Assembly (NCBI GenBank): GCA_012729815.1
Contig: JAAYCJ010000300.1
Span: forward strand, 1 to 62,580
DNA: 62,580 bases
Direction: 5' to 3'
DNA from: Phycisphaerae bacterium
GTDB taxonomy: Bacteria > Planctomycetota > Phycisphaerae > JAAYCJ01
The translations under genes were made by a program, and so were the position numbers. The notes under the pieces were generated by a model. The model did not search any database, was not told where the DNA came from, and saw only the letters and a program-made list of their open reading frames with translations. Of the stretch, positions 1-62,580 are shown piece after piece (positions within the stretch are counted from its first letter, which is position 1; the number at the start of each line of letters is the position of its first letter).

Positions 1-119
1 CACTGAGGCAGCCACAACTCCACCCAGCCGATGCCGAACCGCTTGGCCCATTCCAGCAGGACCTCAAGACGATCCTCCTCAAACTCCGTCTCCGACAGTG
101 CGATCCGGGTAAAGTCCAT
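1..119 (-). CDS. Sugar phosphate isomerase/epimerase-like protein, N-terminal fragment
   Basis: Only the first 39 codons are inside the window. The start ATG (119-117) overlaps the stop of the LacI regulator as TGATG, so the two are translationally coupled. The visible protein runs MDFTRIALSETEF to RFGIGWVELWLPQ. An amphipathic helix followed by a hydrophobic strand ending in VELW is typical of the first beta-alpha unit of xylose-isomerase-like TIM barrels (AP endonuclease 2 family), often found as sugar epimerases beside LacI regulators. The family assignment rests on this short stretch and the context, so it is tentative; the coding frame itself is convincing. Confidence 0.55.
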   Translation of the reverse strand, partial: MDFTRIALSETEFEEDRLEVLLEWAKRFGIGWVELWLPQ

Positions 120-1153
120 CATGACTCGCCTTCCGGGCTGACCGGCCGCACCGATCCGCGCTCGACGATCGTCGTGGGCACGACCATCTTGACCGCTTGG
201 TCGCGATCCTCGATGATCGCCTCGACCAGCGCCCGTGCGGCCAGGTGGCCCATCGCCGTCTTGCTCACACCGGTGGTGGTCAACGCGCAATCGAACCGCC
301 CTTGCGGATCGAAGTCCTGGCCGCCCATCACGCCCACGTCGTCCGGCACGCTCAACCCGGCCTCGCGAAACGCCCGGATAGCGCCCATCGCCAGGAAATC
401 GTTCTCCGCCAGCAGACACGAAAACGGCAATGCACGCCGGTCGTGCCGGCCCAGATACTCACGGATCGCCCGTTCGCCGTTTTCGATATCGCCGCCGTCG
501 GCCTCGATGACGCACGCGGCAACGTCAGCCGGTAGGTTGGCCCGATAGCCTTCCAGCCGGCCCAGGCTGTGCTGCGAACCGTTCTGATCGCAAAGATAGG
601 CGATCCGGCAATGGCCGAGCTGATGCAGATACGCCATCGCCGCGGTGGCCTCCGCCCGGCCGTCGATCAGCACGCTGGTGACTTCGGGCGAATGCTCAAA
701 GTTCACGCACACAAGCCGCACCCCGAAGTCGACCAGCCGACCGACGTAATCGAACGGCAACTCGCCCAGCAGGATTAACCCATCCACCTTCCGCTGCGAA
801 ACCACCCGCGGCAGGCTAAGCCGATCCACCAACTCCTCCTGCGGCAGGGAAAACAGCACATGGAAATCGTGGCGGGCCAACTCCTCGACAATCCCACTAT
901 AAATGCTGGCGTAGAAGGGGTTATTCAGAAAAAACCGCACCCGCTGGCGAAGCACCAACCCGATGGTCCGGGCGAGCGCTCGTTCCCGCCGCTGGGCCGG
1001 CACATACCCAAGCGACCGGCCGACCTCCAGAATCCGCTCCGCGGTGTCCGGCGAAATCCCCCGCGCCTCCGCCTGTCCCGACAGCGCCGCCGACACCGCC
1101 GCTGGCGAAACTCCCGCCGCCTCCGCAATTTGTTTCTGCGTTACCTTTACCAC
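119..1153 (-). CDS. LacI-family transcriptional regulator
   Basis: A 344-residue regulator with a standard LacI architecture. The N-terminal helix-turn-helix (about residues 4-25, TQKQIAEAAGVSPAAVSAAL) is followed by a hinge helix and a periplasmic-binding-protein-like ligand domain (GLVLRQRV near 65, then the FYASIYSGIVEEL segment). The C-terminal part keeps the DDVGVMGGQDFD segment typical of LacI proteins. The start is GTG; a nearby ATG is out of frame. It is transcribed away from the GntR-type gene at 1276 and its stop overlaps the isomerase-like gene downstream, so it probably controls that sugar-metabolism operon. The ligand is not predictable. Confidence 0.92.
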   Translation of the reverse strand: MVKVTQKQIAEAAGVSPAAVSAALSGQAEARGISPDTAERILEVGRSLGYVPAQRRERALARTIGLVLRQRVRFFLNNPFYASIYSGIVEELARHDFHVLFSLPQEELVDRLSLPRVVSQRKVDGLILLGELPFDYVGRLVDFGVRLVCVNFEHSPEVTSVLIDGRAEATAAMAYLHQLGHCRIAYLCDQNGSQHSLGRLEGYRANLPADVAACVIEADGGDIENGERAIREYLGRHDRRALPFSCLLAENDFLAMGAIRAFREAGLSVPDDVGVMGGQDFDPQGRFDCALTTTGVSKTAMGHLAARALVEAIIEDRDQAVKMVVPTTIVERGSVRPVSPEGES

Positions 1154-1238
1154 ATTTCACCCGGACAGTGCAAGCCTGAAGATTAGCTGAAGTTTAGCAT
1201 GGTCGCCTTGGGCTGTAAAGGGCGATGCGAAAAATGTC

Positions 1239-1267
1239 TTGCGATTTGGAATGTAATACTGTAATAT
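1239..1267 (+). promoter_or_regulatory. Sigma70-type promoter of the cassette 1 regulator
   Basis: TTGCGA (1239-1244) and TAATAT (1262-1267) are separated by exactly 17 bp. The predicted transcription start falls at about 1273-1276, at the ATG of the regulator, which suggests a leaderless transcript. Confidence 0.55.
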
Positions 1268-1275
1268 CATACACT

Positions 1276-2379
1276 ATGACAGGAGTGATGCCGGGCAAAA
1301 GAGTTCCGCTGCACCGCCAGGTGGCGTCGAGGCTTGAGCAGCGGATTCGCTGTGGGGTCTATCCGGGCGGCGGGTTGCTGCCGTCGCTTCGGACGCTGGC
1401 GGGGGAGTTTGGGGTCAGCCTGAACGTGGTCCAGCGGGCGGTCTATCAGTTGTCGGAGAAGGGGGTGCTGGTTCCGCACCAGGGCAGGGGGTTGGCGGTG
1501 GCCGATCCGGAGCGGTGCCGGCGGACGGCGATCACGTTCGGGTTCATTCAGCCGTTTTCGTCCCGTGAGGCCTTCGAACAGCAGGTGTTCCTGTACGCGG
1601 AGGAGGCGTTCACCAATCGCGACAACCTGATGATTATCCGCTCGTCGCAGGGCGACCCGGTGCAGGAGCGTCGGATCGCTGAGCACCTGGCCAATAACGG
1701 CGTGCAGGGGATCTTGCTGTGGCCGGTGGCTGACAATCCCAACGGCGGTTTTTTTCAGGAGCTTTCGCGGCGTGTTCCGGTGGTGCAGGTGGACCGGCTG
1801 CTGGATGGGGCGCAACTGCCGGCGGTGGTGCTGGATTTCTACGAGGCGGGCCGGTCGATCTGCCGGCACCTGTTCGAGGTGTTGGGCCGTCGCAAGGTGC
1901 TGGTGGCGATGGACACGCAGAAGATCAGCCCGAACCGAGATCTGGCGTGGGGATTCGCGGAGGAGGCGCGGGAATTGGGCCGGACGGGCGACCTGACCGT
2001 GCGGAACTGGCCGATCATTGAGCTGATCCGCCGGCTGAACGCAGCGGACTTTTCCCAGGTCGACGGCCGCCGGCAGGTGGTGCGCGAGCATCTGATCGGC
2101 GAAGGGTACGACGCGCTGTTCTGCATGCATGAGGAGTTTCTCGATTACGTGGTGGTCGAGACGGGCCTGTACGATGAGTTCGCCGACCTGCAACTGGCGT
2201 CGATGACCGACCCGATCGTCAACACGCGGACGCGTCGCTACAACGAATCGAACGTGGTGCGGTGGGTGATGGATTTTCCGGGGATGATCTCGACCGCCGC
2301 CGACCTGCTTCAGGAGTGGGTGCTGAAGCGCTCATGCGAGCGGGGCGTGGTGAGAATTGGGATGAAACGGAGAGAATAG
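1276..2379 (+). CDS. GntR-type regulator with LacI-like sensor domain (cassette 1)
   Basis: About 367 residues. The N-terminal winged helix is GntR-like ([15 protein letters not shown], then [25 protein letters not shown]), ending in the wing QGRGLAV near residue 75. The remaining roughly 280 residues form a periplasmic-binding-protein-like sensor ([30 protein letters not shown]). This domain pairing is the AraR/LacI-hybrid type used to sense sugars. I chose ATG 1276, not the upstream in-frame ATG at 1225, because a good promoter ends just before it; ATG 1288 is in frame but its AGGAG lies only 2 nt away. It heads an operon with a pseudopilin and a GH5 enzyme, so it probably responds to that enzyme's product. 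Confidence 0.88.
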
Positions 2380-2387
2380 GGGGAACT

Positions 2388-2422
2388 GTTGATTGCCGAT
2401 TGCTGATTGTTGATTTGGGAAA
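2388..2422 (+). repeat. 35-bp heptamer-rich repeat, copy A
   Basis: Sequence built from GATTGCC/GATTGCT/GATTGTT units and ending TTTGGGAAA. It sits between the regulator stop and the pseudopilin ATG. It matches the repeat at 16428-16462 at 34 of 35 positions; only one base differs (T versus C). Both copies occupy the same place, at the regulator-pseudopilin junction. Confidence 0.85.
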
Positions 2423-2432
2423 GAGCACAGAT

Positions 2433-3143
2433 ATGAATCATCGGGTTCGAGTCTTCGACAATTCGACATCGTTTACGCTGATCGAGCTGCTGGTGGTCGT
2501 GGCGATCATCGCGGTGCTGGTGTCGATGTTGCTGCCGGCGCTGAACTCGGCGAGGGAGGCGGCCCAGACGCTGACGTGTCAGGGGATCCTCAAGAACTTC
2601 GGCGTGGCCAACGAGATGTACGCCGATGAATGCAGCGATTGGTTGGTGCCGGCCAAGTACGCGAACCGCGAGACGGGAGAGATATGGGCGACGTGGCACA
2701 AGAACACGCTGTTCCGGCGTCTCCTGGGTATGGCTCCGGGCACGTACAACTTTCCGGGCGGGCTGATCTGCCCGATGGCTACAGAGACTTTGAAGAATCC
2801 CGTCGGTCCAAACGAGTACAATACCTGTTGGGGAGCCAACATCTCGGGCTGCCCGGACTGGGACACGTTCTGGAATGCTTCGGCCTATTACACGCTCGCG
2901 CATCAACGTTCCCAGGTTGTCAGGCCGGATATGAAGATATTCTTCGGCGATGCGAACGATTGGGTCCTGCATTCCTGGTGGTCGGATGAGGAACTGCCGG
3001 TGGGGCCTTCCCCGGCCTATCGACACAGCGGCAACTTCAATGTCTGCTTCTTCGACGGGCACGTCGGATGGCTGGACCGCTATCGGGCGGGGCGTCTTCA
3101 TAACGGCGCCTACAACATCTACTGGGACCCCTTTGCCGAATAG
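2433..3143 (+). CDS. Pseudopilin, prepilin-type N-terminal cleavage domain, H-X9-DG (cassette 1)
   Basis: A 236-residue protein with a short leader, then [25 protein letters not shown] at about residues 12-36. This is the type IV prepilin/pseudopilin signal: prepilin peptidase cleaves before the F, which becomes N-methylated, and the Glu sits at mature position 5. The C-terminus carries an exact H-X9-DG motif (H, then nine residues, then DGHVGWL), the hallmark of the large pseudopilin family expanded in Planctomycetes and Lentisphaerae. No gsp/pil assembly genes are nearby. It lies 53 bp after the GntR-type gene and 38 bp before the GH5 gene. Its role is unproven; a surface or periplasmic scaffold or substrate-binding fibre is plausible. 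Confidence 0.9.
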
Positions 3144-3181
3144 CCGGCGCGAACGAGTGTTTTCCTGAAGGGAGTGTTGTC

Positions 3182-4852
3182 GTGATTCAGCGGATGCTCT
3201 TTGTCCTGACGTTGTGTTTTCTTGTCGGAAGCCAGGCTCCGGTGTTTGGCCTGGCCGACGTCGGAGTTCGTCCCGGCGACGTGGTCTATCAGGCTGCCTT
3301 TGACGGTGAGAAGGTTGCGGCCGGATGGGAAGGGCCGGGCACGCTGGAGGAGACGCAGGAGAGAGGTCCTGCCCTGAGCATCAGCCGACCCGCGGGTCCG
3401 GCTGCGGATGCGGTGGTTTCGCAACTGTCGATTCCCTGCGAGAAGTACCGCGGATGCCTGCTGATGATGACCGCGATGGTCAAGGGCGAGAATGTGACGG
3501 TCGGGGTACCGACGGTCAAGAACAAGCTGACGAGCGAAACGATCAAAACGAGTTATCACGCGGTCAAGTTCATGGTGACGGTGGGCGGCGAGACTTACCA
3601 AGCCGCGGTGGCCGTGGGCGTGGACTCGCCCCGAGACGACCAGGGCTACCAGGACGACCAAGCGGGCAAGACGGGCGGAGCATTCGACTGGAAGCCGGCC
3701 GCCGTTCGCGCGTTTGTTCCGTGGGATGCCGAGCGGATGACGATCGCGCTGGGGCTTGAGGCCGGCGTGAGTGGGAAGGTGTGGTTCGACGACGTGGAGA
3801 TCCGCGTTCGGCAGGTCGATGCGTTCCCGAAGGGAAAAGTGGCGATGGGACCGTGGAAGTTCCCGCAGCTGCGCGGCACGATGATCGATCCGCGAGGATT
3901 GAGTGAAGAGGACTACAAGGTGCTGGGCGGGGAGTGGAAAGCGAACCTGGTGCGGTGGTGTTTCCACGGCGGGCCCGGCTATGCCTCGTCGGCGGATGAC
4001 GCGGCCTACGACCAGTGGCTCGACGGCGAGATCGCGCGGTTGGACGGCATGCTGCCGGTTCTGCGGAAGTACGGGATCCATGCGGCGATCGCCATGTTCG
4101 GCGCGCCCGGCAACGGCGCGGGCTGGTCGGGCAGTCCGCTTTACACCAATCCCGCGTGCCAGCAGAAGCTCATCGAGGTGTGGCGGAAGCTCGCGAAGCA
4201 CTACAAGGGGGTCGAGGGCATCTATGGATACGACCCGGTCAACGAGCCGTGCGACATTCTGGGGATCGACAACGTCGGATACGACACGGTTCCAGCGGAC
4301 GTGTACAACTGGTGGGAACTGGCGGATCGGATCGCGCGAGCCATCCGGGGGATCGACTCGGAGCGATTGATTTTGATCGAACCGTCGCCGTGCACGCCTT
4401 ACGGGTTCCATCGGTACATTCCCCTGAACGTTCCGAACGTCGTGTACAGCCCGCACATGTACATGCCGTACCAATACACCCATCAGCACATTTTCCCGTT
4501 CTTTGCCGATACGCTTGGTTATCCCGGATTCGAGTGGGGCGGCCTGATCTGGGACCGGAAGCGCATCCGGGCCGAGCTTGGGCACGTGATCGATTTCCAG
4601 CGGAAATGGGGCGCGCGAATCTACGTGGGCGAGTTCAGCGCCGTCCGCTGGGCGCCGGGCGCCTTTGAGTATATCCGGGACGTGATCGACGTGTGTGAGG
4701 AGAACGGCTGGGACTGGACGTACCACGCGTTCCGCGAGGCGCAATACTGGGATCCGGAACTCAACGAGGACAAGGACAATCCGGCGAAGGCGTTGACCGA
4801 GCGGCAGAAACTGCTGCGGGAGTGGTTCGGAAAGAATGGCGCGGATGAATGA
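3182..4852 (+). CDS. Secreted glycoside hydrolase family 5-like enzyme (cassette 1)
   Basis: A 556-residue exported glycosidase. The GTG start follows AAGGGAG at 7 nt. A Sec signal peptide (hydrophobic LFVLTLCFLVG) ends near residue 24. Residues 30-210 look like a beta-sandwich carbohydrate-binding region, followed by a GH5 (clan GH-A) barrel. The acid/base is in GYDPVNEP (E355) and the nucleophile in YVGEFSAV (E484), at strand ends 4 and 7 as expected of clan GH-A. WDWTYHAFREAQYW near the end supplies the usual aromatic substrate platform. It probably hydrolyses a beta-linked polysaccharide outside the cytoplasm; the substrate cannot be read from sequence. Confidence 0.88.
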   Translation: MIQRMLFVLTLCFLVGSQAPVFGLADVGVRPGDVVYQAAFDGEKVAAGWEGPGTLEETQERGPALSISRPAGPAADAVVSQLSIPCEKYRGCLLMMTAMVKGENVTVGVPTVKNKLTSETIKTSYHAVKFMVTVGGETYQAAVAVGVDSPRDDQGYQDDQAGKTGGAFDWKPAAVRAFVPWDAERMTIALGLEAGVSGKVWFDDVEIRVRQVDAFPKGKVAMGPWKFPQLRGTMIDPRGLSEEDYKVLGGEWKANLVRWCFHGGPGYASSADDAAYDQWLDGEIARLDGMLPVLRKYGIHAAIAMFGAPGNGAGWSGSPLYTNPACQQKLIEVWRKLAKHYKGVEGIYGYDPVNEPCDILGIDNVGYDTVPADVYNWWELADRIARAIRGIDSERLILIEPSPCTPYGFHRYIPLNVPNVVYSPHMYMPYQYTHQHIFPFFADTLGYPGFEWGGLIWDRKRIRAELGHVIDFQRKWGARIYVGEFSAVRWAPGAFEYIRDVIDVCEENGWDWTYHAFREAQYWDPELNEDKDNPAKALTERQKLLREWFGKNGADE

Positions 4853-4883
4853 TAGCGAGAAGCCAGAATAGAGGCAACGGACC

Positions 4884-6188
4884 TCACACGACGCCGGGAA
4901 TGCCGTGGTCGTTGCGGACGGCGATCTGGAAGGGGTGGCAGGTGAGCTTCCTGAGACCGGGATCGGACTGCGGGCCGCAGCCGCAGACGTAGTTGGTGGC
5001 GGTGCAGCCGAGTTGATCCTTCATGGCTGACCACATCTTGAAGTTCTCGGTCGAGAGTGAGACGGGCACGTCGCGGTCGTGCTTGCGGATTTCGGCCAGG
5101 TGATGCTCGTAGATCCGCTGGCGGGCCTGTTGCGGGAACGGCTTGGTCATGGTGTCTTCGGTTTCCGACTGGCCGGCGCGGGCGGCGTCGAGGAATTCGG
5201 GATCGATCAGGTCGGCGGGTACGCTGCGGACCATCGCGTCGTAGGTGTGCCACATGAACACGCATAGGCTGATCACATCCGGGCGGGTGTGTTTGAAGAT
5301 CAGTTCGGCGGTATAGGCGGCATCGTCGCGCCAGCCGCGGAAGGGGATGATCGGCTTGAACTTGTAGCGGACCGGGTATCCGGCTTCCTGGGCGATGCGG
5401 GCGGCTTCGATGCGCTGTTCGGTGGTGCCGGTGTCCGGTTCGATCAGGCGGCTTTGGGTGGGGCCGGAGATGCTCCAGACGATGATGGTCTTGCCGTTAT
5501 GCTTGAGGCTGCGCATCCAGCGGGTGTTCCAGGTTTTGGTGTGGATGATGAGGTAGCGGTCTTCGAGGGTGCCGAAGAATTCGATCAGTTCGCCGAGGAC
5601 GCCGAGTTCGGGCTCCAGGCCGGGCGGGTCGGCGTCGTCGTCGAGCAGGTAGGTGGTCTGCCACGGGTGGCGGCGGATCAGTTCGGCCAGGTGGCGGCAG
5701 TAGTCCTCGACGTTGACCATGGCCACGAGCAGGCCGCCGAGGCCGCAGTATTGGCACTTGTGAAGGCAGCCTTCCTGCAGGTGAATGCGCCAGCAGGGGC
5801 GGCAGACCTTGTCGTGGCGGTGGGCGTCGGTCGCCAGGTTGGCGTCGAACCAGACGAACGCGGCGTCGCCGAGCAAGGCGTCGGTGGGTTTATCCCAGCC
5901 GGCCTTGATGAGCTGCTTGCGGCGCGCATCGACGCTTTCGCGGCTGTCGAATCGAAAGGTGTTGAAGAGCAGGATGGGGTCGCGGACGTCCTGGAGAGTA
6001 CCCATCGGTCTTCGGCCGGCGAAGAGGTTCCGATTCCGGACCATATCGGGCAGGTCGCGGTCGGTGTAGGTGACGATCGGCTGCGGTTCGCGGAGGGCGG
6101 CAACGACGCGTTCGACGCGGGCGCGGTAAGTCGGAGTCGACATGACGGATTCGTGGGCATAGACGGCTGGAGGAGCGATGTCATACAT
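4884..6188 (-). CDS. Radical SAM protein of the spore photoproduct lyase-like family
   Basis: About 434 residues. The C-X3-C-X2-C cluster motif (CLHKCQYC, about residues 142-149) binds the SAM-coordinated 4Fe-4S cluster. The flanking LLDDDADPPGLEPE, HTKTWNTRWM and the VIVWSISGP segment resemble SplB-type proteins, which act on UV-damaged DNA or related substrates. Several cysteines near the C-terminus (YVCGCGPQSD, KLTCHPF) could supply a hydrogen donor or a second cluster. I chose ATG 6188 (MYDIAPP), which has AGGACC just upstream; the frame is open to 6248. Nothing else here suggests sporulation, so the substrate may differ. Single gene, convergent with the GH5 gene. Confidence 0.75.
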   Translation of the reverse strand: MYDIAPPAVYAHESVMSTPTYRARVERVVAALREPQPIVTYTDRDLPDMVRNRNLFAGRRPMGTLQDVRDPILLFNTFRFDSRESVDARRKQLIKAGWDKPTDALLGDAAFVWFDANLATDAHRHDKVCRPCWRIHLQEGCLHKCQYCGLGGLLVAMVNVEDYCRHLAELIRRHPWQTTYLLDDDADPPGLEPELGVLGELIEFFGTLEDRYLIIHTKTWNTRWMRSLKHNGKTIIVWSISGPTQSRLIEPDTGTTEQRIEAARIAQEAGYPVRYKFKPIIPFRGWRDDAAYTAELIFKHTRPDVISLCVFMWHTYDAMVRSVPADLIDPEFLDAARAGQSETEDTMTKPFPQQARQRIYEHHLAEIRKHDRDVPVSLSTENFKMWSAMKDQLGCTATNYVCGCGPQSDPGLRKLTCHPFQIAVRNDHGIPGVV

Positions 6189-6268
6189 GGGAATGGTCCT
6201 GTATTTGGGCTTACAGACGAGCCTATCGGCAGGCGGCGGCGGAGTCAAGGTGACAGAGACGACGGCCG

Positions 6269-6826
6269 CTACTGAGGCGGCTGGGGTGTGAGTTGGATTT
6301 CGTTGGGGTCGAAGCCTCGGGCCGCCAGGTCGTCGATGAGGGCTTGGAGGAACTGGTCATCGACCGTGGGCGTGCGGGAGAGGATAAAGAGGGTCGAGCG
6401 TCGTGGATCGGAGACGACCGCGTACTGATAGTTCTCCTGATCGAGTTCGATAATCCAGTAGTGGGCCTCGAAGAGGCAGACCGGGAACTGGTTGAACCGG
6501 ACGGCGAGTCGGGAGTTGGAATTGGGGTCGGTGGTTCGGGCGACGCCGGCGATGGTGGTTTCAGGCCCGTCGAAGTCGCCGACGCGGGCCCGGTTGATCA
6601 GGTCCACCCGGCCGTCCTCGCGCAGCGTGTACTGGGCGGTGGTGGCCACCAGGTCCTGATTGAAGAAGGTCGGGTAGCTGGCGATCTCGTACCAGAGCCC
6701 TTCGTAGCGCTCCAGATCGACGAAATCGACCGTCTCGGGCGGTGTGACGCAGCCCGAAAGGCCGATCACGAAGACCAGCGAAACCACGACCAGAGACCGC
6801 GAAAGCTTGGGCCGACAAAGCGACAT
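6269..6826 (-). CDS. Outer-membrane lipocalin lipoprotein (Blc-like)
   Basis: A 185-residue lipoprotein. The signal ends in a lipobox LSGC (Cys about residue 26). The mature part begins with the lipocalin fingerprint: RYEGLWYEIASYP (the GxW motif), then VATTAQYTLREDGRVDLINRA, RLAVRFNQFP and YWIIELDQENYQYAVVSDPRRSTLFILSRTP. These match bacterial lipocalin Blc almost throughout and give an eight-stranded barrel that binds fatty acids or lysophospholipids at the outer membrane. Length is normal. It stands alone, with its own start codon well separated from neighbours. Confidence 0.92.
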   Translation of the reverse strand: MSLCRPKLSRSLVVVSLVFVIGLSGCVTPPETVDFVDLERYEGLWYEIASYPTFFNQDLVATTAQYTLREDGRVDLINRARVGDFDGPETTIAGVARTTDPNSNSRLAVRFNQFPVCLFEAHYWIIELDQENYQYAVVSDPRRSTLFILSRTPTVDDQFLQALIDDLAARGFDPNEIQLTPQPPQ

Positions 6827-6925
6827 GACGCATCCCCCTACACAATGACCTTCGGCCGTCGGTGATCCGTAACGGCTGACATCATATTAGCATCAGGGCA
6901 CTACCTCGTCCAGCGGGTTGCGAGT

Positions 6926-7969
6926 TTACCAGTTCATCGGCGGCATCGGCGGGCACTCGGGCGTCCAGGTGCCCAGGCCCTCGCCGCGGAGGTCGGCCAT
7001 GGCGGCTGTGGGTTCGGCCTCGTAGAGTTTCCAGATCACGCGCAGGCCCTCGATGCTGCTGATCGGGTCGGTGAACGGCTGAGTGTCGTTCTCGATGCAG
7101 TCGAGGAAGTGGTTCATCTGTCGCGACATGGGTTTGCCGGGCGGAGTTTCGAACAGGACGGTCTGCTCGCCGCGGACGTGGGCGATGAGCTTGCCGGTGA
7201 TGATGTCGGCTTCGAGCATGCCCTCGGTGCAGTGGGCATGGAAGGAATAGACGAGGCGGCTGCCGCGTGCGCCCCACGTGCCGAAGTGGTAGCCCATGAT
7301 CCCGTTTTCGAATTCGATCACGGCGTTGCTGGTGCCTTCCTTTTCCATCCAAGGGGTGCCGCGGTTGGTGCCGAGATGGACGCCGCGGACCGGCCGGCCG
7401 AGATACCACAGGAGGATGTCGATGTAGTGGCAGCCGTGGCTGAAGAACTGGCCGCCGCCGAGACGTTTGGCTTCGAGCGCCCAGTGGGGCGCTTTGGATT
7501 CGGTGTGCTGTTCGGTCCAGATCGAGACCTGGAAGACCTCGCCGTATTCGCGGTTGTCGATGGCCTCCTTCATCCGGCGGACGAGCGGATGGTAGCGCAT
7601 GCAATAGGCCACCATGAGCTTTCGGTCGGCAGCCGCGGCGGCGTCGATCATCTGCCGGCACTCGTCCTCGGAGTTGGCCATCGGTTTTTCGACCAGCACG
7701 TGCTTGCCCGCGCTCAGGAAGTGCAGCGTGGCCTCGGCGTGCAGGTCGTGAGGCAGCGAGATCAGCACGGCGTCGACCTGGTCGTCGACGCGGCGGTAGT
7801 CGGTCTCGACGCAAGCGCCCGGCACCATGGCCGCGACGGCTTCGGCACGATCGGGGAGGATATCGACCACGCAGGTCACCTCCATCCGGTCGGCCAGGTC
7901 GAGAATGTTCTCGGCGTGGACCTTGGCGATCCCGCCGCAGCCGATCCATCCCATCCGAATCCTGCCCAT
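6926..7969 (-). CDS. Gfo/Idh/MocA-family NAD(P)-dependent oxidoreductase
   Basis: A 347-residue cytosolic dehydrogenase. The Rossmann fold starts at residue 6 (MGWIGCGGIAKVHAENI), with VDAVLISLPHDLHAEATLHFLSAGKHVLVEKPMA at about 68-105; EKP is the conserved NAD(P)-binding motif of this family. The alpha/beta C-terminal domain keeps GGGQFFSHGCHYIDILLWYLG, where the His residues lie at the active site. Members oxidise or epimerise sugars and inositols. It has a good AAGGACGG ribosome site. There is no operon partner, so the substrate remains unknown. Confidence 0.9.
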   Translation of the reverse strand: MGRIRMGWIGCGGIAKVHAENILDLADRMEVTCVVDILPDRAEAVAAMVPGACVETDYRRVDDQVDAVLISLPHDLHAEATLHFLSAGKHVLVEKPMANSEDECRQMIDAAAAADRKLMVAYCMRYHPLVRRMKEAIDNREYGEVFQVSIWTEQHTESKAPHWALEAKRLGGGQFFSHGCHYIDILLWYLGRPVRGVHLGTNRGTPWMEKEGTSNAVIEFENGIMGYHFGTWGARGSRLVYSFHAHCTEGMLEADIITGKLIAHVRGEQTVLFETPPGKPMSRQMNHFLDCIENDTQPFTDPISSIEGLRVIWKLYEAEPTAAMADLRGEGLGTWTPECPPMPPMNW

Positions 7970-8124
7970 GGTCCGTCCTTTCGTGAATAATGGACAAAAC
8001 AGGCGTCATCCGCCGTGTTCAATTGTGTCATTCTACCCGAAATGGTACGAACAAGGGGCGAAAACGCCAATGGACGCAAAAGGCAAAAAGATGGATAAAG
8101 GCTGCGCCTGTTCGCGACGGGACC

Positions 8125-9690
8125 TCAGCGGGTTGCCGCTCGGACGTCATTGCCGAGGTATTCGAACAGCGTGATCGTTCCCCACCGCCGGACCGGGCGG
8201 TAGGCCTCCATACTGGCGCCCAGAAACGTCGGCGGCAGCGAACTGTCTCCCGCCAGGACATAGCGAACGGCGCCGTCGGCGACCATCTCGCGGAATTGCG
8301 CATAGTCCACCACCCCTCGTTCGTAGACGATCGTGCACAGGTCGAGCTGCGGCGCGACGCAGACGTCCGGGAGCAGCACCAAGCCGCCGACGTCCAAACA
8401 GAGCACCCGCCACTCCGGATGGCCGGCCAGGCGTTGACGGATCCACTCGACGGCTGGAAGTCGCGCTTCGTAGCGCAACGGCGCGGCGACGGTCAGGGAA
8501 CCGGGCGCCGTGACGGCGATGACCCGTCGGCCGCCCAGCAGCATGGCCGAGGCCGGCAATGACAGGAGCAGGTACAACGGCACGATGTTGGTCGCCATCA
8601 ACCAGGCGCGGTTGCGTCGGCCGGCTCGTCTCGCGGCGTTCCACCAGAGGCCGACGACGAAAGCCCCGACGATCAGAAACAGGTTGTAGTAGTTTTCCGC
8701 CGAACCGAGCTTTAGCGCGGTAAGGGACGCAAACGCCAGCAGTACGACCAGGCTGACGGCCAGCACGGCGTCGTCTCGACGGCGTCTCGGTTTGAGCCAC
8801 ACCAGGGCCGACCAGAGGATCAGGGCGATGGGGAACGCGTGGGCAGAAAGCACCGGCCCGTAGCAGTGCTTGATCGCCTTGGCGAGGTCGACACCGTTGT
8901 CCAGACCGTCGATCGCGTTGGCTTTCACCTCGCCACCGAGGAATGTTGTGGTCAGGTGCCACGCGATGCCGGCGATGATGAGCGTGGTTATGACCGCGGT
9001 GGCAAGCAACCGCCACCGCCGAAGCCAGAGGATGGACGCGAAGAGGATCATCGTGGCCTGCACCCCGTTCTGCTTGGCGGCGAGGGCCAAGACGGCTGCC
9101 ACCGCCGCCGCCACCGCCCATGCGTGGGCGGTCCGGTCGCCAGCGGTGGCCATAGCGAGTGTCGCCCCGATGGACGCGAGGATGAGCAGATCGGTCAAGG
9201 CGTCGGGCCGGGCCAGGAAGTACCACGGGGCGGAGACGACCACGGCGAACGCGCAGACAGCCAGGGCGGGCCCTGCAGGCATGCGCAGCCGCATCATCGT
9301 CCACAGAAGGGCGACAAGGGCCAAGCCACAGATCAGGGACACGCATCGTGCAACCGCGGCGACCGTCGAACCATCCAGTGGCGAGACGTCCAGTATCCGC
9401 AGGACTCCGGCGGTCAGGACGTAATAGAGCGGTGAGTATTGCGTCATGTCGAAGGGCGGCGCGTCCGGTGGCGTGTAGATCGGCTGGCCCATCGACAGCG
9501 TCTGGACGGTGTGGATCACGTTGTGTTCGACGCCCTGGATGTAAATCAGACCGCTAAAGGCCAGATAGACTCCGATGGCCAGAACGGCCGCCGCGGCGGT
9601 CAGCGCCGCGGCGAGTCCGAGGGTCGGTATGGACTTCGGCCACTGGAGGGACAGCGGGAGGCTGGAACATTGATCGGCAAACGTCCGCAA
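8125..9690 (-). CDS. Membrane glycosyltransferase, GT39/ArnT-like
   Basis: A 521-residue integral membrane protein with roughly 10-11 transmembrane segments and a soluble C-terminal domain. The first loop holds the PLYYVLT segment (QYSPLYYVLTAGVLRIL), the position where GT39/GT83 enzymes carry the metal and lipid-phosphate binding region. A second hint is WYFLARPDALTDLL. Such enzymes move a sugar from a polyprenyl-phosphate carrier to a lipid, protein or glycan outside the cytoplasmic membrane. TTG start with AGGGGTG upstream. It is the last gene of a three-gene operon, 16 bp after the GT2 gene, which could make the lipid-linked donor. Confidence 0.7.
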   Translation of the reverse strand: MRTFADQCSSLPLSLQWPKSIPTLGLAAALTAAAAVLAIGVYLAFSGLIYIQGVEHNVIHTVQTLSMGQPIYTPPDAPPFDMTQYSPLYYVLTAGVLRILDVSPLDGSTVAAVARCVSLICGLALVALLWTMMRLRMPAGPALAVCAFAVVVSAPWYFLARPDALTDLLILASIGATLAMATAGDRTAHAWAVAAAVAAVLALAAKQNGVQATMILFASILWLRRWRLLATAVITTLIIAGIAWHLTTTFLGGEVKANAIDGLDNGVDLAKAIKHCYGPVLSAHAFPIALILWSALVWLKPRRRRDDAVLAVSLVVLLAFASLTALKLGSAENYYNLFLIVGAFVVGLWWNAARRAGRRNRAWLMATNIVPLYLLLSLPASAMLLGGRRVIAVTAPGSLTVAAPLRYEARLPAVEWIRQRLAGHPEWRVLCLDVGGLVLLPDVCVAPQLDLCTIVYERGVVDYAQFREMVADGAVRYVLAGDSSLPPTFLGASMEAYRPVRRWGTITLFEYLGNDVRAATR

Positions 9691-9706
9691 CGGTCACACC
9701 CCTGGC

Positions 9707-10834
9707 TCATCCGGTTGCTGCTTCGGCTGCGGCTGCGGCGTGGACCGTGCAGAGTGATCCCGGTTCAACCGCATAATCCTTTCCCATACCAGGACCATCG
9801 GCTCCAGTTTTCCACCGGCTCTCCAAGCCCTCCATGGCGAAGACCCGCAGCGGTTGGGTGAACAGGTGGAAATCCCGCGCGGGCAGAAAGCCCATACGGT
9901 TCTGATTGTGCAGCATCAGAAATACCGCCGCTCCGGCCATGCCCAGCGTCTGGAACAGCAGCACCGCGGTCAGCCCGAACGCGGCGGTTGCCCAACCGGC
10001 GATGGCCAGGTCGGTAAAGAGGCGAATGCCGACGACCGCGCACGCCGCGACGACCATCAACGCCGCTGCCGCTCCGCAGGCGACGAGCAGGCGAACACCC
10101 ACGATGGGCGCGTAGACCGACATCGCGCTCATCCCGTGGATCAGCAGCGAGACGAAGTTCATCTTCGACCGCCCCGAGAGCCGGTTGCCGCGGCGGGTGG
10201 GAATGGTGTCATAGGGGAGTCTCGCCATCACCACGCCGGCGGCGAAGTGGTTCCATATCTCGGAGACGACGACCACCCGGTCCAGCAGCGGCGAGGGAAT
10301 GACGCTGAAGTTGCCGAAGTCCTGCCAGCAGCCGGTCAGCAGGCGATGGCTCCACTTGTAGCACCAGTAGCAGAAGCGAAAGAACGGACCCTCGGATCGC
10401 CGCACGCGCTGGGCGAAGACGATCTGGCGTCGGTTGCGGCGATGAAGCGCCTCGATCAGTCGCGGCACGTCGGTCGGCTGGTCTTCGCCGTCGGCGTCCA
10501 TGACCAGCACGTCGCGGTTCGGGAAGTTCTTCTGGACGTAGGCCAATCCAATCGCGATGGCCCGCTGGTGGCCGAGGTTGCGCCGCAGCGGCAGGATCAT
10601 GATCCGCCGCAGCGCCTTGAGTTGGATCGGAGGAAAACCGAGCGGCGCCGGTTGGCACGACGCGTCATCCACGACCAGCACGTCCGCTTCGATGCCGGGT
10701 TCGGCCAGCGCCTCGTCCAACTGGACGATAAGGCGGCCTGCCGCCTGCCAGTCGTTGAACACCGGCATGAGGATCACCAGCCGGCTGTCGGTGGGAACAT
10801 CCCAATCCGCGTGTTCCAGGGCTTTGGAAATCAT
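9707..10834 (-). CDS. GT2-family glycosyltransferase with C-terminal membrane segments
   Basis: A 375-residue GT2 protein of the DPM1/GtrB type. The GT-A domain begins LVILMPVFNDWQAA at about residue 18, with VLVVDDASC (first Asp pair), NLGHQRAIAIGLAYV and the metal-binding VLVMDADGEDQP. Two or three transmembrane helices follow at about 235-325 (VGVRLLVACGAAAALMVVAACA, AVLLFQTLGMAGAAVFLML). These enzymes usually transfer a sugar from a nucleotide donor to polyprenyl phosphate, giving the donor for GT39-like enzymes such as its downstream neighbour. The gene starts 12 bp after the radical SAM gene, with GAGGAA upstream of ATG. Confidence 0.85.
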   Translation of the reverse strand: MISKALEHADWDVPTDSRLVILMPVFNDWQAAGRLIVQLDEALAEPGIEADVLVVDDASCQPAPLGFPPIQLKALRRIMILPLRRNLGHQRAIAIGLAYVQKNFPNRDVLVMDADGEDQPTDVPRLIEALHRRNRRQIVFAQRVRRSEGPFFRFCYWCYKWSHRLLTGCWQDFGNFSVIPSPLLDRVVVVSEIWNHFAAGVVMARLPYDTIPTRRGNRLSGRSKMNFVSLLIHGMSAMSVYAPIVGVRLLVACGAAAALMVVAACAVVGIRLFTDLAIAGWATAAFGLTAVLLFQTLGMAGAAVFLMLHNQNRMGFLPARDFHLFTQPLRVFAMEGLESRWKTGADGPGMGKDYAVEPGSLCTVHAAAAAEAATG

Positions 10835-10846
10835 GGCGTGATTCCT

Positions 10847-12295
10847 CTATCCGGCTTTGACCGCCGCATCCGGGCGATGCAGCGTGTTGGCGATCAGCGT
10901 CTTCGCTCCGCTGGCCATGGTCATCAGATCTTCCAGGCCGCGGACCGACATGATCCGTCGAAGCAGCGTTTTCGGCCGGAAGTAGTATTGCTGATAGGCG
11001 CTGCGGTGGAGGGCCAGAAGCTCGCTCTCGGTCATACCGTCCGGCACGTAGATCGGACGATCCAGGAAGTTGAATTCCGGAAGGACCTGGCGCTTCCAGT
11101 AGTCGGGATCGAATTGCCCGCTCTGTTGGGCGCGGCGGTAGTCGAGCGAACCCGGCAGGGGGACGAACAGCGTGAACGACGCCAGTTCGACGTCGAGCTT
11201 CTTGGCGAAGGCGATCGTCCTGCGGACGTGGTCGGCGGTTTCGCCCGGCAGGCCCAGCATGAAGTACCCGCGGATTCGGATGCCCGCCTCTTTGGTCATG
11301 CGCACCACGTCGACCATCTGTTCGATCGTGGTATGCTTGCGAACCCGGTCGAGGATCTCCTGTGAGCCGCTCTCGAAGCCGTACGCGATGTACGTGCAGC
11401 CGGCGTCGCGCAGCGCCTGCAGGACCTCGCGCGTGATGCAGTCGACGCGGGCTTCGACCGACCAGGAGTGATCGAACCCTCGGGATCGAAGACGGTCGCA
11501 CGTCTCGATGGCCACCTCCGGATCGGCTGGGAAGTTGTCATCCCAGACGGCTACGTCACGCGCCCCGTAGCGGTCGCGGAGTTCGAAGAATTCATCGACG
11601 ATCCGCCCGGGCCCAAAGTAGCGGACGCGGGTGCCGAAGGTCACGCGCGAGCAGAAGGTGCACAGGCCCGGGCAACCGCGGCTGGCGAGCATGGAGTGCG
11701 ACGGCTGATGGCTCGAGCGCGCGATGCTGGTGTGATACCGGTCCATGGGCAGCAGGTCTCGGGCCGGCAAATCGAGTTGGTCCAGCGGGTGGATAAGCTC
11801 ACGGCGGCCGGTGGCGACCGTCCGGTCGCCCGACCGATACGCGATGCCCTTGACTCCGGGCAGGTTCGGCCGGCCGGTCGCCAGCTCCTCGACGAGCTGG
11901 CACATCGTCAGTTCACCCTCGCCCACCACGGCGACGTCGGCCCCGCAGGCCAGCAGCGAGTCCGGCAAAGCCGTCACGTGAGGGCCGCCGACCACGATCG
12001 GGGCGGAGCACCCGCTCGCTTTGATCGCCCCGATCAGCTCGATGGCGCGGATGGCGTAGGCGCTGACCACGGACATGCCGATCACGTCGAAGCGTTTGGC
12101 CTCCTCGCACAGCGTCTCGACGGGCTGAGGGTCGGCAATCCCGTCGATGATCCGGCACCGGTGGCCGGCCCGTCGCAGATGGGCGGCGATGTAGGCCAGC
12201 CCGAGGGGGGGAATCAGGCTGGCGGAACTGCCCGATCCGCGGACGAATAGTTCTTTCGGCGTCAGTGGCGGGACCATCAGCAGTACGTTAGCCAT
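10847..12295 (-). CDS. B12-binding domain radical SAM protein
   Basis: A 482-residue protein. Residues 1-150 form a cobalamin-binding Rossmann domain (PPLGLAYIAAHLRRAGH, DVIGMSVVSAYAIRAIELI, VVGGPHVTALPDSLL, VVGEGE). The radical SAM motif CPGLCTFC (C-X3-C-X2-C) is at about residues 208-215, and YIAYGFESGSQEILDRVRK marks the barrel. This BchE/HpnJ-like class methylates or rearranges lipids, sugars or tetrapyrroles. The C-terminal helix-rich part is family specific. A GGAGG ribosome site lies 5-6 nt before the ATG. First gene of an operon with two lipid-sugar transferases, so the substrate may be a lipid carrier, a hopanoid or a lipid-linked sugar. Confidence 0.88.
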   Translation of the reverse strand: MANVLLMVPPLTPKELFVRGSGSSASLIPPLGLAYIAAHLRRAGHRCRIIDGIADPQPVETLCEEAKRFDVIGMSVVSAYAIRAIELIGAIKASGCSAPIVVGGPHVTALPDSLLACGADVAVVGEGELTMCQLVEELATGRPNLPGVKGIAYRSGDRTVATGRRELIHPLDQLDLPARDLLPMDRYHTSIARSSHQPSHSMLASRGCPGLCTFCSRVTFGTRVRYFGPGRIVDEFFELRDRYGARDVAVWDDNFPADPEVAIETCDRLRSRGFDHSWSVEARVDCITREVLQALRDAGCTYIAYGFESGSQEILDRVRKHTTIEQMVDVVRMTKEAGIRIRGYFMLGLPGETADHVRRTIAFAKKLDVELASFTLFVPLPGSLDYRRAQQSGQFDPDYWKRQVLPEFNFLDRPIYVPDGMTESELLALHRSAYQQYYFRPKTLLRRIMSVRGLEDLMTMASGAKTLIANTLHRPDAAVKAG

Positions 12296-12482
12296 TGACG
12301 CCTCCGCATTCTGTAGTTATCGGACGTAATAGTCATGTGAACATTCCCATTATCGTCAGACTCGGGAGGCACGCTTGAGACTTTGCTGCCCTCCCTCCGG
12401 TCGGCTGGAGGTTCGAAGTCCGCCGCCGTCGTGGAGGTTCGGGCGAATACTGGACGAAACCGGTCTATGGCCGGAAACATCC

Positions 12483-12495
12483 GATTGTGACAATC
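12483..12495. promoter_or_regulatory. 13-bp palindrome upstream of AraC gene
   Basis: GATTGT-G-ACAATC is a perfect odd-centred palindrome about 50 bp before the AraC start. A near match (ACTGTCACAAT, one difference in the 11-bp core) occurs at 15313-15323 before the GntR-type gene of cassette 2. Candidate operator. Confidence 0.5.
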
Positions 12496-12499
12496 CAGC

Positions 12500-12515
12500 G
12501 TATACGGTAGCATAC
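12500..12515. promoter_or_regulatory. Imperfect inverted repeat upstream of AraC gene
   Basis: GTATACGGTAGCATAC has arms GTAT-x-C and G-x-ATAC. It is 5 bp from the palindrome at 12483-12495 and about 30 bp before the AraC start, so it may be a second operator half or an activator site. Confidence 0.4.
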
Positions 12516-12545
12516 AGATGTTGTGGATTGCATGCGTGGAGTCAG

Positions 12546-13439
12546 ATGGAGATGGATAAAGACTGCGCTGCTGTGGAAAACGTCATTGCCCTGGCGGAAC
12601 GGTCCGCGGCGCTGCCGCTGGTGTATGTGGGAACCGGCAGCGGCTGGGCGACCGCCCCGGCGCCGTACCTGGAACTCGTCTACATGTTCGAGGGCGAGTG
12701 TTCGGCGCTGCGGATGGGGCCGGAAGTCTTCGCGTTTCCGAATGGGCATGTGGGGCTGCTGAGCGTGCATCACGGCAACTACGCGGTCGGCCCGCAGCGG
12801 TTTCGCGGATGGTGCGTGTTTCTGGACGTCGCGGAATCGCCGGAGTTCGCGGGCTGCCGGGAGACGCCGCTATTTGGCACCTGGCCGGTCGAGCATCCGC
12901 AGCGGATGGTGGCGGCGTTCGAGCACCTGGCGACGGAGTGCGGGCGCAGCGGGCGGGTCTCGCCGGGCTATCCGCCGCGGGCGGAGTTCGCCGGCGGGCG
13001 AGGTCGGAACGCGGACCGGCCGGCGGAAGTGTTTATGAAGGCAGCGTTCCTGCACCTAACCGCGTGCGTGCTCGAGGAGGCCGGCGGACCTTCGTCGCAC
13101 GCCCCGTTGCCGGAGGCGGTGCGCGAGGCGATGCGGTTCGTCGAGCTCAACTATCGCAGGCCGGACGTGGACCTGGCCCGGATCGCCCGGGCGGTGCATC
13201 TGAGCCCGGACCATCTTGGACGGCTCTACCGGAAAGCGACGGGCCGGTCGCCCGTGCGCTATCTGCGGCAGGTGCGGATAGACCGGAGCTGCTTCCTGCT
13301 GCGGCAGACCACAACGCGGATCGAGGCGATCGCGCGGGAGGTTGGCTTCGAGGACCCGTATCATTTCTCGCGGGTCTTTCGGGCCGAACGGGGAATTTGC
13401 CCGCGCGAGTACCGCCGGCGCGAGAGCGGCCGCGAATAG
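12546..13439 (+). CDS. AraC-family transcriptional regulator
   Basis: About 297 residues. Residues 1-180 resemble an AraC cupin-type sensor (APAPYLELVYMFEGE, HHGNYAVGPQRFRGWCVFLDV). The last 105 residues carry two helix-turn-helices: RRPDVDLARIARAVHLSPDHLGRLYRKATGRSPVRYLRQVRIDRS, then TRIEAIAREVGFEDPYHFSRVFRAERGICPREYRR, the AraC signature. I chose ATG 12546 over 12375 because it has TGGAG just upstream and because two palindromic sites lie in between, as expected for an operator region. It is convergent with the putative glycosidase at 13452-15140, the likeliest target, but its own sites could equally mean autoregulation. Confidence 0.9.
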   Translation: MEMDKDCAAVENVIALAERSAALPLVYVGTGSGWATAPAPYLELVYMFEGECSALRMGPEVFAFPNGHVGLLSVHHGNYAVGPQRFRGWCVFLDVAESPEFAGCRETPLFGTWPVEHPQRMVAAFEHLATECGRSGRVSPGYPPRAEFAGGRGRNADRPAEVFMKAAFLHLTACVLEEAGGPSSHAPLPEAVREAMRFVELNYRRPDVDLARIARAVHLSPDHLGRLYRKATGRSPVRYLRQVRIDRSCFLLRQTTTRIEAIAREVGFEDPYHFSRVFRAERGICPREYRRRESGRE

Positions 13440-13451
13440 TCGGCGGATCGG

Positions 13452-15140
13452 CTACCGCGATTCGGCGAATTCGCGCAGGGCCTTCTCGACCGGCTCCATC
13501 TCCAAGCGGCACGTGCCGTCCGGCTGATAGCGCAGGTACGTACAGGTCTCATAGAACACGAACGCGCAGAACCGTTCGTCGTCGCGGACGCGGCGAAGCT
13601 CGCCGGCCAGATCGTTCCAGTGGACGTAGCGGTTGACCGTCAGCGGAATATTGCGGCTGCGGCAGCGGTCGATGATTTCTCTGGTGACGTCATCGTTGTA
13701 GAGGCACTCGAAGGGGCAGGAGAAGAAGCGTGGAATGGCCTCATCCAGCAGGCCTTCGTCGATCCATCGCCGCCACTGGAAGTCAAGGTTGAACGGGTAG
13801 GCCAGCCATCGTCCGGCGGGCGGGTTCGGCCGGAGAAAATCGACCTGGAAGTTGATCCGCATCCGCTTGCCCGCAGCGGCGAGTTTGGCCTTGGCCTTTC
13901 GGTAGAATTCGGTCCACGCATCGCCGCGGACGGCCGCGACGGCGGCCGGTGAGATCCCGCCGCGACGCCGGCATTCGGCCAGAACCACGTCATTGTAGCC
14001 GTAGTCGTGCGGGAAGTCGGTGTGGGTGCTGTGGTTCTCATCCCGAAAATCGACGCCGTCAACCCCGGCGGCGATGATCTCGTCGAGGCATCGGAGCCAG
14101 AACTCCTGAACGGCGGGCTCGGTCTCGCACAGGGCGCCGGGCAGGTAGTCGTTGCGCCCGCGGGCGAAGGCGATCAGGCCCGTCTTGCCCGAGGCGTTCG
14201 AGACATCGAGGGTGATGGTTCTCCGGCCGTAGCCATGGTCGAATCCCAAACCCCAGTTGCGGAAATCGGATTCCTCCGAGAAGTAGATGGCGTGGCCGGG
14301 GGCGAAGACGCAGGGGATCTCGCCGCCGTCGGCGTCCAGCGGCCGGAGGATGTCGTCGCCGCTGTTGGTGAAATCGCCCGTCTCGTCCTCGAAGTCCGTG
14401 GTGACCAGGATGTACTTGTCGGTCAGCGAGAAACCCGAAAGCGTCAGCACGCGGACCGGATCGCCCTTCCGCGTGAGGACATTATTCTGGATGTCCACCA
14501 CCTCGTGCGACGACGGTTCGACGCTCTCCTGGAGGTCGAATTTGACGCGGAGCGGCTTGTACCGGTAGTTGTCCGGGCTGGTCCAGATCTGCAGATGCTC
14601 AGCGGTGATGCGGGTTGGAGTGTCGTCCTTCTTGATCAGTCGGATGGCGCAGACCGGTCGGGTCGCCACGTTGGCGGGCAGATCGTCGGTGCGGCGTTTG
14701 ATCCGCAGGTGGGGATTCTGCACGACGAAGGGATCGAACCAGCAGAGTCGGCCGCCGATCTGGTCGACCAGGCCGAATTCCGCCGCCTCGGGCGAACCTT
14801 CGGGCAGGGCTGCGGCTGGGCCGGTCTCGTAGGGCTTGTAGTAGGCGTAGATCTCCAAGCCGTGGCGATGGGCGGCTTCGGCGGCGACCTTCAGCGGATT
14901 GCCCAATCCCTGATAGGTCCGAGTGATGTTGTGCCAGTCCGCAAAGGGTCCCCCCGTCTTGCCGGGTCCGCGATAGCCCCCGCGTGCGTCGGCATAGTAG
15001 CCCCAACTGACCCGCCGGATGCCACGCGCCTTGAGCAAAGCCATCATCGAGTCGAGATGAGCGGCGGTGAGGGGAAACGGTGTGACGATCGCGTCGTCCA
15101 GGAAATCCACCAACGCTTCCAGTCGAAAATCGCGGGACAT
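13452..15140 (-). CDS. Putative TIM-barrel glycoside hydrolase, family not recognised
   Basis: A 562-residue protein without a signal peptide. I do not recognise a specific family. The pattern suggests a barrel with a beta-rich insertion. The N-terminal part has LLKARGIRRVSWGYYADARGG and HRHGLEIYAYYKPYET, typical of GHL10-type sugar-binding barrels. A beta-sandwich-like stretch occupies about residues 155-330. Barrel features return with DEIIAAGVDGVDFRDENHSTH, a possible catalytic DENH, and MRINFQVDFLRPNP. The gene is flanked by the AraC gene (convergent, 12 bp between stops) and the GntR-type gene (divergent), so at least one of these probably controls it. Activity and substrate are unknown. 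Confidence 0.65.
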   Translation of the reverse strand: MSRDFRLEALVDFLDDAIVTPFPLTAAHLDSMMALLKARGIRRVSWGYYADARGGYRGPGKTGGPFADWHNITRTYQGLGNPLKVAAEAAHRHGLEIYAYYKPYETGPAAALPEGSPEAAEFGLVDQIGGRLCWFDPFVVQNPHLRIKRRTDDLPANVATRPVCAIRLIKKDDTPTRITAEHLQIWTSPDNYRYKPLRVKFDLQESVEPSSHEVVDIQNNVLTRKGDPVRVLTLSGFSLTDKYILVTTDFEDETGDFTNSGDDILRPLDADGGEIPCVFAPGHAIYFSEESDFRNWGLGFDHGYGRRTITLDVSNASGKTGLIAFARGRNDYLPGALCETEPAVQEFWLRCLDEIIAAGVDGVDFRDENHSTHTDFPHDYGYNDVVLAECRRRGGISPAAVAAVRGDAWTEFYRKAKAKLAAAGKRMRINFQVDFLRPNPPAGRWLAYPFNLDFQWRRWIDEGLLDEAIPRFFSCPFECLYNDDVTREIIDRCRSRNIPLTVNRYVHWNDLAGELRRVRDDERFCAFVFYETCTYLRYQPDGTCRLEMEPVEKALREFAESR

Positions 15141-15312
15141 GATCGCGGTCCTTTCATTCGGCGGGCATCATCGCCGCAGCCGGCGCGGAATGATTATGAT
15201 TGAGCAATCTGCCGTTGGCAACCGTCTTTCCCGCGGAATTCACTCTTTCTAAGTCTTTGTTTACTAACGCATTAAGGCAATTACCGGCTGGGACTTGCAT
15301 TTTTGGGGGCTG

Positions 15313-15323
15313 ACTGTCACAAT
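15313..15323. promoter_or_regulatory. Operator-like site upstream of cassette 2 regulator
   Basis: ACTGTCACAAT matches ATTGT(G/C)ACAAT, the core of the palindrome before the AraC gene, with one mismatch. It lies about 32 bp before ATG 15355 in the region shared by the divergent glycosidase-like gene. Confidence 0.4.
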
Positions 15324-15354
15324 AAATACAATTCTGATACAGGAGCGATGCGGG

Positions 15355-16446
15355 ATGCTGACGACATCCGGAGATCGAACGGCGGCGCTGCGGCGGTATG
15401 TCCAGCGGCGTCTGGTGGGGCTGCGGGAGGGTGAGGCGCTGCCCTCGGTGCGGTCGATCATGCGAGTGTGCGGGGCCAGCCAGGCCAAGGTGGACCAGAT
15501 ACTCGGGGAATTCAGCGCCGCCGGCTTGATCGAGCGGGTGCCGCGGCGCGGGCTCTTCAAGAGCGGCAAGGCCGGGACGACGTTGCCCTCGCCGGTGATC
15601 GACCTGATCTACTGCGGTGTGCCGGAGGGCCGGGCGCTGCGCGAGGTCAGCTTCCATTCGGAACTCGTGGACCGGCTGGCCCGTCGGGCGACCCAGCGGG
15701 GCCAGGCCATCCGCGTGCATGAATTTCACATCGGCAGTTCCTACGAGGGTCTCGGCGAGTTGTCTGGCCGGCCGGAGATGATGTGCTGCATCATCGTGGG
15801 CGAAAATCATCCGGAGATCGTCCGGGCGGCTGAGACGCACCACGTGGCGTGGGTGAGCCTGTTTCCCGAGCGGAGCCTGACCGGCCGCCAGACGATCCTG
15901 ATCGACGCCGAAGCCGTGGTGCGGCTGCAGTTGGAGCACCTCTGGTCGTTGGGCCACGAGCGGATCGCGTATTTGCACGTGGTGGACGAGCGGGTGATGC
16001 ACCGGGACCACGTGCTGCGGCGTGAGGCGTTCTACAAGTTGATGGCCGAGCGGGGACTGACGGTGCGCGACGGCTGGGTGGCCTACGGCGACTACTTCGA
16101 GACGCCGTTCAAGCGGGCTTTCGCGGCGGTGCTGGACGGCGAGGACCAGCCGACCGCGGCAATCGTTTCCGACCCGCATCTGCCGTGGGCCTACGCGGTG
16201 CTCCGCGAGCGTGGCCTGGCGGCCGGTCGGGATTTCTCACTGGTGGGCACCGACGATCTGGCGTTGGCCGGCCATATCGATCCGCCCGCGACCACCGTGC
16301 GGGTCTGCCGCACCAAAGCCGTCGAGATGGCGATGGAAATGCTCGACGAGGTGGCCGCCGGAACGGCGATCGATGAGCCGCGCTACCTGCCGGTGGAACT
16401 GGTGATCAGAGGATCGACGGGGGAGTTGTTGATTGCCGATTGCTGA
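15355..16446 (+). CDS. GntR-type regulator with LacI-like sensor domain (cassette 2)
   Basis: About 363 residues. An N-terminal GntR-like winged helix (RTAALRRYVQRRL, LPSVRSIMRVCGASQAKVDQILGEFSAAGLIERVPRRGLF) is joined to a LacI-type sensor: IDLIYCGVPEG, LEHLWSLGHERIAYLHVVDERVMHRDHVLRREAFYKLMAERGL, then FSLVGTDDLALAGHIDPPATTVRVC. ATG 15355 has AGGAG 9 nt upstream. The gene diverges from the putative glycosidase at 15140 and its last codons lie inside the 35-bp heptamer repeat. It starts an operon with a pseudopilin and an agarase-like enzyme. It is a paralogue in layout, not a close copy, of the regulators at 1276 and 42637. Confidence 0.88.
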   Translation: MLTTSGDRTAALRRYVQRRLVGLREGEALPSVRSIMRVCGASQAKVDQILGEFSAAGLIERVPRRGLFKSGKAGTTLPSPVIDLIYCGVPEGRALREVSFHSELVDRLARRATQRGQAIRVHEFHIGSSYEGLGELSGRPEMMCCIIVGENHPEIVRAAETHHVAWVSLFPERSLTGRQTILIDAEAVVRLQLEHLWSLGHERIAYLHVVDERVMHRDHVLRREAFYKLMAERGLTVRDGWVAYGDYFETPFKRAFAAVLDGEDQPTAAIVSDPHLPWAYAVLRERGLAAGRDFSLVGTDDLALAGHIDPPATTVRVCRTKAVEMAMEMLDEVAAGTAIDEPRYLPVELVIRGSTGELLIADC

Positions 16447-16462
16447 TTGCTGATTTGGGAAA
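16428..16462 (+). repeat. 35-bp heptamer-rich repeat, copy B
   Basis: GATTGCC/GATTGCT units ending TTTGGGAAA, 34 of 35 identical to 2388-2422. Here it overlaps the end of the regulator gene, encoding its last residues (LLIADC) and stop, and its purine-rich end lies 6 nt before the pseudopilin ATG, where it could serve as a weak ribosome site. Confidence 0.85.
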
Positions 16463-16468
16463 ACGGAC

Positions 16469-17173
16469 ATGAGCCGCCGAACTGCCTCTTCCGCAAATCC
16501 GAAATTCGAAATCCGAAATCCGAAATCGTTTACGTTGATCGAGCTGTTGGTGGTGGTGGCGATCATCGCCGTGCTGGTCTCGATCCTGCTGCCGGCCCTC
16601 GCGGCGGCGCGGGAGCAGTCGCGGGCGGTGGCGTGCATGAGCAATCTGCGGCAGGTGGGCGTGGCCACGCAGAGCTATCTGTACGAGAATTCCGACTGGT
16701 TCCCAGCGGGCGGAATGACGGGAAACGCCAATCTCTGGAAGGTGCTGCTCTCGAAGTACCTGGCGGCGACGGCCAAGAAGCTCAACAGCCCGTGGATGGG
16801 CGATAACTGGACGCCGGTGTACGCGTGCCCGTCGGTGCCGGGTCCGACTGGGAGCTATGGGTATCATCAGAACGACTACAAGATCGCCTATCACGGCAGT
16901 CAAGGTTCGAACTACGGCATCGCGGGCTATTCGGGCGCGATGCCGGTGTCCGAACGGCTGGCGTCGATCCAGCGTCCGCTGGGTCTGGTGGCGTGGGTGG
17001 CCGACGGCGAACCGACCTCATCGGACTCGTTTATTTACATCCAGTGGCTGCCGGAGTACCCGGTGTTCTACCGGCACATTTCGACGCGGCATCGCGGCGA
17101 AACGAACATACTGTGGGTCGATTGGCACGTGGCGCCGGTGTATCCGACGCCGCGAGATTTCTTCATCTGGTAG
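16469..17173 (+). CDS. Pseudopilin with heptamer-encoded leader, H-X9-DW variant (cassette 2)
   Basis: A 234-residue pseudopilin. The leader ([13 protein letters not shown], about residues 6-18) is encoded by the heptamer tract, followed directly by [24 protein letters not shown] with the prepilin cleavage site before F and the conserved Glu at +5. The C-terminus has [12 protein letters not shown]: the spacing of H-X9-DG is exact but the Gly is Trp. The body (about 140 residues) matches the family pattern [11 protein letters not shown] and ACPSVPG. It lies 22 bp after the regulator gene and 23 bp before the glycosidase, so all three are one transcript. Its surface partner is not evident here. 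Confidence 0.88.
16499..16526 (+). repeat. CCGAAAT heptamer tandem array
   Basis: Four tandem 7-bp units (CCGAAAT, TCGAAAT, CCGAAAT, CCGAAAT) inside the pseudopilin leader, preceded by a near-unit CCGCAAAT. The unit is not a multiple of three, so gain or loss of one unit shifts the frame before the FTLIE signal. Confidence 0.9.
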
Positions 17174-17196
17174 ATACGGAATCGGAGTCGTATTCG

Positions 17197-19350
17197 ATGC
17201 GGCGGAGAATAGTGATTGCGGCGATTGGCGCCCTGTTGGTTCTGTGCGGCCGCGCGACGGCGGGGCAATTCCGATTCTGGATCGCAGCCCAGCGGGATTG
17301 GGCGAAGAATACGGGATTCTGCCTGGCCTTCGAGGACGCCTCCGCGGAAGGGCCCTGCCGGCTTGACGACGGCATGCGGTTCGTGCTGGCGGTCGCGGAC
17401 GGCGGGCGGTGGAACTACGCGTTTTACGACGGCCGGCTCGAAGCCGATCACACCTACCAGGTGAAAGCGACGATCGGGCCGAAGAGCTTCGGATTCTGGA
17501 TCGACAGCCAGTGCGCCAAGGAGATCGAGGCGGGGTTCGCTCCGACGAACGACTCATTGCTGATCAACCACCGCCCGCAGGGCTACACGGACGAGGCCGA
17601 CTACATTTTCGTGCCGATCGCGATGACGGTCACGCACAACGAAACGGTCTTCAGAGATATAGAGTTCCCTTCAGCCGAGCGCACGGTTCCGGAGTTTCTG
17701 GTGGCCGACTACCTGCCCTCGGAGAGCCTGAGCCTTCCGCTGGAACTCGCGGCGGACGACACGCTGGTGATCGAGTCTCGCATCAAGATCATCCGCCGCC
17801 CGTCGCTCGCCGACCATGCCCCTTACGTCGACGCCTACGGCCAGTGGCGGCACGATGACTGGCCGGGCAAGGTCCGATCGGACGAGGACCTGCGAAACCG
17901 GATCGCTGAGGAGGAGAAGGTTCTGGCCGACTGGCCCGCGCCGAGCGGCTACGACAAATACGGCGGCTGCGTCGAGGCCGGATGGAAGCAGGAGGCTACG
18001 GGCTTCTTCCGTGTCGTTCGGCGAGACGGGTTCTATTGGCTGATCTCGCCGGAGGGCCATCCGTGCTTTTACGTCGGTCTCTGCGGCGTGGGCTTGGATG
18101 CGGACACACGCTGGCCGCCGACGTCGGTGACCGGACGGGAATCGTTCTTCGAATGGCTGCCGCCGCGGGAGGGGCCGTTCGCCGAAGCGTGGATGCCGAA
18201 CGCCTGGGGACACGAAGGGGTGGATTTCTTCCTGCCGATTACCGCCAATCTGATCCGCAAGTACGGTGAGCCGTGGCGGACGAGGAAAAACGAGATTACG
18301 TTCCGTCGGATGAAGGCGTGGGGTTTCAGCGGCGGCGGCAAATGGGCGCGGCAGAACCCGGACCCGATCGCGTTCTCGTGGATGGTGGTGCTGAACCGGG
18401 CAGGCATTCCGGTGCTGGTGCGCCACCCGGACGTCTTCGATCCGAATGTGTGCGAGGTCTTCGAAAAGCATTTGGCCCAGCAGTGCGAGCAGTATCGCGA
18501 GAATCCGTGGATCATCGGCCTGTCGCTGGGCAACGAGGATGAGGAACTGATCCATAAGGGCGACGTCGAGAAGATCCTGGCCATGGCGGCGGATGTGCCG
18601 GCCAAGCGCGCCTTGGTGGACCACGCCCTGACAACGTTGTACGGAAGCGACATGAGCAAGCTGGCTGAGGCGTGGAAGGTTCAAAACGCTGCGAGCATCG
18701 AGACGCTCTACGCCGCTGAACCGTCGGTCTCGCCCGGCGACGCCGAAACCTTGCGCCAGTTCTACGCCGACCGCTACTACGCGTTCGTCTACCAGACGAT
18801 CAAGAAGCACGATCCGAACCACCTGTACTGCGGATTCTGGATTCCCGGATGGCGGGCGATCTGGGGATACTCAGCCGACTGGAAGATCATCTCGCGGCAT
18901 TGCGACTTGATCGGCTACGACCACTACGCCCACGACTTCGCCCACGAGACGCTGGTGAAGATGATGGCCGAGACGGACAAGCCTGTGCTGTGCGGCGAAT
19001 TCGGCTACGCGCCATCCTACGACGCCCGCCGCGGTTTCGCCGTGCGGACGAACTGGGGCGAGGTCCGGACCGACGAACAGGCGGGCCGCGAGTATCAGCG
19101 GTGGATGGCGCTGGCGGCTGAAAACCCGCACTGCGTCGGCGCATTTCTGTTCTGTCATCACGACCAGTCATGCCTCGGCCGCTCACACGGAAAGGAGCTC
19201 GCCCTGCAGTACGGCGAAGCCTACGCGTGGGGTCTGGTCGACGTGACCGACACGCCCAAATGGGACTACGTCCGGCGCGTCCGCGAGGCGAACCTGACGG
19301 CGACCGCCCAGCGTTTGGCCGCGACGAAGGCGGCTGCGGGAAACAAGTAG
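17197..19350 (+). CDS. Secreted clan GH-A glycosidase, GH50 agarase-like (cassette 2)
   Basis: About 717 residues. The signal peptide (MRRRIVIAAIGALLVLCGRATAG) is cleaved near residue 23. A carbohydrate-binding-like beta-rich region follows. The catalytic part resembles agarase-type enzymes: GFFRVVRRDGFYWLISPEGHPCFYVGLCGV at about 268-297, then the acid/base in GLSLGNEDEE (E447) and the nucleophile in LCGEFGY (E601). ATG 17197 is chosen because it gives a clean signal peptide; it starts 23 bp after the pseudopilin stop. Agar or a related marine galactan is a possible substrate, but GH5 or GH50-like proteins of this type also act on other glycans. Confidence 0.78.
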   Translation: MRRRIVIAAIGALLVLCGRATAGQFRFWIAAQRDWAKNTGFCLAFEDASAEGPCRLDDGMRFVLAVADGGRWNYAFYDGRLEADHTYQVKATIGPKSFGFWIDSQCAKEIEAGFAPTNDSLLINHRPQGYTDEADYIFVPIAMTVTHNETVFRDIEFPSAERTVPEFLVADYLPSESLSLPLELAADDTLVIESRIKIIRRPSLADHAPYVDAYGQWRHDDWPGKVRSDEDLRNRIAEEEKVLADWPAPSGYDKYGGCVEAGWKQEATGFFRVVRRDGFYWLISPEGHPCFYVGLCGVGLDADTRWPPTSVTGRESFFEWLPPREGPFAEAWMPNAWGHEGVDFFLPITANLIRKYGEPWRTRKNEITFRRMKAWGFSGGGKWARQNPDPIAFSWMVVLNRAGIPVLVRHPDVFDPNVCEVFEKHLAQQCEQYRENPWIIGLSLGNEDEELIHKGDVEKILAMAADVPAKRALVDHALTTLYGSDMSKLAEAWKVQNAASIETLYAAEPSVSPGDAETLRQFYADRYYAFVYQTIKKHDPNHLYCGFWIPGWRAIWGYSADWKIISRHCDLIGYDHYAHDFAHETLVKMMAETDKPVLCGEFGYAPSYDARRGFAVRTNWGEVRTDEQAGREYQRWMALAAENPHCVGAFLFCHHDQSCLGRSHGKELALQYGEAYAWGLVDVTDTPKWDYVRRVREANLTATAQRLAATKAAAGNK

Positions 19351-19391
19351 CGAAGAGGCAAACGCCGCGGCGGCCCGGTGCGTCTCACACC

Positions 19392-20048
19392 TCATCCGGC
19401 GACGTGGGTCCAGGCGGGGAAGACCTCGGAGAGCCCCTCGGTAATCAACTGGGCGGCGACCGCGGCCAGGATCAGGCCGTAGACCCGGGTGAGCACCCGT
19501 GGAATCGTCTCGCCGAGCATCTGATAGATCGGATGGGCGAACAGCAGGGTCAGGAGCGTTATGAACATGACGACGCCGAGACCGACGACGAGCATCGCCT
19601 GGTCGAGCCACGTCTGGGCGTTGGAACCGTAGATGATGACGGTGGAAATCGAACCGGGCCCGGCGATCATGGGAATCGACAGCGGAACCACCACCTCGCG
19701 GAAACGGACCTTGGCCTGCTGGTAGGCGGAGCCCTCCTTGTCCTGCGTCTCGGGATCGATGAAGATGAGCCGGCCGTAGAGCATATTGATCCCGACGATC
19801 AGGATGACGATGCCGCCGCCGATGCGAAAACTGGGCAGGTCGATGCCGAACGCGTCCAACATCGGCTGACCGCCCAGAAGAAAGATCAGCAGAATGGCGG
19901 TTCCGGTCGCGATGATCAGCAGGGCAAGCGTCCAGCGGACCTTGCGCTGCTCAAAGTCGGCGGCTTGGAACCAGACCGGGATCTTGCTGAGCGGATTGAC
20001 GATCGCCAGCAGCGCGACAAAGAAGTTGATGGCAAAGGTCCAATGCAT
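19392..20048 (-). CDS. MarC-family integral membrane protein
   Basis: A 218-residue protein with six predicted transmembrane segments. The start is MHWTFAINFFVALLAIVNPLSKIPVWFQ; the FFVALLAIVNPL-KIP segment and the later PLSIPMIAGPGSISTVI are the two NP/GPG signatures of the MarC (UPF0056) family. ATG 20048 is chosen because it follows CCGGAGAC at the right distance and gives the usual family length. MarC proteins are inner-membrane proteins of undetermined function despite their old name linking them to multiple antibiotic resistance. It is convergent with the glycosidase of cassette 2, 41 bp apart. Confidence 0.9.
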   Translation of the reverse strand: MHWTFAINFFVALLAIVNPLSKIPVWFQAADFEQRKVRWTLALLIIATGTAILLIFLLGGQPMLDAFGIDLPSFRIGGGIVILIVGINMLYGRLIFIDPETQDKEGSAYQQAKVRFREVVVPLSIPMIAGPGSISTVIIYGSNAQTWLDQAMLVVGLGVVMFITLLTLLFAHPIYQMLGETIPRVLTRVYGLILAAVAAQLITEGLSEVFPAWTHVAG

Positions 20049-20246
20049 GTGACTGTCTCCGGCTAACTTACCCGATTCCTTCAAGCGCCGCATCGACGCT
20101 TGTTTGTTATTCTCGGACCCGACCTGCGGGATTTCAAGGCTTGCCGACGGAAGTCAATCGGCCACAATAGCATGCTTCGTACCGCGGTGGCGCGGGATAT
20201 GTGGTAGAGAGCCTTTTCCAGACAAGACTCGTGCAGGAGACATCAG

Positions 20247-20576
20247 GTGAAAGACGCCGTTTCGTTCGATGATTTCGTCAGGCTGGACATCCGGATCGGC
20301 CGGATCGTCTCGGCTGAGAAGGTCGAGGGCGCCGACAAGCTCATCCGGCTGCGGGTCGATCTGGGAGATCACACGCGGCAGATCGTGGCCGGGATGGCCG
20401 AGTTCTTTTCGCCCTCGCACCTGGAGGGCAAGCTCGTGCCGGTGCTGGTGAACCTGGCCCCCAGAACGTTTCGCGGCCTGGCCTCGGAGGGCATGATCCT
20501 GGCCGCCGACGTGGCCGGCTGCCCGATCCTGCTGCATCCGGAATCCGACGTGCCCCCCGGCAGCATCGTCCGCTGA
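20247..20576 (+). CDS. Stand-alone tRNA-binding domain protein (MetG C-terminal/CsaA-like)
   Basis: A 109-residue OB-fold protein that matches the tRNA-binding C-terminal domain of methionyl-tRNA synthetase. Key segments are FDDFVRLDIRIGRIVSAEKVEGADKLIRLRVDLG, RQIVAGMAEFFSPSHLEGKLVPVLVNLAPR and the GLASEGMILAA motif. In other bacteria such free domains (Trbp111, CsaA) bind tRNA or act as chaperones; here it might also be a detached MetG domain working in trans. GTG start with AGGAGA 7 nt upstream. No MetG gene is in the window. Confidence 0.88.
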   Translation: MKDAVSFDDFVRLDIRIGRIVSAEKVEGADKLIRLRVDLGDHTRQIVAGMAEFFSPSHLEGKLVPVLVNLAPRTFRGLASEGMILAADVAGCPILLHPESDVPPGSIVR

Positions 20577-20653
20577 GCGTCCTTCCAACGGCCGGCACGA
20601 TCTGGTATCCTCGCGAAGTACGCTTCCGCAGCGGCTTGTTCAGGAGGATTGCA

Positions 20654-21430
20654 GTGACTGACAAACCCGTGGCCTTGGTGACCGGCGGGTCTCGCGGCAT
20701 CGGCTGCGGCATCGCCGAGATGCTCGGTTCGATCGGTTACCGCGTCGCCGTCAATTACCGTCGCTCAGCCGACGAGGCGAGGCAACTGGTCGATCGGATC
20801 GTCGCCGCCGGCGGCGAGGCGGCTGCGTTCCAAGCCGACATCGGTCTGGACGCGGACCGGCAACGGCTGGTCGAGGAGCTCCGTTCGCGGTTCGGGCGGA
20901 TCGACCTGCTGGTCAACAACGCCGGCCAGGCCCCATCGGTGCGGGCTGACATCCTCGAAGCATCGCAGGAGAGCTTCGACCGGCTGATCGAGACGAACCT
21001 CAAGGGCCCCTACTTCCTGACCCAGGCGGTGGCGAACTGGATGCTGGAGCTGAAGGGCCGCATCGGCAGCTACCGGCCGAAGATCGTCTTCGTCACGAGC
21101 ATCTCAGCCGAGGCGGCTTCGATCAACCGCGGCGACTACTGCATCAGCAAAGCGGGCCTTTCGATGGCGGCCCGGCTGTTCGCGGTCCGCCTGGCCGCCG
21201 AAGACATCGGCGTCTTTGAGATCCGACCAGGTATCATCGAAACGGACATGACAGCCGGCGTGAAGGACAAATACAACGCCCTGATCGCCGACGGCTTGGT
21301 CCCTCAACAGCGATGGGGCACGCCGCGGGACATCGCCCAAGCGATCCGCGCGATCGCTCAGGACCTCCTGCCATTCTCAACCGGCGCCGTGATCAACGTC
21401 GACGGCGGCCTGACCCTGCCGCGACTGTAG
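20654..21430 (+). CDS. Short-chain dehydrogenase/reductase, FabG-like
   Basis: A 258-residue classical SDR. GGSRGIGCGIAEMLG (TGxxxGxG cofactor site, residues 9-23), the NNAG motif (LLVNNAGQAP, about 91), and the catalytic Ser...YxxxK at about 154-171 (VTSISAEAASINRGDYCISKAGLSMAA) are all present. The C-terminus has GAVINVDGGLTLPRL, as in 3-oxoacyl-ACP reductases. The start is GTG with a perfect AGGAGG 6 nt upstream. It could reduce ketoacyl or sugar-type substrates. Its 3' end overlaps the convergent flavoprotein gene by 54 bp. Confidence 0.88.
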   Translation: MTDKPVALVTGGSRGIGCGIAEMLGSIGYRVAVNYRRSADEARQLVDRIVAAGGEAAAFQADIGLDADRQRLVEELRSRFGRIDLLVNNAGQAPSVRADILEASQESFDRLIETNLKGPYFLTQAVANWMLELKGRIGSYRPKIVFVTSISAEAASINRGDYCISKAGLSMAARLFAVRLAAEDIGVFEIRPGIIETDMTAGVKDKYNALIADGLVPQQRWGTPRDIAQAIRAIAQDLLPFSTGAVINVDGGLTLPRL

Positions 21431-23377
21431 GCACTTCATGTACACTTTCTCAAATGGCTCAGGCTGGTAGTCGCACCGGCGGACGGAAATCCGTTCGGTT
21501 CGGAAGAAATGAGAGTGGTTTGGATCGAAGCGGGTGGCGAAGATACAGCCGCGCAGGTCCTGGTTCTCCGGGACATAGCGCCACGGCCGACCATCGGGAT
21601 CGGTGAGCTTTTCGTGGATCGGTTTGCCTTGGTCGGATCGGACCAGCGCCGAGCCGCGACTGCCGCCGCCGGCCTGCAGGTAGGCCAGGATGTTCTGAAG
21701 GTACGCGATGGCGGTCAGCAGCAGGTTCTCCGCCCGGAACGCGTCGCGGGCCGCTTCGGCGCTGTCGCCTCGCCAGCCGTCGGTCCGGGCCTGGCGGTAG
21801 AGCCCGCTCAACTCGTCCAGCGTCCGCTCGACCTGCCCCCGTTCGCGCATCACGCGGGCGGCGCGGTCCATCGCCAGTTGCACCCGCCCGATCACTTCCC
21901 GGCCCGAAAGCTTGCCGTCGAGTTTCCGGCTATAGCGGCCACTCAACTCCTGCGAATCGATTGCCGCCGATCCGCCGTCCTTCATCTGCCGCAGCCTATC
22001 GAAGATCGCCCGCGCCGCGCGGTGCGCGCCGACCTGGCCGGCGTTGAGGGCCGATCCGCCGGGCCGGCGGACGCCGTGCGTGCCCGCCAACTCGCCCACC
22101 ACGTACAGGTCCGGCAGGTCGCTTTGCCAGTCGAGATCGACCTGAATGCCGCCGTTGTTGTGCTGGGCGCAGGCGGCGATCTCCAGCGGCTCGACTCGCA
22201 GATCGACGCCATGCTCGCGGTAGAACTCCACCGCGGGCGGATTGATCGCCGCCAGCCGTTCGTACGGCGTCTCGTGTGTCGCGCTTCGCGACTGGAGATA
22301 GTCGCGGGCCTCAGGCTGGAGCGCTTCGATGGCGAAGCGTCCGGCGTCGCTGCGCGGATTGGCTCGGAAATCGAGGAAGACCCGCCGGCCGGCAAGCTGC
22401 TCGCGATAGACAGCCAGGTCCACCAGCGACGAGGCGTCCGGCAGGTGGTCCACGTCGAACGGCCACTGGTAGCCCTTCAGGAAAATCAGCGACGCCTGGC
22501 GCTCGATCCGCGGCAGGCAGTCGTTGAGGAAATCGCGTTCGGCACCATGCTCGTCCACGCTGAAGAGTCGCGGGATCGCCTGGAGGTAACTGCCCGAAAC
22601 GTTCCATCGCGGCCTGACCGACGCCAATCCAAACTGCCACTCCGAAAGATTCACGCCCGCCGCGCCACGGGCCAGCAGCAGCCCGTGAACGCTGAAGATG
22701 CCGGGCGGATAGACGCGCGTGGCAAACAGCATACCCGGTCCGCCGGTGGCCACGACGACGAACCGCGAGTCGATGGCAACCAGCCTCGTCTCGCCGCTGC
22801 GGGCGGCGTTCAGGTCGAAAAAGACGCCAACCCACCGATCGCCACGGCGCTCCAGGTCCACCAGTTCAAGGCCATCGCGCCGAGGCACACCGAGCCGCTC
22901 GGCCTTGGCCTCCAGCGCTTCGCTCATGTACCGGCTGGTCAGCGGACCGGCCGACGTCGCGCTCTGATAGGGGTCGTTGTCGGTCTGGTACCCAGCGAAC
23001 GCCCCGAACGCATCGTGCGGAAATGGCACGCCAAGATCGACCAGGTGATAGAACTCCCGCAGCGAACCGACGGCTTCGACCAAAGCCGTATCGTGATGGC
23101 AGCACCCGCCTCGCGTCAACGTCGCCGCCCACTCGACCGCCGCAACGGCTGCCGTCGGCGAGGTGCCCAGCTTGTAGTACGTCTGCTTGTCCGACCCGCT
23201 GCAACGCGACGTGCCCCAGGCAAAACTGTTGCTGACCCACAACACCCGCTTGGCAAGATCCTCTTCGCCATCCTGCCGCAGCCGCTCGGCCAGACGCACC
23301 ACCGCATTCCCGCCAGCCGCGCCGGCCCCGATCACCAGCACCGACGCCGAACCCGCCAGATCCACCTTCAAGTTCAC
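21377..23377 (-). CDS. FAD-binding protein, fumarate reductase/L-aspartate oxidase-like
   Basis: A 666-residue flavoprotein. Residues 12-24 (SVLVIGAGAAGGNA) form the FAD Rossmann dinucleotide motif. Mid-protein segments VVVATGGPGMLF and QHNNGGIQVDL, then VVGELAGTHGVRRPGGSALNAGQVGAHRAARAIF, match the flavin-contacting regions of SdhA/FrdA/NadB. The TSRCSGSDKQTYYKLG region is typical of an uncharacterised subgroup of this superfamily. GTG start. The C-terminus extends past the usual end and overlaps the SDR gene. It lies downstream of rnpA-yidD. Probable role: oxidation or reduction of a dicarboxylate-type substrate; the partner electron carrier is not evident. Confidence 0.8.
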   Translation of the reverse strand: MNLKVDLAGSASVLVIGAGAAGGNAVVRLAERLRQDGEEDLAKRVLWVSNSFAWGTSRCSGSDKQTYYKLGTSPTAAVAAVEWAATLTRGGCCHHDTALVEAVGSLREFYHLVDLGVPFPHDAFGAFAGYQTDNDPYQSATSAGPLTSRYMSEALEAKAERLGVPRRDGLELVDLERRGDRWVGVFFDLNAARSGETRLVAIDSRFVVVATGGPGMLFATRVYPPGIFSVHGLLLARGAAGVNLSEWQFGLASVRPRWNVSGSYLQAIPRLFSVDEHGAERDFLNDCLPRIERQASLIFLKGYQWPFDVDHLPDASSLVDLAVYREQLAGRRVFLDFRANPRSDAGRFAIEALQPEARDYLQSRSATHETPYERLAAINPPAVEFYREHGVDLRVEPLEIAACAQHNNGGIQVDLDWQSDLPDLYVVGELAGTHGVRRPGGSALNAGQVGAHRAARAIFDRLRQMKDGGSAAIDSQELSGRYSRKLDGKLSGREVIGRVQLAMDRAARVMRERGQVERTLDELSGLYRQARTDGWRGDSAEAARDAFRAENLLLTAIAYLQNILAYLQAGGGSRGSALVRSDQGKPIHEKLTDPDGRPWRYVPENQDLRGCIFATRFDPNHSHFFRTERISVRRCDYQPEPFEKVYMKCLQSRQGQAAVDVDHGAG

Positions 23378-23401
23378 CAGCCTCTGCTCCTGAATGCCTC
23401 T

Positions 23402-23629
23402 TTAAGGCTCGTCGTAGCCGCCCTTGCAGAACGGGTTGCACCGAAGAATCCGGTAAAGCCCCTTGAGTGCCCCTCGCCACGGACCGTACTTGCGCACGGC
23501 CGTCACGAAATAGTCGCTGCAGGTGGGCACGAACCGGCACTGGCCGCCCAGAAGCGGGCTCAGGGTGGCCTTGTAGACCCGCACCAGTCCGATCAGCAGC
23601 CGTGAAACGGCCCGGTCCATCCAATTCAT
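23402..23629 (-). CDS. yidD: Membrane protein insertion efficiency factor YidD
   Basis: A 75-residue YidD protein. It starts MNWMDRAVSRLLIGLVRVYKATLSPLLGGQCRFVPTCSDYF and ends NPFCKGGYDEP. The cysteines in QCRFVPTCS and RCNPFCKGG and the KATLSPLLG helix are diagnostic. YidD sits at the inner membrane and assists YidC in inserting membrane proteins. ATG 23629 is preferred over the upstream in-frame ATG at 23647 by homologous length. It is 25 bp downstream of rnpA, the standard neighbour. Confidence 0.95.
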   Translation of the reverse strand: MNWMDRAVSRLLIGLVRVYKATLSPLLGGQCRFVPTCSDYFVTAVRKYGPWRGALKGLYRILRCNPFCKGGYDEP

Positions 23630-23654
23630 CGCCGTGCCTTCAAGCAACGCTCAA

Positions 23655-24002
23655 CTACTTTTCAACTCGTGCGGCGGCGTCTTTTAAAATCCGGGCCACC
23701 TGATCCACGGACTCCGGCACGCTCCGCGGCACACAGACGATGTCCATCGCGCCCAGCTCGTGCTGGCTGAGCCGGAACGCCTCGCGGATCATCCGCTTGA
23801 CCCGATTGCGGACGACCGCCCCGCCCAGCCGCTTGGGGGCTGAGATCCCCAGACGCGGATGACCCAGACGGTTGGGCTGCAGGATCACCACCATCGGCCC
23901 GAGCTTGACCCGCCGTCCGGTCCGGTAGACCTCGGCGAACTCCCGTTCGGCCCGGATGCGCATCCGAGGTCCAAACCTGTATCGCCGTCCGGTTTCCGTC
24001 AT
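23655..24002 (-). CDS. rnpA: Ribonuclease P protein component
   Basis: A 115-residue RnpA. The RNR motif [15 protein letters not shown] at about residues 63-77 and the [10 protein letters not shown] segment are diagnostic. It binds the 5' leader of pre-tRNA as part of RNase P. ATG 24002 ([16 protein letters not shown]) gives normal length; the frame is open further upstream. The usual order rpmH-rnpA-yidD is broken here: no rpmH lies upstream, where the divergent clpS gene sits, so rnpA must use its own promoter. Confidence 0.95.
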
Positions 24003-24068
24003 CGACTTGCAGCCTATAATCTCCGTGCGTATTATATAACATTGGATTAGTCTTTGGCTTGTGAAACC
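24003..24068. promoter_or_regulatory. Divergent rnpA/clpS promoter region
   Basis: An A+T-rich stretch with TATAAT on the plus strand at 24015-24020 and on the minus strand (ATTATA) at 24031-24036, the latter about 30 nt before the rnpA start. No convincing -35 element accompanies either hexamer. Confidence 0.4.
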
Positions 24069-24359
24069 ATGACACAGGAGCAGGAAAAACCGACCGCGGT
24101 GGACGAAGCGCGTCCACAGACCCACACGCCCCCTCCCTACAAGGTGATTCTCCACAACGACGACGTCAACTACATGGAGTATGTGGTCGAGACGATCGCC
24201 AAACTCACGCCGCTTTCAACCGAAGAGGCGGTCATCAAGGCGCTCGAAGCCCACAACGCCGGCTTGGCCGTGCTGCTGGTCTGTCACAAGGAGCGGGCGG
24301 AACTGTACCAGGAGCAGTTCCAGTCGGCCAGCCTGACCGTGACGATCGAACCCGACTGA
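24069..24359 (+). CDS. clpS: ATP-dependent Clp protease adaptor ClpS
   Basis: A 96-residue ClpS. The core is [58 protein letters not shown], with the N-degron-pocket residues in LHNDD and the HxxG/A signature in EAHNAGLAV. ClpS recruits N-end rule substrates to ClpA/ClpC. ATG 24069 (MTQEQEK) is preferred; an upstream TTG is in frame. A Pro/Thr-rich linker precedes the domain. Single gene, divergent from rnpA. Confidence 0.93.
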
Positions 24360-24438
24360 TCCGCAACAGTACCTTCCACCGCATTCTTTGACTCCAGGGA
24401 AGTGAATCTGAGTACGAACGGCTTCGTAATCGGCGGGC

Positions 24439-24509
24439 AAAAAAACACTTGGGAAAGACTTTTACTCTCTCTCCCAAGTGCTCTCGAACTACTCTCTCTC
24501 CCAGACTGA
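24439..24509 (-). ncRNA. Candidate small RNA of about 71 nt
   Basis: On the minus strand a promoter (TTGACA, 17 bp, TAACAT at 24544-24516) points into a non-coding stretch that ends in a strong intrinsic terminator: a 9-bp stem CACTTGGGA/TCCCAAGTG (24446-24454 and 24472-24480) followed by seven T residues (24445-24439). The predicted transcript begins near 24509. It contains two exact copies of TGGGAGAGAGAGTA (24503-24490 and 24476-24463) 27 nt apart, one in the 5' part and one in the terminator loop. No ORF fits. It is separate from tkt, whose own terminator lies upstream at 24614-24654. Function is unknown. Confidence 0.6.
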
Positions 24510-24515
24510 AGACCT

Positions 24516-24544
24516 ATGTTACAGGAAAAGGCAGGCCCTGTCAA
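24516..24544 (-). promoter_or_regulatory. Sigma70-type promoter of small RNA candidate
   Basis: On the minus strand, a consensus -35 TTGACA (24544-24539), a 17-bp spacer and -10 TAACAT (24521-24516). Confidence 0.65.
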
Positions 24545-24613
24545 GGGGGAAAATCGCCGCGGCCCAACGAGTTCGAACTCCACTTTAACGCACGTTCGAT
24601 TAAACACTTGCGC

Positions 24614-24654
24614 AAAAAAACCGGCCCCGAACGTGGGTCCGGGGCCGGTTTTTT
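24614..24654 (-). terminator. Intrinsic terminator of the transketolase gene
   Basis: An inverted repeat CCGGCCCCG...CGGGGCCGG flanked by A and T runs, 23 bp after the tkt stop. The minus-strand RNA ends in a run of U, and the plus strand also has a T run, so it could work in both directions. Confidence 0.85.
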
Positions 24655-24676
24655 CTTCGCAAACGTCGGCTGAGTC

Positions 24677-26629
24677 CTACTTGGCCGCGGCTTTCGCCTC
24701 GCGAACCACGTCCTCGACGCTCAGGCCGCAGTAGGCCAGCAGGTCTTCCGGACTCTTGCCCGACTTGGGCACCCGCTCGACGAACATCGACTTGACCTTG
24801 ATATTGCCGACCGCAGCGGCGATCTCCGCCACGTTCGAGGCCAGCCCGCCGATGTAGTTGTCCTCGAGGGTCAGGATCTTGCCGCCGGAAGCCTTGGCCG
24901 CCGCCAGGATCGGCTCGGACTGCAGCGGGAAGCTGTAAGCATCGACCAGACCGGCCTTTACACCCTGCTCCTTGAGCTTGCCGAGCGCGGCGCGGGCCAC
25001 GTGGACCATATAGCCGGTGGCCACGATGGTCAGGTCCGAACCCTCATCGAGCACCTTGGCTCCGCCGATCTCGAAGGTCTCAGCCGGCTTATAGAGCAGC
25101 ACGGTGTCCGGCCGCATCGTCCGGATGTAGACCATGCCCGGATAATCAGCGGCCATCTGCACCATCTTGTAGGCGCTGACCGCGTCGCTGGGGTTGAAGA
25201 TCACCGCCAGCGGCTTGCCGTTTTCCTTGGCGCTGCTCAGGGAGCGGAAGAACGTCATGTCCACCAAGCCCATCTGGCTGGGACCGTCAGCGGCCAGTGA
25301 GATACCGATGTGCGACCCGGCGATCTTGATGTTCGCACGGGTAATCAGCGCCATCTCGATCTGATCGTAGGCCCGGACCAGGAACTTCCCGAAGCTGGAC
25401 GCGAAGGGGATCGCACCGCCCGCCGCCATACCCGCCGCCACCGAAATCAGGTTCTGCTCGGCGATCTTGCCCTCGAAGAAGCGGTCCGGGAAGACCTTAG
25501 TCAGGTAGTTGGCGAAGGTCGAGTTGCTCACGTCGCCGTCGATGGCCACCACGCGGTCGTCGAGCTTGGCCAGTTCGCGAAGGGCCAGACCGTAGGCCCG
25601 GCGGCTGGCGATCTTCTTCTTGGCCTGCCAGCTCTTGAGGAAACCGTCGCCCTGGAGGAGCTGGTCGAAGTCCGGGTCGCCCAGCTTGCCGGTCGCGCCC
25701 TTGAACTGCGGCTGGGCGGCCTGGGGCTTGGCGGGCCTAAACTGCTCGCTCTTGACCTCGGCGGGAACCCCGAGCTTGGCCCGCATGGCGTCCAGATCGC
25801 CGTAGACTTTCTCCAACTTGTCTTCCGGCAAGGGCTTGCCGTGATTGGACTTGTCCTTGAGCTCGTCGGTGCCCCAGCCCTTGACCGTCGCAGCCAGGAT
25901 CACGTACGGGGTCTTGGTCTTACCGACCTCGGCGAGGGCCTCATCGAGCTGTTCGACGTTATGGCCATCCACCGTGGCTACCTGCCAGCCGAACGCCTTG
26001 AACTTGGCGGCGAGGGTGGACTGGGACTGCTGGGGTGATACGTAGTCGGCCTGGCCCTGGCCGTTGCAGTTGACGATGGCGCAGAGGTTGGTGATCTTCT
26101 GATCGACGATGAAATCGGCGGCCTCCCAGATCTGCCCTTCGCGGGACTCGCCGTCGCCGCAGATCACGTAGATCTTCTTGTCGAGCTTGGCCAGCCGGGC
26201 GGCCAGAGCCAATCCGGCCCCCGCCGAAAGCCCCTGCCCCAGCGAGCCGGTGGCGGCGTCGAAGAAGGGGAACCCCTCAGCGGGGTTGGGATGGCCGTCC
26301 AGGACGCTGTCGATCTCGCGGAGCGTATCGACGTCGCCGATCACCAGTTCGCGGGCCGCCGACTTGGACTTGCCCACCACGCCCGCCAGGTCGGCGTAGG
26401 CGGCGTAGACGATCGGCACCGCGTGGCCCTCGGAGAGCACCAGGCGGTCGCTGGCCGGGTTCCACGGGTCCTTCGGATCGTAGCGCATGTGCTTGTACAT
26501 CAATAGGCTGACGATGTGGGCCAGGCTCAAAGCCGAACTGGGGTGTCCGGATTCGGCCTTGGTGGTCATCCGCGCCGATAACTTGCCGATTTCGATTGCA
26601 CGATCGTGCACGAGGGTCTTGAGGTCCAT
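24677..26629 (-). CDS. tkt: Transketolase
   Basis: A 650-residue transketolase. The thiamine-pyrophosphate motif GDGESREGQIWEAADFIVDQKITNLCAIVNCN lies at about 158-189. Earlier, ESGHPSSALSLAHI is the conserved N-terminal active-site segment and GSLGQGLSAGAGLALAARL another. In the second half, IDGDVSNSTF, AEQNLISVAAGMAAGG and GSHIGISLAADGPSQMGLVDM are the pyrimidine-domain motifs. It moves two-carbon units in the pentose phosphate pathway. AGGAG lies 10 nt before the ATG. It is transcribed alone, with its own terminator. The GDGESREGQ form and EQN region fit the subgroup nearer to actinobacterial/eukaryotic transketolases. Confidence 0.95.
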   Translation of the reverse strand: MDLKTLVHDRAIEIGKLSARMTTKAESGHPSSALSLAHIVSLLMYKHMRYDPKDPWNPASDRLVLSEGHAVPIVYAAYADLAGVVGKSKSAARELVIGDVDTLREIDSVLDGHPNPAEGFPFFDAATGSLGQGLSAGAGLALAARLAKLDKKIYVICGDGESREGQIWEAADFIVDQKITNLCAIVNCNGQGQADYVSPQQSQSTLAAKFKAFGWQVATVDGHNVEQLDEALAEVGKTKTPYVILAATVKGWGTDELKDKSNHGKPLPEDKLEKVYGDLDAMRAKLGVPAEVKSEQFRPAKPQAAQPQFKGATGKLGDPDFDQLLQGDGFLKSWQAKKKIASRRAYGLALRELAKLDDRVVAIDGDVSNSTFANYLTKVFPDRFFEGKIAEQNLISVAAGMAAGGAIPFASSFGKFLVRAYDQIEMALITRANIKIAGSHIGISLAADGPSQMGLVDMTFFRSLSSAKENGKPLAVIFNPSDAVSAYKMVQMAADYPGMVYIRTMRPDTVLLYKPAETFEIGGAKVLDEGSDLTIVATGYMVHVARAALGKLKEQGVKAGLVDAYSFPLQSEPILAAAKASGGKILTLEDNYIGGLASNVAEIAAAVGNIKVKSMFVERVPKSGKSPEDLLAYCGLSVEDVVREAKAAAK

Positions 26630-26853
26630 GCATCAACTCCTATCACTTGGCTTGAATACTGCCGGAATACAAATCGCTTCGCATCCACTCGATTGGGCCG
26701 CGACGGCCGCGGCCGCTGAGCCGACTAAGTATAAGGAAGACCCCTCTTTCGCACAAGCGTCGGAAGGAAAATTCACGGGCCGACGACTGCTCGGGAATGA
26801 GGCATGGCGGGTGGAATTCCCAGGCAACACGATGCATGGAGCACCACCGAATC
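26630..26853. other. Non-coding gap between tkt and DUF3368 gene
   Basis: About 220 bp with no convincing ORF, repeat or RNA. It must hold the tkt promoter and the end of the toxin-antitoxin transcript. I see no clear hairpin terminator. Confidence 0.5.
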
Positions 26854-27351
26854 CTACGGATTCTCGCCGGCGCGCCGGAGGACCTCGCAAAAGAGGGCGT
26901 CGGAAAGATGGAAACCCGCCATATTCCGCAGGTTCTCCAACTCCTTCTGCAGTGAGGAAATACGCCGCTCCCGATAGGCTCTCAGAAGAACCCCAACGGT
27001 GCCGGTCATCCTCAACCCCAGTGACTTGGCCGCTTGGCGTCCTTCTCGTTCGTCCAGGAGGACCCAGGGCGCGGATGTCTGGCAGGCCAAAGCGATGGCT
27101 TCCGCCTCTCCCTCATCCAGATCGCGGATCAGGGACTGGACGAGACATCTGTCTGCGACGTCTTGAACCCGGATCCACTTGTCTTGGAAGGCCGACGCCA
27201 CTTCAGGGACGCCCGGCAGGTCCTGGTCCAGTCGCAATTCAGAGACGACGGCGGGAGGGACAATGATCTGAGAGAACTGGTGACGCAGCAGGGACAGGCG
27301 TCCGATGATGGCCAGGTTCAGGATGGGCGAGGTGTTACTCACCGCCGGCAT
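26854..27351 (-). CDS. PIN-like toxin, DUF3368 family
   Basis: A 165-residue DUF3368 protein, a PIN-domain relative that is usually the toxin partner of UPF0175 antitoxins. Key segments are VSNTSPILNLAIIGRLSLL at the N-terminus, DLDEGEAEAIALA (conserved acidic pair) and WVLLDEREGRQAAKSLGLRMTGTVGVLLRAYR (a third acidic residue, then the GTxGVL motif). The first catalytic Asp is Asn here (SNTSP), a variant I believe is common in this family. It overlaps the upstream antitoxin gene by 17 bp. Expected to be a metal-dependent RNase. Confidence 0.85.
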   Translation of the reverse strand: MPAVSNTSPILNLAIIGRLSLLRHQFSQIIVPPAVVSELRLDQDLPGVPEVASAFQDKWIRVQDVADRCLVQSLIRDLDEGEAEAIALACQTSAPWVLLDEREGRQAAKSLGLRMTGTVGVLLRAYRERRISSLQKELENLRNMAGFHLSDALFCEVLRRAGENP

Positions 27352-27589
27352 AGGTCAGATCGTCCTCCAGTTCCTCCGAGCCATAGTGCCTGGAAATACC
27401 CCGTTTGCCCACAAGGCTGCCGAATTCCACCTTGCCCATTCCGGCCATCTCCCTTGCCTTGCCGAAGGACAGAAAGCCATGTGCATAGAGAGTCAGTGCA
27501 AGCTCCACCAGAAGCTCTTCCTCAATCCGGTCTTCCGGCAGACGAATGGCCTGAGCGACCCTGTCCGGGATGTTGATCTGAATGCCCAT
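27335..27589 (-). CDS. UPF0175-family antitoxin
   Basis: An 84-residue protein of the UPF0175 family. EEELLVELALTLYAHGFLSFGKAREMAGMGKVEFGSLVGKRGI is the family signature and ends in a helix-turn-helix-like region. It is encoded directly before the DUF3368 toxin with overlapping ends (27335-27351). GGAG precedes the ATG. Members bind DNA and neutralise the partner; it probably autoregulates. Confidence 0.88.
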   Translation of the reverse strand: MGIQINIPDRVAQAIRLPEDRIEEELLVELALTLYAHGFLSFGKAREMAGMGKVEFGSLVGKRGISRHYGSEELEDDLTYAGGE

Positions 27590-27614
27590 ACTCCAATCTC
27601 CAGCCTCTTTGATA

Positions 27615-27644
27615 AGTATACCTCAAATCCATCAAAAAAGGCAA
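27615..27644 (-). promoter_or_regulatory. Promoter of the UPF0175/DUF3368 operon
   Basis: Minus strand TTGCCT (27644-27639), 18-bp spacer, TATACT (27620-27615). The -10 region contains GTATAC, a possible operator core for autoregulation by the antitoxin. Confidence 0.5.
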
Positions 27645-27686
27645 GATAGGGTGTTTTCCGTTCCCATGACCTCACGTGGTTTCTCC

Positions 27687-27715
27687 TTGACCCTCTGCGG
27701 CTGGGGCGGTATTAA
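27687..27715 (+). promoter_or_regulatory. Promoter of the amidohydrolase gene
   Basis: TTGACC (27687-27692), 17-bp spacer, TATTAA (27710-27715), with the ATG 62 nt downstream. Confidence 0.5.
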
Positions 27716-27776
27716 CGACGGGAAGTAACTCCAGGCTCCGGGAACGCTTTTCCGGGCGAGCAGATAGGGAACACGC

Positions 27777-28643
27777 ATGATCGTCGATTGTCACGCCCAC
27801 ATCTGGGAGGCCACCAGCCAGCTCGGCCGCTGCGCCGAACCGGCGCGGACCCGGATCTATGCCTCGGCGGGCAAGTCCGCGGGCAGCCATGATTTGCAGA
27901 TCGCCAGCGCGCCGGTCGACGTGTGTTTCGTGCTGGGCTTTCGCTCGCGGGCGCTGGGCGTCGATATTCCCAACAAGTTCATCGCCGACTGCGCCTGCCA
28001 GTACCAGGACAAGGTGATGGGCTTCGGTTCGGTGGACCCGGTGCATGACAATGTGCCCGCCGAAGCCGATCGCATCCGACGCCAGTTGCACCTGGCGGGT
28101 TTCGTGGTCAGCCCAGCCGGGCAGGGCTTCCACCCGACCAGCACCGATGCCATGAAGCTCTACGACTACGCCGCCGACCACCGGATGCCCGTGATCGTCC
28201 ACCAGGGCCCGCCGTTCGGCACGCCGTTCTGTGAGTTTTCCAACCCGGTGCTCTGGTCGAGCGTGTGTCGTGAGTACCGGGACCTGCGGTTCGTGTTCAC
28301 CGACATGGGATGGCCGTGGACCGACCAGAGCCTGCTGATGGCGGCTGAGTACGAAAACGTGTATATCGATCTGGCCGGACTGGTGCATCGGCCGTGGGTG
28401 GCCTACGACCTGCTCGTCAAGTGCTACCAGATGGGCTTGGTTCACAAGCTGCTGCTGGCCAGCGACTACCCAGCCGCCGGAGCGGCCGCCGCCATTGAGG
28501 CGATCTACAGCATCAACCAACTGGTGGGCTCGACCAACTTCCCCTCGATCCCCCGCCAGAAGCTTCGCGACATCGTCGAGTCGAACACGTTGGAGAAGCT
28601 CGGCTTGGAGAACAAGTGGCCTGGACATGTGCAAAAGAGGTAG
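27777..28643 (+). CDS. Amidohydrolase-2 family metal-dependent hydrolase
   Basis: A 288-residue amidohydrolase (TIM-barrel, ACMSD/TIM_hydrolase type). The metal-binding DCHAHIWE (residues 3-10) gives the first two histidines. MPVIVHQGPP (about 139) carries the strand-5 His, and LLLASDYPAAGA (about 226) the catalytic Asp. The family decarboxylates or hydrolyses small carboxylated or amide substrates. It is followed, 1 bp later, by a lipoprotein gene. A good promoter precedes it. Substrate unknown. Confidence 0.85.
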   Translation: MIVDCHAHIWEATSQLGRCAEPARTRIYASAGKSAGSHDLQIASAPVDVCFVLGFRSRALGVDIPNKFIADCACQYQDKVMGFGSVDPVHDNVPAEADRIRRQLHLAGFVVSPAGQGFHPTSTDAMKLYDYAADHRMPVIVHQGPPFGTPFCEFSNPVLWSSVCREYRDLRFVFTDMGWPWTDQSLLMAAEYENVYIDLAGLVHRPWVAYDLLVKCYQMGLVHKLLLASDYPAAGAAAAIEAIYSINQLVGSTNFPSIPRQKLRDIVESNTLEKLGLENKWPGHVQKR

Positions 28644-28644
28644 C

Positions 28645-29271
28645 ATGGTGTTGAATCCCGGCAATCGGCACAGGGGCGGCGCCGCCAGGGTGCTGGCGGT
28701 GATTCTGATCGGGCTGTTGCTGCCGCTCGGCGCGGGCTGCCAGCAACACTACGGACGGCTGACGGTGGTCAGCTACCGCGACCCCGGCCGGCCCACCACC
28801 TATTATCAGAGCTTCCCGGACGCCTGGTTCAGCCAGCTTCCTTCCGGCGACTACCAGATCCTGCTGGCCAGCAGCGAGCCGATCAACTCGCTGGACCGCG
28901 ACGTCCTCGAGCAGACGATGTTCATCCGGGTGTTCTGGACGCCGATTCCGGGCAAGACGTTCGCCGAGTCCTCGCAGATCAACGCGGGCATCGACTATCG
29001 GATTCGCGTGGCCGACCCGGCTGACGCACCGGTCGTCTCCCAGCGGCCCAAGACGATGATCTGCTACAAGGGCAGCGGGTTCGTCAGCTTCTCGCCCGAC
29101 CCTTCCGGCCGGGGCCTGAAAGCGACGCTCGAACACGCGGTGCTGCGGCCGGCGGAGGAATCCGACGAGCCGGCCCTGGGCCGGCTCATCGTCAAGGGGC
29201 AGTTCCGGGCCCGCAAGGCGGAGGGACAGATCGCCGACTATCGAATTCGCGCCGCTGAGGCGTGTGACTGA
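28645..29271 (+). CDS. Putative lipoprotein, unknown function
   Basis: A 208-residue predicted lipoprotein. A basic N-terminus leads into VLAVILIGLLLPLGAGC, a lipobox with Cys at about 32. The mature protein has beta-rich segments such as YGRLTVVSYRDPGRPTTYYQSFPDAWF and FRARKAEGQIADYRIRAAEACD near the end. I do not recognise a family. Its start overlaps the end of the amidohydrolase region (ATG 28645 after the stop at 28643), so they are probably co-transcribed. Confidence 0.7.
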   Translation: MVLNPGNRHRGGAARVLAVILIGLLLPLGAGCQQHYGRLTVVSYRDPGRPTTYYQSFPDAWFSQLPSGDYQILLASSEPINSLDRDVLEQTMFIRVFWTPIPGKTFAESSQINAGIDYRIRVADPADAPVVSQRPKTMICYKGSGFVSFSPDPSGRGLKATLEHAVLRPAEESDEPALGRLIVKGQFRARKAEGQIADYRIRAAEACD

Positions 29272-29280
29272 TCTTGTTCT

Positions 29281-29308
29281 TTATCAGGCGCATTTGACCT
29301 GTTACAAT
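29281..29308 (+). promoter_or_regulatory. Promoter of the large membrane protein gene
   Basis: TTATCA (29281-29286), 16-bp spacer, TACAAT (29303-29308), with AAGGAG further down at 29340-29345. Confidence 0.45.
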
Positions 29309-29350
29309 GTTGGGGCAGTGAAACCGAGGGTGTAGGTTAAGGAGACGGCC

Positions 29351-31318
29351 ATGGCCAATAGTGGATCGGAGAAGAACAACGGTTTTTCCCTGGGTGGGAT
29401 CAACTGGTCGGAAGCGTTTCCGTTCACCAACTTGTTCCGGACCTTCCGCCTGGCCATCCATCCCAGCAAGCTGTTCCTGGCCCTGCTGGCGGTCCTGGTC
29501 TGCTACATCGGCGGGCGGTTTCTCGACGGGCTGGCGGGCTGGGTCTCCGACTCCCACGTGGTGGTCACGGAGCGGACGGATATTCCGTATCAGCCGGCCG
29601 ATGAAATCATGCAGTTCATTCAGGCTCCGACGGCTGGGGCGTTCTGGCAGTGGCGAGATCAGGCGATCGCGGAGAATCAGCGTACCGTGGCCGGTATGCT
29701 CAACCGCGACCTGAACATCAAATCGGATGAGGCGCTGGAACTGGCCAAGGAGAATAGAGCGGTCGATCGCCTGTGGGACCGGCTCAAGGAACAGCGGGCG
29801 GACGCCGCCGAGTTGCTGGAAAAACGCGTGGAAGGGGCGCGGCGGGCCCTGGCCGACCAGGAGGAAGCGGGCCAGCTCGAACGGGCGGCGAGCTATCTGC
29901 GGATCGCCCTCTGGAGTTCGCCGCGGATCGCGTCGAAAGCGGTGGTCGGGATGACCCCGCAGGAGGCCGTCCAGGCCGTGGTGGTGGCAGACCCGGAGGC
30001 GGCGAATGCGACCGAAGAGCAGAACGATGCCCGCGAAGACCGTCAGACAATCCTCCAAGCCGTCCAGTTGGCTGACGACTACGCCAAGGCCGAGGCCCTC
30101 GAAGGGCTCGGGGTGTTCCAAGCGGCCCTATCGTACGGCATTCTGATGTTCAACTCGGCCATCGATTCGGTGCTGGCCCTCGAACCGTTCTACAACGCGG
30201 ACTTCCGGGGCTTCGAGCAGACGCCGACCGAACCGCCGGGCTTGGTCCGGACGCTCCGACTGGCCGCACAGGGTCTGGTCTGGTTCGCGTGGGTGCACAA
30301 GGTCTACTTCATTATCTACGGTCTGTTCTGCCTGCTGGTCTGGGCGCTGGCGGGCGGGGCGATCTGCCGGATCGCGGCCCTGCACGCGACCCGGGACGAG
30401 AAGATTCCGCTTTCGGAGGCGGTGGCGTTCGCGGGCGGCAAATTCGCGAACTTCTTCGCCGCCCCGCTGGTGCCGGTGCTCTTTATCCTCGGCTGCTGCG
30501 TGTTCCTGCTGGTCGGCGGGCTGGTGGGGGCGATCCCGGTGATCGGCGAGATCATCGTGGGCATCCTGTTCGTGCTGGCCCTGCTGCTGGCGTTCGTGCT
30601 GGCGCTGCTGGTCGTCGGCGCGGTCGGCGGGGTCGGCCTGATGTATCCGGTGATCGCGGTGGAAGGGTCCGACGCGTTCGACGCGTTCAGCCGGTCGTAC
30701 AGCTACGTGTACCATCGCCCGTGGCGGACGATCTTCTACTACATCGTGGCGGCGATCTACGGCACGTTGTGCTTCGTGTTCGTCAAGCTGTTCGTGGGGC
30801 TGATCTTCATCGCCGCCTCGTCGGTGGTGGGGACGACCATGAACCTGGATTCGGCGTCGCTGGCCTCGCCGCTGGGCAAGCTGGAGGCGATCTGGTACTC
30901 GCCGTCGCTGGCCGGTCCGTTCTTCGGGCAGTTCTTCGTATTCCCGCTGGGCTCGTTCGAGTGGATCGGGGGCGTCTTCATCGCGTTCTGGGTCTATCTG
31001 CTGGTCGGGCTGGTGATCGGCTTCGCCATCAGTTTCCTGTTCTGTGCCCTGACCATCATGTACCTGCTGCTTCGGCAGAAGGTGGACGCGACGGACCTGG
31101 AAGAGGTGTACGTGGAAGAGTTCGAATCCGAGCCGGTGGGTGCCGAGGCGCCGCCCGCGACGCCGGGCGAACCCGAAGCAGCCCCGGAGGCGCCGAAGGC
31201 GGAAAACCTGAAGATCGAGGGACCCGAGACCGAGACGCCCAAGACCGAACAGGAGCCCCAGGCCCCGCAGCAACCGGAAGAGAAGTCCGACGATGAAGGC
31301 CTCCAGAAAGGCGAATGA
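29351..31318 (+). CDS. Large multi-pass membrane protein, unknown function
   Basis: A 655-residue membrane protein of unrecognised family. An N-terminal transmembrane helix (LFLALLAVLVCYIGG, about 37-52) precedes a 230-residue soluble region rich in helices (for example ELAKENRAVDRLWDRLKEQRADAAELLEKRVEGARRALADQEE, likely coiled coil). At about residue 310 onward there are six or more hydrophobic segments. The C-terminus is a Glu/Pro-rich, highly charged tail of about 60 residues (ESEPVGAEAPPATPGEPEAAPEAP...). AAGGAG lies 5 nt before the ATG. It is followed by the tmk operon; no function is inferred. Confidence 0.8.
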   Translation: MANSGSEKNNGFSLGGINWSEAFPFTNLFRTFRLAIHPSKLFLALLAVLVCYIGGRFLDGLAGWVSDSHVVVTERTDIPYQPADEIMQFIQAPTAGAFWQWRDQAIAENQRTVAGMLNRDLNIKSDEALELAKENRAVDRLWDRLKEQRADAAELLEKRVEGARRALADQEEAGQLERAASYLRIALWSSPRIASKAVVGMTPQEAVQAVVVADPEAANATEEQNDAREDRQTILQAVQLADDYAKAEALEGLGVFQAALSYGILMFNSAIDSVLALEPFYNADFRGFEQTPTEPPGLVRTLRLAAQGLVWFAWVHKVYFIIYGLFCLLVWALAGGAICRIAALHATRDEKIPLSEAVAFAGGKFANFFAAPLVPVLFILGCCVFLLVGGLVGAIPVIGEIIVGILFVLALLLAFVLALLVVGAVGGVGLMYPVIAVEGSDAFDAFSRSYSYVYHRPWRTIFYYIVAAIYGTLCFVFVKLFVGLIFIAASSVVGTTMNLDSASLASPLGKLEAIWYSPSLAGPFFGQFFVFPLGSFEWIGGVFIAFWVYLLVGLVIGFAISFLFCALTIMYLLLRQKVDATDLEEVYVEEFESEPVGAEAPPATPGEPEAAPEAPKAENLKIEGPETETPKTEQEPQAPQQPEEKSDDEGLQKGE

Positions 31319-31322
31319 CGCT

Positions 31323-31352
31323 TTGGAAGGTGATCGAAGACAAGGCTAGAAT
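31323..31352 (+). promoter_or_regulatory. Promoter of the tmk-holB operon
   Basis: TTGGAA (31323-31328), 18-bp spacer, TAGAAT (31347-31352). The same layout (TTGGAG-N18-TAGAAT) occurs before the Wzz-type gene at 58378-58407. Confidence 0.5.
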
Positions 31353-31368
31353 AGTAGTGGCAAACGAG

Positions 31369-31404
31369 CGGTGGGTGGCCTCGGCGAACGCGAGCCACCC
31401 ACCG
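31369..31404 (+). promoter_or_regulatory. Leader hairpin upstream of tmk
   Basis: An 11-bp perfect stem CGGTGGGTGGC/GCCACCCACCG with a 14-nt loop, which itself can pair TCG/CGA. It starts about 10 nt after the predicted transcript start and lacks a T tract, so it is more likely a structured 5' leader or mRNA stabiliser than a terminator. Confidence 0.5.
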
Positions 31405-31431
31405 AGTGCTTTGGCGGTAGCGTAATCAGCT

Positions 31432-32082
31432 ATGGCGCAGGGATTTAAGGAAACACTTGGCGGCCGGTTCATCGTCCTGGACGGACCCGATGGCTGCGGC
31501 AAATCGACCCAACAGCGGCTCTTGTCCGAGGCCCTGGTGCGCGAAGGGCTGGAAGTTTCGTGCATGCGCGATCCGGGCACGACGACAGCGGGCGAGAGCA
31601 TCCGACAAATACTGCTTTCGGGCGACCACGGGTCGCTGGATCCGCGGTGCGAACTGCTGCTGTTCATGGCGGCCAGGGCCCAGATGATCGCTGAGTGCAT
31701 CCGCCCAGCCCTGGCGGCGGGGCGGGTGGTGCTGGGCGACCGGTTCGTCTCAGCCAGTTGCGCCTACCAAGGGGCCAGCGGCTTGGACCCGGCCCAGATT
31801 GTACAGATCGGTCACTTTGCCATTGGGGGCCGCTGGCCGGACCTGACAATCGTCCTGGATGTCCCAGCCGAGCTGGGCATGGAGCGAATCCGCAAGACCG
31901 AAAAGGCGGCGGCCCTCGACGCGATGGAGCGGCGGCCCCTCGATTTCCACCGGCGGGTCCGCGAAATATTCCTGAATCTGGGGAGAGTCTATCCCGCCCC
32001 GGTGGCCGTAATTGATGCAACAGTTGCACCAGAGGTGGTTCACCAGCGGATCCTGGAGGTGCTTGATCGTGTCGATCACTGA
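31432..32082 (+). CDS. tmk: Thymidylate kinase
   Basis: A 216-residue dTMP kinase. The P-loop DGPDGCGKST lies at residues 17-26, the DR(F/Y) motif in LGDRFVSASCAYQG at about 102, and the conserved basic/acidic segment MRDPGTTTAGESIRQILL at about 44. It phosphorylates dTMP to dTDP in DNA precursor synthesis. The Asp-Pro-Gly segment differs slightly from the usual E-P-G. Its stop overlaps the GTG start of holB by 14 nt, giving an operon tmk-holB-ricT-Minf_1886. Confidence 0.95.
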   Translation: MAQGFKETLGGRFIVLDGPDGCGKSTQQRLLSEALVREGLEVSCMRDPGTTTAGESIRQILLSGDHGSLDPRCELLLFMAARAQMIAECIRPALAAGRVVLGDRFVSASCAYQGASGLDPAQIVQIGHFAIGGRWPDLTIVLDVPAELGMERIRKTEKAAALDAMERRPLDFHRRVREIFLNLGRVYPAPVAVIDATVAPEVVHQRILEVLDRVDH

Positions 32083-33199
32083 GGTCAAGCATCAGGACCA
32101 GGCGATCGAGGCCCTGCAGCTCGGGCTGCAGTGCGACCGGCTGGCCCACGGGTACATCTTTGCCGGACCGGCCGGCGTGGGCAAGCGCACCGCCGCCCGT
32201 GAGTTTGCCAAAATCCTGTTGTGCCTTGACTTGCAGAAACTCGACGCGCCAGCCGAGCGGCAATCCCCCTACGGTCCCAAGCAGTGGTTCGACAGCTGCG
32301 GCCGATGCCAGAGCTGCCGCCTGGTGGATGCGGGCACCCACCCGGACTACCACCCGATCTATAAGGAACTGGTCACCCTGTTACCGGGCAAGGAGCGCCA
32401 CAAGGCAACCGAACTGGGAATTGACGTGATTCGCGAGGCCCTGATCGAAAAGGTGGCGCTGCATCCGAACCTCGGCAATTCCAAGGTCTTCATCGTGCAT
32501 GAGGCCCATCGCCTGAGCCGCTCAGCCCAGAATGCGATGCTCAAGACATTGGAAGAGCCTCCAAGTGGTACTTATATTATCCTGATAACGGAGCGATTGA
32601 GTTCGCTGTTGCCGACGATTCAGTCGCGGGCTCAAGCGGTCCAGTTCCGTCTACTGCCGGATGGTTTCGTACGATCCCGGCTGGCGGAGGCGGGAGCTGA
32701 GCCGCGCGACCAGCGGTTTTTCGCCCATCTGGCGCCGGGTCAGTTGGGTCTGGCGTTGGAATTATGGGAGTTGGGGGTATATGATCTAAATGAGCGGCTT
32801 GGAAAGGACCTTGCCTCGCTTGACCTTACGGGGTCGGACAATCTGGCCCAGTGGATTGTGGACCAGGGTAAGGAGCTTTGCGAGCGGGCCAAGTCCCGCA
32901 CGCCGCCGGAGACGATGGCCGGTCCGTCCGAAAGCGAATTGGGGCGCACCGCCTTACGTCGGATGTTCGGGCTGATCGCCGGTTTTTACCGGGACGCCCT
33001 GAGGCAGAAGCTGGGCTTCGACAACGAGTCGTTGATCAACGTCGGGCAGCAGGAGTTTGTTGACCGCTTGGCCGGAAGGATGAGCGTGGAGCAGTTGCAG
33101 GACAAGATCGAGAGCATCCGCGAGGCCCAGGGGCAACTGGACGCGAACGTCAACCAGAACTTGCTGGTCTCCAACCTTCTGGCCCGCCTGTCCGGATAA
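32069..33199 (+). CDS. holB: DNA polymerase III delta' subunit
   Basis: A 376-residue clamp-loader subunit. The N-terminal AAA+ domain has FAGPAGVGKRTAAREFA (Walker A, about residues 31-47), a zinc-like cysteine group in WFDSCGRCQSC, and HEAHRLSRSAQNAMLKTLEEPPSGTYIILITERLSSLLPTIQSRAQAV, the delta' signature of modified Walker B, SRC-type motif (here SRA) and sensor. The GTG start at 32069 follows TGGAGGTG and overlaps tmk. The final 120 residues are helical. Part of the clamp loader that loads beta onto DNA. Confidence 0.92.
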   Translation: MSITEVKHQDQAIEALQLGLQCDRLAHGYIFAGPAGVGKRTAAREFAKILLCLDLQKLDAPAERQSPYGPKQWFDSCGRCQSCRLVDAGTHPDYHPIYKELVTLLPGKERHKATELGIDVIREALIEKVALHPNLGNSKVFIVHEAHRLSRSAQNAMLKTLEEPPSGTYIILITERLSSLLPTIQSRAQAVQFRLLPDGFVRSRLAEAGAEPRDQRFFAHLAPGQLGLALELWELGVYDLNERLGKDLASLDLTGSDNLAQWIVDQGKELCERAKSRTPPETMAGPSESELGRTALRRMFGLIAGFYRDALRQKLGFDNESLINVGQQEFVDRLAGRMSVEQLQDKIESIREAQGQLDANVNQNLLVSNLLARLSG

Positions 33200-33215
33200 C
33201 TACGAGGAAACCACC

Positions 33216-34412
33216 ATGCCCGAGGCCAACGAGGAACAACGCCCCGCCGATCAGAACCCCGCGTCCGGATCGGAGGGCTCCGCTCCCGAGGCATCGCCGT
33301 CCGCTCCCGCGCCGTCGGCCCGCATATCGCCTGCTCCGGAGCCGCCCGGGCCGAGTCGCCGGCCGCGGCGGATGATCGTCCGCTACGGCTACCTGGGGTT
33401 TGTCGGAGAGTTCGAGTACGACGGGGACGACTGGCTCAGCCCGCAGAAGGCTGTGTTGGTCGAGACCGACCGGGGTCTGGAACTGGGCTACTTTGTCGGC
33501 TACATCGACTCGGAGAAGGGGGCCTTTGTCCTCAATCCGCGGGACGTACAGAAGTACCTCAAGAACAGCGGCGACGACTACCTGCGGTCTCGGACGGGCA
33601 AAGTTCTCCGTGCGGCGACCGCCCAGGACCTGCGCGAGCAGGAGCACATCAAGGCGGACACCCGCTCGAAGATGAACTACTGCCAGCAGTCGGCGGAGCA
33701 GTTGAATCTGCGGATGAAGATCGTGTGCGTCGAGCACCTTTTCGGCGGCGAGCGGATCATCTTCTACTTCACCGCCGACGGCCGGGTCGATTTTCGCGAG
33801 CTGGTTCGCGACCTGGCCCGCGAGTACCAGACGCGGATCGAGCTTCGGCAGATCGGGGCGCGGGACGAGGCGCGGCTGCTGGCCGATTACGAGATCTGCG
33901 GGCGGCAGTGCTGCTGCAAGAACTTCCTGAAGATTCTTCGTCCGGTGAACATGAAGATGGCGAAGCTGCAGAAGGCGACGCTGGACCCGTCGAAGGTTTC
34001 CGGTCGCTGCGGTCGGCTTCGCTGCTGCCTGGCCTACGAGCACAAGTGCTACGAGGAGTTGGCCTCGCAGCTTCCGCGGATCGGCTCGTGGGTACAGACG
34101 ACGGCTGGGGTCGGACGGGTGCGCGACCGGCAGATTCTGACGCAACTGGTGCAGGTCTCGCTGTCGGACGGGCGTCTGGTGGCGTTTCCCGCCGACGAAG
34201 TCAGCCCGTCGCGGCCTCCGAGCCATCGGCCGGAAGAGCCGGTCGTGGAGGAGGAGGCGGGCGATCCGTCCGAGGCGGCGGCGGACGGTCCCGATGAGGG
34301 GGAACTCGGTTCGCTCTCGGAGGTGTCCGACCGTCAGGGCGACGGGACCTCTTCCGAGCAGGATCCGTCCAAAGCGCGGCGGGGCCGGCGCGGGCGGCGG
34401 AGGCGCCGCTAG
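33216..34412 (+). CDS. ricT: PSP1-domain protein, RicT/YaaT-like
   Basis: A 398-residue protein. The first 50 residues are Pro/Ala-rich and disordered. The PSP1 domain runs from RRMIVRYGYLGFVGEFEYDGDDWL (about 51) and holds CVEHLFGGERIIFYFTADGRVDFRELVRDLAREYQTRIELRQIGARDEARLL. Two cysteine clusters follow (ICGRQCCCKNF and GRCGRLRCCLAYEHKCY), as in RicT, where they bind iron-sulfur clusters. The basic C-terminus (ARRGRRGRRRRR) may bind nucleic acid. In Firmicutes RicT works with RicA and RicF in RNase Y control, and its gene also lies near tmk and holB. Partners are not seen here. Confidence 0.88.
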   Translation: MPEANEEQRPADQNPASGSEGSAPEASPSAPAPSARISPAPEPPGPSRRPRRMIVRYGYLGFVGEFEYDGDDWLSPQKAVLVETDRGLELGYFVGYIDSEKGAFVLNPRDVQKYLKNSGDDYLRSRTGKVLRAATAQDLREQEHIKADTRSKMNYCQQSAEQLNLRMKIVCVEHLFGGERIIFYFTADGRVDFRELVRDLAREYQTRIELRQIGARDEARLLADYEICGRQCCCKNFLKILRPVNMKMAKLQKATLDPSKVSGRCGRLRCCLAYEHKCYEELASQLPRIGSWVQTTAGVGRVRDRQILTQLVQVSLSDGRLVAFPADEVSPSRPPSHRPEEPVVEEEAGDPSEAAADGPDEGELGSLSEVSDRQGDGTSSEQDPSKARRGRRGRRRRR

Positions 34413-34414
34413 CC

Positions 34415-34819
34415 ATGGACGCGACCAGGCCGGAAAAAGCACTGGAACAACTGGCCCGCGAGAGCGGGCGGTATCCCGTCGAGGCCTTTCACTTCATTCG
34501 GGAAGCGCTGCAGTTCACCGTCGATCGGCTGTACGGCCAGGAGATCACCGAGCAGCGGCACGTGACGGGGCGGGATTTGTGCTGGGGCATCCGCGACTAC
34601 GCGATCCAGTGCTGGGGTCTGATGGCGCCGTCGGTCCTGCGAAGGTGGAACATCGCCCGCACCGAGGATTTCGGGCGGCTGGTGTTCACCATGGTCGAGG
34701 CCGGCTGGATGGCCAAGAGCGACGAGGACACGCCCGAGGACTTCGCCAACATCTACGACTTCCGCTCCGCCTTCGCCACGCCGCTGAAGCTCGAAGAGAA
34801 GAAGATGAAGATGACCTGA
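34415..34819 (+). CDS. Minf_1886 family protein (TIGR04138)
   Basis: A 134-residue small soluble protein of the Minf_1886 family, typical of Planctomycetes and Verrucomicrobia. The recognised features are YPVEAFHFIREALQFTVDRLYG, HVTGRDLCWGIRDYAIQCWGLMAPSVLRRWNI and LVFTMVEAGWMAKSDEDTPEDFANIYDF. Function is unknown. It starts 2 nt after the PSP1 gene stop and is co-transcribed with it. Confidence 0.88.
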   Translation: MDATRPEKALEQLARESGRYPVEAFHFIREALQFTVDRLYGQEITEQRHVTGRDLCWGIRDYAIQCWGLMAPSVLRRWNIARTEDFGRLVFTMVEAGWMAKSDEDTPEDFANIYDFRSAFATPLKLEEKKMKMT

Positions 34820-34951
34820 GGCGATCCTCCCGCTGGGCCGCGCGATCCCCTTCTTCTTACCAAGCCGATTGACTTTCCAGCCGTGGGTGCTATCGTACTG
34901 CCTTTACATCGGGACGAGGTGTGTTGACGGTTGATTTGTTGGAGACGGGCG

Positions 34952-36937
34952 ATGGCCAAGGTGCATGCGAACTGGCATGAGGACGTTTTTTTCGGGATTC
35001 ACTACGATCTGCACGCATCGGCGGACGATACGGTGCTGGGCAAGGAGTTGACGGCCGAGCACCTGCGCGAGCGGCTGGACCGCGTGCGGCCCGACTGGAT
35101 CCAGTGCGACTGCAAGGGTCACGCGGGCTATACGAGCTGGCCGACGCAGGTGGGTTCGACCTCGCCCGGCGTGGTCAAGGACGCGCTGCGGATCACCCGT
35201 GACGTGACGAAGGAACTGGGCATCCGGCTTGGCATGCACTATTCGGGCGTCTGGGACACTCGCGCCGTCGAGTTGCATCCGGAGTGGGGCCGGATCGACG
35301 CGAAGGGCGAGCGCAGCCCGCACATGACCTGCCGGATGAGCGGGTACACCGACGAACTGCTGATCCCGCAGATGCTGGAACTCGTCGAGAAGTACGACGT
35401 GGACGGGTTCTGGGTGGACGGCGAGAACTGGGCATCCGCGCCGTGCTGGTGCGAGAAGTGCCAAGCCGAGTTCACCCGCCGCACCGGCATCAAGGACATT
35501 CCCGCCGAGGCGGGCCAGGCCAACTGGGATGCGTGGCTGGCCTTTCACCGGGACCTGTTTATCGAGCACGTGACCCGTTACGCCGAAGCCGTGCATGCGA
35601 AGAAGCCCGAGTGCCTGATCTGCAGCAACTGGATGTACACGGTGCGCCAGCCCGAGCCGGTCCGGTGCCCGGTGGACTATCTCTCGGGCGACTACGACTG
35701 GCGATGGGGCGTGTACCGGGCGGCGGTCGAGGGACGGGTGCTCGACTCGCGCGGGCTGCCGTGGGATCTGATGGCGTGGGGATTCACGAAGGGCGGCGAG
35801 ATGGACGGCACGCCGCCGTGGGTCGAGAAGACGGCCACGCACCTGTGCCAGGAGGTCTGCGAGGTGGTGGCGTTGGGCGGGGCGGTGATGGTCTACAACC
35901 TGCCGCAGCGGACCGGTTGGCTGACCGGCTGGCACCAGGACCTTCTCGGCGAGGTCGCCCGTTTCTGCCGGGCGAGGCAGGACGTGTGCTTCAAGTCGCA
36001 CACGCGGTCGGAGGCGGCGGTGCTGCATCTGGCCGACCACTACTACGCCCACAACGACCCGCTGTACAACTACGGCGAGGCGGTCCGCCCGATCGAAGGG
36101 GCGCTGCACGTGCTGCTCGAGACTCAGCGGTCGACGGACATCCTGCTTCAGGAGCACCTGGATCGGCTCGACCGCTACAAGCTGGTGGTGGTGCCGGAAC
36201 AGACGCGGCTGTCGAAAGAGACCCTTGCGGCCCTCGAGACGTTCGCCCGCAACGGCGGCTTTGTGATCGCCAGCGGCGACCATCTGGCCCGCGAGTGTTC
36301 GGAGCTTGTCGGCGTAGTGGCGGACGGTGATCCGCTTCGACGCGAGAGCAGCCGTAAGAAAGACTCGATCTTCTATCTGCCGGTTGACGGCCGGGCGGTC
36401 GGAACGGGCGGCCCGTGGAAGCCGGTCAGACCGGCCAAAGGAACCGAGGTGCTCTGCTGCCTGATGGAGGAGCAGGAATCGGAGAAGGACACGACGGACT
36501 GGCCCGCCGTCACCCGCCGCAAGGTCGGCCGCGGTGCGGTCATTGCCATTCACGGGCCGGTCTTCCGCGACTACTTTGTGGGCCACTATCCGCTGTTGCG
36601 GCGGTTTGTGGCGAAGCTGATCGACGGCCAGCCGATTGACTGGACGGTGACGGCGCAAGGGCCGTCGTGGCTGGAGATCGTGGTGCGGGAGAAGGACGAG
36701 CGGCTGCTGGTGAACCTGGTCAACCGCGGTGCGGGTGAGACGCTGTATCCGAATCGGTTGATCATCGAGCAGCTTCCGGCGATTCCGAACGTGACGATCC
36801 GCATTCGGCGGGAGAGCCCGCCGCGGCAGGTCGATCTGGCGCCGGACCACATGCCGGTCGAGTGGCGGTTCGCGGACGGCGTGTTGACGGTCGAGGTGCC
36901 GCTGGTCCACATTCACAACATTCTGGTCGTCCAGTAG
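34952..36937 (+). CDS. Putative cytosolic glycoside hydrolase (GH29/GH42-like barrel plus GATase-like domain)
   Basis: A 661-residue protein with no signal peptide. The N-terminal 350 residues look like a TIM barrel (FFGIHYDLHAS, YTSWPTQVGSTSPGVVKDALRITRDVTKELGIRLGMHYSGVWDTR, EKYDVDGFWVDGENW with a likely catalytic Asp/Glu). Residues 400-530 resemble the beta-galactosidase trimerisation/GATase-like domain (YKLVVVPEQTRLSKETLAALETFARNGGFVIASG), and the last 100 form a beta-sandwich. This architecture occurs in alpha-L-fucosidase- and GH42-like proteins. I cannot assign a family. ATG 34952 is preferred over the upstream open frame. The gene is followed 17 bp later by a kinase-like gene. Confidence 0.65.
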   Translation: MAKVHANWHEDVFFGIHYDLHASADDTVLGKELTAEHLRERLDRVRPDWIQCDCKGHAGYTSWPTQVGSTSPGVVKDALRITRDVTKELGIRLGMHYSGVWDTRAVELHPEWGRIDAKGERSPHMTCRMSGYTDELLIPQMLELVEKYDVDGFWVDGENWASAPCWCEKCQAEFTRRTGIKDIPAEAGQANWDAWLAFHRDLFIEHVTRYAEAVHAKKPECLICSNWMYTVRQPEPVRCPVDYLSGDYDWRWGVYRAAVEGRVLDSRGLPWDLMAWGFTKGGEMDGTPPWVEKTATHLCQEVCEVVALGGAVMVYNLPQRTGWLTGWHQDLLGEVARFCRARQDVCFKSHTRSEAAVLHLADHYYAHNDPLYNYGEAVRPIEGALHVLLETQRSTDILLQEHLDRLDRYKLVVVPEQTRLSKETLAALETFARNGGFVIASGDHLARECSELVGVVADGDPLRRESSRKKDSIFYLPVDGRAVGTGGPWKPVRPAKGTEVLCCLMEEQESEKDTTDWPAVTRRKVGRGAVIAIHGPVFRDYFVGHYPLLRRFVAKLIDGQPIDWTVTAQGPSWLEIVVREKDERLLVNLVNRGAGETLYPNRLIIEQLPAIPNVTIRIRRESPPRQVDLAPDHMPVEWRFADGVLTVEVPLVHIHNILVVQ

Positions 36938-36954
36938 ACCGGGAGGATCGACGG

Positions 36955-37596
36955 TTGCCGGCGGACGCAGGCCAATTGGCTGAGGAGTTGATCGGTCGTT
37001 TGCGGGAAGCACCGGGCCGGTATCTGCTCGGGCTGACCGGCATTCCGGGCAGCGGCAAGAGCACGCTGGCCGCCCGGCTGCAGGACGCGATTGCCGAGCG
37101 ATTGGGCCCGGACCGGTCGGCGGTGGTGGCGATGGATGGCTTTCACTGGCCCAATCGGGTGCTTGAGATGAGGAACCTGGTCGGCCGGAAGGGATCGCCG
37201 CCGACGTTTGACGCCGCCGCGTTCGCCGAGTTGCTGCGGCGGCTGCGCGAGGTTCCGCCACAGACGGTCATGGCTCCGGTCTATGATCGGCGGCTCCACG
37301 CACCGGTCAGCGACGCGATCGAGATCGGCCCGCGGGTCGAGCTGGTGATTGTCGAGGGCAACTATCTGCTGTTGTCCGAGGGACCGTGGGCGGCGATCCG
37401 AGGGCTGCTCGACCAGGTGTGGTTCATCGATATCCCGCTGGAGATGTCCATGCAGCGGGTCCGCGACCGTCACATCGCGGGCGGCATGGCCCCTGACGCC
37501 GCGGATGCCAAGGTGGCGGCCAACGACCGGCTGAACGCCGAGTTAATTCTCTCGACGCGGTCCCTGGCGGACGAAACGATAACTGCTGATGTATAA
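36955..37596 (+). CDS. P-loop sugar/nucleoside kinase-like protein
   Basis: A 213-residue P-loop protein. GIPGSGKSTLAARLQ at about residues 25-39 is the Walker A motif, and AMDGFHWPN carries the Asp used in uridine/pantothenate kinase folds. The segment VPPQTVMAPVYDRRLHAPV and the VEGNYLLLSEGPW motif match the FrcK/Udk-like family. The start codon is TTG, supported by GGGAGG 8 nt upstream; no ATG is suitable. It is co-transcribed with the glycosidase, so it may phosphorylate a sugar released by that enzyme; the match to fructose-type kinases is only suggestive. Confidence 0.8.
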   Translation: MPADAGQLAEELIGRLREAPGRYLLGLTGIPGSGKSTLAARLQDAIAERLGPDRSAVVAMDGFHWPNRVLEMRNLVGRKGSPPTFDAAAFAELLRRLREVPPQTVMAPVYDRRLHAPVSDAIEIGPRVELVIVEGNYLLLSEGPWAAIRGLLDQVWFIDIPLEMSMQRVRDRHIAGGMAPDAADAKVAANDRLNAELILSTRSLADETITADV

Positions 37597-37641
37597 CAAG
37601 AAGTGATAGTTGATCATGGACTTTCGGCAGGCTTTATGGTC

Positions 37642-37670
37642 TTGACTTTTTCAGCTTATCGGACTATTAG
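37642..37670 (+). promoter_or_regulatory. Promoter of the small membrane peptide/DUF4405 operon
   Basis: TTGACT (37642-37647), 17-bp spacer, TATTAG (37665-37670). The ATG of the 37-residue peptide is 57 nt further down. Confidence 0.5.
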
Positions 37671-37727
37671 ATTCTGCATTGTTGTGGATAAGCGGATAGG
37701 GACACTGATTAGGGGATCAGAGTCGGC

Positions 37728-37841
37728 ATGATGGAAAAAGCGATCAGTTCAAAACAGGTATTTCGGTTCATTTTGTTTCTGTACGGGTGCTGGCTGGCCT
37801 TCCTGGCCTCGCTGGTGATGTTGCGGCATCTGGGGTACTAG
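37728..37841 (+). CDS. Small single-span membrane peptide, unknown
   Basis: A 37-residue peptide, starting MMEKAISSKQVFRFI and continuing LFLYGCWLAFLASLVMLRHLGY, one hydrophobic helix with basic residues at the N-terminus. It lies under a clear promoter and 32 bp before the DUF4405 gene, so it is probably co-transcribed. It may be a subunit of a small membrane complex with the DUF4405 protein. No homology is claimed. Confidence 0.6.
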   Translation: MMEKAISSKQVFRFILFLYGCWLAFLASLVMLRHLGY

Positions 37842-37873
37842 GCTTTTTCGGCGAGGCGGCAGGGAGATCTTCC

Positions 37874-38269
37874 ATGACGCGGTACAACTGGAACCGGCTG
37901 ATCAATCTGGTTCTGGCGGTGCTGGTGGTGGGGATCACGTTTAGCGGGGTGGTCATGAAGGTGGTTCTTCCGCCGGGCAGGGGCGGGCGGCACCTTGGCG
38001 GTGGTCGCGGACAGGGGTGGGGACGCGCGATGCTCGAAGGCGGCGAGCCGGAAGGGCCGCTGACGCTATGGGGTCTGGGGCGGCACGATTGGGGCGAGAT
38101 TCACTTGTGGCTGGCGACGGTGATGATCGTGTTGGTGGTGGTGCACATCTGGCTGCACTGGGGCTGGGTCAAGCGGGCGTATTTCGGATCGCCGTGTCCG
38201 CCGCAGGATGAGGTCGAGTCGTCCGGTTCCGATGAACCGTGCCCGGCCGATCGCTCGGCGTCCGAGTGA
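37874..38269 (+). CDS. DUF4405-domain membrane protein
   Basis: A 131-residue protein with two transmembrane helices (NRLINLVLAVLVVGITFSGVVMKVVLPPG and EIHLWLATVMIVLVVVHIWLHWGWV) joined by a Gly-rich loop (PGRGGRHLGGGRGQGWGRAML). The second helix has histidines in HDWGEIHLW and VHIWLHW, the pattern of DUF4405 proteins, which resemble b-type cytochrome subunits binding haem between two helices. The C-terminus is acidic. It is preceded by the 37-residue peptide and is convergent with the MacB-like permease gene. Confidence 0.82.
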   Translation: MTRYNWNRLINLVLAVLVVGITFSGVVMKVVLPPGRGGRHLGGGRGQGWGRAMLEGGEPEGPLTLWGLGRHDWGEIHLWLATVMIVLVVVHIWLHWGWVKRAYFGSPCPPQDEVESSGSDEPCPADRSASE

Positions 38270-38271
38270 GG

Positions 38272-39492
38272 CTATTCGTACCGCAGGGCTTCGACCGGGT
38301 CGAGGCGCGAGGCCTTGTAGGCCGGGTAGATCCCGCTGACGATCCCGGTGATGATCGCGACGCTCAGGGCGGTGGTGATGACGGTGCTGGGCGTGTAGGG
38401 GCTGAACAGCCCGCGCGAGAGGTCCTCGATCGCCTTGCCCAGGCCGATTCCCAGGAGCACGCCGATCGCGCCGCCGATCAGGCTGATCGAGCTGCTCTCG
38501 GCGAGGAACTGGGAAAGGATGTCCGTCCGTTTGGCTCCGACGGCCATGCGGACGCCGATTTCGCGGGTCCGCTCGGTGACCGAGACCAGCATGATGTTCA
38601 TGATGCCGATGCCGCCGACCACCATGCTGATGCCCGCGATGCTGTAGAAGACGATGCCGAGGATGTCGGCGTAGTCCTTGACGCCTTCGAGGAGCTGCTC
38701 CTGGCTGAAGAGTCCGAAGTCGGCCTTTTCGCCGGGTTTGATCTTGTGGCGCTTGCGGAGGAGTTTGGTGACCTGCCCGCGTCCCTCCTCGGTCAGGTCG
38801 GTGCTGCGGGTCTGGACCGAGATGGAGTGGACGCTTCGGTAGCCGAACAGGCGTTTCATGGCGGTGCTCAGCGGGACCACGACCTGCTCGTCGACGCGGG
38901 TAAAGCCCAGCGTGCCCTTCTTCTCCATCACGCCGACCACGGTGAAGGGCTTGCCCTTGATCTTGACCAACATGCCGACCGGTTCGGCGCGGCCGAAGAG
39001 TTCCTCCGCGACCTTGTGACCGAGCACCACCACGTAGGCTTCGGACTGGACGTCGCTGCGGCTGATGAACCGCCCGGCCCGGACGGTGTAGTTGCGGATG
39101 GATGAGTATTCCGGCGTCGTGCCGAGCACGCTGCACGCCATGTTGCGCGAGAAGTATTTGACGGAGGCCGCTCCGAGGACCTCAGGGGCGGCGCGGAGGA
39201 CGGCGTTGCACTGGCGGACGATGGCGTCGGAGTCGGCGATGTGGAGGGTTTCGACGTCGCCGGTCGCCCGTCCACCGTTGCGGGCGGCGCCGGGAAAGAC
39301 GATCAGGACGTTGGAGCCGAAGCTGCTGGCGGTTTCAAGGATTTCCTTGGTCGCGCCCTTGAGGATGGACATGGCGGCGACGACCGCGGCCACGCCGATA
39401 ATCACGCCGAGCGTCGCCAGCAACGAGCGGAGCAGGTTGGTCCGGAGGGCCCGGATCGCAGCCAGGATGATTCTGAGATAGAACATGGTCAC
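38272..39492 (-). CDS. MacB-like ABC transporter permease
   Basis: A 406-residue permease of the MacB/FtsX type. One N-terminal helix (LLRSLLATLGVIIGVAAVVAAMSI) is followed by a large periplasmic domain (about 60-270, MacB-PCD) and three C-terminal helices (GIGIMNIMLVSVTERTREIGVRMAVGA, SLIGGAIGVLLGIGLGK, TALSVAIITGIVSGIYPAYKASRLDPVEALRYE). The end motif PVEALRYE is typical. It works with the ATPase at 39546-40346 and adaptor at 40346-41965 as a MacAB-like exporter or mechanotransmission system. No TolC-like outer membrane gene is nearby. Confidence 0.93.
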   Translation of the reverse strand: MTMFYLRIILAAIRALRTNLLRSLLATLGVIIGVAAVVAAMSILKGATKEILETASSFGSNVLIVFPGAARNGGRATGDVETLHIADSDAIVRQCNAVLRAAPEVLGAASVKYFSRNMACSVLGTTPEYSSIRNYTVRAGRFISRSDVQSEAYVVVLGHKVAEELFGRAEPVGMLVKIKGKPFTVVGVMEKKGTLGFTRVDEQVVVPLSTAMKRLFGYRSVHSISVQTRSTDLTEEGRGQVTKLLRKRHKIKPGEKADFGLFSQEQLLEGVKDYADILGIVFYSIAGISMVVGGIGIMNIMLVSVTERTREIGVRMAVGAKRTDILSQFLAESSSISLIGGAIGVLLGIGLGKAIEDLSRGLFSPYTPSTVITTALSVAIITGIVSGIYPAYKASRLDPVEALRYE

Positions 39493-39545
39493 CTGTTATT
39501 CAAATCGAAGGCGGGCAGCGCCCACCCAACATTGCTTTCCGCATC

Positions 39546-40346
39546 CTATTCGGTCTTGGCGGCGGTCTGTCGGACCAGGGCGGCGGTTTCCTCCATGGCG
39601 GCTTGGCGCTCGCGCGGATCGGTGGGACCGTCGTGGACGATCTTGCCATCCCGCATCTGCACGATCCGCTGGGCCTGGACGGCGACGTCGTGCTCATGGG
39701 TCACGATCACCACGGTGACGCCCTGCTGGTGCAGTTGATGGAAAATCTGCATGATCTGGGCTCCGGTCCGCGTATCGAGGTTGCCGGTGGGTTCGTCGGC
39801 CAGGATGACTTTCGGGTTGTTGACGATGGCCCGGGCGATGGCCACCCGCTGGCGTTCGCCGCCGGAAAGTTCAGCCGGGACGTGGCGGGCCCGTTCGGCC
39901 AGACCGACCTTTTGCAGGGCGGCCATGGCCGCTTCGTGCGTGCGGATGCGCCGGGCGTAGAACAGGGGCACCGCGACGTTCTCAGCCGCGCTGACCCGCG
40001 CGAGCAGGTTGAACGTCTGGAACACAAAGCCGATCCGCTGATTGCGGGTCTCGGCGAGTTGGCTTTCGGAGAGTTTGCCGACCAGCAGGCCGTCGAGATA
40101 GTAGCTGCCCTTGGTCGGGCGGTCGAGGCAGCCGAGGATGCCCATCATAGTGCTCTTGCCGGAGCCGGAGGGTCCGGTGATGCTGACAAACTCGCCGGCG
40201 CCGATCTTCAGGTCCACCCCGTCCAGGGCGCGGACGTCGGTCGCTCCCATATGGTAGATCTTGTGCACGTCCGCCAGTTCGATCAGGCATTTGGCGGCTA
40301 CGCGGTCCGATTCGCGGCTGCGGCTGGCCGTTTGGGTCTGGGGCAC
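39546..40346 (-). CDS. MacB/LolD-type ABC transporter ATP-binding protein
   Basis: A 266-residue ATPase. Walker [19 protein letters not shown] is at about 58-75, the Q-loop in FVFQTFNLL, the ABC signature [15 protein letters not shown] at about 158-172, Walker [14 protein letters not shown] and the H-loop [10 protein letters not shown]. The start is GTG at 40346, overlapping the last base of the adaptor stop (TAGTG). The first 24 residues are low complexity. The gene powers the MacB-like permease downstream. Confidence 0.92.
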
Positions 40347-41965
40347 TAGTCCTTGTCTCCCTCGTCCTCTTTCATTTTCTGGGGCAGGCGGATGTAGACC
40401 TCCTGGCCTTCCTTCAGGTCGCCGGTCTCGATCTCGATCCGTTCGGGCCCGGCCAGGCCGAGCTTGACCGGCATGAACCGCGGTTCGTCGCCGTCCTTTT
40501 CGCCGGGCACGTAGACGCCGTGCTGCTCGTTCTTGATCTTGATGGCCTCGATATCGACCAGCAGGACGTTCTTGCGGGTCCACGCGGTGAAATCGACGTT
40601 GGCGTGCATGCCGAGCATGAGTTTTTCGCGGGCGGCGGCTTCGAGTTCGATACGCACGGTGTAGGTCACGACGTTGTTGGCGACCTGCGGGTGCGGATAG
40701 ATGCGTTCGACGGCGCCGGAGAAGGTTTCCTCCGGGAAGGCGTCGACCGTGACCTTCACGTTGCTGGCGGACTGGAGGATATTGACGTCCTCCGCGGTGG
40801 TGTCGCGTTGGGCCCCGTCGGCTGGGCGGGTGGCCAGGTGCGCGCCGTCACTGGAGGGGGCGAGATCCCGCACGCGGCCGATGTCCGCCTCGTCGACGTC
40901 CGCCTCGACGTAGAGCCGGCTCAGGTCGGCGATGGTCATCATGGTGGTCCCGCCGGTGACGGTGGTGATGCCGCTGGCAATGATCTGGCCTTCCTGGACC
41001 AGCACCTGCTGGACCTGGCCGTTCATCGGGGAATAGACCTTGGTTTCGCGAAGGCGCTTGTTTGCCTGGTCGAGGGCGACGTTGGCCATTCGCACGCCCT
41101 GCTCAGCCAGTTTCACGCGGGTCCGGGCCTGCGAGACCAGCAGGCTCTTGTTGAGCGCCTCGCGGATGCGCCCGGCCTGGAGCAGGATATTGGCACGGGC
41201 CTGCCACATGGTCATCAACGCGGTCTGGTACTCCACCCGGCCGGTGTAGCCCAGATCGCCGCCGTTCGACTCGTTCGAGAGCACCTTGGTTCCTTCATCC
41301 ACGAGCCGGCTGACCGCCAGGGCCTCGGCTTCGGCCAGGGCCACGGTTCTCTCGCAGGCCCGCACCAGCAGCTTGGCCCCGTCGCTGACCAGTTCGAACT
41401 CGGGGTCCAGCAGCGGCGCGGGCTCGATGGCGTCTTCGGCGACGATCGGGAAGGCGGCCAGCACGCCGGCCTTTTCCTGGCGATAGAGTTCCTGCTGGCG
41501 GAACTCGAGGGTCACCCTCCGCAGTTCGGCCCGCGTGGCGTCGAGGCTGGCCAGGGCCAGTTCCATCGCCGTCAGCCAGTCCTTGTGGATCTGGGCCGCC
41601 GCCTGCTGCTCAAGCTGAAGACTTTCATCGGTGCGGGCCTTCTCGGCGGTGGCGTTGCTGACCACCAGTTCCTCGTCGGACGGGTCCAGTTCGATCAGCA
41701 GATCGCCCTCGCGGACCATGTCGCCGGGCTCGAAGAAGACCTTCAGCACGGTGCCGCTGGCCTTGGACTTGATCTCCCGCGGCTTGGAGGCCGGTTCGAT
41801 GGTGCCGGTGGCCCCGATCGGAATCTCCAGGTCGCCGACCTCGATCTTGGTGATCAGAGGCTTTTCCCAGGAAAGTGCCGTGCTCTTGCGCTTCTGGTAC
41901 CAGCTATAGACCAGAAATCCCACCACGAGCAGAACGACCAGCGTGATGATATGTTTCTTCCGCAT
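40346..41965 (-). CDS. HlyD/MacA-like periplasmic adaptor protein
   Basis: A 539-residue adaptor. One N-terminal transmembrane anchor (KKHIITLVVLLVVGFLVYSWYQ) is followed by a lipoyl-like beta segment (GTIEPASKPREIKSKASGTVLKVFFEPGDMVREGDLLIELDPSDEEL), a long coiled-coil hairpin (about 90-290), and a second barrel half (VYSPMNGQVQQVLVQEGQIIASGIT). The extended coiled coil is about 200 residues, longer than in E. coli MacA, with an extra insertion. The end has FMPVKLGLAGPERIEIETGDLKEGQEV. First gene of a three-gene exporter operon; an outer-membrane partner is missing here. Confidence 0.92.
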   Translation of the reverse strand: MRKKHIITLVVLLVVGFLVYSWYQKRKSTALSWEKPLITKIEVGDLEIPIGATGTIEPASKPREIKSKASGTVLKVFFEPGDMVREGDLLIELDPSDEELVVSNATAEKARTDESLQLEQQAAAQIHKDWLTAMELALASLDATRAELRRVTLEFRQQELYRQEKAGVLAAFPIVAEDAIEPAPLLDPEFELVSDGAKLLVRACERTVALAEAEALAVSRLVDEGTKVLSNESNGGDLGYTGRVEYQTALMTMWQARANILLQAGRIREALNKSLLVSQARTRVKLAEQGVRMANVALDQANKRLRETKVYSPMNGQVQQVLVQEGQIIASGITTVTGGTTMMTIADLSRLYVEADVDEADIGRVRDLAPSSDGAHLATRPADGAQRDTTAEDVNILQSASNVKVTVDAFPEETFSGAVERIYPHPQVANNVVTYTVRIELEAAAREKLMLGMHANVDFTAWTRKNVLLVDIEAIKIKNEQHGVYVPGEKDGDEPRFMPVKLGLAGPERIEIETGDLKEGQEVYIRLPQKMKEDEGDKD

Positions 41966-42091
41966 TATGCTCCCTGTGCTGACAACGTGGAGTCCGCAGG
42001 CCGGTCAAGCCGCCTTGCGGGTCCGGCGGGTGATGGTCGCGCCGCATGCGGGGACCGCTCGTTCGCCGACTGTCTTCAGGCGTAACGCACA

Positions 42092-42120
42092 ATTATAATA
42101 CTCACGAATCCGAATGGACA
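42092..42120 (-). promoter_or_regulatory. Possible promoter of the MacAB-like operon
   Basis: A perfect -10 TATAAT on the minus strand (42097-42092) with a weak -35 (TGTCCA, 42120-42115) at 17 bp. Confidence 0.4.
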
Positions 42121-42545
42121 CAAAATTACCTTTCGCTTGCGCAGCCGGATCCGCATCGCAACGACGGCTCTACCTCTTGTACGTCGTCACGGGGTTCTGA
42201 AGTTTCATGAGTTTTTCGCTGATCCGTCCTGGTGCGAGATTGAGTCCACGTTTGCGGCTGCCATCACCGCACCTCTGTATGGCGACGGCCATGGCGAGAC
42301 CGTCGGCTTCGGCGGAGCAAAGCAACGGAAAGGTGTACCCGCTGATGTCCTCCTCGGCGGTCGGTGCCTTGGGACGGCCTCGAAAGTTGTAGAAATGTCG
42401 TATGACTGAGACACCTGCCGCAAGGATGTCCGCCTGAACTCCAGCCGATGACTGTGCCTCGGCAGGGGCGCACTGCGGACGATTGGCGGAGGGGGTTTGG
42501 CCGTCGTTGGTGCTCAGAGCTGCTTGGATCAACGTCCGGCGGATA

Positions 42546-42559
42546 TAGTACCGGTACTA
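42546..42559. promoter_or_regulatory. Perfect 14-bp palindrome, candidate operator
   Basis: TAGTACCGGTACTA, about 78 bp before the start of the GntR-type regulator and upstream of its promoter. The central CCGG core with flanking arms resembles a LacI/GntR-type operator. No second copy is noted in the window. Confidence 0.55.
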
Positions 42560-42601
42560 GCTGCCGAGCTGGGCTGGGACGGGCCGATTCCAGGCAGGGT
42601 G

Positions 42602-42630
42602 TTGACTTTCAGGTCTGGTTCAGGTATGGT
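42602..42630 (+). promoter_or_regulatory. Sigma70-type promoter of cassette 3 regulator
   Basis: TTGACT (42602-42607), 17-bp spacer, TATGGT (42625-42630). The predicted start lies at the ATG (42637), so this mRNA may be leaderless. No ribosome site precedes the ATG. Confidence 0.55.
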
Positions 42631-42636
42631 GCTGGT

Positions 42637-43761
42637 ATGACGCAGATCGGGTCGGACAGGTCGGATTTGCTGGTGGTGGACCGCGTCGAGCGGGAGTTGC
42701 GGGGGGCGCTGCGGGATTTGTCCGGGCCTTCGGGCGGCAAGCTGCCGGAAGAGCGGGAGTTGGCTCGGCGGTACGGGGTCAGCCGCGAGTCGGTCCGCCA
42801 GGCGATGGCCCGGCTGAAGCGAGAGAACCTGGTCCGGTCGATCCGGGGCAAGGGAACGTTTGCCATTTCGCCGCGGCGGACGGCGACGGTGGTCCACCTG
42901 GTGACCTCGGGGCCGCTGGAGCAGTACAACATGATGGCGGCTGGGGTGCTCAGCGAGGTGCTCAAACGCCGGGGACTGACCTCTCATCTGGCGTGCTCAA
43001 GAGACCCAGCGGCGGAGTGGGATGCAATCATCAACGGCTTTCGGGACGGACTGGGCATGATCCTGGTGGGGGCGTTCGAGCGGACGACGGTCGAGGCGCT
43101 GATCTCACGCTGCGAACTGCCGGTGGTGCACGTCTCGGACCTGCGGGAGCCATTCCGCAGCTCGCCGGTCTGTGACGCGGTGGTCAACGACAACGTGGCT
43201 CTGGCCTGCGGCGCGACGGAGTACCTGATACGTCAGGGGCACCGGCGGATCGCCCTGCTTGGGTGGGATTCTGACTGCTGCTGGGATCGGGAGATGATTC
43301 GCGGTTACAGCGATACCCTGCGGGCGCACGGCATCGATCCGCGTCCGGAATGGCGGCTTGAGATGCCCTCGTCCAGACGGAACGAGGACGATCCACAACG
43401 CAGGCTGGCCCAGGCGGAGCGGGTGCATCGCACGGTGGCGGGTTGGCCGGTGGGACAGGAGCCGACGGCTTTGGTGCATTTTGGAGCCGATGAGATCGGC
43501 ATGCGCGACGCGATCGACGAGTATCTGGGCAGCCGCTTTGCCGGGCAGGTGATGGCGATGACGTACTGGGAACTGTTGCTGATGGGCTACCGGGGCACAT
43601 CGGACGCCACGGCGGCGGCGGTCCGGTTCGAGGATATCGCGGAACGGGCGGTGGAAGTGCTGCTGAACCGACAAGAGGATACAGGTCCGCCGGTGCGGGA
43701 GATCCGCGGCCGGGCGTTCTTGTGCGAACGGCGAGGCGGAGTGTGGAGGCCACAGCGATGA
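42637..43761 (+). CDS. GntR-type regulator with LacI-like sensor domain (cassette 3)
   Basis: A 374-residue regulator. The winged helix holds [57 protein letters not shown], the clear GntR signature, and the sensor domain [72 protein letters not shown] 42637 is chosen because it is at the predicted transcription start. Its stop (43759-43761) overlaps the pseudopilin start as ATGA, so the pseudopilin is translationally coupled. It probably controls the five-gene operon to 50378. Confidence 0.9.
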
Positions 43762-44588
43762 TGATTTCGAATTTCGGAAGGCGTTGTCGGTGGGCTGGTT
43801 CGCGGCGATCCACCACGGCCGGTGGCACAGTGAGGGCCTCGGGTTTCACACTGATCGAGTTGCTCGTGGTGGTGGCGATCATCGCGGTGCTGGTGTCGAT
43901 GCTGCTGCCGGCGCTGGCGTCGGCCCGCAGCCTTGCCCAGCGAACCGCGTGCGCCTCGAACCTGCGGATGATCGGCGTGGGGTACATGGCCTACGCGCAG
44001 GAGTACACGTTCTTCCCGACCGGGCTGATGATCGAGTGGGTTCCAGGAACGAACAACCGCACGTTCCTGCTGGATGTCATTGAGGAGGAGCCGGCGCGGG
44101 CGCTGAATCGCCTGATCGCTGACGAACCCTGTGCGGAGGTGTCGCAGGACATCAAGGCTGAACCTCTCAAGCAATCGGTGTGGCGATGTCCGACGATCGA
44201 GGCCACAGATTGGACACTGTACTGGGAAGCATGGAATAAGAGAATAGGTTTTCGTCCGCCGGGTTTTGGCTACATGTTCCAGGCCGGGCTGAACACAGGT
44301 CCGGGCTATCGATACTTCGGCTGGAGTTCGCCGTCGAAACCGGAAGACCCGATGGGTCCAATGGTGGCGGACCGGTTGACCAGCGGCTGGGTGGTGCCGC
44401 CGACGTACTGGAACAGCAACCACAGAGGGAGCGGCACGCAGGGCGTGGCGGGCATCAATCAGTTGTACAGCGACGGCCACGTGAGGTGGCACGATTCATC
44501 CGAGTTCTCGTCGGGCGCGCCGGCTTCGGGCTGGACGTACGCCCACGGCCACGACTGGCCGCACTACTACTGGGTCGAGCGTCCGTAG
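43758..44588 (+). CDS. Pseudopilin, H-X16-DG variant (cassette 3)
   Basis: A 276-residue pseudopilin starting MMISNFGRR. The leader has the inverted heptamers, and the prepilin signal is [54 protein letters not shown] at about residues 28-80. The C-terminus holds H then 16 residues then DGHVRW ([23 protein letters not shown]), which is longer than the usual H-X9-DG. The ATG is within ATGA with the regulator stop. The gene ends 38 bp before the first glycosidase, the same spacing as in cassette 1. Presumed to enter the type II/IV-like system encoded elsewhere. Confidence 0.88.
43764..43778 (-). repeat. Inverted heptamer pair at the pseudopilin start
   Basis: ATTTCGA ATTTCGG A is the reverse complement of TCCGAAATTCGAAAT, the units of the array at 16499-16526. 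It lies in the first codons of the cassette 3 pseudopilin. Confidence 0.6.
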
Positions 44589-44626
44589 AACGCGTTTGCG
44601 ACTTTCCTGAATTTGGAGCACAATTG

Positions 44627-46582
44627 ATGAGACAATGGTGGCTATCCGTGTCGGTTGCGCTGCTTGCCTCGTTGCCGGTCGCAGCGGAGAAGACCCTGCC
44701 GATGATTACGATCGAAGGCGACAAGTTCGTCGCCGACGGCAGGGAGTTCAAGATATGGGGATTCAACCAGGGCGGCGGGCTGCACCTGGGCGACCTGCAC
44801 CTTCAGGAGCAGGCCGATCAACTGGAGTTTCTGGGGGTGAACATGCTGCGGCTGCACGCGATCGACTGGACGACGTGCGGCGATTCGCCCGGGCCGAACA
44901 ATGAGCCGCTGGAGACCGGGCTGCGGCCGTGCGGGGCGAACCTCAAGAGCACGCGAGGCCTGGTGAACGTCGATAAGTTCTACCGGTTCCTCGACGCGAT
45001 GCGCGAGAAGGGCATCTATGTAGCCATCACGCTCAGCGTGTGCAGCCACATCGGGCCGGGCGACGTGAGCATTCTTGAGACCACGCCCGAAGACGCCAAG
45101 GCCTGGGTCGATGCGATCAACAAGCTGAACACCCCCGGGCCCGACCTTCAGCTCTACAAGAGCCTGCCCGCGATCGACGAGCGGGCGCTGCTGCTCCGCA
45201 AGGAATGGGCAACCGACCTGCTCTCGCTGCGGAACCCCACCACGGGAGTGAAGCTGGCTGAGGACACCCAATTGGCCTTTTTCAACACGGCCAACGAAAA
45301 TTCCTCGTGGGGCACGTTCTATCGCAACGCATTCTTCAAGAACCTCCCGCCGTACTTCATGGCCAAGTTCGTCGCCAAATGGAACGAGTTTTTGCGGGAC
45401 AAGTACGGCAGCGACGAGCAACTGGCGGAGGCCTGGAAGCAGGAGGGCAAAAAGGGTCTCCTGCCCGGCGAATCGCTGGTCGACGGAACGGTGCGGCCTC
45501 TACCGGTTGACGCCATCGCCTGCACGGAGGAAGAACTGCCGGAGAAGTCTTTCGGCGTGTTCTGCGAAGCCCGGCGTCTGGATTTCGTCCGGTTCACCTT
45601 CGAGCTGGACGCCGCCCATCAGCGGATCATGCGCGACCACTACCGCTCGCTCGGCTGGACGCGGCCGACCATCTACAGCGACAACGCCATCGGGATCGGC
45701 CCCGACACCGGCCACATGTGGCTGGCCAGCGATCTGATGCCGTACATCGAGGAGCATCCGTACGACGAGGCGTATTACGACGTAGTCCGGGCTGAGAAGG
45801 TCCGGATCTGCACCTACTGCGGTTCGAATTTCCTGACCGCCGACGGCGCGGACCGGCCGATATGGGGCAGCGAGTTCCGCGAAGGGACAGGCACGCTGAG
45901 CTGGACGCGGATTCCCATGCCCATGTACGCCGCGATGTACCACAGCCTGCAGGGTCGCGACGGGCTGACCTGGCACGTGTGGGACATGATGCGGTACCGG
46001 ATGCTGGATGACCCGATGCCGATCTTCGAGAACAGCGGCTGGCACTGCAACTGGGATTACGCGTGGCAGTTCAGCTACCGGGCGGCCGGTCGGCTGTTCA
46101 AATCGTGCGAGATCGAGCCGCTGCCCAAGGGCAGCCCGTTCCTGATCACGTTCATGGACTGGCAGGGCAACGTCAACAACGACCAGGTCTACCGCCGCGG
46201 CGGCGACGATCAGACCGCGATCCTGCGGATCAACACCGAACACTTCCGTACGGTGGTCTCGCCGATCGCCCGCGCGGTGGACTTCAGCGACGTGACGGTG
46301 AACCTGACCAGCGATCAGATCAACACCGTCTACGTCGAGAAACTCTCGGACGACGCCTACGAAGTGACCGCGATCGGCACGACCGGCGGCATGGTCCAGG
46401 GCCAGAACAGCGCGCTGCACCCGCGGCTGTTCGTGACCGGCGACGTGACGTTCAAGGGCCGCGCGATCGACCACATCGAGCACATCGATCGCCTCGGACG
46501 GCTGATCGAGACGGTGGCGGGCACCGGCGCCGCGATGCCGTTCGTCAACGGCGTCCGGCTGTACCGGGTCCACCTGCGGTAG
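44627..46582 (+). CDS. Secreted clan GH-A glycosidase, tandem copy A (cassette 3)
   Basis: A 651-residue exported enzyme. The signal peptide (MRQWWLSVSVALLASLPVAAE) is cleaved near residue 20. The domain begins LPMITIEGDKFVADGREFKIWGFNQGGG and includes FLGVNMLRLHAIDWT. The acid/base is in NTANENSSW (E224) and the nucleophile in WGSEFREG (E416), as in GH5-like clan GH-A enzymes. A beta-sandwich domain of about 170 residues is C-terminal. GGAG lies 8 nt before the ATG. It is paralogous to the next gene, with shared start, catalytic and terminal segments. Substrate unknown; likely a marine or plant polysaccharide. Confidence 0.85.
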   Translation: MRQWWLSVSVALLASLPVAAEKTLPMITIEGDKFVADGREFKIWGFNQGGGLHLGDLHLQEQADQLEFLGVNMLRLHAIDWTTCGDSPGPNNEPLETGLRPCGANLKSTRGLVNVDKFYRFLDAMREKGIYVAITLSVCSHIGPGDVSILETTPEDAKAWVDAINKLNTPGPDLQLYKSLPAIDERALLLRKEWATDLLSLRNPTTGVKLAEDTQLAFFNTANENSSWGTFYRNAFFKNLPPYFMAKFVAKWNEFLRDKYGSDEQLAEAWKQEGKKGLLPGESLVDGTVRPLPVDAIACTEEELPEKSFGVFCEARRLDFVRFTFELDAAHQRIMRDHYRSLGWTRPTIYSDNAIGIGPDTGHMWLASDLMPYIEEHPYDEAYYDVVRAEKVRICTYCGSNFLTADGADRPIWGSEFREGTGTLSWTRIPMPMYAAMYHSLQGRDGLTWHVWDMMRYRMLDDPMPIFENSGWHCNWDYAWQFSYRAAGRLFKSCEIEPLPKGSPFLITFMDWQGNVNNDQVYRRGGDDQTAILRINTEHFRTVVSPIARAVDFSDVTVNLTSDQINTVYVEKLSDDAYEVTAIGTTGGMVQGQNSALHPRLFVTGDVTFKGRAIDHIEHIDRLGRLIETVAGTGAAMPFVNGVRLYRVHLR

Positions 46583-46603
46583 TTTTCCAGAAGGAGCATC
46601 CGA

Positions 46604-48586
46604 ATGAACCGAATTCTGATCGGCGTCGTTGTCCTTTTCTGCACGGCCTGCGCTTCAGCCGAGCCGCCCACCGTCGCGCCGGTGCGAGAATTGCCCATGA
46701 TCACCATCGACGGCGGGCGGTTCGTCGCCGACGGCAAGGAGTTCAAGATATGGGGGTTCAACCAGGGCCGCGGCCTGAACCTCTCGGACTATCATCTGCG
46801 GAAATCGGTCGATCAGCTCGAGTTTCTCGGGGCCAACGTGCTGCGCCTGCACGCGATCGACTGGACGTTCTGGGGCGAGTCCGACGCGAAGGGGAACGCA
46901 GTGTCCTCGGGTCTGCGGCCGTGCGGGACGGATCGCACGAACACGCGCGAGCTGGTCAACGTGGACAAGTTCCACCGCCTGATGGACGCGCTGCGCGAAA
47001 AGGGCATCTACGTGGCCATCACGCTGACCGTCTGCCAGAACTTCGTGCCGGGCGACGTATCGGTGCTCGAGACAACGGAGCCGGATGCCCAAGCCTGGTC
47101 GCAGGCGGTGGCCGAACTCAACGCCATGGATGACGGTTCGCAGATCCACGTATTCAAGGTCCTGCCGGTGTTCGACGAGCGGTCGCTGGCCCTGCGCAAG
47201 GAATGGGCGGCGAACCTGCTGAACCTGCGGAATCCGACGACCGGGCTGACACTGGCCCAGGACCCGCAACTGGCGTTGCTGAACGTCGTCAACGAAGGAT
47301 CGAGCTGGAGTACGTTCTTCCGCAACAACCACATGGCGCACATGCCCGAGTACTTTCTGGACAAGGTCAAGGCGCGGTGGAACGGATATCTGAAGGACAA
47401 GTACAACGGCGATGAGCCACTGGCGGCTGCCTGGGCTCAGGAGGGAAAAAAGGGACTGCTCGACGGCGAGTCGCTTGGGTCGGGCACGGTGAGACTGCTG
47501 CCGCTTGACCCGGTCTCGCTGCCGAAGGAAGAAGTGGAGGAAAAGGGTTTCCCCGGTTTCTCGGATGCCCGGCGGACGGACTACATTCGGTTCCTCTGGG
47601 AAATGGACGCCGAGCACCAGCGGACGATGCGCGAGCACTTCGCCGCCCACGGCTGGACGCGCCCGAGCAGCTACTGCGACACGGTGGGCATCGACGGGAC
47701 CACCGGCCAGTGGTGGATGGACAGCGACCTGATGCCGTACGTCGAGGACCATCCCTACGACGAAGCCAACATCGACATCTTCCACTGGGGCTGGATCCGC
47801 CTGTACAAGTACCCGGGGGCGACGTTTCTCGTCCCGCGCGGCGGAGCCGACCGGCCGCACTGGGCCAGCGAAATCCGCGAAGGGTCGGGCTGGCTGAGCT
47901 GGACGCGGATTCCGTTTCCGCTGTTCATCGCCGCGTATTACTCGCTGCAGGGACGCGACGGAGCGACCTGGCATGTCTGGTCGATGGACCGCGAGCACTA
48001 CCTCAACGAGACGACTATGGCCGACGACCTGAGTTGGTGTCACTGCAACTGGGACACCCCATGGCTCTACGTTTACCGGGCGGCCGGACGGCTGTTCAGA
48101 TCGTGCGAGATCAAGCCGTTGCCGGCCGGCCACGAGGCCCTGGCCCGCTTCGCCGACTGGGATTGCCAGGACGCCAACTTCCAGAACGAGCGGGTCGTTC
48201 GCATCCACGGCGAGAACCGGGCCATCCTGACCGTCAGCACCGATCATTTCCGGGCGGTCACCTCACCCTATCCACAAAAGAAGGAGTTTTCCGACCTGGC
48301 GGTCGATATTACCTCCAGGACGATCAATACGGTGATTGTCGAGAAGATCAGCGATCGGCTCTACGAGGTGACGGCCGTCGGCAAGGCCGGCGATATGAAG
48401 CAGGGCGAGAACATCATGTTCAAGCCCATGACGAGCGTGGCGGGAACGGTGACGTTCAAGAACGGAACCATCGCGTCGATCGAACACGTCGACCACACGG
48501 GCGTGGTCTACGAGACGGTCGAGGGCGACGGCTCGGCCATGCGGTTCGTGCCCGGCGTCCGGCTGTACCGGGTCCACCTGCGGTAG
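46604..48586 (+). CDS. Secreted clan GH-A glycosidase, tandem copy B (cassette 3)
   Basis: A 660-residue paralogue of the gene just upstream (21 bp earlier). The signal peptide ends in an Ala-rich region (VVLFCTACASAEPP), with a possible lipobox-like Cys. LPMITIDGGRFVADGKEFKIWGFNQGRG matches copy A almost exactly. The acid/base is E231 (NVVNEGSSW) and the nucleophile E423 (WASEIREG). The proteins end in an identical stretch (GVRLYRVHLR) encoded by an identical 33-bp sequence (46550-46582 and 48554-48586). Both belong to the GntR-controlled operon. Confidence 0.85.
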   Translation: MNRILIGVVVLFCTACASAEPPTVAPVRELPMITIDGGRFVADGKEFKIWGFNQGRGLNLSDYHLRKSVDQLEFLGANVLRLHAIDWTFWGESDAKGNAVSSGLRPCGTDRTNTRELVNVDKFHRLMDALREKGIYVAITLTVCQNFVPGDVSVLETTEPDAQAWSQAVAELNAMDDGSQIHVFKVLPVFDERSLALRKEWAANLLNLRNPTTGLTLAQDPQLALLNVVNEGSSWSTFFRNNHMAHMPEYFLDKVKARWNGYLKDKYNGDEPLAAAWAQEGKKGLLDGESLGSGTVRLLPLDPVSLPKEEVEEKGFPGFSDARRTDYIRFLWEMDAEHQRTMREHFAAHGWTRPSSYCDTVGIDGTTGQWWMDSDLMPYVEDHPYDEANIDIFHWGWIRLYKYPGATFLVPRGGADRPHWASEIREGSGWLSWTRIPFPLFIAAYYSLQGRDGATWHVWSMDREHYLNETTMADDLSWCHCNWDTPWLYVYRAAGRLFRSCEIKPLPAGHEALARFADWDCQDANFQNERVVRIHGENRAILTVSTDHFRAVTSPYPQKKEFSDLAVDITSRTINTVIVEKISDRLYEVTAVGKAGDMKQGENIMFKPMTSVAGTVTFKNGTIASIEHVDHTGVVYETVEGDGSAMRFVPGVRLYRVHLR

Positions 48587-48614
48587 CGCCGCCTCCAAAG
48601 GAGAGGAAGTCGGC

Positions 48615-50378
48615 ATGGACGCGAACGGTCAGCCGTGGTTCGGGTTCTCCTATTACGCCTACGTGCCCAGCGAGCTGGAGCTCGAGGACCGCGACGGTTC
48701 GCTTCGCCGCCGGTTGTTCACCACGGCGTGGGAACTGATCCCCGACGACCTGAAACCCTACTCGCGGATGATCCCGTTCTTCATCGGCTCAGCGGAAGGG
48801 TTCCTCAGCTTCGGCGGCGCCAGCCGGCAACAGATCCGCCGGGAAATCCTCGAACTCTCGGACCAGCACGCGATCCCCATCCACCCGTACATCCGCATGG
48901 CCTTCGACCGCAACTGCCGCGAGTGGCACGCCGACATGGAGGTGCCGCTGGGCGACCTGGAGCGGATGTTCGGCGAGCACGAGCACCTGCTCGGGGTCCA
49001 TATCGGCGAGATGGCGGGCGAAGCGGGCTTCTTCGCTGAGGAACGGGCCTACCTGATGCGGACGATCGAGCTGGCCGCCCGCTACGGCAAGACGGTGAGC
49101 CTGTGGGACCACGCGAACCTCTGGCAGGTGCTGCTGCTGGATGAGGAATTCGTCGACCTGATCCGGCGGTGTCCGAAAACGTTCGTGCCGCTCTGGGAGA
49201 CCAACGGGGCCAAGACCGCCTACGCCGACCAGGGCATGCCGTTCGGCCTGTGGGCCTCCGGTTTGGTCGAGCGCTGGGGCGTCAACCCGCAGGCCGGCTG
49301 GTACTGGTTCGAATCGGGCTTCCGTGAGATGTGGAGCGGGCGGTCAATGTCCGGCAGCGAAGCCAAGGCGCCGGACGTGCTGTGGAGCTTGATGTCGGCC
49401 CTCGGCGCGTCGGCGGGAGCCCAAGCCTACTTCTTCGAGGGAACCGAGGGGTGGTTCTGGAACTTCCGCGGCAAGTTCAACGAGTCCGCAGATGCCGAGT
49501 GGGATCCGGACGTCGGCTCGATCAAGAAGGTCAAGCTGCCGCAAACGCTCGACCTGACCGAGACGTTCAAGCGGGCGATCCACCCGACGCTCAAACGGCT
49601 GCTCGAACCGGGTGCGATCCCAACCCGGCAGCAGGTCCTCGAACAGGTCAAGGTCATCTACCGCACCAAATGGCTGCCCGACGACACCACGCCGGTATGG
49701 AACCCGGAGATGTTCCGCCGGATGAGCTGGGCCACCGGCATGTACGACGACCTGGCCACGCTGCCGTCGTTCTGGTCGCTGCCCGCCGAACAGAAGAAGT
49801 TCTACATGGGCCATCTTTACCCAGCCACCTACGGCGTCACGCACGGCAGCGACCTGGTGCCCAAGACCTCGCGATACTACTGGATTCCCGTCGTCTCCAA
49901 GTATGCCGACCCGTCGCTCCTGCCGCCGGACAAGCTGGTGGTCGAGTCCGGGCAGTTCAAAAAAGAGGACGAAGCCAAGCGGTTCTTCGACCAGAATGTG
50001 CCGCGCCAGGACAGCGGTTCGGCGTGGGTCGCCTGCGTCGGCCGAAGCGTCTATGTCTTTAATCGCCACGAGAACCAGCCGGTCGACGATGAGTTTCACT
50101 GCCGGATCGGCGGGTTCCAACTGTCCGGCCGCATTCCCGCCCTCGCGTTCCTGCTGGCCACGGACGATGGGACGGGCCTGTCGATTTACGTCAACAACTT
50201 CATCGGTGTGCTGGACGAGCGACAGATGGAAATCCAGATTCGCTCGCCGCGACCCTTCGAGGTCTCACTTGCGCCGGCGGACATCCGTTCCGACGTGAAG
50301 ACCTCCCCTGACCACACGACAGCCGAGTTCCGCCTGACGTTCAACGGATCGGCTGAACTCCGGGTCGCCGTCTGCTGA
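48615..50378 (+). CDS. Putative glycoside hydrolase, possibly GH98-like (cassette 3)
   Basis: A 587-residue protein with no signal peptide seen; the start is MDANGQPWFGFSYYAYVPSE. It follows copy B by 28 bp. The barrel-like part has LLGVHIGEMAGEAGFFAEERAYLMRTIELAARYGKTVSLWDHANLW and FVPLWETNGAKTAYADQGMPFGLWASGLVERWG, plus a C-terminal beta-sandwich (SAWVACVGRSVYVFNRHENQPVDDEF...). The general order resembles GH98-type enzymes acting on galactose-containing glycans, but I rate that as a suggestion. The position in the cassette 3 operon indicates a role in the same pathway. Confidence 0.55.
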   Translation: MDANGQPWFGFSYYAYVPSELELEDRDGSLRRRLFTTAWELIPDDLKPYSRMIPFFIGSAEGFLSFGGASRQQIRREILELSDQHAIPIHPYIRMAFDRNCREWHADMEVPLGDLERMFGEHEHLLGVHIGEMAGEAGFFAEERAYLMRTIELAARYGKTVSLWDHANLWQVLLLDEEFVDLIRRCPKTFVPLWETNGAKTAYADQGMPFGLWASGLVERWGVNPQAGWYWFESGFREMWSGRSMSGSEAKAPDVLWSLMSALGASAGAQAYFFEGTEGWFWNFRGKFNESADAEWDPDVGSIKKVKLPQTLDLTETFKRAIHPTLKRLLEPGAIPTRQQVLEQVKVIYRTKWLPDDTTPVWNPEMFRRMSWATGMYDDLATLPSFWSLPAEQKKFYMGHLYPATYGVTHGSDLVPKTSRYYWIPVVSKYADPSLLPPDKLVVESGQFKKEDEAKRFFDQNVPRQDSGSAWVACVGRSVYVFNRHENQPVDDEFHCRIGGFQLSGRIPALAFLLATDDGTGLSIYVNNFIGVLDERQMEIQIRSPRPFEVSLAPADIRSDVKTSPDHTTAEFRLTFNGSAELRVAVC

Positions 50379-50416
50379 CGGACGTTGCCGCTCCTGCCGA
50401 ACCGGTCGGACCGTTT

Positions 50417-50602
50417 TCAGTAAATCTTAGCCCGGGCGCCCAGATCGCCGTTTCGGTCGATCATTCCGTTGCTGTTCCAGGAATCGGCGTCATAGTCGAA
50501 GCCGCGGCTGTAGCCGCTGTAGCTCGCGCAGCCGCCCAGCGTCAGCAGGGCCAGAAGCAAACCCCCGCCCAACCATCGAATTATCCCCCTCACGCCTCGC
50601 AT
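50417..50602 (-). CDS. Small lipoprotein, unknown
   Basis: A 61-residue predicted lipoprotein. The N-terminus MRGVRGIIRWLGGGLLLALLTLGGC ends in lipobox LGGC at about residue 25. The mature part is rich in Tyr, Ser, Gly and Asp. It has AGGAAGG 6 nt before the ATG. An upstream in-frame ATG at 50644 is less likely. No family recognised. Confidence 0.6.
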   Translation of the reverse strand: MRGVRGIIRWLGGGLLLALLTLGGCASYSGYSRGFDYDADSWNSNGMIDRNGDLGARAKIY

Positions 50603-50664
50603 CGCACACCTTCCTCGGATGGGCGTCTCGAAGCACTGTTCCACTCATCCAGTTAATTGTATGC

Positions 50665-50684
50665 GTCGCGGTATGTGCCGCGAC
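50665..50684. promoter_or_regulatory. Short perfect hairpin between lipoprotein and protease genes
   Basis: GTCGCGG-TATGTG-CCGCGAC, a 7-bp stem with 6-nt loop, in the divergent intergenic region. There is no T run. It may be an operator. Confidence 0.35.
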
Positions 50685-50740
50685 CCCTTTCAAAACGTCA
50701 CTTCTCTTCGAATAGCGTTCCTGCCAACAGCTTTGTTTGT

Positions 50741-50746
50741 TATACT
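50741..50746 (+). promoter_or_regulatory. Possible -10 element for the metalloprotease gene
   Basis: TATACT lies 41 nt before the ATG. No good -35 is at 16-18 bp. Confidence 0.3.
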
Positions 50747-50787
50747 ATTCATGCAATCCAAGCCATTCTGTACCCGGGAGAGAATGT

Positions 50788-51828
50788 ATGGCTGTACTCA
50801 TTCTGGGCTTGATCGGTTTGCCATGCTTCTGCAGTTCCGCCGCCGCAGCGGACCAGCCCGTGGTGCGATGCATCTATCTGGTGCCTGCCGATCGCAAACC
50901 GTGGCCTGAGTTTCCGGAGCGGCTCGATGCATGGATTCAGTATGCCCAGTGGTATTTCGCATGTCAGTTAAGGGGACACGGCCACTCATGGCGGACTTTT
51001 CGCTTTGAGAAAGATCGCAAGGGGCGAGCCAGGTTCAGCCTGATCCGTACTCAGCGTTCCATGAAAGAGTTGATGACATGGAATGCCTCGAAACAGGCAT
51101 ACGCCGAGTTCCTTGATGGAATGGCGGAGTCCAGCCGAGTTGCATGGCGGCGATCTATTGTGGTTATTTTCCGTGAAACACTGGAGATGGAGTCGGATGG
51201 AGCCTTGTACTGGGGGGGCACGAGAGGCGGAGGAGACCTTGCGTACGTGAGTACCGCATCGCTAAGGCTCGGACGGCCGGAACGGTTCAACAGCAATGAG
51301 GAGTACGCTGGCAGAGTCTTGCCGGAACTTGCGGAGGCGGTCAAACAGGGGCATGGCGACAGAGAATTACTGTCGCGTCCACTCAAGGAGCGTGCATTGC
51401 CGGCACACCTGGGCTCAACCCTTGGGTCGATCAGTGGAGACTGTTACGGCGCTCTTCTCCACGAACTCGGCCATGCATTTGGCCTTCCGCATACTGGGGA
51501 ACTGCCAGTGGTTCCTGATCTCCAGAAAGAGGTCAGTTTCAGAAATGCAGGATGGTTGATGAGAACCCACTGGAGGCTTCGAGGCAATCTCGTTCGTGGA
51601 GTCCGCGACGCGTGCGCCGGGCTCACGGGTGAAGAGGCAGATGTACTGGCCAGAAGTCCCTTCTTCAACAAGATACTTGATCGAAGGGAAGTGAAAGAGC
51701 TTGACCGAGGGTGTGGAGACATGAGTGTCGTGTCCCGCAGGCCGGCGATTGGCCTGGATGGTCGCGTCATGCACGATGAAGGAGGGCAAGTGGTGATTCA
51801 GAGCGTGAGCGGCAGTGGCGCCGAGTGA
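50788..51828 (+). CDS. Metzincin-like secreted zinc metalloprotease, unknown family
   Basis: A 346-residue protein. The signal peptide (MAVLILGLIGLPCFCSSAAAA) ends near residue 22. The zinc-binding motif HELGHAFGLPH (H225, E226, H229, H235) has the full HExxHxxGxxH of metzincins. A Met downstream (DMSVVSRRP) could be the Met-turn. No propeptide motif seen. ATG 50788 has GGGAG 7 nt upstream. The base composition is visibly lower in GC than its neighbours, with more AGA, AGG and ATA codons, consistent with transfer. It is probably an extracellular peptidase; the substrate is unknown. Confidence 0.75.
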   Translation: MAVLILGLIGLPCFCSSAAAADQPVVRCIYLVPADRKPWPEFPERLDAWIQYAQWYFACQLRGHGHSWRTFRFEKDRKGRARFSLIRTQRSMKELMTWNASKQAYAEFLDGMAESSRVAWRRSIVVIFRETLEMESDGALYWGGTRGGGDLAYVSTASLRLGRPERFNSNEEYAGRVLPELAEAVKQGHGDRELLSRPLKERALPAHLGSTLGSISGDCYGALLHELGHAFGLPHTGELPVVPDLQKEVSFRNAGWLMRTHWRLRGNLVRGVRDACAGLTGEEADVLARSPFFNKILDRREVKELDRGCGDMSVVSRRPAIGLDGRVMHDEGGQVVIQSVSGSGAE

Positions 51829-51903
51829 TGCCACACGGCGAAGACGGCGGGTGAACCTGACGTTGCCCGTCAGAACCACCGGCCCTACGAGAGCGTGGTC
51901 CGG

Positions 51904-52923
51904 TCAGATTTCGCGGTCGACCGCCTCAGCGACGCGGGCGAGCTGGTGCATCAACTCGGCGAAGGCGTCGCTCTTGACGGACTGGGCGCCGTCGGTCAGG
52001 GCGTGCTCCGGATCGCTGTGAACTTCGATGATCAAGCCGTCCGCCCCCGCGGCGATCGCGGCCCGGCACATCGCCGGCACCATGTAGGCGTGGCCGGTGC
52101 CGTGGCTCGGGTCGATGATGATCGGCAGGTGGCTCTCCCGCTGCACAGCCGGGATGATGCCCAGGGCCAGCGTGTTACGGCAGTATTCCTCGAAGCTGCG
52201 GATGCCGCGCTCGCAGAGGATCACGTTCGGGTTGCCCGCCGTCATCACGTACTCCGCGGCGAACAGGAGCTCTTCCAGCGTCGCGCTCCAGCCTCGCTTC
52301 AGGAGCACCGGCTTGGGCTGCTGGCCGACCGCGCTCAGGAGCCGGAAGTTGTGCATGTTCCGCGCGCCGACCTGAAGGATGTCGGCGTGGTGGGCGACCC
52401 GGCTCACGTCCGTCTCGCTGAGCACCTCGGTCACGATCGACAGGCCCGTCCGCTCGCGCGCCTCAGCCAGGTACTCCAGCGCCTCTTCGCCGAGCCCCTG
52501 GAACGCGTACGGGTTGGTCCGCGGCTTGAACGCTCCGCCGCGCAGGGCCGTCCCGCCCGCCGCTTTGACCGCGTCGGCGATTTCGATGATCTGGCGGCGA
52601 CTCTCGATGCTGCACGGCCCGGCGATGACCGCGAGCTTGTGCCCGCCGACGGCGAAGCCGGTCTCCTTGATCTGGACCACCGTCCGTTCCCGCTTGACCT
52701 CGCGCGAGGCGATCTTGTACGGAGCCAGGATCGGAACGATCCGCTCGACCATCGGCGCGGTCTCAAGCCGGCCCTTGTCCGCCATCCGCTTGTCGCCGAT
52801 CGCCGCCACCACCGTCCGGTCGGTGCCGCGTATGACGTGGTCGCGCAGGCCCATCTCGCGGAGAAGTTGGACCACGTGCTCGATGCTTTCCGGGCTCGCC
52901 CCGGGTTCCATGACGATAATCAT
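51904..52923 (-). CDS. aroF: 3-deoxy-7-phosphoheptulonate synthase (DAHP synthase)
   Basis: A 339-residue class I-beta type DAHP synthase. The N-terminal ACT/FLD-like regulatory domain ([26 protein letters not shown]) is followed by the barrel: [51 protein letters not shown], then [40 protein letters not shown] and [19 protein letters not shown], all matching metal and phosphoenolpyruvate contacts. It makes the first intermediate of aromatic amino acid synthesis. The gene is single, convergent with the protease gene. Confidence 0.95.
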
Positions 52924-53028
52924 GCCGCGTCCTTTCCTGAAGTCCGATCCGCAATTATAGTCGGCGGCGGAGGGTCTGCAAACGGTGCAGTTGACAGAGG
53001 CGGCGTCGCTGAGGCGGCCGAAGGCGGA

Positions 53029-53661
53029 TCATTCGTACCCGCACTGGTACTGGTCGTAGTTCTCGGCGTACTCGATCAGCCACTCGTCGGTCGATTCGTA
53101 GATCTGCGCGAGATAGTCCATGCATGGGTAGCGAATGGGAAAATGGAGAAAACTGGGCGATAGCTGCTGCATGGCGGTGGCCCGGTCGTCGCCGGCGATC
53201 AGCATGCGGTAGACCGCCGACACCCCGCCCGTCCGGTCGGCCCCGCCGAGGCAGTGGATCAGGATCGGGTACTGGGCCGTCTGGAGCGTCTCCACGATCG
53301 CCTCGAGCAGCTCCGGCTCGGGCAGCGAGCGGCCGCTCATCCGGAAATCGACCAGCGTAACACCCATCTCCTGACAGATTTGGGCCTCTTCATCGTACCA
53401 GGGATCGCCGGCGTGGTACCCCCGCAGGTTGATCACCGTCTTGAGGTCGAGCAGGTCGATCGCGTTCTCCAGCTCGAAACCGGTCGGCTGAGCGCTGCGG
53501 TAGGCCTTGCCCGGATCCAGCTCGTGCAGATTAAACGGCAGGTCCAGCCCGGAAAACAGAAACCGGGCGTCGGTGCACCCAACCAGCGTCGCCGCCAACA
53601 AAAGAACGACCGGAAAAGTGCGCAATCCACGACGGCTGACGGAACAGAATTGGGATCCCAT
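53029..53661 (-). CDS. Lipoprotein dual-specificity protein phosphatase
   Basis: A 210-residue lipoprotein (lipobox LVGC near residue 29) with the phosphatase domain. PGKAYRSAQPTGFELENAIDLLDLKTVINLRG starts the domain and the P-loop HCLGGADRTGGVSAVYRMLI (HCxxGxxR) carries the catalytic Cys and Arg. The Asp general acid may lie in VDFRMSGRSLPEPELL. Unusually for this fold, it is predicted to be extracytoplasmic. It stands alone. Confidence 0.88.
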   Translation of the reverse strand: MGSQFCSVSRRGLRTFPVVLLLAATLVGCTDARFLFSGLDLPFNLHELDPGKAYRSAQPTGFELENAIDLLDLKTVINLRGYHAGDPWYDEEAQICQEMGVTLVDFRMSGRSLPEPELLEAIVETLQTAQYPILIHCLGGADRTGGVSAVYRMLIAGDDRATAMQQLSPSFLHFPIRYPCMDYLAQIYESTDEWLIEYAENYDQYQCGYE

Positions 53662-53777
53662 ACTCTCTGCGTAGCTCCTGTGTTTCCTATCCGGCGTCGC
53701 CGCCCGAAGCGGCGATCGGGGCCTGTCATTATTGTAACCTTGATTGGCTGCGTGTCTACGGGCATGAGGTATTCGAG

Positions 53778-53806
53778 TTGTCGGCGTGCTGGAGGTTTGC
53801 TATGAT
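53778..53806 (+). promoter_or_regulatory. Promoter of the DUF6364-like gene
   Basis: TTGTCG (53778-53783), 17-bp spacer, TATGAT (53801-53806), 26 nt before the ATG with GGGAG in between. Confidence 0.45.
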
Positions 53807-53831
53807 CGAAATCGCGTGTGGGAGTTGAACT

Positions 53832-54083
53832 ATGCCCAAGCTGACGCTGAGCATGGACAACGAGACGATCGCCCTGGCCCGGGAACTGGCCGCCGCGAGC
53901 GGCGTCAGCGTCTCGAACATGGTGGCGCGAATGATCCACGCAATGAAACGGCCGCCGCTTGGCAAGATCAGGATCGGCCCGATCGCACGACGGGCTTCCG
54001 GTCTTATCCGGATGGCGCCCGATGAGGATGAGCGGGAAACCCTCGCCGACGCCCTGATCGACAAGTACGAGTCGAGCAAGTGA
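53832..54083 (+). CDS. DUF6364-type ribbon-helix-helix antitoxin-like protein, orphan
   Basis: An 83-residue protein: MPKLTLSMDNETIALARELAAASGVSVSNMVARMIHAM gives a ribbon-helix-helix pattern of the DUF6364 antitoxin type, ending with a charged tail (DALIDKYESSK). Such genes are normally followed by a PIN-domain toxin with an overlapping start. Here the following 120 bp carry no PIN-like ORF before serS, so it looks like an orphan or remnant. GGGAG lies 7 nt before the ATG, with a promoter upstream. Confidence 0.7.
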   Translation: MPKLTLSMDNETIALARELAAASGVSVSNMVARMIHAMKRPPLGKIRIGPIARRASGLIRMAPDEDERETLADALIDKYESSK

Positions 54084-54204
54084 ACGTTCCAGAGGACATG
54101 AGTTCCTTCGTGTCTTGTACGAACCAAGCGGTTTGCGGTGCGTCTGATCCTGGATCGCCATCCGTGCAACGGAGCCCATCCTGGCTTCTGACTTCTGTAT
54201 CCTT

Positions 54205-55479
54205 CTACCCGCGCGGTTCGATCTTTTCCATTCCGCCCATGTACGGCCGCAGAGCCTGCGGCACCGTCACCGAGCCGTCGGCGTTCTGGTAGAGCTCCAG
54301 CAGCGGGATCAGGATGCGCGGCGAGGCGATCACCGTGTTGTTCAGCGTGTGGCAGAAATGAATCTTGCCGTCGGCGTCGCGGTACCGCATGTTCAGACGC
54401 CGGGCCTGGAACTCATAGAATCGCGAGGCGCTGTGCGTCTCGCTGTAGGCCTGGCGCGACGGCATCCACGTCTCGATGTCGAACTTCTTGACCTGCCCGA
54501 TGCCCAGATCGCCCGTGCAGACCGCCACTACGCGGTACGGCATGCCGAGCGCCTGGACCACCGCTTCGGCGTTGGCCAGGATCTCATCATGGAACGCGAC
54601 ACTCCTGCCCTCGTCAGCCGGCCCCACGATCACCTGCTCGACCTTGTCGAACTGGTGGATGCGGTAGATGCCCGCGGTGTCCTTGCCGTACGTGCCGGCT
54701 TCGCGCCGGAAACAGCTCGACAGGGCCACGAACTTCTTCGGCAGCGCCGCCTCGTCGAGAATTTCGTTGGAGTGATACGCCGTGACCGGGACCTCAGCCG
54801 TTCCGACCAGGTAGACGCCGTCACGCTCGCAGGCGTAGGCCTGCTCCTCGCCCCCGGGAAAATACCCGGTGCCGCGCATGACCTCCTCGCGGACCAGCAG
54901 CGGCGGGGAGATCGGCAGATATCCGCGGCTGATCATGTGGTCCATCGCCAGCCGCAAGACCGCCCAGTGCAGCATGGCCCCAGCCCCGGTGAGCATGTAG
55001 CTGCGGGTGCCCGCCAGTTTGACCCCGCGCTCCACGTCGATCAACCCGAGCTTCTCGCCAAGCTGAACGTGGTCGAGCGGCTCAAAGTCAAACTCGCGGA
55101 CCTGGCCCACCCGCCGCAGCTCGACGTTCTCGGTATCGTCCTTGCCCAGCGGCACGTCCTCGGCCGGGATCTGCGGCACGCGAAGCATCAGCCGATCGAA
55201 CTCCGGCGCCAGTTCCTCCTGACGGGCGGTCAGGTCCTTCTCGCGCTTCTTCAATTCGCTCATCTCGTCGATGAGCCGCTTCTTATCCTCAGCCGGAGCC
55301 TTGGCGATTTGCTTGCCCGCGGCGTTTTTGGCCGTCTGAATGTCCTGAAGATCCTGCTTGATTTGCTTAAGCTGCGAATCAATCTCCAAAAGCCGATCCA
55401 CGTCGCACTCGATCCGCTTGACCTGCGCCGCCCACTTCACCTTGTCCGGGTTCTCCCGGATAAACCGGATGTCCAGCAT
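54205..55479 (-). CDS. serS: Seryl-tRNA synthetase
   Basis: A 424-residue class II synthetase. The N-terminal coiled-coil arm (about 27-105: LLEIDSQLKQIKQDLQDIQTAKNAAGKQIAKAPAEDKKRLIDEMSELKKREKDLTARQEEL) binds the long variable arm of tRNA-Ser. Motif 2 lies in SSCFRREAGTYGKDTAGIYRIHQFDKVEQ and motif 3 near the C-terminus (NNTVIASPRILIPLLELYQNADGSVTVPQALRPYMGG). It charges tRNA-Ser. The gene follows the DUF3553 gene with an inverted repeat in between. Confidence 0.95.
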   Translation of the reverse strand: MLDIRFIRENPDKVKWAAQVKRIECDVDRLLEIDSQLKQIKQDLQDIQTAKNAAGKQIAKAPAEDKKRLIDEMSELKKREKDLTARQEELAPEFDRLMLRVPQIPAEDVPLGKDDTENVELRRVGQVREFDFEPLDHVQLGEKLGLIDVERGVKLAGTRSYMLTGAGAMLHWAVLRLAMDHMISRGYLPISPPLLVREEVMRGTGYFPGGEEQAYACERDGVYLVGTAEVPVTAYHSNEILDEAALPKKFVALSSCFRREAGTYGKDTAGIYRIHQFDKVEQVIVGPADEGRSVAFHDEILANAEAVVQALGMPYRVVAVCTGDLGIGQVKKFDIETWMPSRQAYSETHSASRFYEFQARRLNMRYRDADGKIHFCHTLNNTVIASPRILIPLLELYQNADGSVTVPQALRPYMGGMEKIEPRG

Positions 55480-55497
55480 GTCTGATCCTCGTTTCCT

Positions 55498-55583
55498 AAA
55501 AAAGGGGACATTCTACTTTTTCGTCCCCGTTTCTGTGTTTCCAACACTGCCAAGGGGTCAAAAAGTAGAATGTCCCCTTTTTT
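55498..55583. repeat. 24-bp inverted repeat (REP/MITE-like element)
   Basis: Perfect 24-bp arms: 55498-55521 (AAAAAAGGGGACATTCTACT plus TTTT) and 55560-55583 as its reverse complement, with a 38-bp centre. A smaller GGGGAC/GTCCCC pair (55504-55509, 55523-55528) is nested in the left side. The right arm lies inside the 3' end of the DUF3553 gene. Perfect arms and position suggest a mobile REP- or MITE-like element; it might also stop transcription in both directions. Confidence 0.8.
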
Positions 55584-56178
55584 GGTCTGAGTTATTATCG
55601 GTCATTATCGCTTGGATACGTCGGCGAATCTCGGGCGACGCGAGGCGGTCGAGGAGCGATTCGAGTGTTTCCTCGCGGCCGTCGGCGCGGGCTTGGTGGT
55701 GCAACTGTTGCATCATTCGGTCGCGGCGGCGGGCGAAGGCGGCGAAGTGTTGTTCGAGCTGGTCGGCTGAGAAAGTGGCCAGGGGGTCCTTCTCGCCGAG
55801 TTGGGCGACCGCCCAGTCGAAGATGCCGCGGGCATCGGGTGCGAACCGATAGAGGGCGGCGAGGGCGGCGACCCGCTCGCCGAGGCTTGCCAAACGGTCG
55901 TAAAGTGTCTCAGGTAAAGCGGTTAACGCATCGACACGGGCCCGATCGGCGTCGAGCTTTTCCTTGAGCCGCTGCTCGTCATCAGCCGGCGCCTGACCCG
56001 GTCGGACCAGCCGGGCGGGGGGGATGACCATGGTCTTAACGCCAATGCCGGCGAAGTTGATGCGGATGCGCCGGGCGGTCTGTCCGGGGTATAATTCAAT
56101 GCCGATGATCCGGCCGATGCCCCATTCGGGCCGAACCGGATTGGCCACCGCGTCGCCTTCTCGCCAAGGCTGATCCAT
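55558..56178 (-). CDS. DUF3553-domain protein
   Basis: A 206-residue protein. The N-terminus (MDQPWREGDAVANPVRPEWGIGRIIGIELYPGQTARRIRINFAGIGVKTMVIPPARL) matches the DUF3553 beta-domain, a CarD/Tudor-like fold found at the N-terminus of helicases and other DNA-acting proteins. The rest is helical (QRLKEKLDADRARVDALTALPETLYDRLASLGER...). The last ten residues (SDQKRGHSTF) and the stop are encoded by the right arm of the inverted repeat, so the native C-terminus was probably altered. Probable nucleic-acid binding. Confidence 0.75.
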   Translation of the reverse strand: MDQPWREGDAVANPVRPEWGIGRIIGIELYPGQTARRIRINFAGIGVKTMVIPPARLVRPGQAPADDEQRLKEKLDADRARVDALTALPETLYDRLASLGERVAALAALYRFAPDARGIFDWAVAQLGEKDPLATFSADQLEQHFAAFARRRDRMMQQLHHQARADGREETLESLLDRLASPEIRRRIQAIMTDNNSDQKRGHSTF

Positions 56179-56321
56179 GGACTATCCTGTGCTGCAACCT
56201 CTGAAATTTCCCCGACATACGGCGTTTAACGGCCGTCGCAGGGGGTTGGGAATCATTTAAGTTTTCCTTCGTGTACGTCCGAATAAATTCTAATCAAGGA
56301 AATCGTTTTTTCAGGGCAAAA

Positions 56322-57095
56322 ATGGCGCGAAAATCAGCTATTGCAGCGATATCGGTGCTCTGCGGCCTGTTTGTGGGCTGTCAGCAGGTCAACCAGGATC
56401 TCGCCGAAGGGGTCCGTCGGGGCGAGAGGTACTACCGTCAGGGCAACTACACAGCGGCTGAGCAGACGCTGACGCAGGCGATCAACGCCGACCGCAGCTC
56501 GCCGGTGGCGGCTGAGGGGTACTATATTCGTGGCTTAACTCGGCTTAAGCGGGGGCAGATCAACAACGCCGAGAGCGATTTCGTCTGCGCGATCGAGTTG
56601 GGCGACCGGGACGAGATCAAGACCAACTGCCAGGTGTGTCTGGGGTCGATCGCCTACGAGCGGGACAACTTCAGCAAGGCCTACGCCTACTACATGCTGG
56701 CCAGTCAGCACCTGGTTCAGATGAGCCCGAACGACTGGGTGCTCTACCGCCTGGGTGACGCGGCGCAGAAGGTGGGCAAGTGGCAGGAGGCGCGGAAGGT
56801 TTTCGCCCGTTTGATTCGGGATTTTCCGGACAGCGAGGCGGCCAAGTCGGCCCGTAAGCGCTTGAACTACAGCTACTTTACGATCCAGGCGGGGGCGTTC
56901 AACAAGCACAGCAATGCCTCGGACCGGCTGGATCAGCTTCAGCGGGCGTCGATTCCGGCGCGGGCCGAGGTGATCCCGCGGGGGGCGTCGACGCTGCAGG
57001 TGGTCTACGTGGGCAAGTACAGCAACTTCAAGTCGGCACAGGAAATGCTGGATAAAGTAAGAATGGTCGTACCCGATGCGCGGATCGTGCCATAA
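56322..57095 (+). CDS. TPR and SPOR-domain lipoprotein
   Basis: A 257-residue lipoprotein (lipobox FVGC near residue 19). Two or three TPR helices follow (GERYYRQGNYTAAEQTLTQAINADRSSPVAAEGYYIRGLTRLKRGQINNAESDFVCAIEL). The last 75 residues form a SPOR domain (YFTIQAGAFNKHSNASDRLDQLQRASIPARAEVIPR, YVGKYSNFKSAQEMLDKVRMVVPDARIV), which binds denuded peptidoglycan. ATG 56322 is chosen as the start of the signal. It precedes the polysaccharide export gene by 42 bp and may tether the export complex to the cell wall. Confidence 0.8.
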   Translation: MARKSAIAAISVLCGLFVGCQQVNQDLAEGVRRGERYYRQGNYTAAEQTLTQAINADRSSPVAAEGYYIRGLTRLKRGQINNAESDFVCAIELGDRDEIKTNCQVCLGSIAYERDNFSKAYAYYMLASQHLVQMSPNDWVLYRLGDAAQKVGKWQEARKVFARLIRDFPDSEAAKSARKRLNYSYFTIQAGAFNKHSNASDRLDQLQRASIPARAEVIPRGASTLQVVYVGKYSNFKSAQEMLDKVRMVVPDARIVP

Positions 57096-57137
57096 TCGAT
57101 CGCCATCAGTGTTATTTATAAGCTGGGATGCAGCGTC

Positions 57138-58343
57138 ATGAAATCGAAAGTCTTTTCCCTGTTGACGGTCTGTTGCGCGATGGGCCTGTTGTGGGGCTGC
57201 CAGGAGAAGGGTTCGGCGGTCGAGCAGCGGCAGCCGGAGCCTACGTCGGCGTTCTATCAGCCGTTTGGTCCGGGTGGAGAGATCCCGGCGATGCAGGTGA
57301 GTTTGCCGGATTACCGCCTGAACGTGGGGGACATGCTGGAGATCATCTACCACGTCAAGCACCTGGTGACGGATGAATACCGGTTCCACACCGAGGACAC
57401 GATCAGCATCATGTTCCCGTACCACCCGGAGTTCAACCAGACGGTGACGATTCCGCCGGACGGGACGATCCGGCTGATGCTGGTCGGGGAGGTCAAGGTC
57501 TACGAGGCCCAGGAGGTGGAGGGGGAGACCGTCGTGAAGGGCAAGACGGTAGGGGAATTCGAACAGGAGTTGAAGGAGAAGTATTCGAAGTTCTTCAAGG
57601 ACAACGACTTGACGGTGACCTTCACCGCCGCCAATACGAAGATCGAGGAGCTCAAGCGGGCGATCACCACCGCTCCTCGCGGCCAGAGCCGTCTGATGCC
57701 GGTCAAGCCCGACGGGAATATCACGCTGCCGTTCATCAAGGATATCCGTGCGTACGGCAAGACGATCGAGGAACTGCACGGCGATCTGAACGAGGCCTAC
57801 GAGCGGGCGGGGCTTCCGGAACTGGAGGTGACGGTGCAGATTTTGACGGTCGCGCCGCGGAAGATCTTCGTGATGGGCGAGGTGGACCGTCCGGGGCTGA
57901 TCGAGGCGGGCAACATGATCACGCTGACGCAGGCCCTATCGATGGCAGGCGGCTTGAACGTCCGTGCGGACAAGAGCAAGGTGATGGTGATCCGCCGGAA
58001 GGGGCTGCCGGTGCCGGAAGGGGTGGTGGTGGACGTGGAGGATATTCTCGAGTCGATGGTGACGGTGGACGGCAAGAAGCGGCCGTCGACCAAAGCGTGG
58101 CTCAACGACTTCTGGCTGGACGATTACGACCTGGTGTACGTGCCGCCCAGCGGCCTGACCAAGGCCAACGACTGGATCGATCAGGTCTTCACCCGCGGGG
58201 TGCGGGCGGTCATGCCGTACTCGACGAGCGTGGGATTCGGGTTTGGCTACCAGCTCTACAACGCGCCGCAGAGCGTGCGGACGCAGAACGGGAACGGGCT
58301 CGACGCCCTGGCCCCGATTTTCCAGAACATGATGACGCCGTAG
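57138..58343 (+). CDS. Polysaccharide export protein, Wza-like lipoprotein
   Basis: A 401-residue outer-membrane polysaccharide export protein. Lipobox WGC at residue 21. Poly_export segments are YRLNVGDMLEIIYH (about 55) and VKPDGNITLPFIKDIRAYGKTIEELHGDLNEAYE. SLBB follows (APRKIFVMGEVDRPGLIEAGNMITLTQALSMAGGLNVRADKSKVMVIRRKG). The C-terminal region ends with an amphipathic helix (NDWIDQVFTRGVRAV) as in Wza, but with an additional Gly/Asn-rich tail. It forms the outer channel for exopolysaccharide. Confidence 0.9.
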   Translation: MKSKVFSLLTVCCAMGLLWGCQEKGSAVEQRQPEPTSAFYQPFGPGGEIPAMQVSLPDYRLNVGDMLEIIYHVKHLVTDEYRFHTEDTISIMFPYHPEFNQTVTIPPDGTIRLMLVGEVKVYEAQEVEGETVVKGKTVGEFEQELKEKYSKFFKDNDLTVTFTAANTKIEELKRAITTAPRGQSRLMPVKPDGNITLPFIKDIRAYGKTIEELHGDLNEAYERAGLPELEVTVQILTVAPRKIFVMGEVDRPGLIEAGNMITLTQALSMAGGLNVRADKSKVMVIRRKGLPVPEGVVVDVEDILESMVTVDGKKRPSTKAWLNDFWLDDYDLVYVPPSGLTKANDWIDQVFTRGVRAVMPYSTSVGFGFGYQLYNAPQSVRTQNGNGLDALAPIFQNMMTP

Positions 58344-58357
58344 AGACAAGGGGCGCG

Positions 58358-58375
58358 GCGGGATGTTGGTCCCGC
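58358..58375. promoter_or_regulatory. Short hairpin downstream of the Wza-like gene
   Basis: GCGGGA-TGTTGG-TCCCGC, a 6-bp stem with 6-nt loop, with no T run. It lies just before the promoter of the Wzz-like gene. Confidence 0.35.
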
Positions 58376-58377
58376 GG

Positions 58378-58407
58378 TTGGAGAAGACGCCGAGGGCGGC
58401 CTAGAAT
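58378..58407 (+). promoter_or_regulatory. Promoter of the Wzz-like gene
   Basis: TTGGAG (58378-58383), 18-bp spacer, TAGAAT (58402-58407), the same -35/-10 pair as before tmk. Confidence 0.45.
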
Positions 58408-58457
58408 TGCCATTGTTCCGGTGTGGCGGCAGTCAGAGGAATTGAGGAAGAAACACT

Positions 58458-59996
58458 ATGCCTGAAGGTCAACCCCGTCGGACGTTGCGTGACCTGGCGA
58501 GCGTACTTTTCGCCCATTGGGCGGCGATCGTGGCGATTACCGCGGTAATCGCGGCGGCGACGTTCGCGGCGTGCACGTACTCGCAGAAGATCTACGAGTC
58601 GCGGGTGACGATGTCGGCCCGTCAGCCCCGATCGAGCGGTTCGCTGCTGCAGGAGACCCCCGATACGATCAGCCCGCTGGAGGTGTTTCTCAAACGCCAG
58701 CGGGAGATCATCTTTTCGGACCACGTGCTCAAGCGGACGGTGGCGCGGCTGAGCGATGACGCCCTGGCGGAGCAGCCGTCGGAGACGGGACCGGCGTGGG
58801 AGCAGTGGGACGCGAAGGTGCAGGCGGCGGCAGACAAGATCCCCGGCCGCGAGGCTTCGCAGTTCCGCCGTGGTGTCGAGGTGACCACGCCGGGCGGCGA
58901 GGACGTGGGGCGTTCGGAGGTTTTTACGATCGCGGTGGAGCAGCCGGGCTCGCCGGAGCGGGCGCAGCGGGCGGCGAGCATCCTGGCTGAGGAATACCTG
59001 CTTCGGGAGCGTCAGCGGCGGGCGGAGGTCGAGCAGGAGGCCCAACAACTTCTAGAGCGGCAGTTGGACGACCTGCGGACCACTACGCTGGACACGGCCG
59101 AGAGGCGATTCAACGACTTCATTACCCAGAAGGTGAAGGGCAACCTGCTGGAACTGGCCCAGTTGGGCACGGCCAACAGCGAAGTGTACCACCAGCGGAT
59201 TCTGACCGCGTTCAAGCAGGACATGCTGAAGCTGGACGCGGAGATCAGCGAGTACAAGGCCCTTCAGGCGGAGGTGAAGCGCCAGGTCCCGCAAGTGGTC
59301 TTCGAGAAGGGCTTGACCAACCTGGAGGTGGGCGACCTGGAAGGCGTGGCCGTGGTGGTGCCCGAGGCGATCTTCAAGCGGAACCCGATCATCGACAAGC
59401 TCAAGAAGAAACTGGCTGACTTGCTGATTGTGCGGCACACGCTGATGGAGCAGTACAACGAGGACTACAAGCTGCTGCGGCAGAACGCGGGCGAGGTCTT
59501 TCGGACCAACGTGGCGATTCTCCAGGAGATGCTGGGCGAGCTTCAGGCGATTGACCAGCACATCGTGACGTTGGAGGCCCGCAAGGCGGAGATTGCGCGA
59601 CAGGTCGAGGACCAGGAGCGGGCGGTCAACGAGGTCAGTTCGCTGTTCGTCGAGTATCAGTCGCTGGTCCGTGAGTTGGACCTGGCGAGGAGCCTGTACG
59701 AGCAGCGGCGGCACGATCTGTTGAACGCCGAGACGACGCACCTGATGGCCCAGAGCGAGATCCTGGTGACGCGGCTTGAGGATGCGACGCTGCCGGACGC
59801 GGACCGTCCGGTGCGGCCGATTTTGTGGCTGTACACGCTGGTGGCGGGGGTGGCGGGTCTGCTGCTGGGCACGAGCTACGCGTTTGTGGTTGACAGCTAC
59901 GACCACTCGGTTCGGAGCATCGATCAGGCCGAGCGTTACTTCGGCCTGCCGGTGGCGGTGTCGGTGCCCGAGGTGCGAGGCGGGATCATACGGTAG
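58458..59996 (+). CDS. Wzz/GumC-like polysaccharide chain-length protein
   Basis: A 512-residue inner-membrane protein. First transmembrane helix at about 18-39 (AAIVAITAVIAAATFAACTY). A long periplasmic part has coiled-coil segments (about 170-440: AQRAASILAEEYLLRERQRRAEVEQEAQQLLERQLDDLRTTTLDTAERRF, RELDLARSLYEQRRHDLLNAE). Second helix at about 453-476. It ends RYFGLPVAVSVPEV, typical of Wzz/GumC-type proteins that work with a separate BY-kinase. The kinase-like partner follows 17 bp later. Confidence 0.9.
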   Translation: MPEGQPRRTLRDLASVLFAHWAAIVAITAVIAAATFAACTYSQKIYESRVTMSARQPRSSGSLLQETPDTISPLEVFLKRQREIIFSDHVLKRTVARLSDDALAEQPSETGPAWEQWDAKVQAAADKIPGREASQFRRGVEVTTPGGEDVGRSEVFTIAVEQPGSPERAQRAASILAEEYLLRERQRRAEVEQEAQQLLERQLDDLRTTTLDTAERRFNDFITQKVKGNLLELAQLGTANSEVYHQRILTAFKQDMLKLDAEISEYKALQAEVKRQVPQVVFEKGLTNLEVGDLEGVAVVVPEAIFKRNPIIDKLKKKLADLLIVRHTLMEQYNEDYKLLRQNAGEVFRTNVAILQEMLGELQAIDQHIVTLEARKAEIARQVEDQERAVNEVSSLFVEYQSLVRELDLARSLYEQRRHDLLNAETTHLMAQSEILVTRLEDATLPDADRPVRPILWLYTLVAGVAGLLLGTSYAFVVDSYDHSVRSIDQAERYFGLPVAVSVPEVRGGIIR

Positions 59997-60013
59997 AGGC
60001 GAGAGGACAGGCC

Positions 60014-60676
60014 ATGAGCAACGGATCGGTCGGTGCGGTGGAGGTCAATCCGCGGGTCGAGGAGCACATTGCCCAATTGTGCACGAATCTGTACGTGCAG
60101 GCCGAGCCGCCGCGACGGCTGGCGATCACGGCGGCGGAGACGGGCGAAGGCAAGACGTCGGTGGGTCTGGCCCTGGCGGTGCAGACGGCGCGGACGCTGG
60201 GCCGCAAAGTGGTCTTTGTCGAAGCGAACCTGCGTTCGCCGCAAGCGGCGGGCCTGCTGGCGGTCGAGGGTCGAAAGGGGCTGATGGACGTGCTTTCGGG
60301 CGAGGCGTCGGTGGATGAGGCGGCGGTGTCGCTGGGCGAGCGGCTGCCCGACGTGATCGTGGGGGTCGAGGGCGAGGATCGCGAGACGATCGTGCGGCGA
60401 ATGGGCCGCGACGACCTTGAGAAGCTGTTCAAGACGCTGGGCGAGCGGTACGAGCACGTGATTGTCGAGACGCCCGCGATCAATCATTTTCCCGAGGCCC
60501 AGGTTGTGGTGGGGCTTTGCGACCGGGTGCTGCTGGTGATCCGGGCGGGACGGACCAGCCGCGAGGCGGCGGCGGTGGCGGTGCGGCGGATCGAGGGTGC
60601 GGGCGGCAAGCCTCCGCTGGTCGTGCTGAACCGCAAGCAGTACCACGTTCCGGGTTTCCTTTACAGGCGGCTGTAA
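60014..60676 (+). CDS. CpsD/CapB BY-kinase-like protein with degenerate motifs
   Basis: A 220-residue P-loop protein next to the Wzz-like gene. Walker A is TAAETGEGKTSVG at about 37-49. Walker A' is VVFVEANLRSP instead of the usual hydrophobics then DxDxR: both Asp are replaced (E, N). Walker B is HVIVETPAI, with Glu for the usual Asp. Only two C-terminal Tyr (KQYHVPGFLYRRL), not the Tyr cluster of BY-kinases. It may bind ATP but kinase activity is doubtful; it could act as a structural ATPase for Wzz. Confidence 0.75.
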   Translation: MSNGSVGAVEVNPRVEEHIAQLCTNLYVQAEPPRRLAITAAETGEGKTSVGLALAVQTARTLGRKVVFVEANLRSPQAAGLLAVEGRKGLMDVLSGEASVDEAAVSLGERLPDVIVGVEGEDRETIVRRMGRDDLEKLFKTLGERYEHVIVETPAINHFPEAQVVVGLCDRVLLVIRAGRTSREAAAVAVRRIEGAGGKPPLVVLNRKQYHVPGFLYRRL

Positions 60677-60682
60677 GTTCCC

Positions 60683-62194
60683 ATGCAGCGGGTGTTGCGG
60701 GCCGAAAAGAACGACTGGTTGGCGGTGGCGGCGATTGCGGTGCTGGCGGCGGCGACGGCGTTGCTGGTTCCGGCAGAGCATCTGCTATGGGTTTGGATCG
60801 GCGTGGCGGGGCTGATCGTGGTGTTAATGTGGTCGCGGTTCGGCGACCCGCTGACCCTGGTGCTGGCCTGGTTCGTGACCAGCGCGTGTTTTTCATACTT
60901 CTTCTGGCGGGCGCCGCTTCCGGGCGGACTGTTGCACGTGACGGTCGACCGGCTGTTCATGCTGGTGGTGGTGACGGTGATGGTCCTGAGTCTGGTGGTC
61001 GGGCGGGTCTCATGGCGGCCGCTGCCGGCGGTGGTGAAGCTGGCGGTGGTGATGGCGGGGTACTTTTCGGTGTCGCTGTTGATGAGCGGCTTTGCCAGCA
61101 TCGCGGACGTGACGCCGCACTTTCGCCTGGTGGGCGGGTACTACTTTCCGATCATCGGGATGGTGATCGCGTATCTGGCGGTGCGGGACGAGCGGCAGGC
61201 GGCGAAACTGGCGTGGTTTTTCCTGGCGTTCGGGCTGTACCTGACGGTGACGGCGTGGGCTGAGTATTTCGGCGTGTGGGAGTTGGTTTTCCCGCGGTAC
61301 ATTGCGGATCAGGAATTGGGCATCCACTGGGGCCGGGCGCGCGGGCCGTTTCTGGTTTCGCCGAGTCTCGGCGTGACGCTGGTGTTCTGTTTTTTCAGCA
61401 ATCTGTATCTGGCGGGTCGGATGCACGGTCCGGCGCGGCTGCTGGTTTATGCCGCCGATCTGCTGATGGTTCCGGCGATTTTCTTTACGCTGACGCGGTC
61501 GGTGTGGCTGGCGATGGTGGTCTGCCTGGTGATCTACATCGCCTTCAATCGCCGGGTGCGGACAAAGGCGGGCGTATTCGCGGGTTTGGGCGCGGTCGCG
61601 GTGGTGCTGATCGCGGTGCTGTGGCCGAACCTGACGTCGCGCGACCGGGCCACGGGCGGGGTGTCCGATCCGTATCCGATCTACGCCCGGGTCGGGCTGG
61701 CCAAGATCAGCATGAAGCTGTTTTCGCAGCAGCCGGTTTTTGGGGTTGGGTTCGGGCACTTTCGCGACGCAGCGGTGCAGCGAGGCGTGGACCCGGCCAG
61801 CGTGTACATGCGGTTCGCCTCGCAGCAGATGGAGCACAACAACTTCCTGAGCGTGCTGACCGAGACGGGCGTGGTCGGGCTGGTGTTGTACGTGCTGGTG
61901 CTGATCGGTCTGCTGCGGGTCAGTCTGCGGGTGTACCGGCGACTCTCGCCGACCGGGCGCGGCTGGATGACGCGGGACTTCGTGGTGCTGTACTGGATCA
62001 TGTTCGCCAATTACCTGATCGACGCGATGTTCCGCGAGACCTCGGTCGACCCGTTCAACAACTCGCTGTTCTTCGTACTCAGCGGGATGGTGCTGGGGAT
62101 GGATTTCCTGCTGGCCGGGCCGGCGGCAACGTGGTCGGCGGCGCGGACCGATCGGGCGGACGCGGCGTTTGCGGCGGACGCATCCTTGCGATAG
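60683..62194 (+). CDS. O-antigen ligase/polymerase (Wzy/WaaL-like) membrane protein
   Basis: A 503-residue membrane protein with 10-12 transmembrane segments. The Wzy_C/ligase region is FSQQPVFGVGFGHFRDAAVQ, then MRFASQQMEHNNFLSVLTETGVVGLVLYVLVLIGLL, which carries the typical H-N and ETG residues of O-antigen ligase/polymerase enzymes. These polymerise or transfer lipid-linked oligosaccharides outside the membrane. The ATG is 6 bp after the previous stop. It completes the export operon. Confidence 0.85.
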   Translation: MQRVLRAEKNDWLAVAAIAVLAAATALLVPAEHLLWVWIGVAGLIVVLMWSRFGDPLTLVLAWFVTSACFSYFFWRAPLPGGLLHVTVDRLFMLVVVTVMVLSLVVGRVSWRPLPAVVKLAVVMAGYFSVSLLMSGFASIADVTPHFRLVGGYYFPIIGMVIAYLAVRDERQAAKLAWFFLAFGLYLTVTAWAEYFGVWELVFPRYIADQELGIHWGRARGPFLVSPSLGVTLVFCFFSNLYLAGRMHGPARLLVYAADLLMVPAIFFTLTRSVWLAMVVCLVIYIAFNRRVRTKAGVFAGLGAVAVVLIAVLWPNLTSRDRATGGVSDPYPIYARVGLAKISMKLFSQQPVFGVGFGHFRDAAVQRGVDPASVYMRFASQQMEHNNFLSVLTETGVVGLVLYVLVLIGLLRVSLRVYRRLSPTGRGWMTRDFVVLYWIMFANYLIDAMFRETSVDPFNNSLFFVLSGMVLGMDFLLAGPAATWSAARTDRADAAFAADASLR

Positions 62195-62195
62195 A

Positions 62196-62580
62196 ATGGC
62201 AGCGATGAACGGCAACGCGAACAGGCTGGAAGGCATGGGCGATTCTCAGCGGCTTGAACTTCTCCTGCGGGCTCGGCACGCGTGCATTTCCATTGTCAGC
62301 TACGAGGAGGCCTATGCCCTCGACGTGGTGCGCGACGCGGCCCAGCGGATGCGGCGGCCGATGTGGTATTGGAGCGTGATCCACGGAGTTCGCGACGCGT
62401 TCCGCGACGACGGGCTGCCGATCAAGGACACCGAGCATCCGGCCGCGGCGCTGTACCACTTCGCGATGCGCGAGAACCGGTCGGTGTGCGTGATGCTCGA
62501 TCTGGTCGAGCACCTCAAGGACGCCCGGACCCAGAGGATTCTGCGCGAGGTGATTGGGCGGTATCGCGAGACGGGCGGGC
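62196..62580 (+). CDS. AAA ATPase-like protein (Ycf46-like), N-terminal fragment
   Basis: The gene continues beyond the window. Its first 128 codons start MAAMNGNANRLEGMGDSQRLELLLRARHACISIVSYEEAYALDVVRDAAQRMRRPMWYWSVIHGVRD. This resembles the N-terminal domain of Ycf46-like AAA ATPases, where the first part senses or binds, and the Walker motifs come later. The 62205 ATG is an alternative start. The gene begins 1 bp after the ligase stop. Confidence in the family is moderate. Confidence 0.6.
   Translation, partial: MAAMNGNANRLEGMGDSQRLELLLRARHACISIVSYEEAYALDVVRDAAQRMRRPMWYWSVIHGVRDAFRDDGLPIKDTEHPAAALYHFAMRENRSVCVMLDLVEHLKDARTQRILREVIGRYRETGG

Follow-up and report, generated by a model that had tools for sequence, protein, structure and literature searches.

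What does the non-coding DNA between clpS and tkt encode, and does it belong to either gene? We analysed the surrounding window (the whole stretch of DNA, 62,580 nt), in which a preliminary description had proposed an independent small RNA on the minus strand at this site. The element has its own promoter between the two neighbour genes and a terminator hairpin followed by a U tract, as an intergenic small RNA would (Table 1).

Table 1. Positions of the predicted RNA element and its neighbours in the window
Feature	Position	Strand	Basis
-35 hexamer TTGACA	24539..24544	-	Promoter scan
-10 hexamer TAACAT, spacer 17	24516..24521	-	Sequence reading and promoter scan
Predicted RNA of ~70 nt, probable start near purine 24507	24439..24507	-	Promoter and U7
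First TGGGAGAGAGAGTA, predicted largely single-stranded	24490..24503	-	Window motif search and fold
Second TGGGAGAGAGAGTA, terminator stem 5' arm and part of loop	24463..24476	-	Motif search and fold
Terminator hairpin CACTTGGGAGAGA / TCTTTCCCAAGTG, 9-nt loop	24446..24480	-	Core common to G000:C191 and relatives
U7 tract	24439..24445	-	Sequence reading
clpS, convergent neighbour	24069..24359	+	Pfam ClpS 2.7e-18
tkt, upstream same-strand neighbour	24677..26629	-	Pfam transketolase domains
Two-way terminator of tkt (probably also clpS)	24615..24654	.	18-nt arms, 94% complementary

The proposed promoter is recovered both by reading the sequence and by a promoter scan, in which TTGACA-17-TAACAT (24544 to 24516, minus strand) has 10/12 promoter matches. 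It is the sole promoter site within 1.3 kb, where 0.3 would be expected, and when the 75 nt upstream were shuffled 500 times, a single shuffle reached its score. The two exact 14-nt motifs are also present as described: TGGGAGAGAGAGTA occurs twice in the 62.6 kb window, with 27 nt from start to start, and dinucleotide shuffling of the intergenic region produced an exact 14-nt repeat in 2 of 5000 cases.

The hairpin at 24446–24480 with its U7 tract folds at −21.6 kcal/mol (z = −6.5), and the 70-nt RNA at −26.8 kcal/mol (z = −4.8), with a 5' part that is predicted to be unstructured. The terminator stem pairs UGGGAGAGA with UCUUUCCCA and comprises 13 bp, or 18 bp with the U tract counted. The hairpin and U7 tract thus stand as first described, but the motif had been wrongly placed in the loop: 9 of the 14 nt of the second TGGGAGAGAGAGTA belong to the stem's 5' arm and GAGUA alone extends into the loop. 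Since its 9-nt loop exceeds the limit of 8 nt in our simple terminator scan, the hairpin was overlooked by that scan. An anti-terminator switch, in which the first motif would pair with the 3' arm of the terminator, is unlikely (−14.4 versus −26.8 kcal/mol).

The RNA is not the 3' end of tkt, because tkt owns a strong terminator at 24615–24654. Nor is the element tied to the clpS–tkt arrangement. Relatives had been suggested as the place to look for the same promoter and terminator between the two genes; the arrangement is not kept in them, and the element is found upstream of other genes instead. In G001 and G002, tkt is followed by other genes and no motif; the element is missing after tkt in both genomes and after clpS in G002. 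The window's order is represented by three genomes in the set, none of them a close relative of the window genome, and for this reason the window copy was not seen conserved in place. Elsewhere in the window (26854–27589, minus strand), a DUF3368-domain protein lies beside an 84-residue protein and resembles a toxin–antitoxin pair.

We searched the 5.47 Mb window genome (G000) for further copies. The 13-mer of TGGGAGAGAGAGTA, with up to one mismatch, gave nothing further bar two unrelated sites, and among 392 genomes of the phylum the exact twin motif was found in the window alone. A DNA-level BLAST search of this genome identified two collinear pieces on contig C191. This paralogue (G000:C191:3261-3341) reads TCTGAGAGAGCAGACTAGATGAACACTTGGGAGAGAGG..TCTCCCAAGTGTTTTTTT; CACTTGGGAGAGAG and TCTCCCAAGTGTTTTTTT are common to both loci. 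The hairpin pattern CTTGGGA..TCCCAAGnnTTTT matches no loci in G000 but these two, and it gave three unlike matches in the 396 other genomes of the class, where control patterns gave zero. Viral contigs containing the hairpin arms proved to be two unrelated palindromes. The C191 copy precedes one or more PEP-CTERM genes; C191a is without a strong promoter and C191b without a full U tract. Two small LuxR-type HTH proteins are encoded in tandem immediately upstream of the RNA paralogue and the PEP-CTERM genes (L089 2328-3126).

A covariance model built from the window and C191 copies with no gene information (R1) matched loci in G009 and G001, each with a consensus promoter on its 5' side and a PEP-CTERM gene on its 3' side. 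A second model (R2), run over 397 genomes, added G009:C20, G607, G585 and G597. The G009:C20 copy precedes a 49-aa mini PEP-CTERM protein and the G607 copy a PEP-CTERM gene; the copies in G585 and G597 have no PEP-CTERM gene behind them. An R1 match in G033 and an R2 match in G426 were rejected as chance hairpins without AGAGAG, and R2 matches in L112 and L124 as ordinary terminators. In a four-sequence alignment of 14 pairs, 93% of the cells are paired and 4 of the 14 pairs have changed on both sides; slid versions of the same stem are 63% paired at most. All 11 copies keep AGAGAG unchanged. Its conservation is not fully accounted for by pairing, since in G009:C27 (L248) the motif appears to be looped. 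A promoter scoring at least 10/12 is situated just upstream in seven of ten copies. No Rfam family matched at the gathering threshold, and relaxed thresholds gave nothing credible.

Copies that stand alone with promoters of their own occur in two genera of family f8, in G585 and, as two tandem copies each with TTGACT-17-TATATT and a common 5' CATTTTCCTCCTCCTTTT, in G597. These RNAs (L221 4236-4547 in G597:C72 and L220 4205-4290 in G585:C4, minus strand) combine a conserved 5' CATTTTCCTCCTCCTTT with a GAGAGAG terminator. They look like trans-acting small RNAs, and CATTTTCCTCCTCCTTT is anti-Shine-Dalgarno-like; the G585 and G597 copies could also be convergent, GA repeats being simple sequence.

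The window copy shares the hairpin of the family and its AGAGAG, which members carry in a U7 terminator, either in the loop or in the 5' arm. It departs from the attenuator form in having no PEP-CTERM gene directly downstream: on its 3' side lies the antisense strand of clpS and nothing PEP-like. Its spacing from −10 hexamer to hairpin is 34 nt, compared with 39–40 nt in the stand-alone copies of G597 and 9–12 nt in leaders with strong promoters. With no gene behind it and a spacing nearer to that of G597, we therefore read it as a stand-alone member of the family. As a prediction, the independent small transcript of the preliminary description is well supported by the promoter, the non-coding body, the terminator, the paralogue in the same genome and the structurally conserved relatives, and the element is best taken as a predicted RNA gene with a sigma-70-type promoter and an intrinsic terminator.

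In G000 and in other families of the class, most members lie a few nucleotides after a promoter and 20–150 nt before a PEP-CTERM start codon. Of the nine matches obtained without recourse to gene information, five lie ahead of a PEP-CTERM gene (p ~1e-6 at an assumed background of 2.5%), a value that is, like the association p-values in general, optimistic, since regions were partly chosen for holding matches or PEP-CTERM genes. The part of G009 unselected for matches, with regions chosen for PEP-CTERM genes alone, adds only two leaders, in L244 and L248.

We counted as leader terminators those situated up to 200 nt upstream of a gene start, as defined by a simple gene caller, and unexplained by an upstream gene. 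They precede 8/14 PEP-CTERM genes versus 2/105 others in G003, 5/7 versus 5/61 in G009 and 1/4 versus 0/26 in G001. The automatic count for G000 is one of six PEP-CTERM genes, or two once the mini gene at C191a is added, a PEL variant that the PEP-CTERM pattern does not recognise. By the same rules, eight other genomes gave 0/21 in the second round, and leader terminators on all PEP-CTERM genes of the class were rejected on this count; together with the 1/6 in G000, it indicates that leader terminators are lineage-specific. The GAGAGA form belongs to f1 (the window's family), f8 (which includes G009) and perhaps f12. In DNA sampled from G000, G001 and G009, GAGAGA is present in all eight PEP-leader terminators versus 2 of 168 other terminators (10/176 overall); terminators sampled in G002, G003 and the eight other genomes contain it once in 294.

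The leader hairpins of G003 differ in sequence and are partly paralogous. At L224, L226 and L235 of this genome, very strong U7 hairpins of unrelated sequence (CGGGGACGGTGA.., CCGGGGATTGCGG..) lie 30–85 nt before the PEP-CTERM start codon. GAGAGAG leaders at L217 4474-4623, L218 4721-4936 and L089 3434-3610 precede mini PEP-CTERM proteins of ~49, 71 and 58–89 residues, respectively, and those at L217 and L218 consist of little beyond a signal-like stretch and the sorting signal. At L219 (G607:C39), two PEP-CTERM signals occur in one 736-residue frame, as though two surface-protein genes had merged or a stop codon were absent.

Our tentative preference is that the window element is a stand-alone RNA from a so far uncatalogued GAGAGAG-terminator family and possibly acts in trans as a decoy. 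The element would combine a sigma-70-type promoter of its own with a short 5' stretch rich in purines and an intrinsic terminator whose 5' arm holds GAGAGAG. The copies in PEP-CTERM leaders look like promoter-proximal transcription attenuators, and a minority (in the window and in the two genera of f8) has no target gene behind it. A putative reader of GAGAGAG, protein or RNA, would act at the PEP-CTERM leaders, and the window RNA may compete for it in trans; that it offers two GAGAGAG sites, one free and one in the hairpin, is what suggests a decoy. A bolder version, which we regard as doubtful, is that GAGAGAG is the site of an undiscovered factor for early termination at PEP-CTERM genes in some families, with the clpS–tkt RNA as its dedicated two-site decoy. 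If true, this would amount to an RNA-level regulon for exosortase-sorted proteins.

The window copy might instead be a relic, a PEP-CTERM leader whose gene was lost or moved and which is perhaps still transcribed but has no present role. Most of the family does precede PEP-CTERM genes whereas this copy is followed by nothing of the kind, and its neighbours clpS and tkt are not conserved. However, promoter, hairpin, U7 tract and the exact 14-nt duplication are all intact, and the spacing given above resembles that of the stand-alone copies of G597 rather than that of strong-promoter leaders. We consider a relic rather unlikely.

It is unlikely that the RNA acts in trans by base pairing, its free 5' UGGGAGAGAGAGUAG being directed at pyrimidine-rich sites in mRNAs. 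In favour of pairing, an idea of the preliminary description, the purine-rich 5' stretch is predicted to be free, and the stand-alone copies of f8 carry another conserved 5' stretch, UUUUCCUCCUCCUUU, that would be able to pair with ribosome-binding sites. The search for partners gave no clear extended target, though: over 12–13 nt, the reverse complement matches the genome only at the locus of the RNA itself, at a repeat on C100 and at one site opposite likely coding sequence. A near-match on C124 was rejected as a target, because the strand with the motif is likely coding sequence and the other strand antisense. The 5' stretch also differs in paralogue C191a, and neither G000 nor 20 relatives have a Pfam match for Hfq, so the RNA does not qualify as an Hfq-dependent small RNA. 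The C100 locus (L090 941-1268) comprises three non-coding direct repeats, 132–142 nt apart, that contain CTCTCTCTCCCTCCCAGGCTTGAGC.

A cis-acting antisense function is unlikely on present evidence. The RNA and clpS are convergent and no terminator belonging to clpS precedes the element, the next one on the plus strand being the two-way hairpin at 24615–24654. Transcription running on past clpS would produce the complement of the entire window RNA, and pairing of the two could shorten the clpS 3' end or make it less stable. However, the family occurs at sites unrelated to clpS, and overlapping ends are frequent in convergent genes and in many cases have no effect.

Sequestration of CsrA by GGA motifs in the manner of CsrB, foreshadowed by the suggestion that GGGA/GGA loops bind a CsrA-type protein, is very improbable despite two csrA genes in the genome (C38:3036-3191 and C281:2228-2371): the RNA has only two GGA sites (both GGGA), one in the stem and the other in a weak hairpin, with none in a stable loop, GGA is not kept in most relatives, whose conserved core is AGAGAG, and no Csr/Rsm covariance model matched even at E up to 5. 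For the same reasons, GGA being neither conserved nor in loops, CsrA is also an unlikely reader of GAGAGAG.

The predicted RNA resembles the CsrB/RsmZ decoys in being a stand-alone RNA with its own promoter and terminator and a repeated short purine-rich site, for which sequestering is proposed. It differs from them in having two sites only, in that these are GAGAGAG rather than GGA exposed in loops, and in having no Rfam match. Its relatives resemble leader transcription attenuators, with a promoter, a U7 hairpin and then a ribosome-binding site and gene within 20–150 nt; unlike in such attenuators, we identified no leader peptide or competing anti-terminator, and no gene follows the window copy. 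The literature that we searched contained no description of such a GAGAGAG-terminator element. Here, a terminator in which AGAGAG never varies is placed directly ahead of several PEP-CTERM genes, across two or three families, and also occurs free-standing in the window; Hfq was not found in these bacteria, whose small RNAs have received little study.

Long non-coding regions ahead of PEP-CTERM genes were noted when the system was described, with a sigma-54 site in Proteobacteria only; the regions outside Proteobacteria remained unexplained, and the authors stated that there had to be additional elements (Haft 2006, PMC1569441). The element described here likewise occurs in the long non-coding region ahead of PEP-CTERM genes. 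Whereas the sigma-54/PrsR site of Proteobacteria is an enhancer/promoter site acting at the DNA level (PMC1569441), it combines a sigma-70-type promoter with an RNA terminator, and it is a testable RNA-level candidate for the PEP-CTERM regulation outside Proteobacteria that was then left open.
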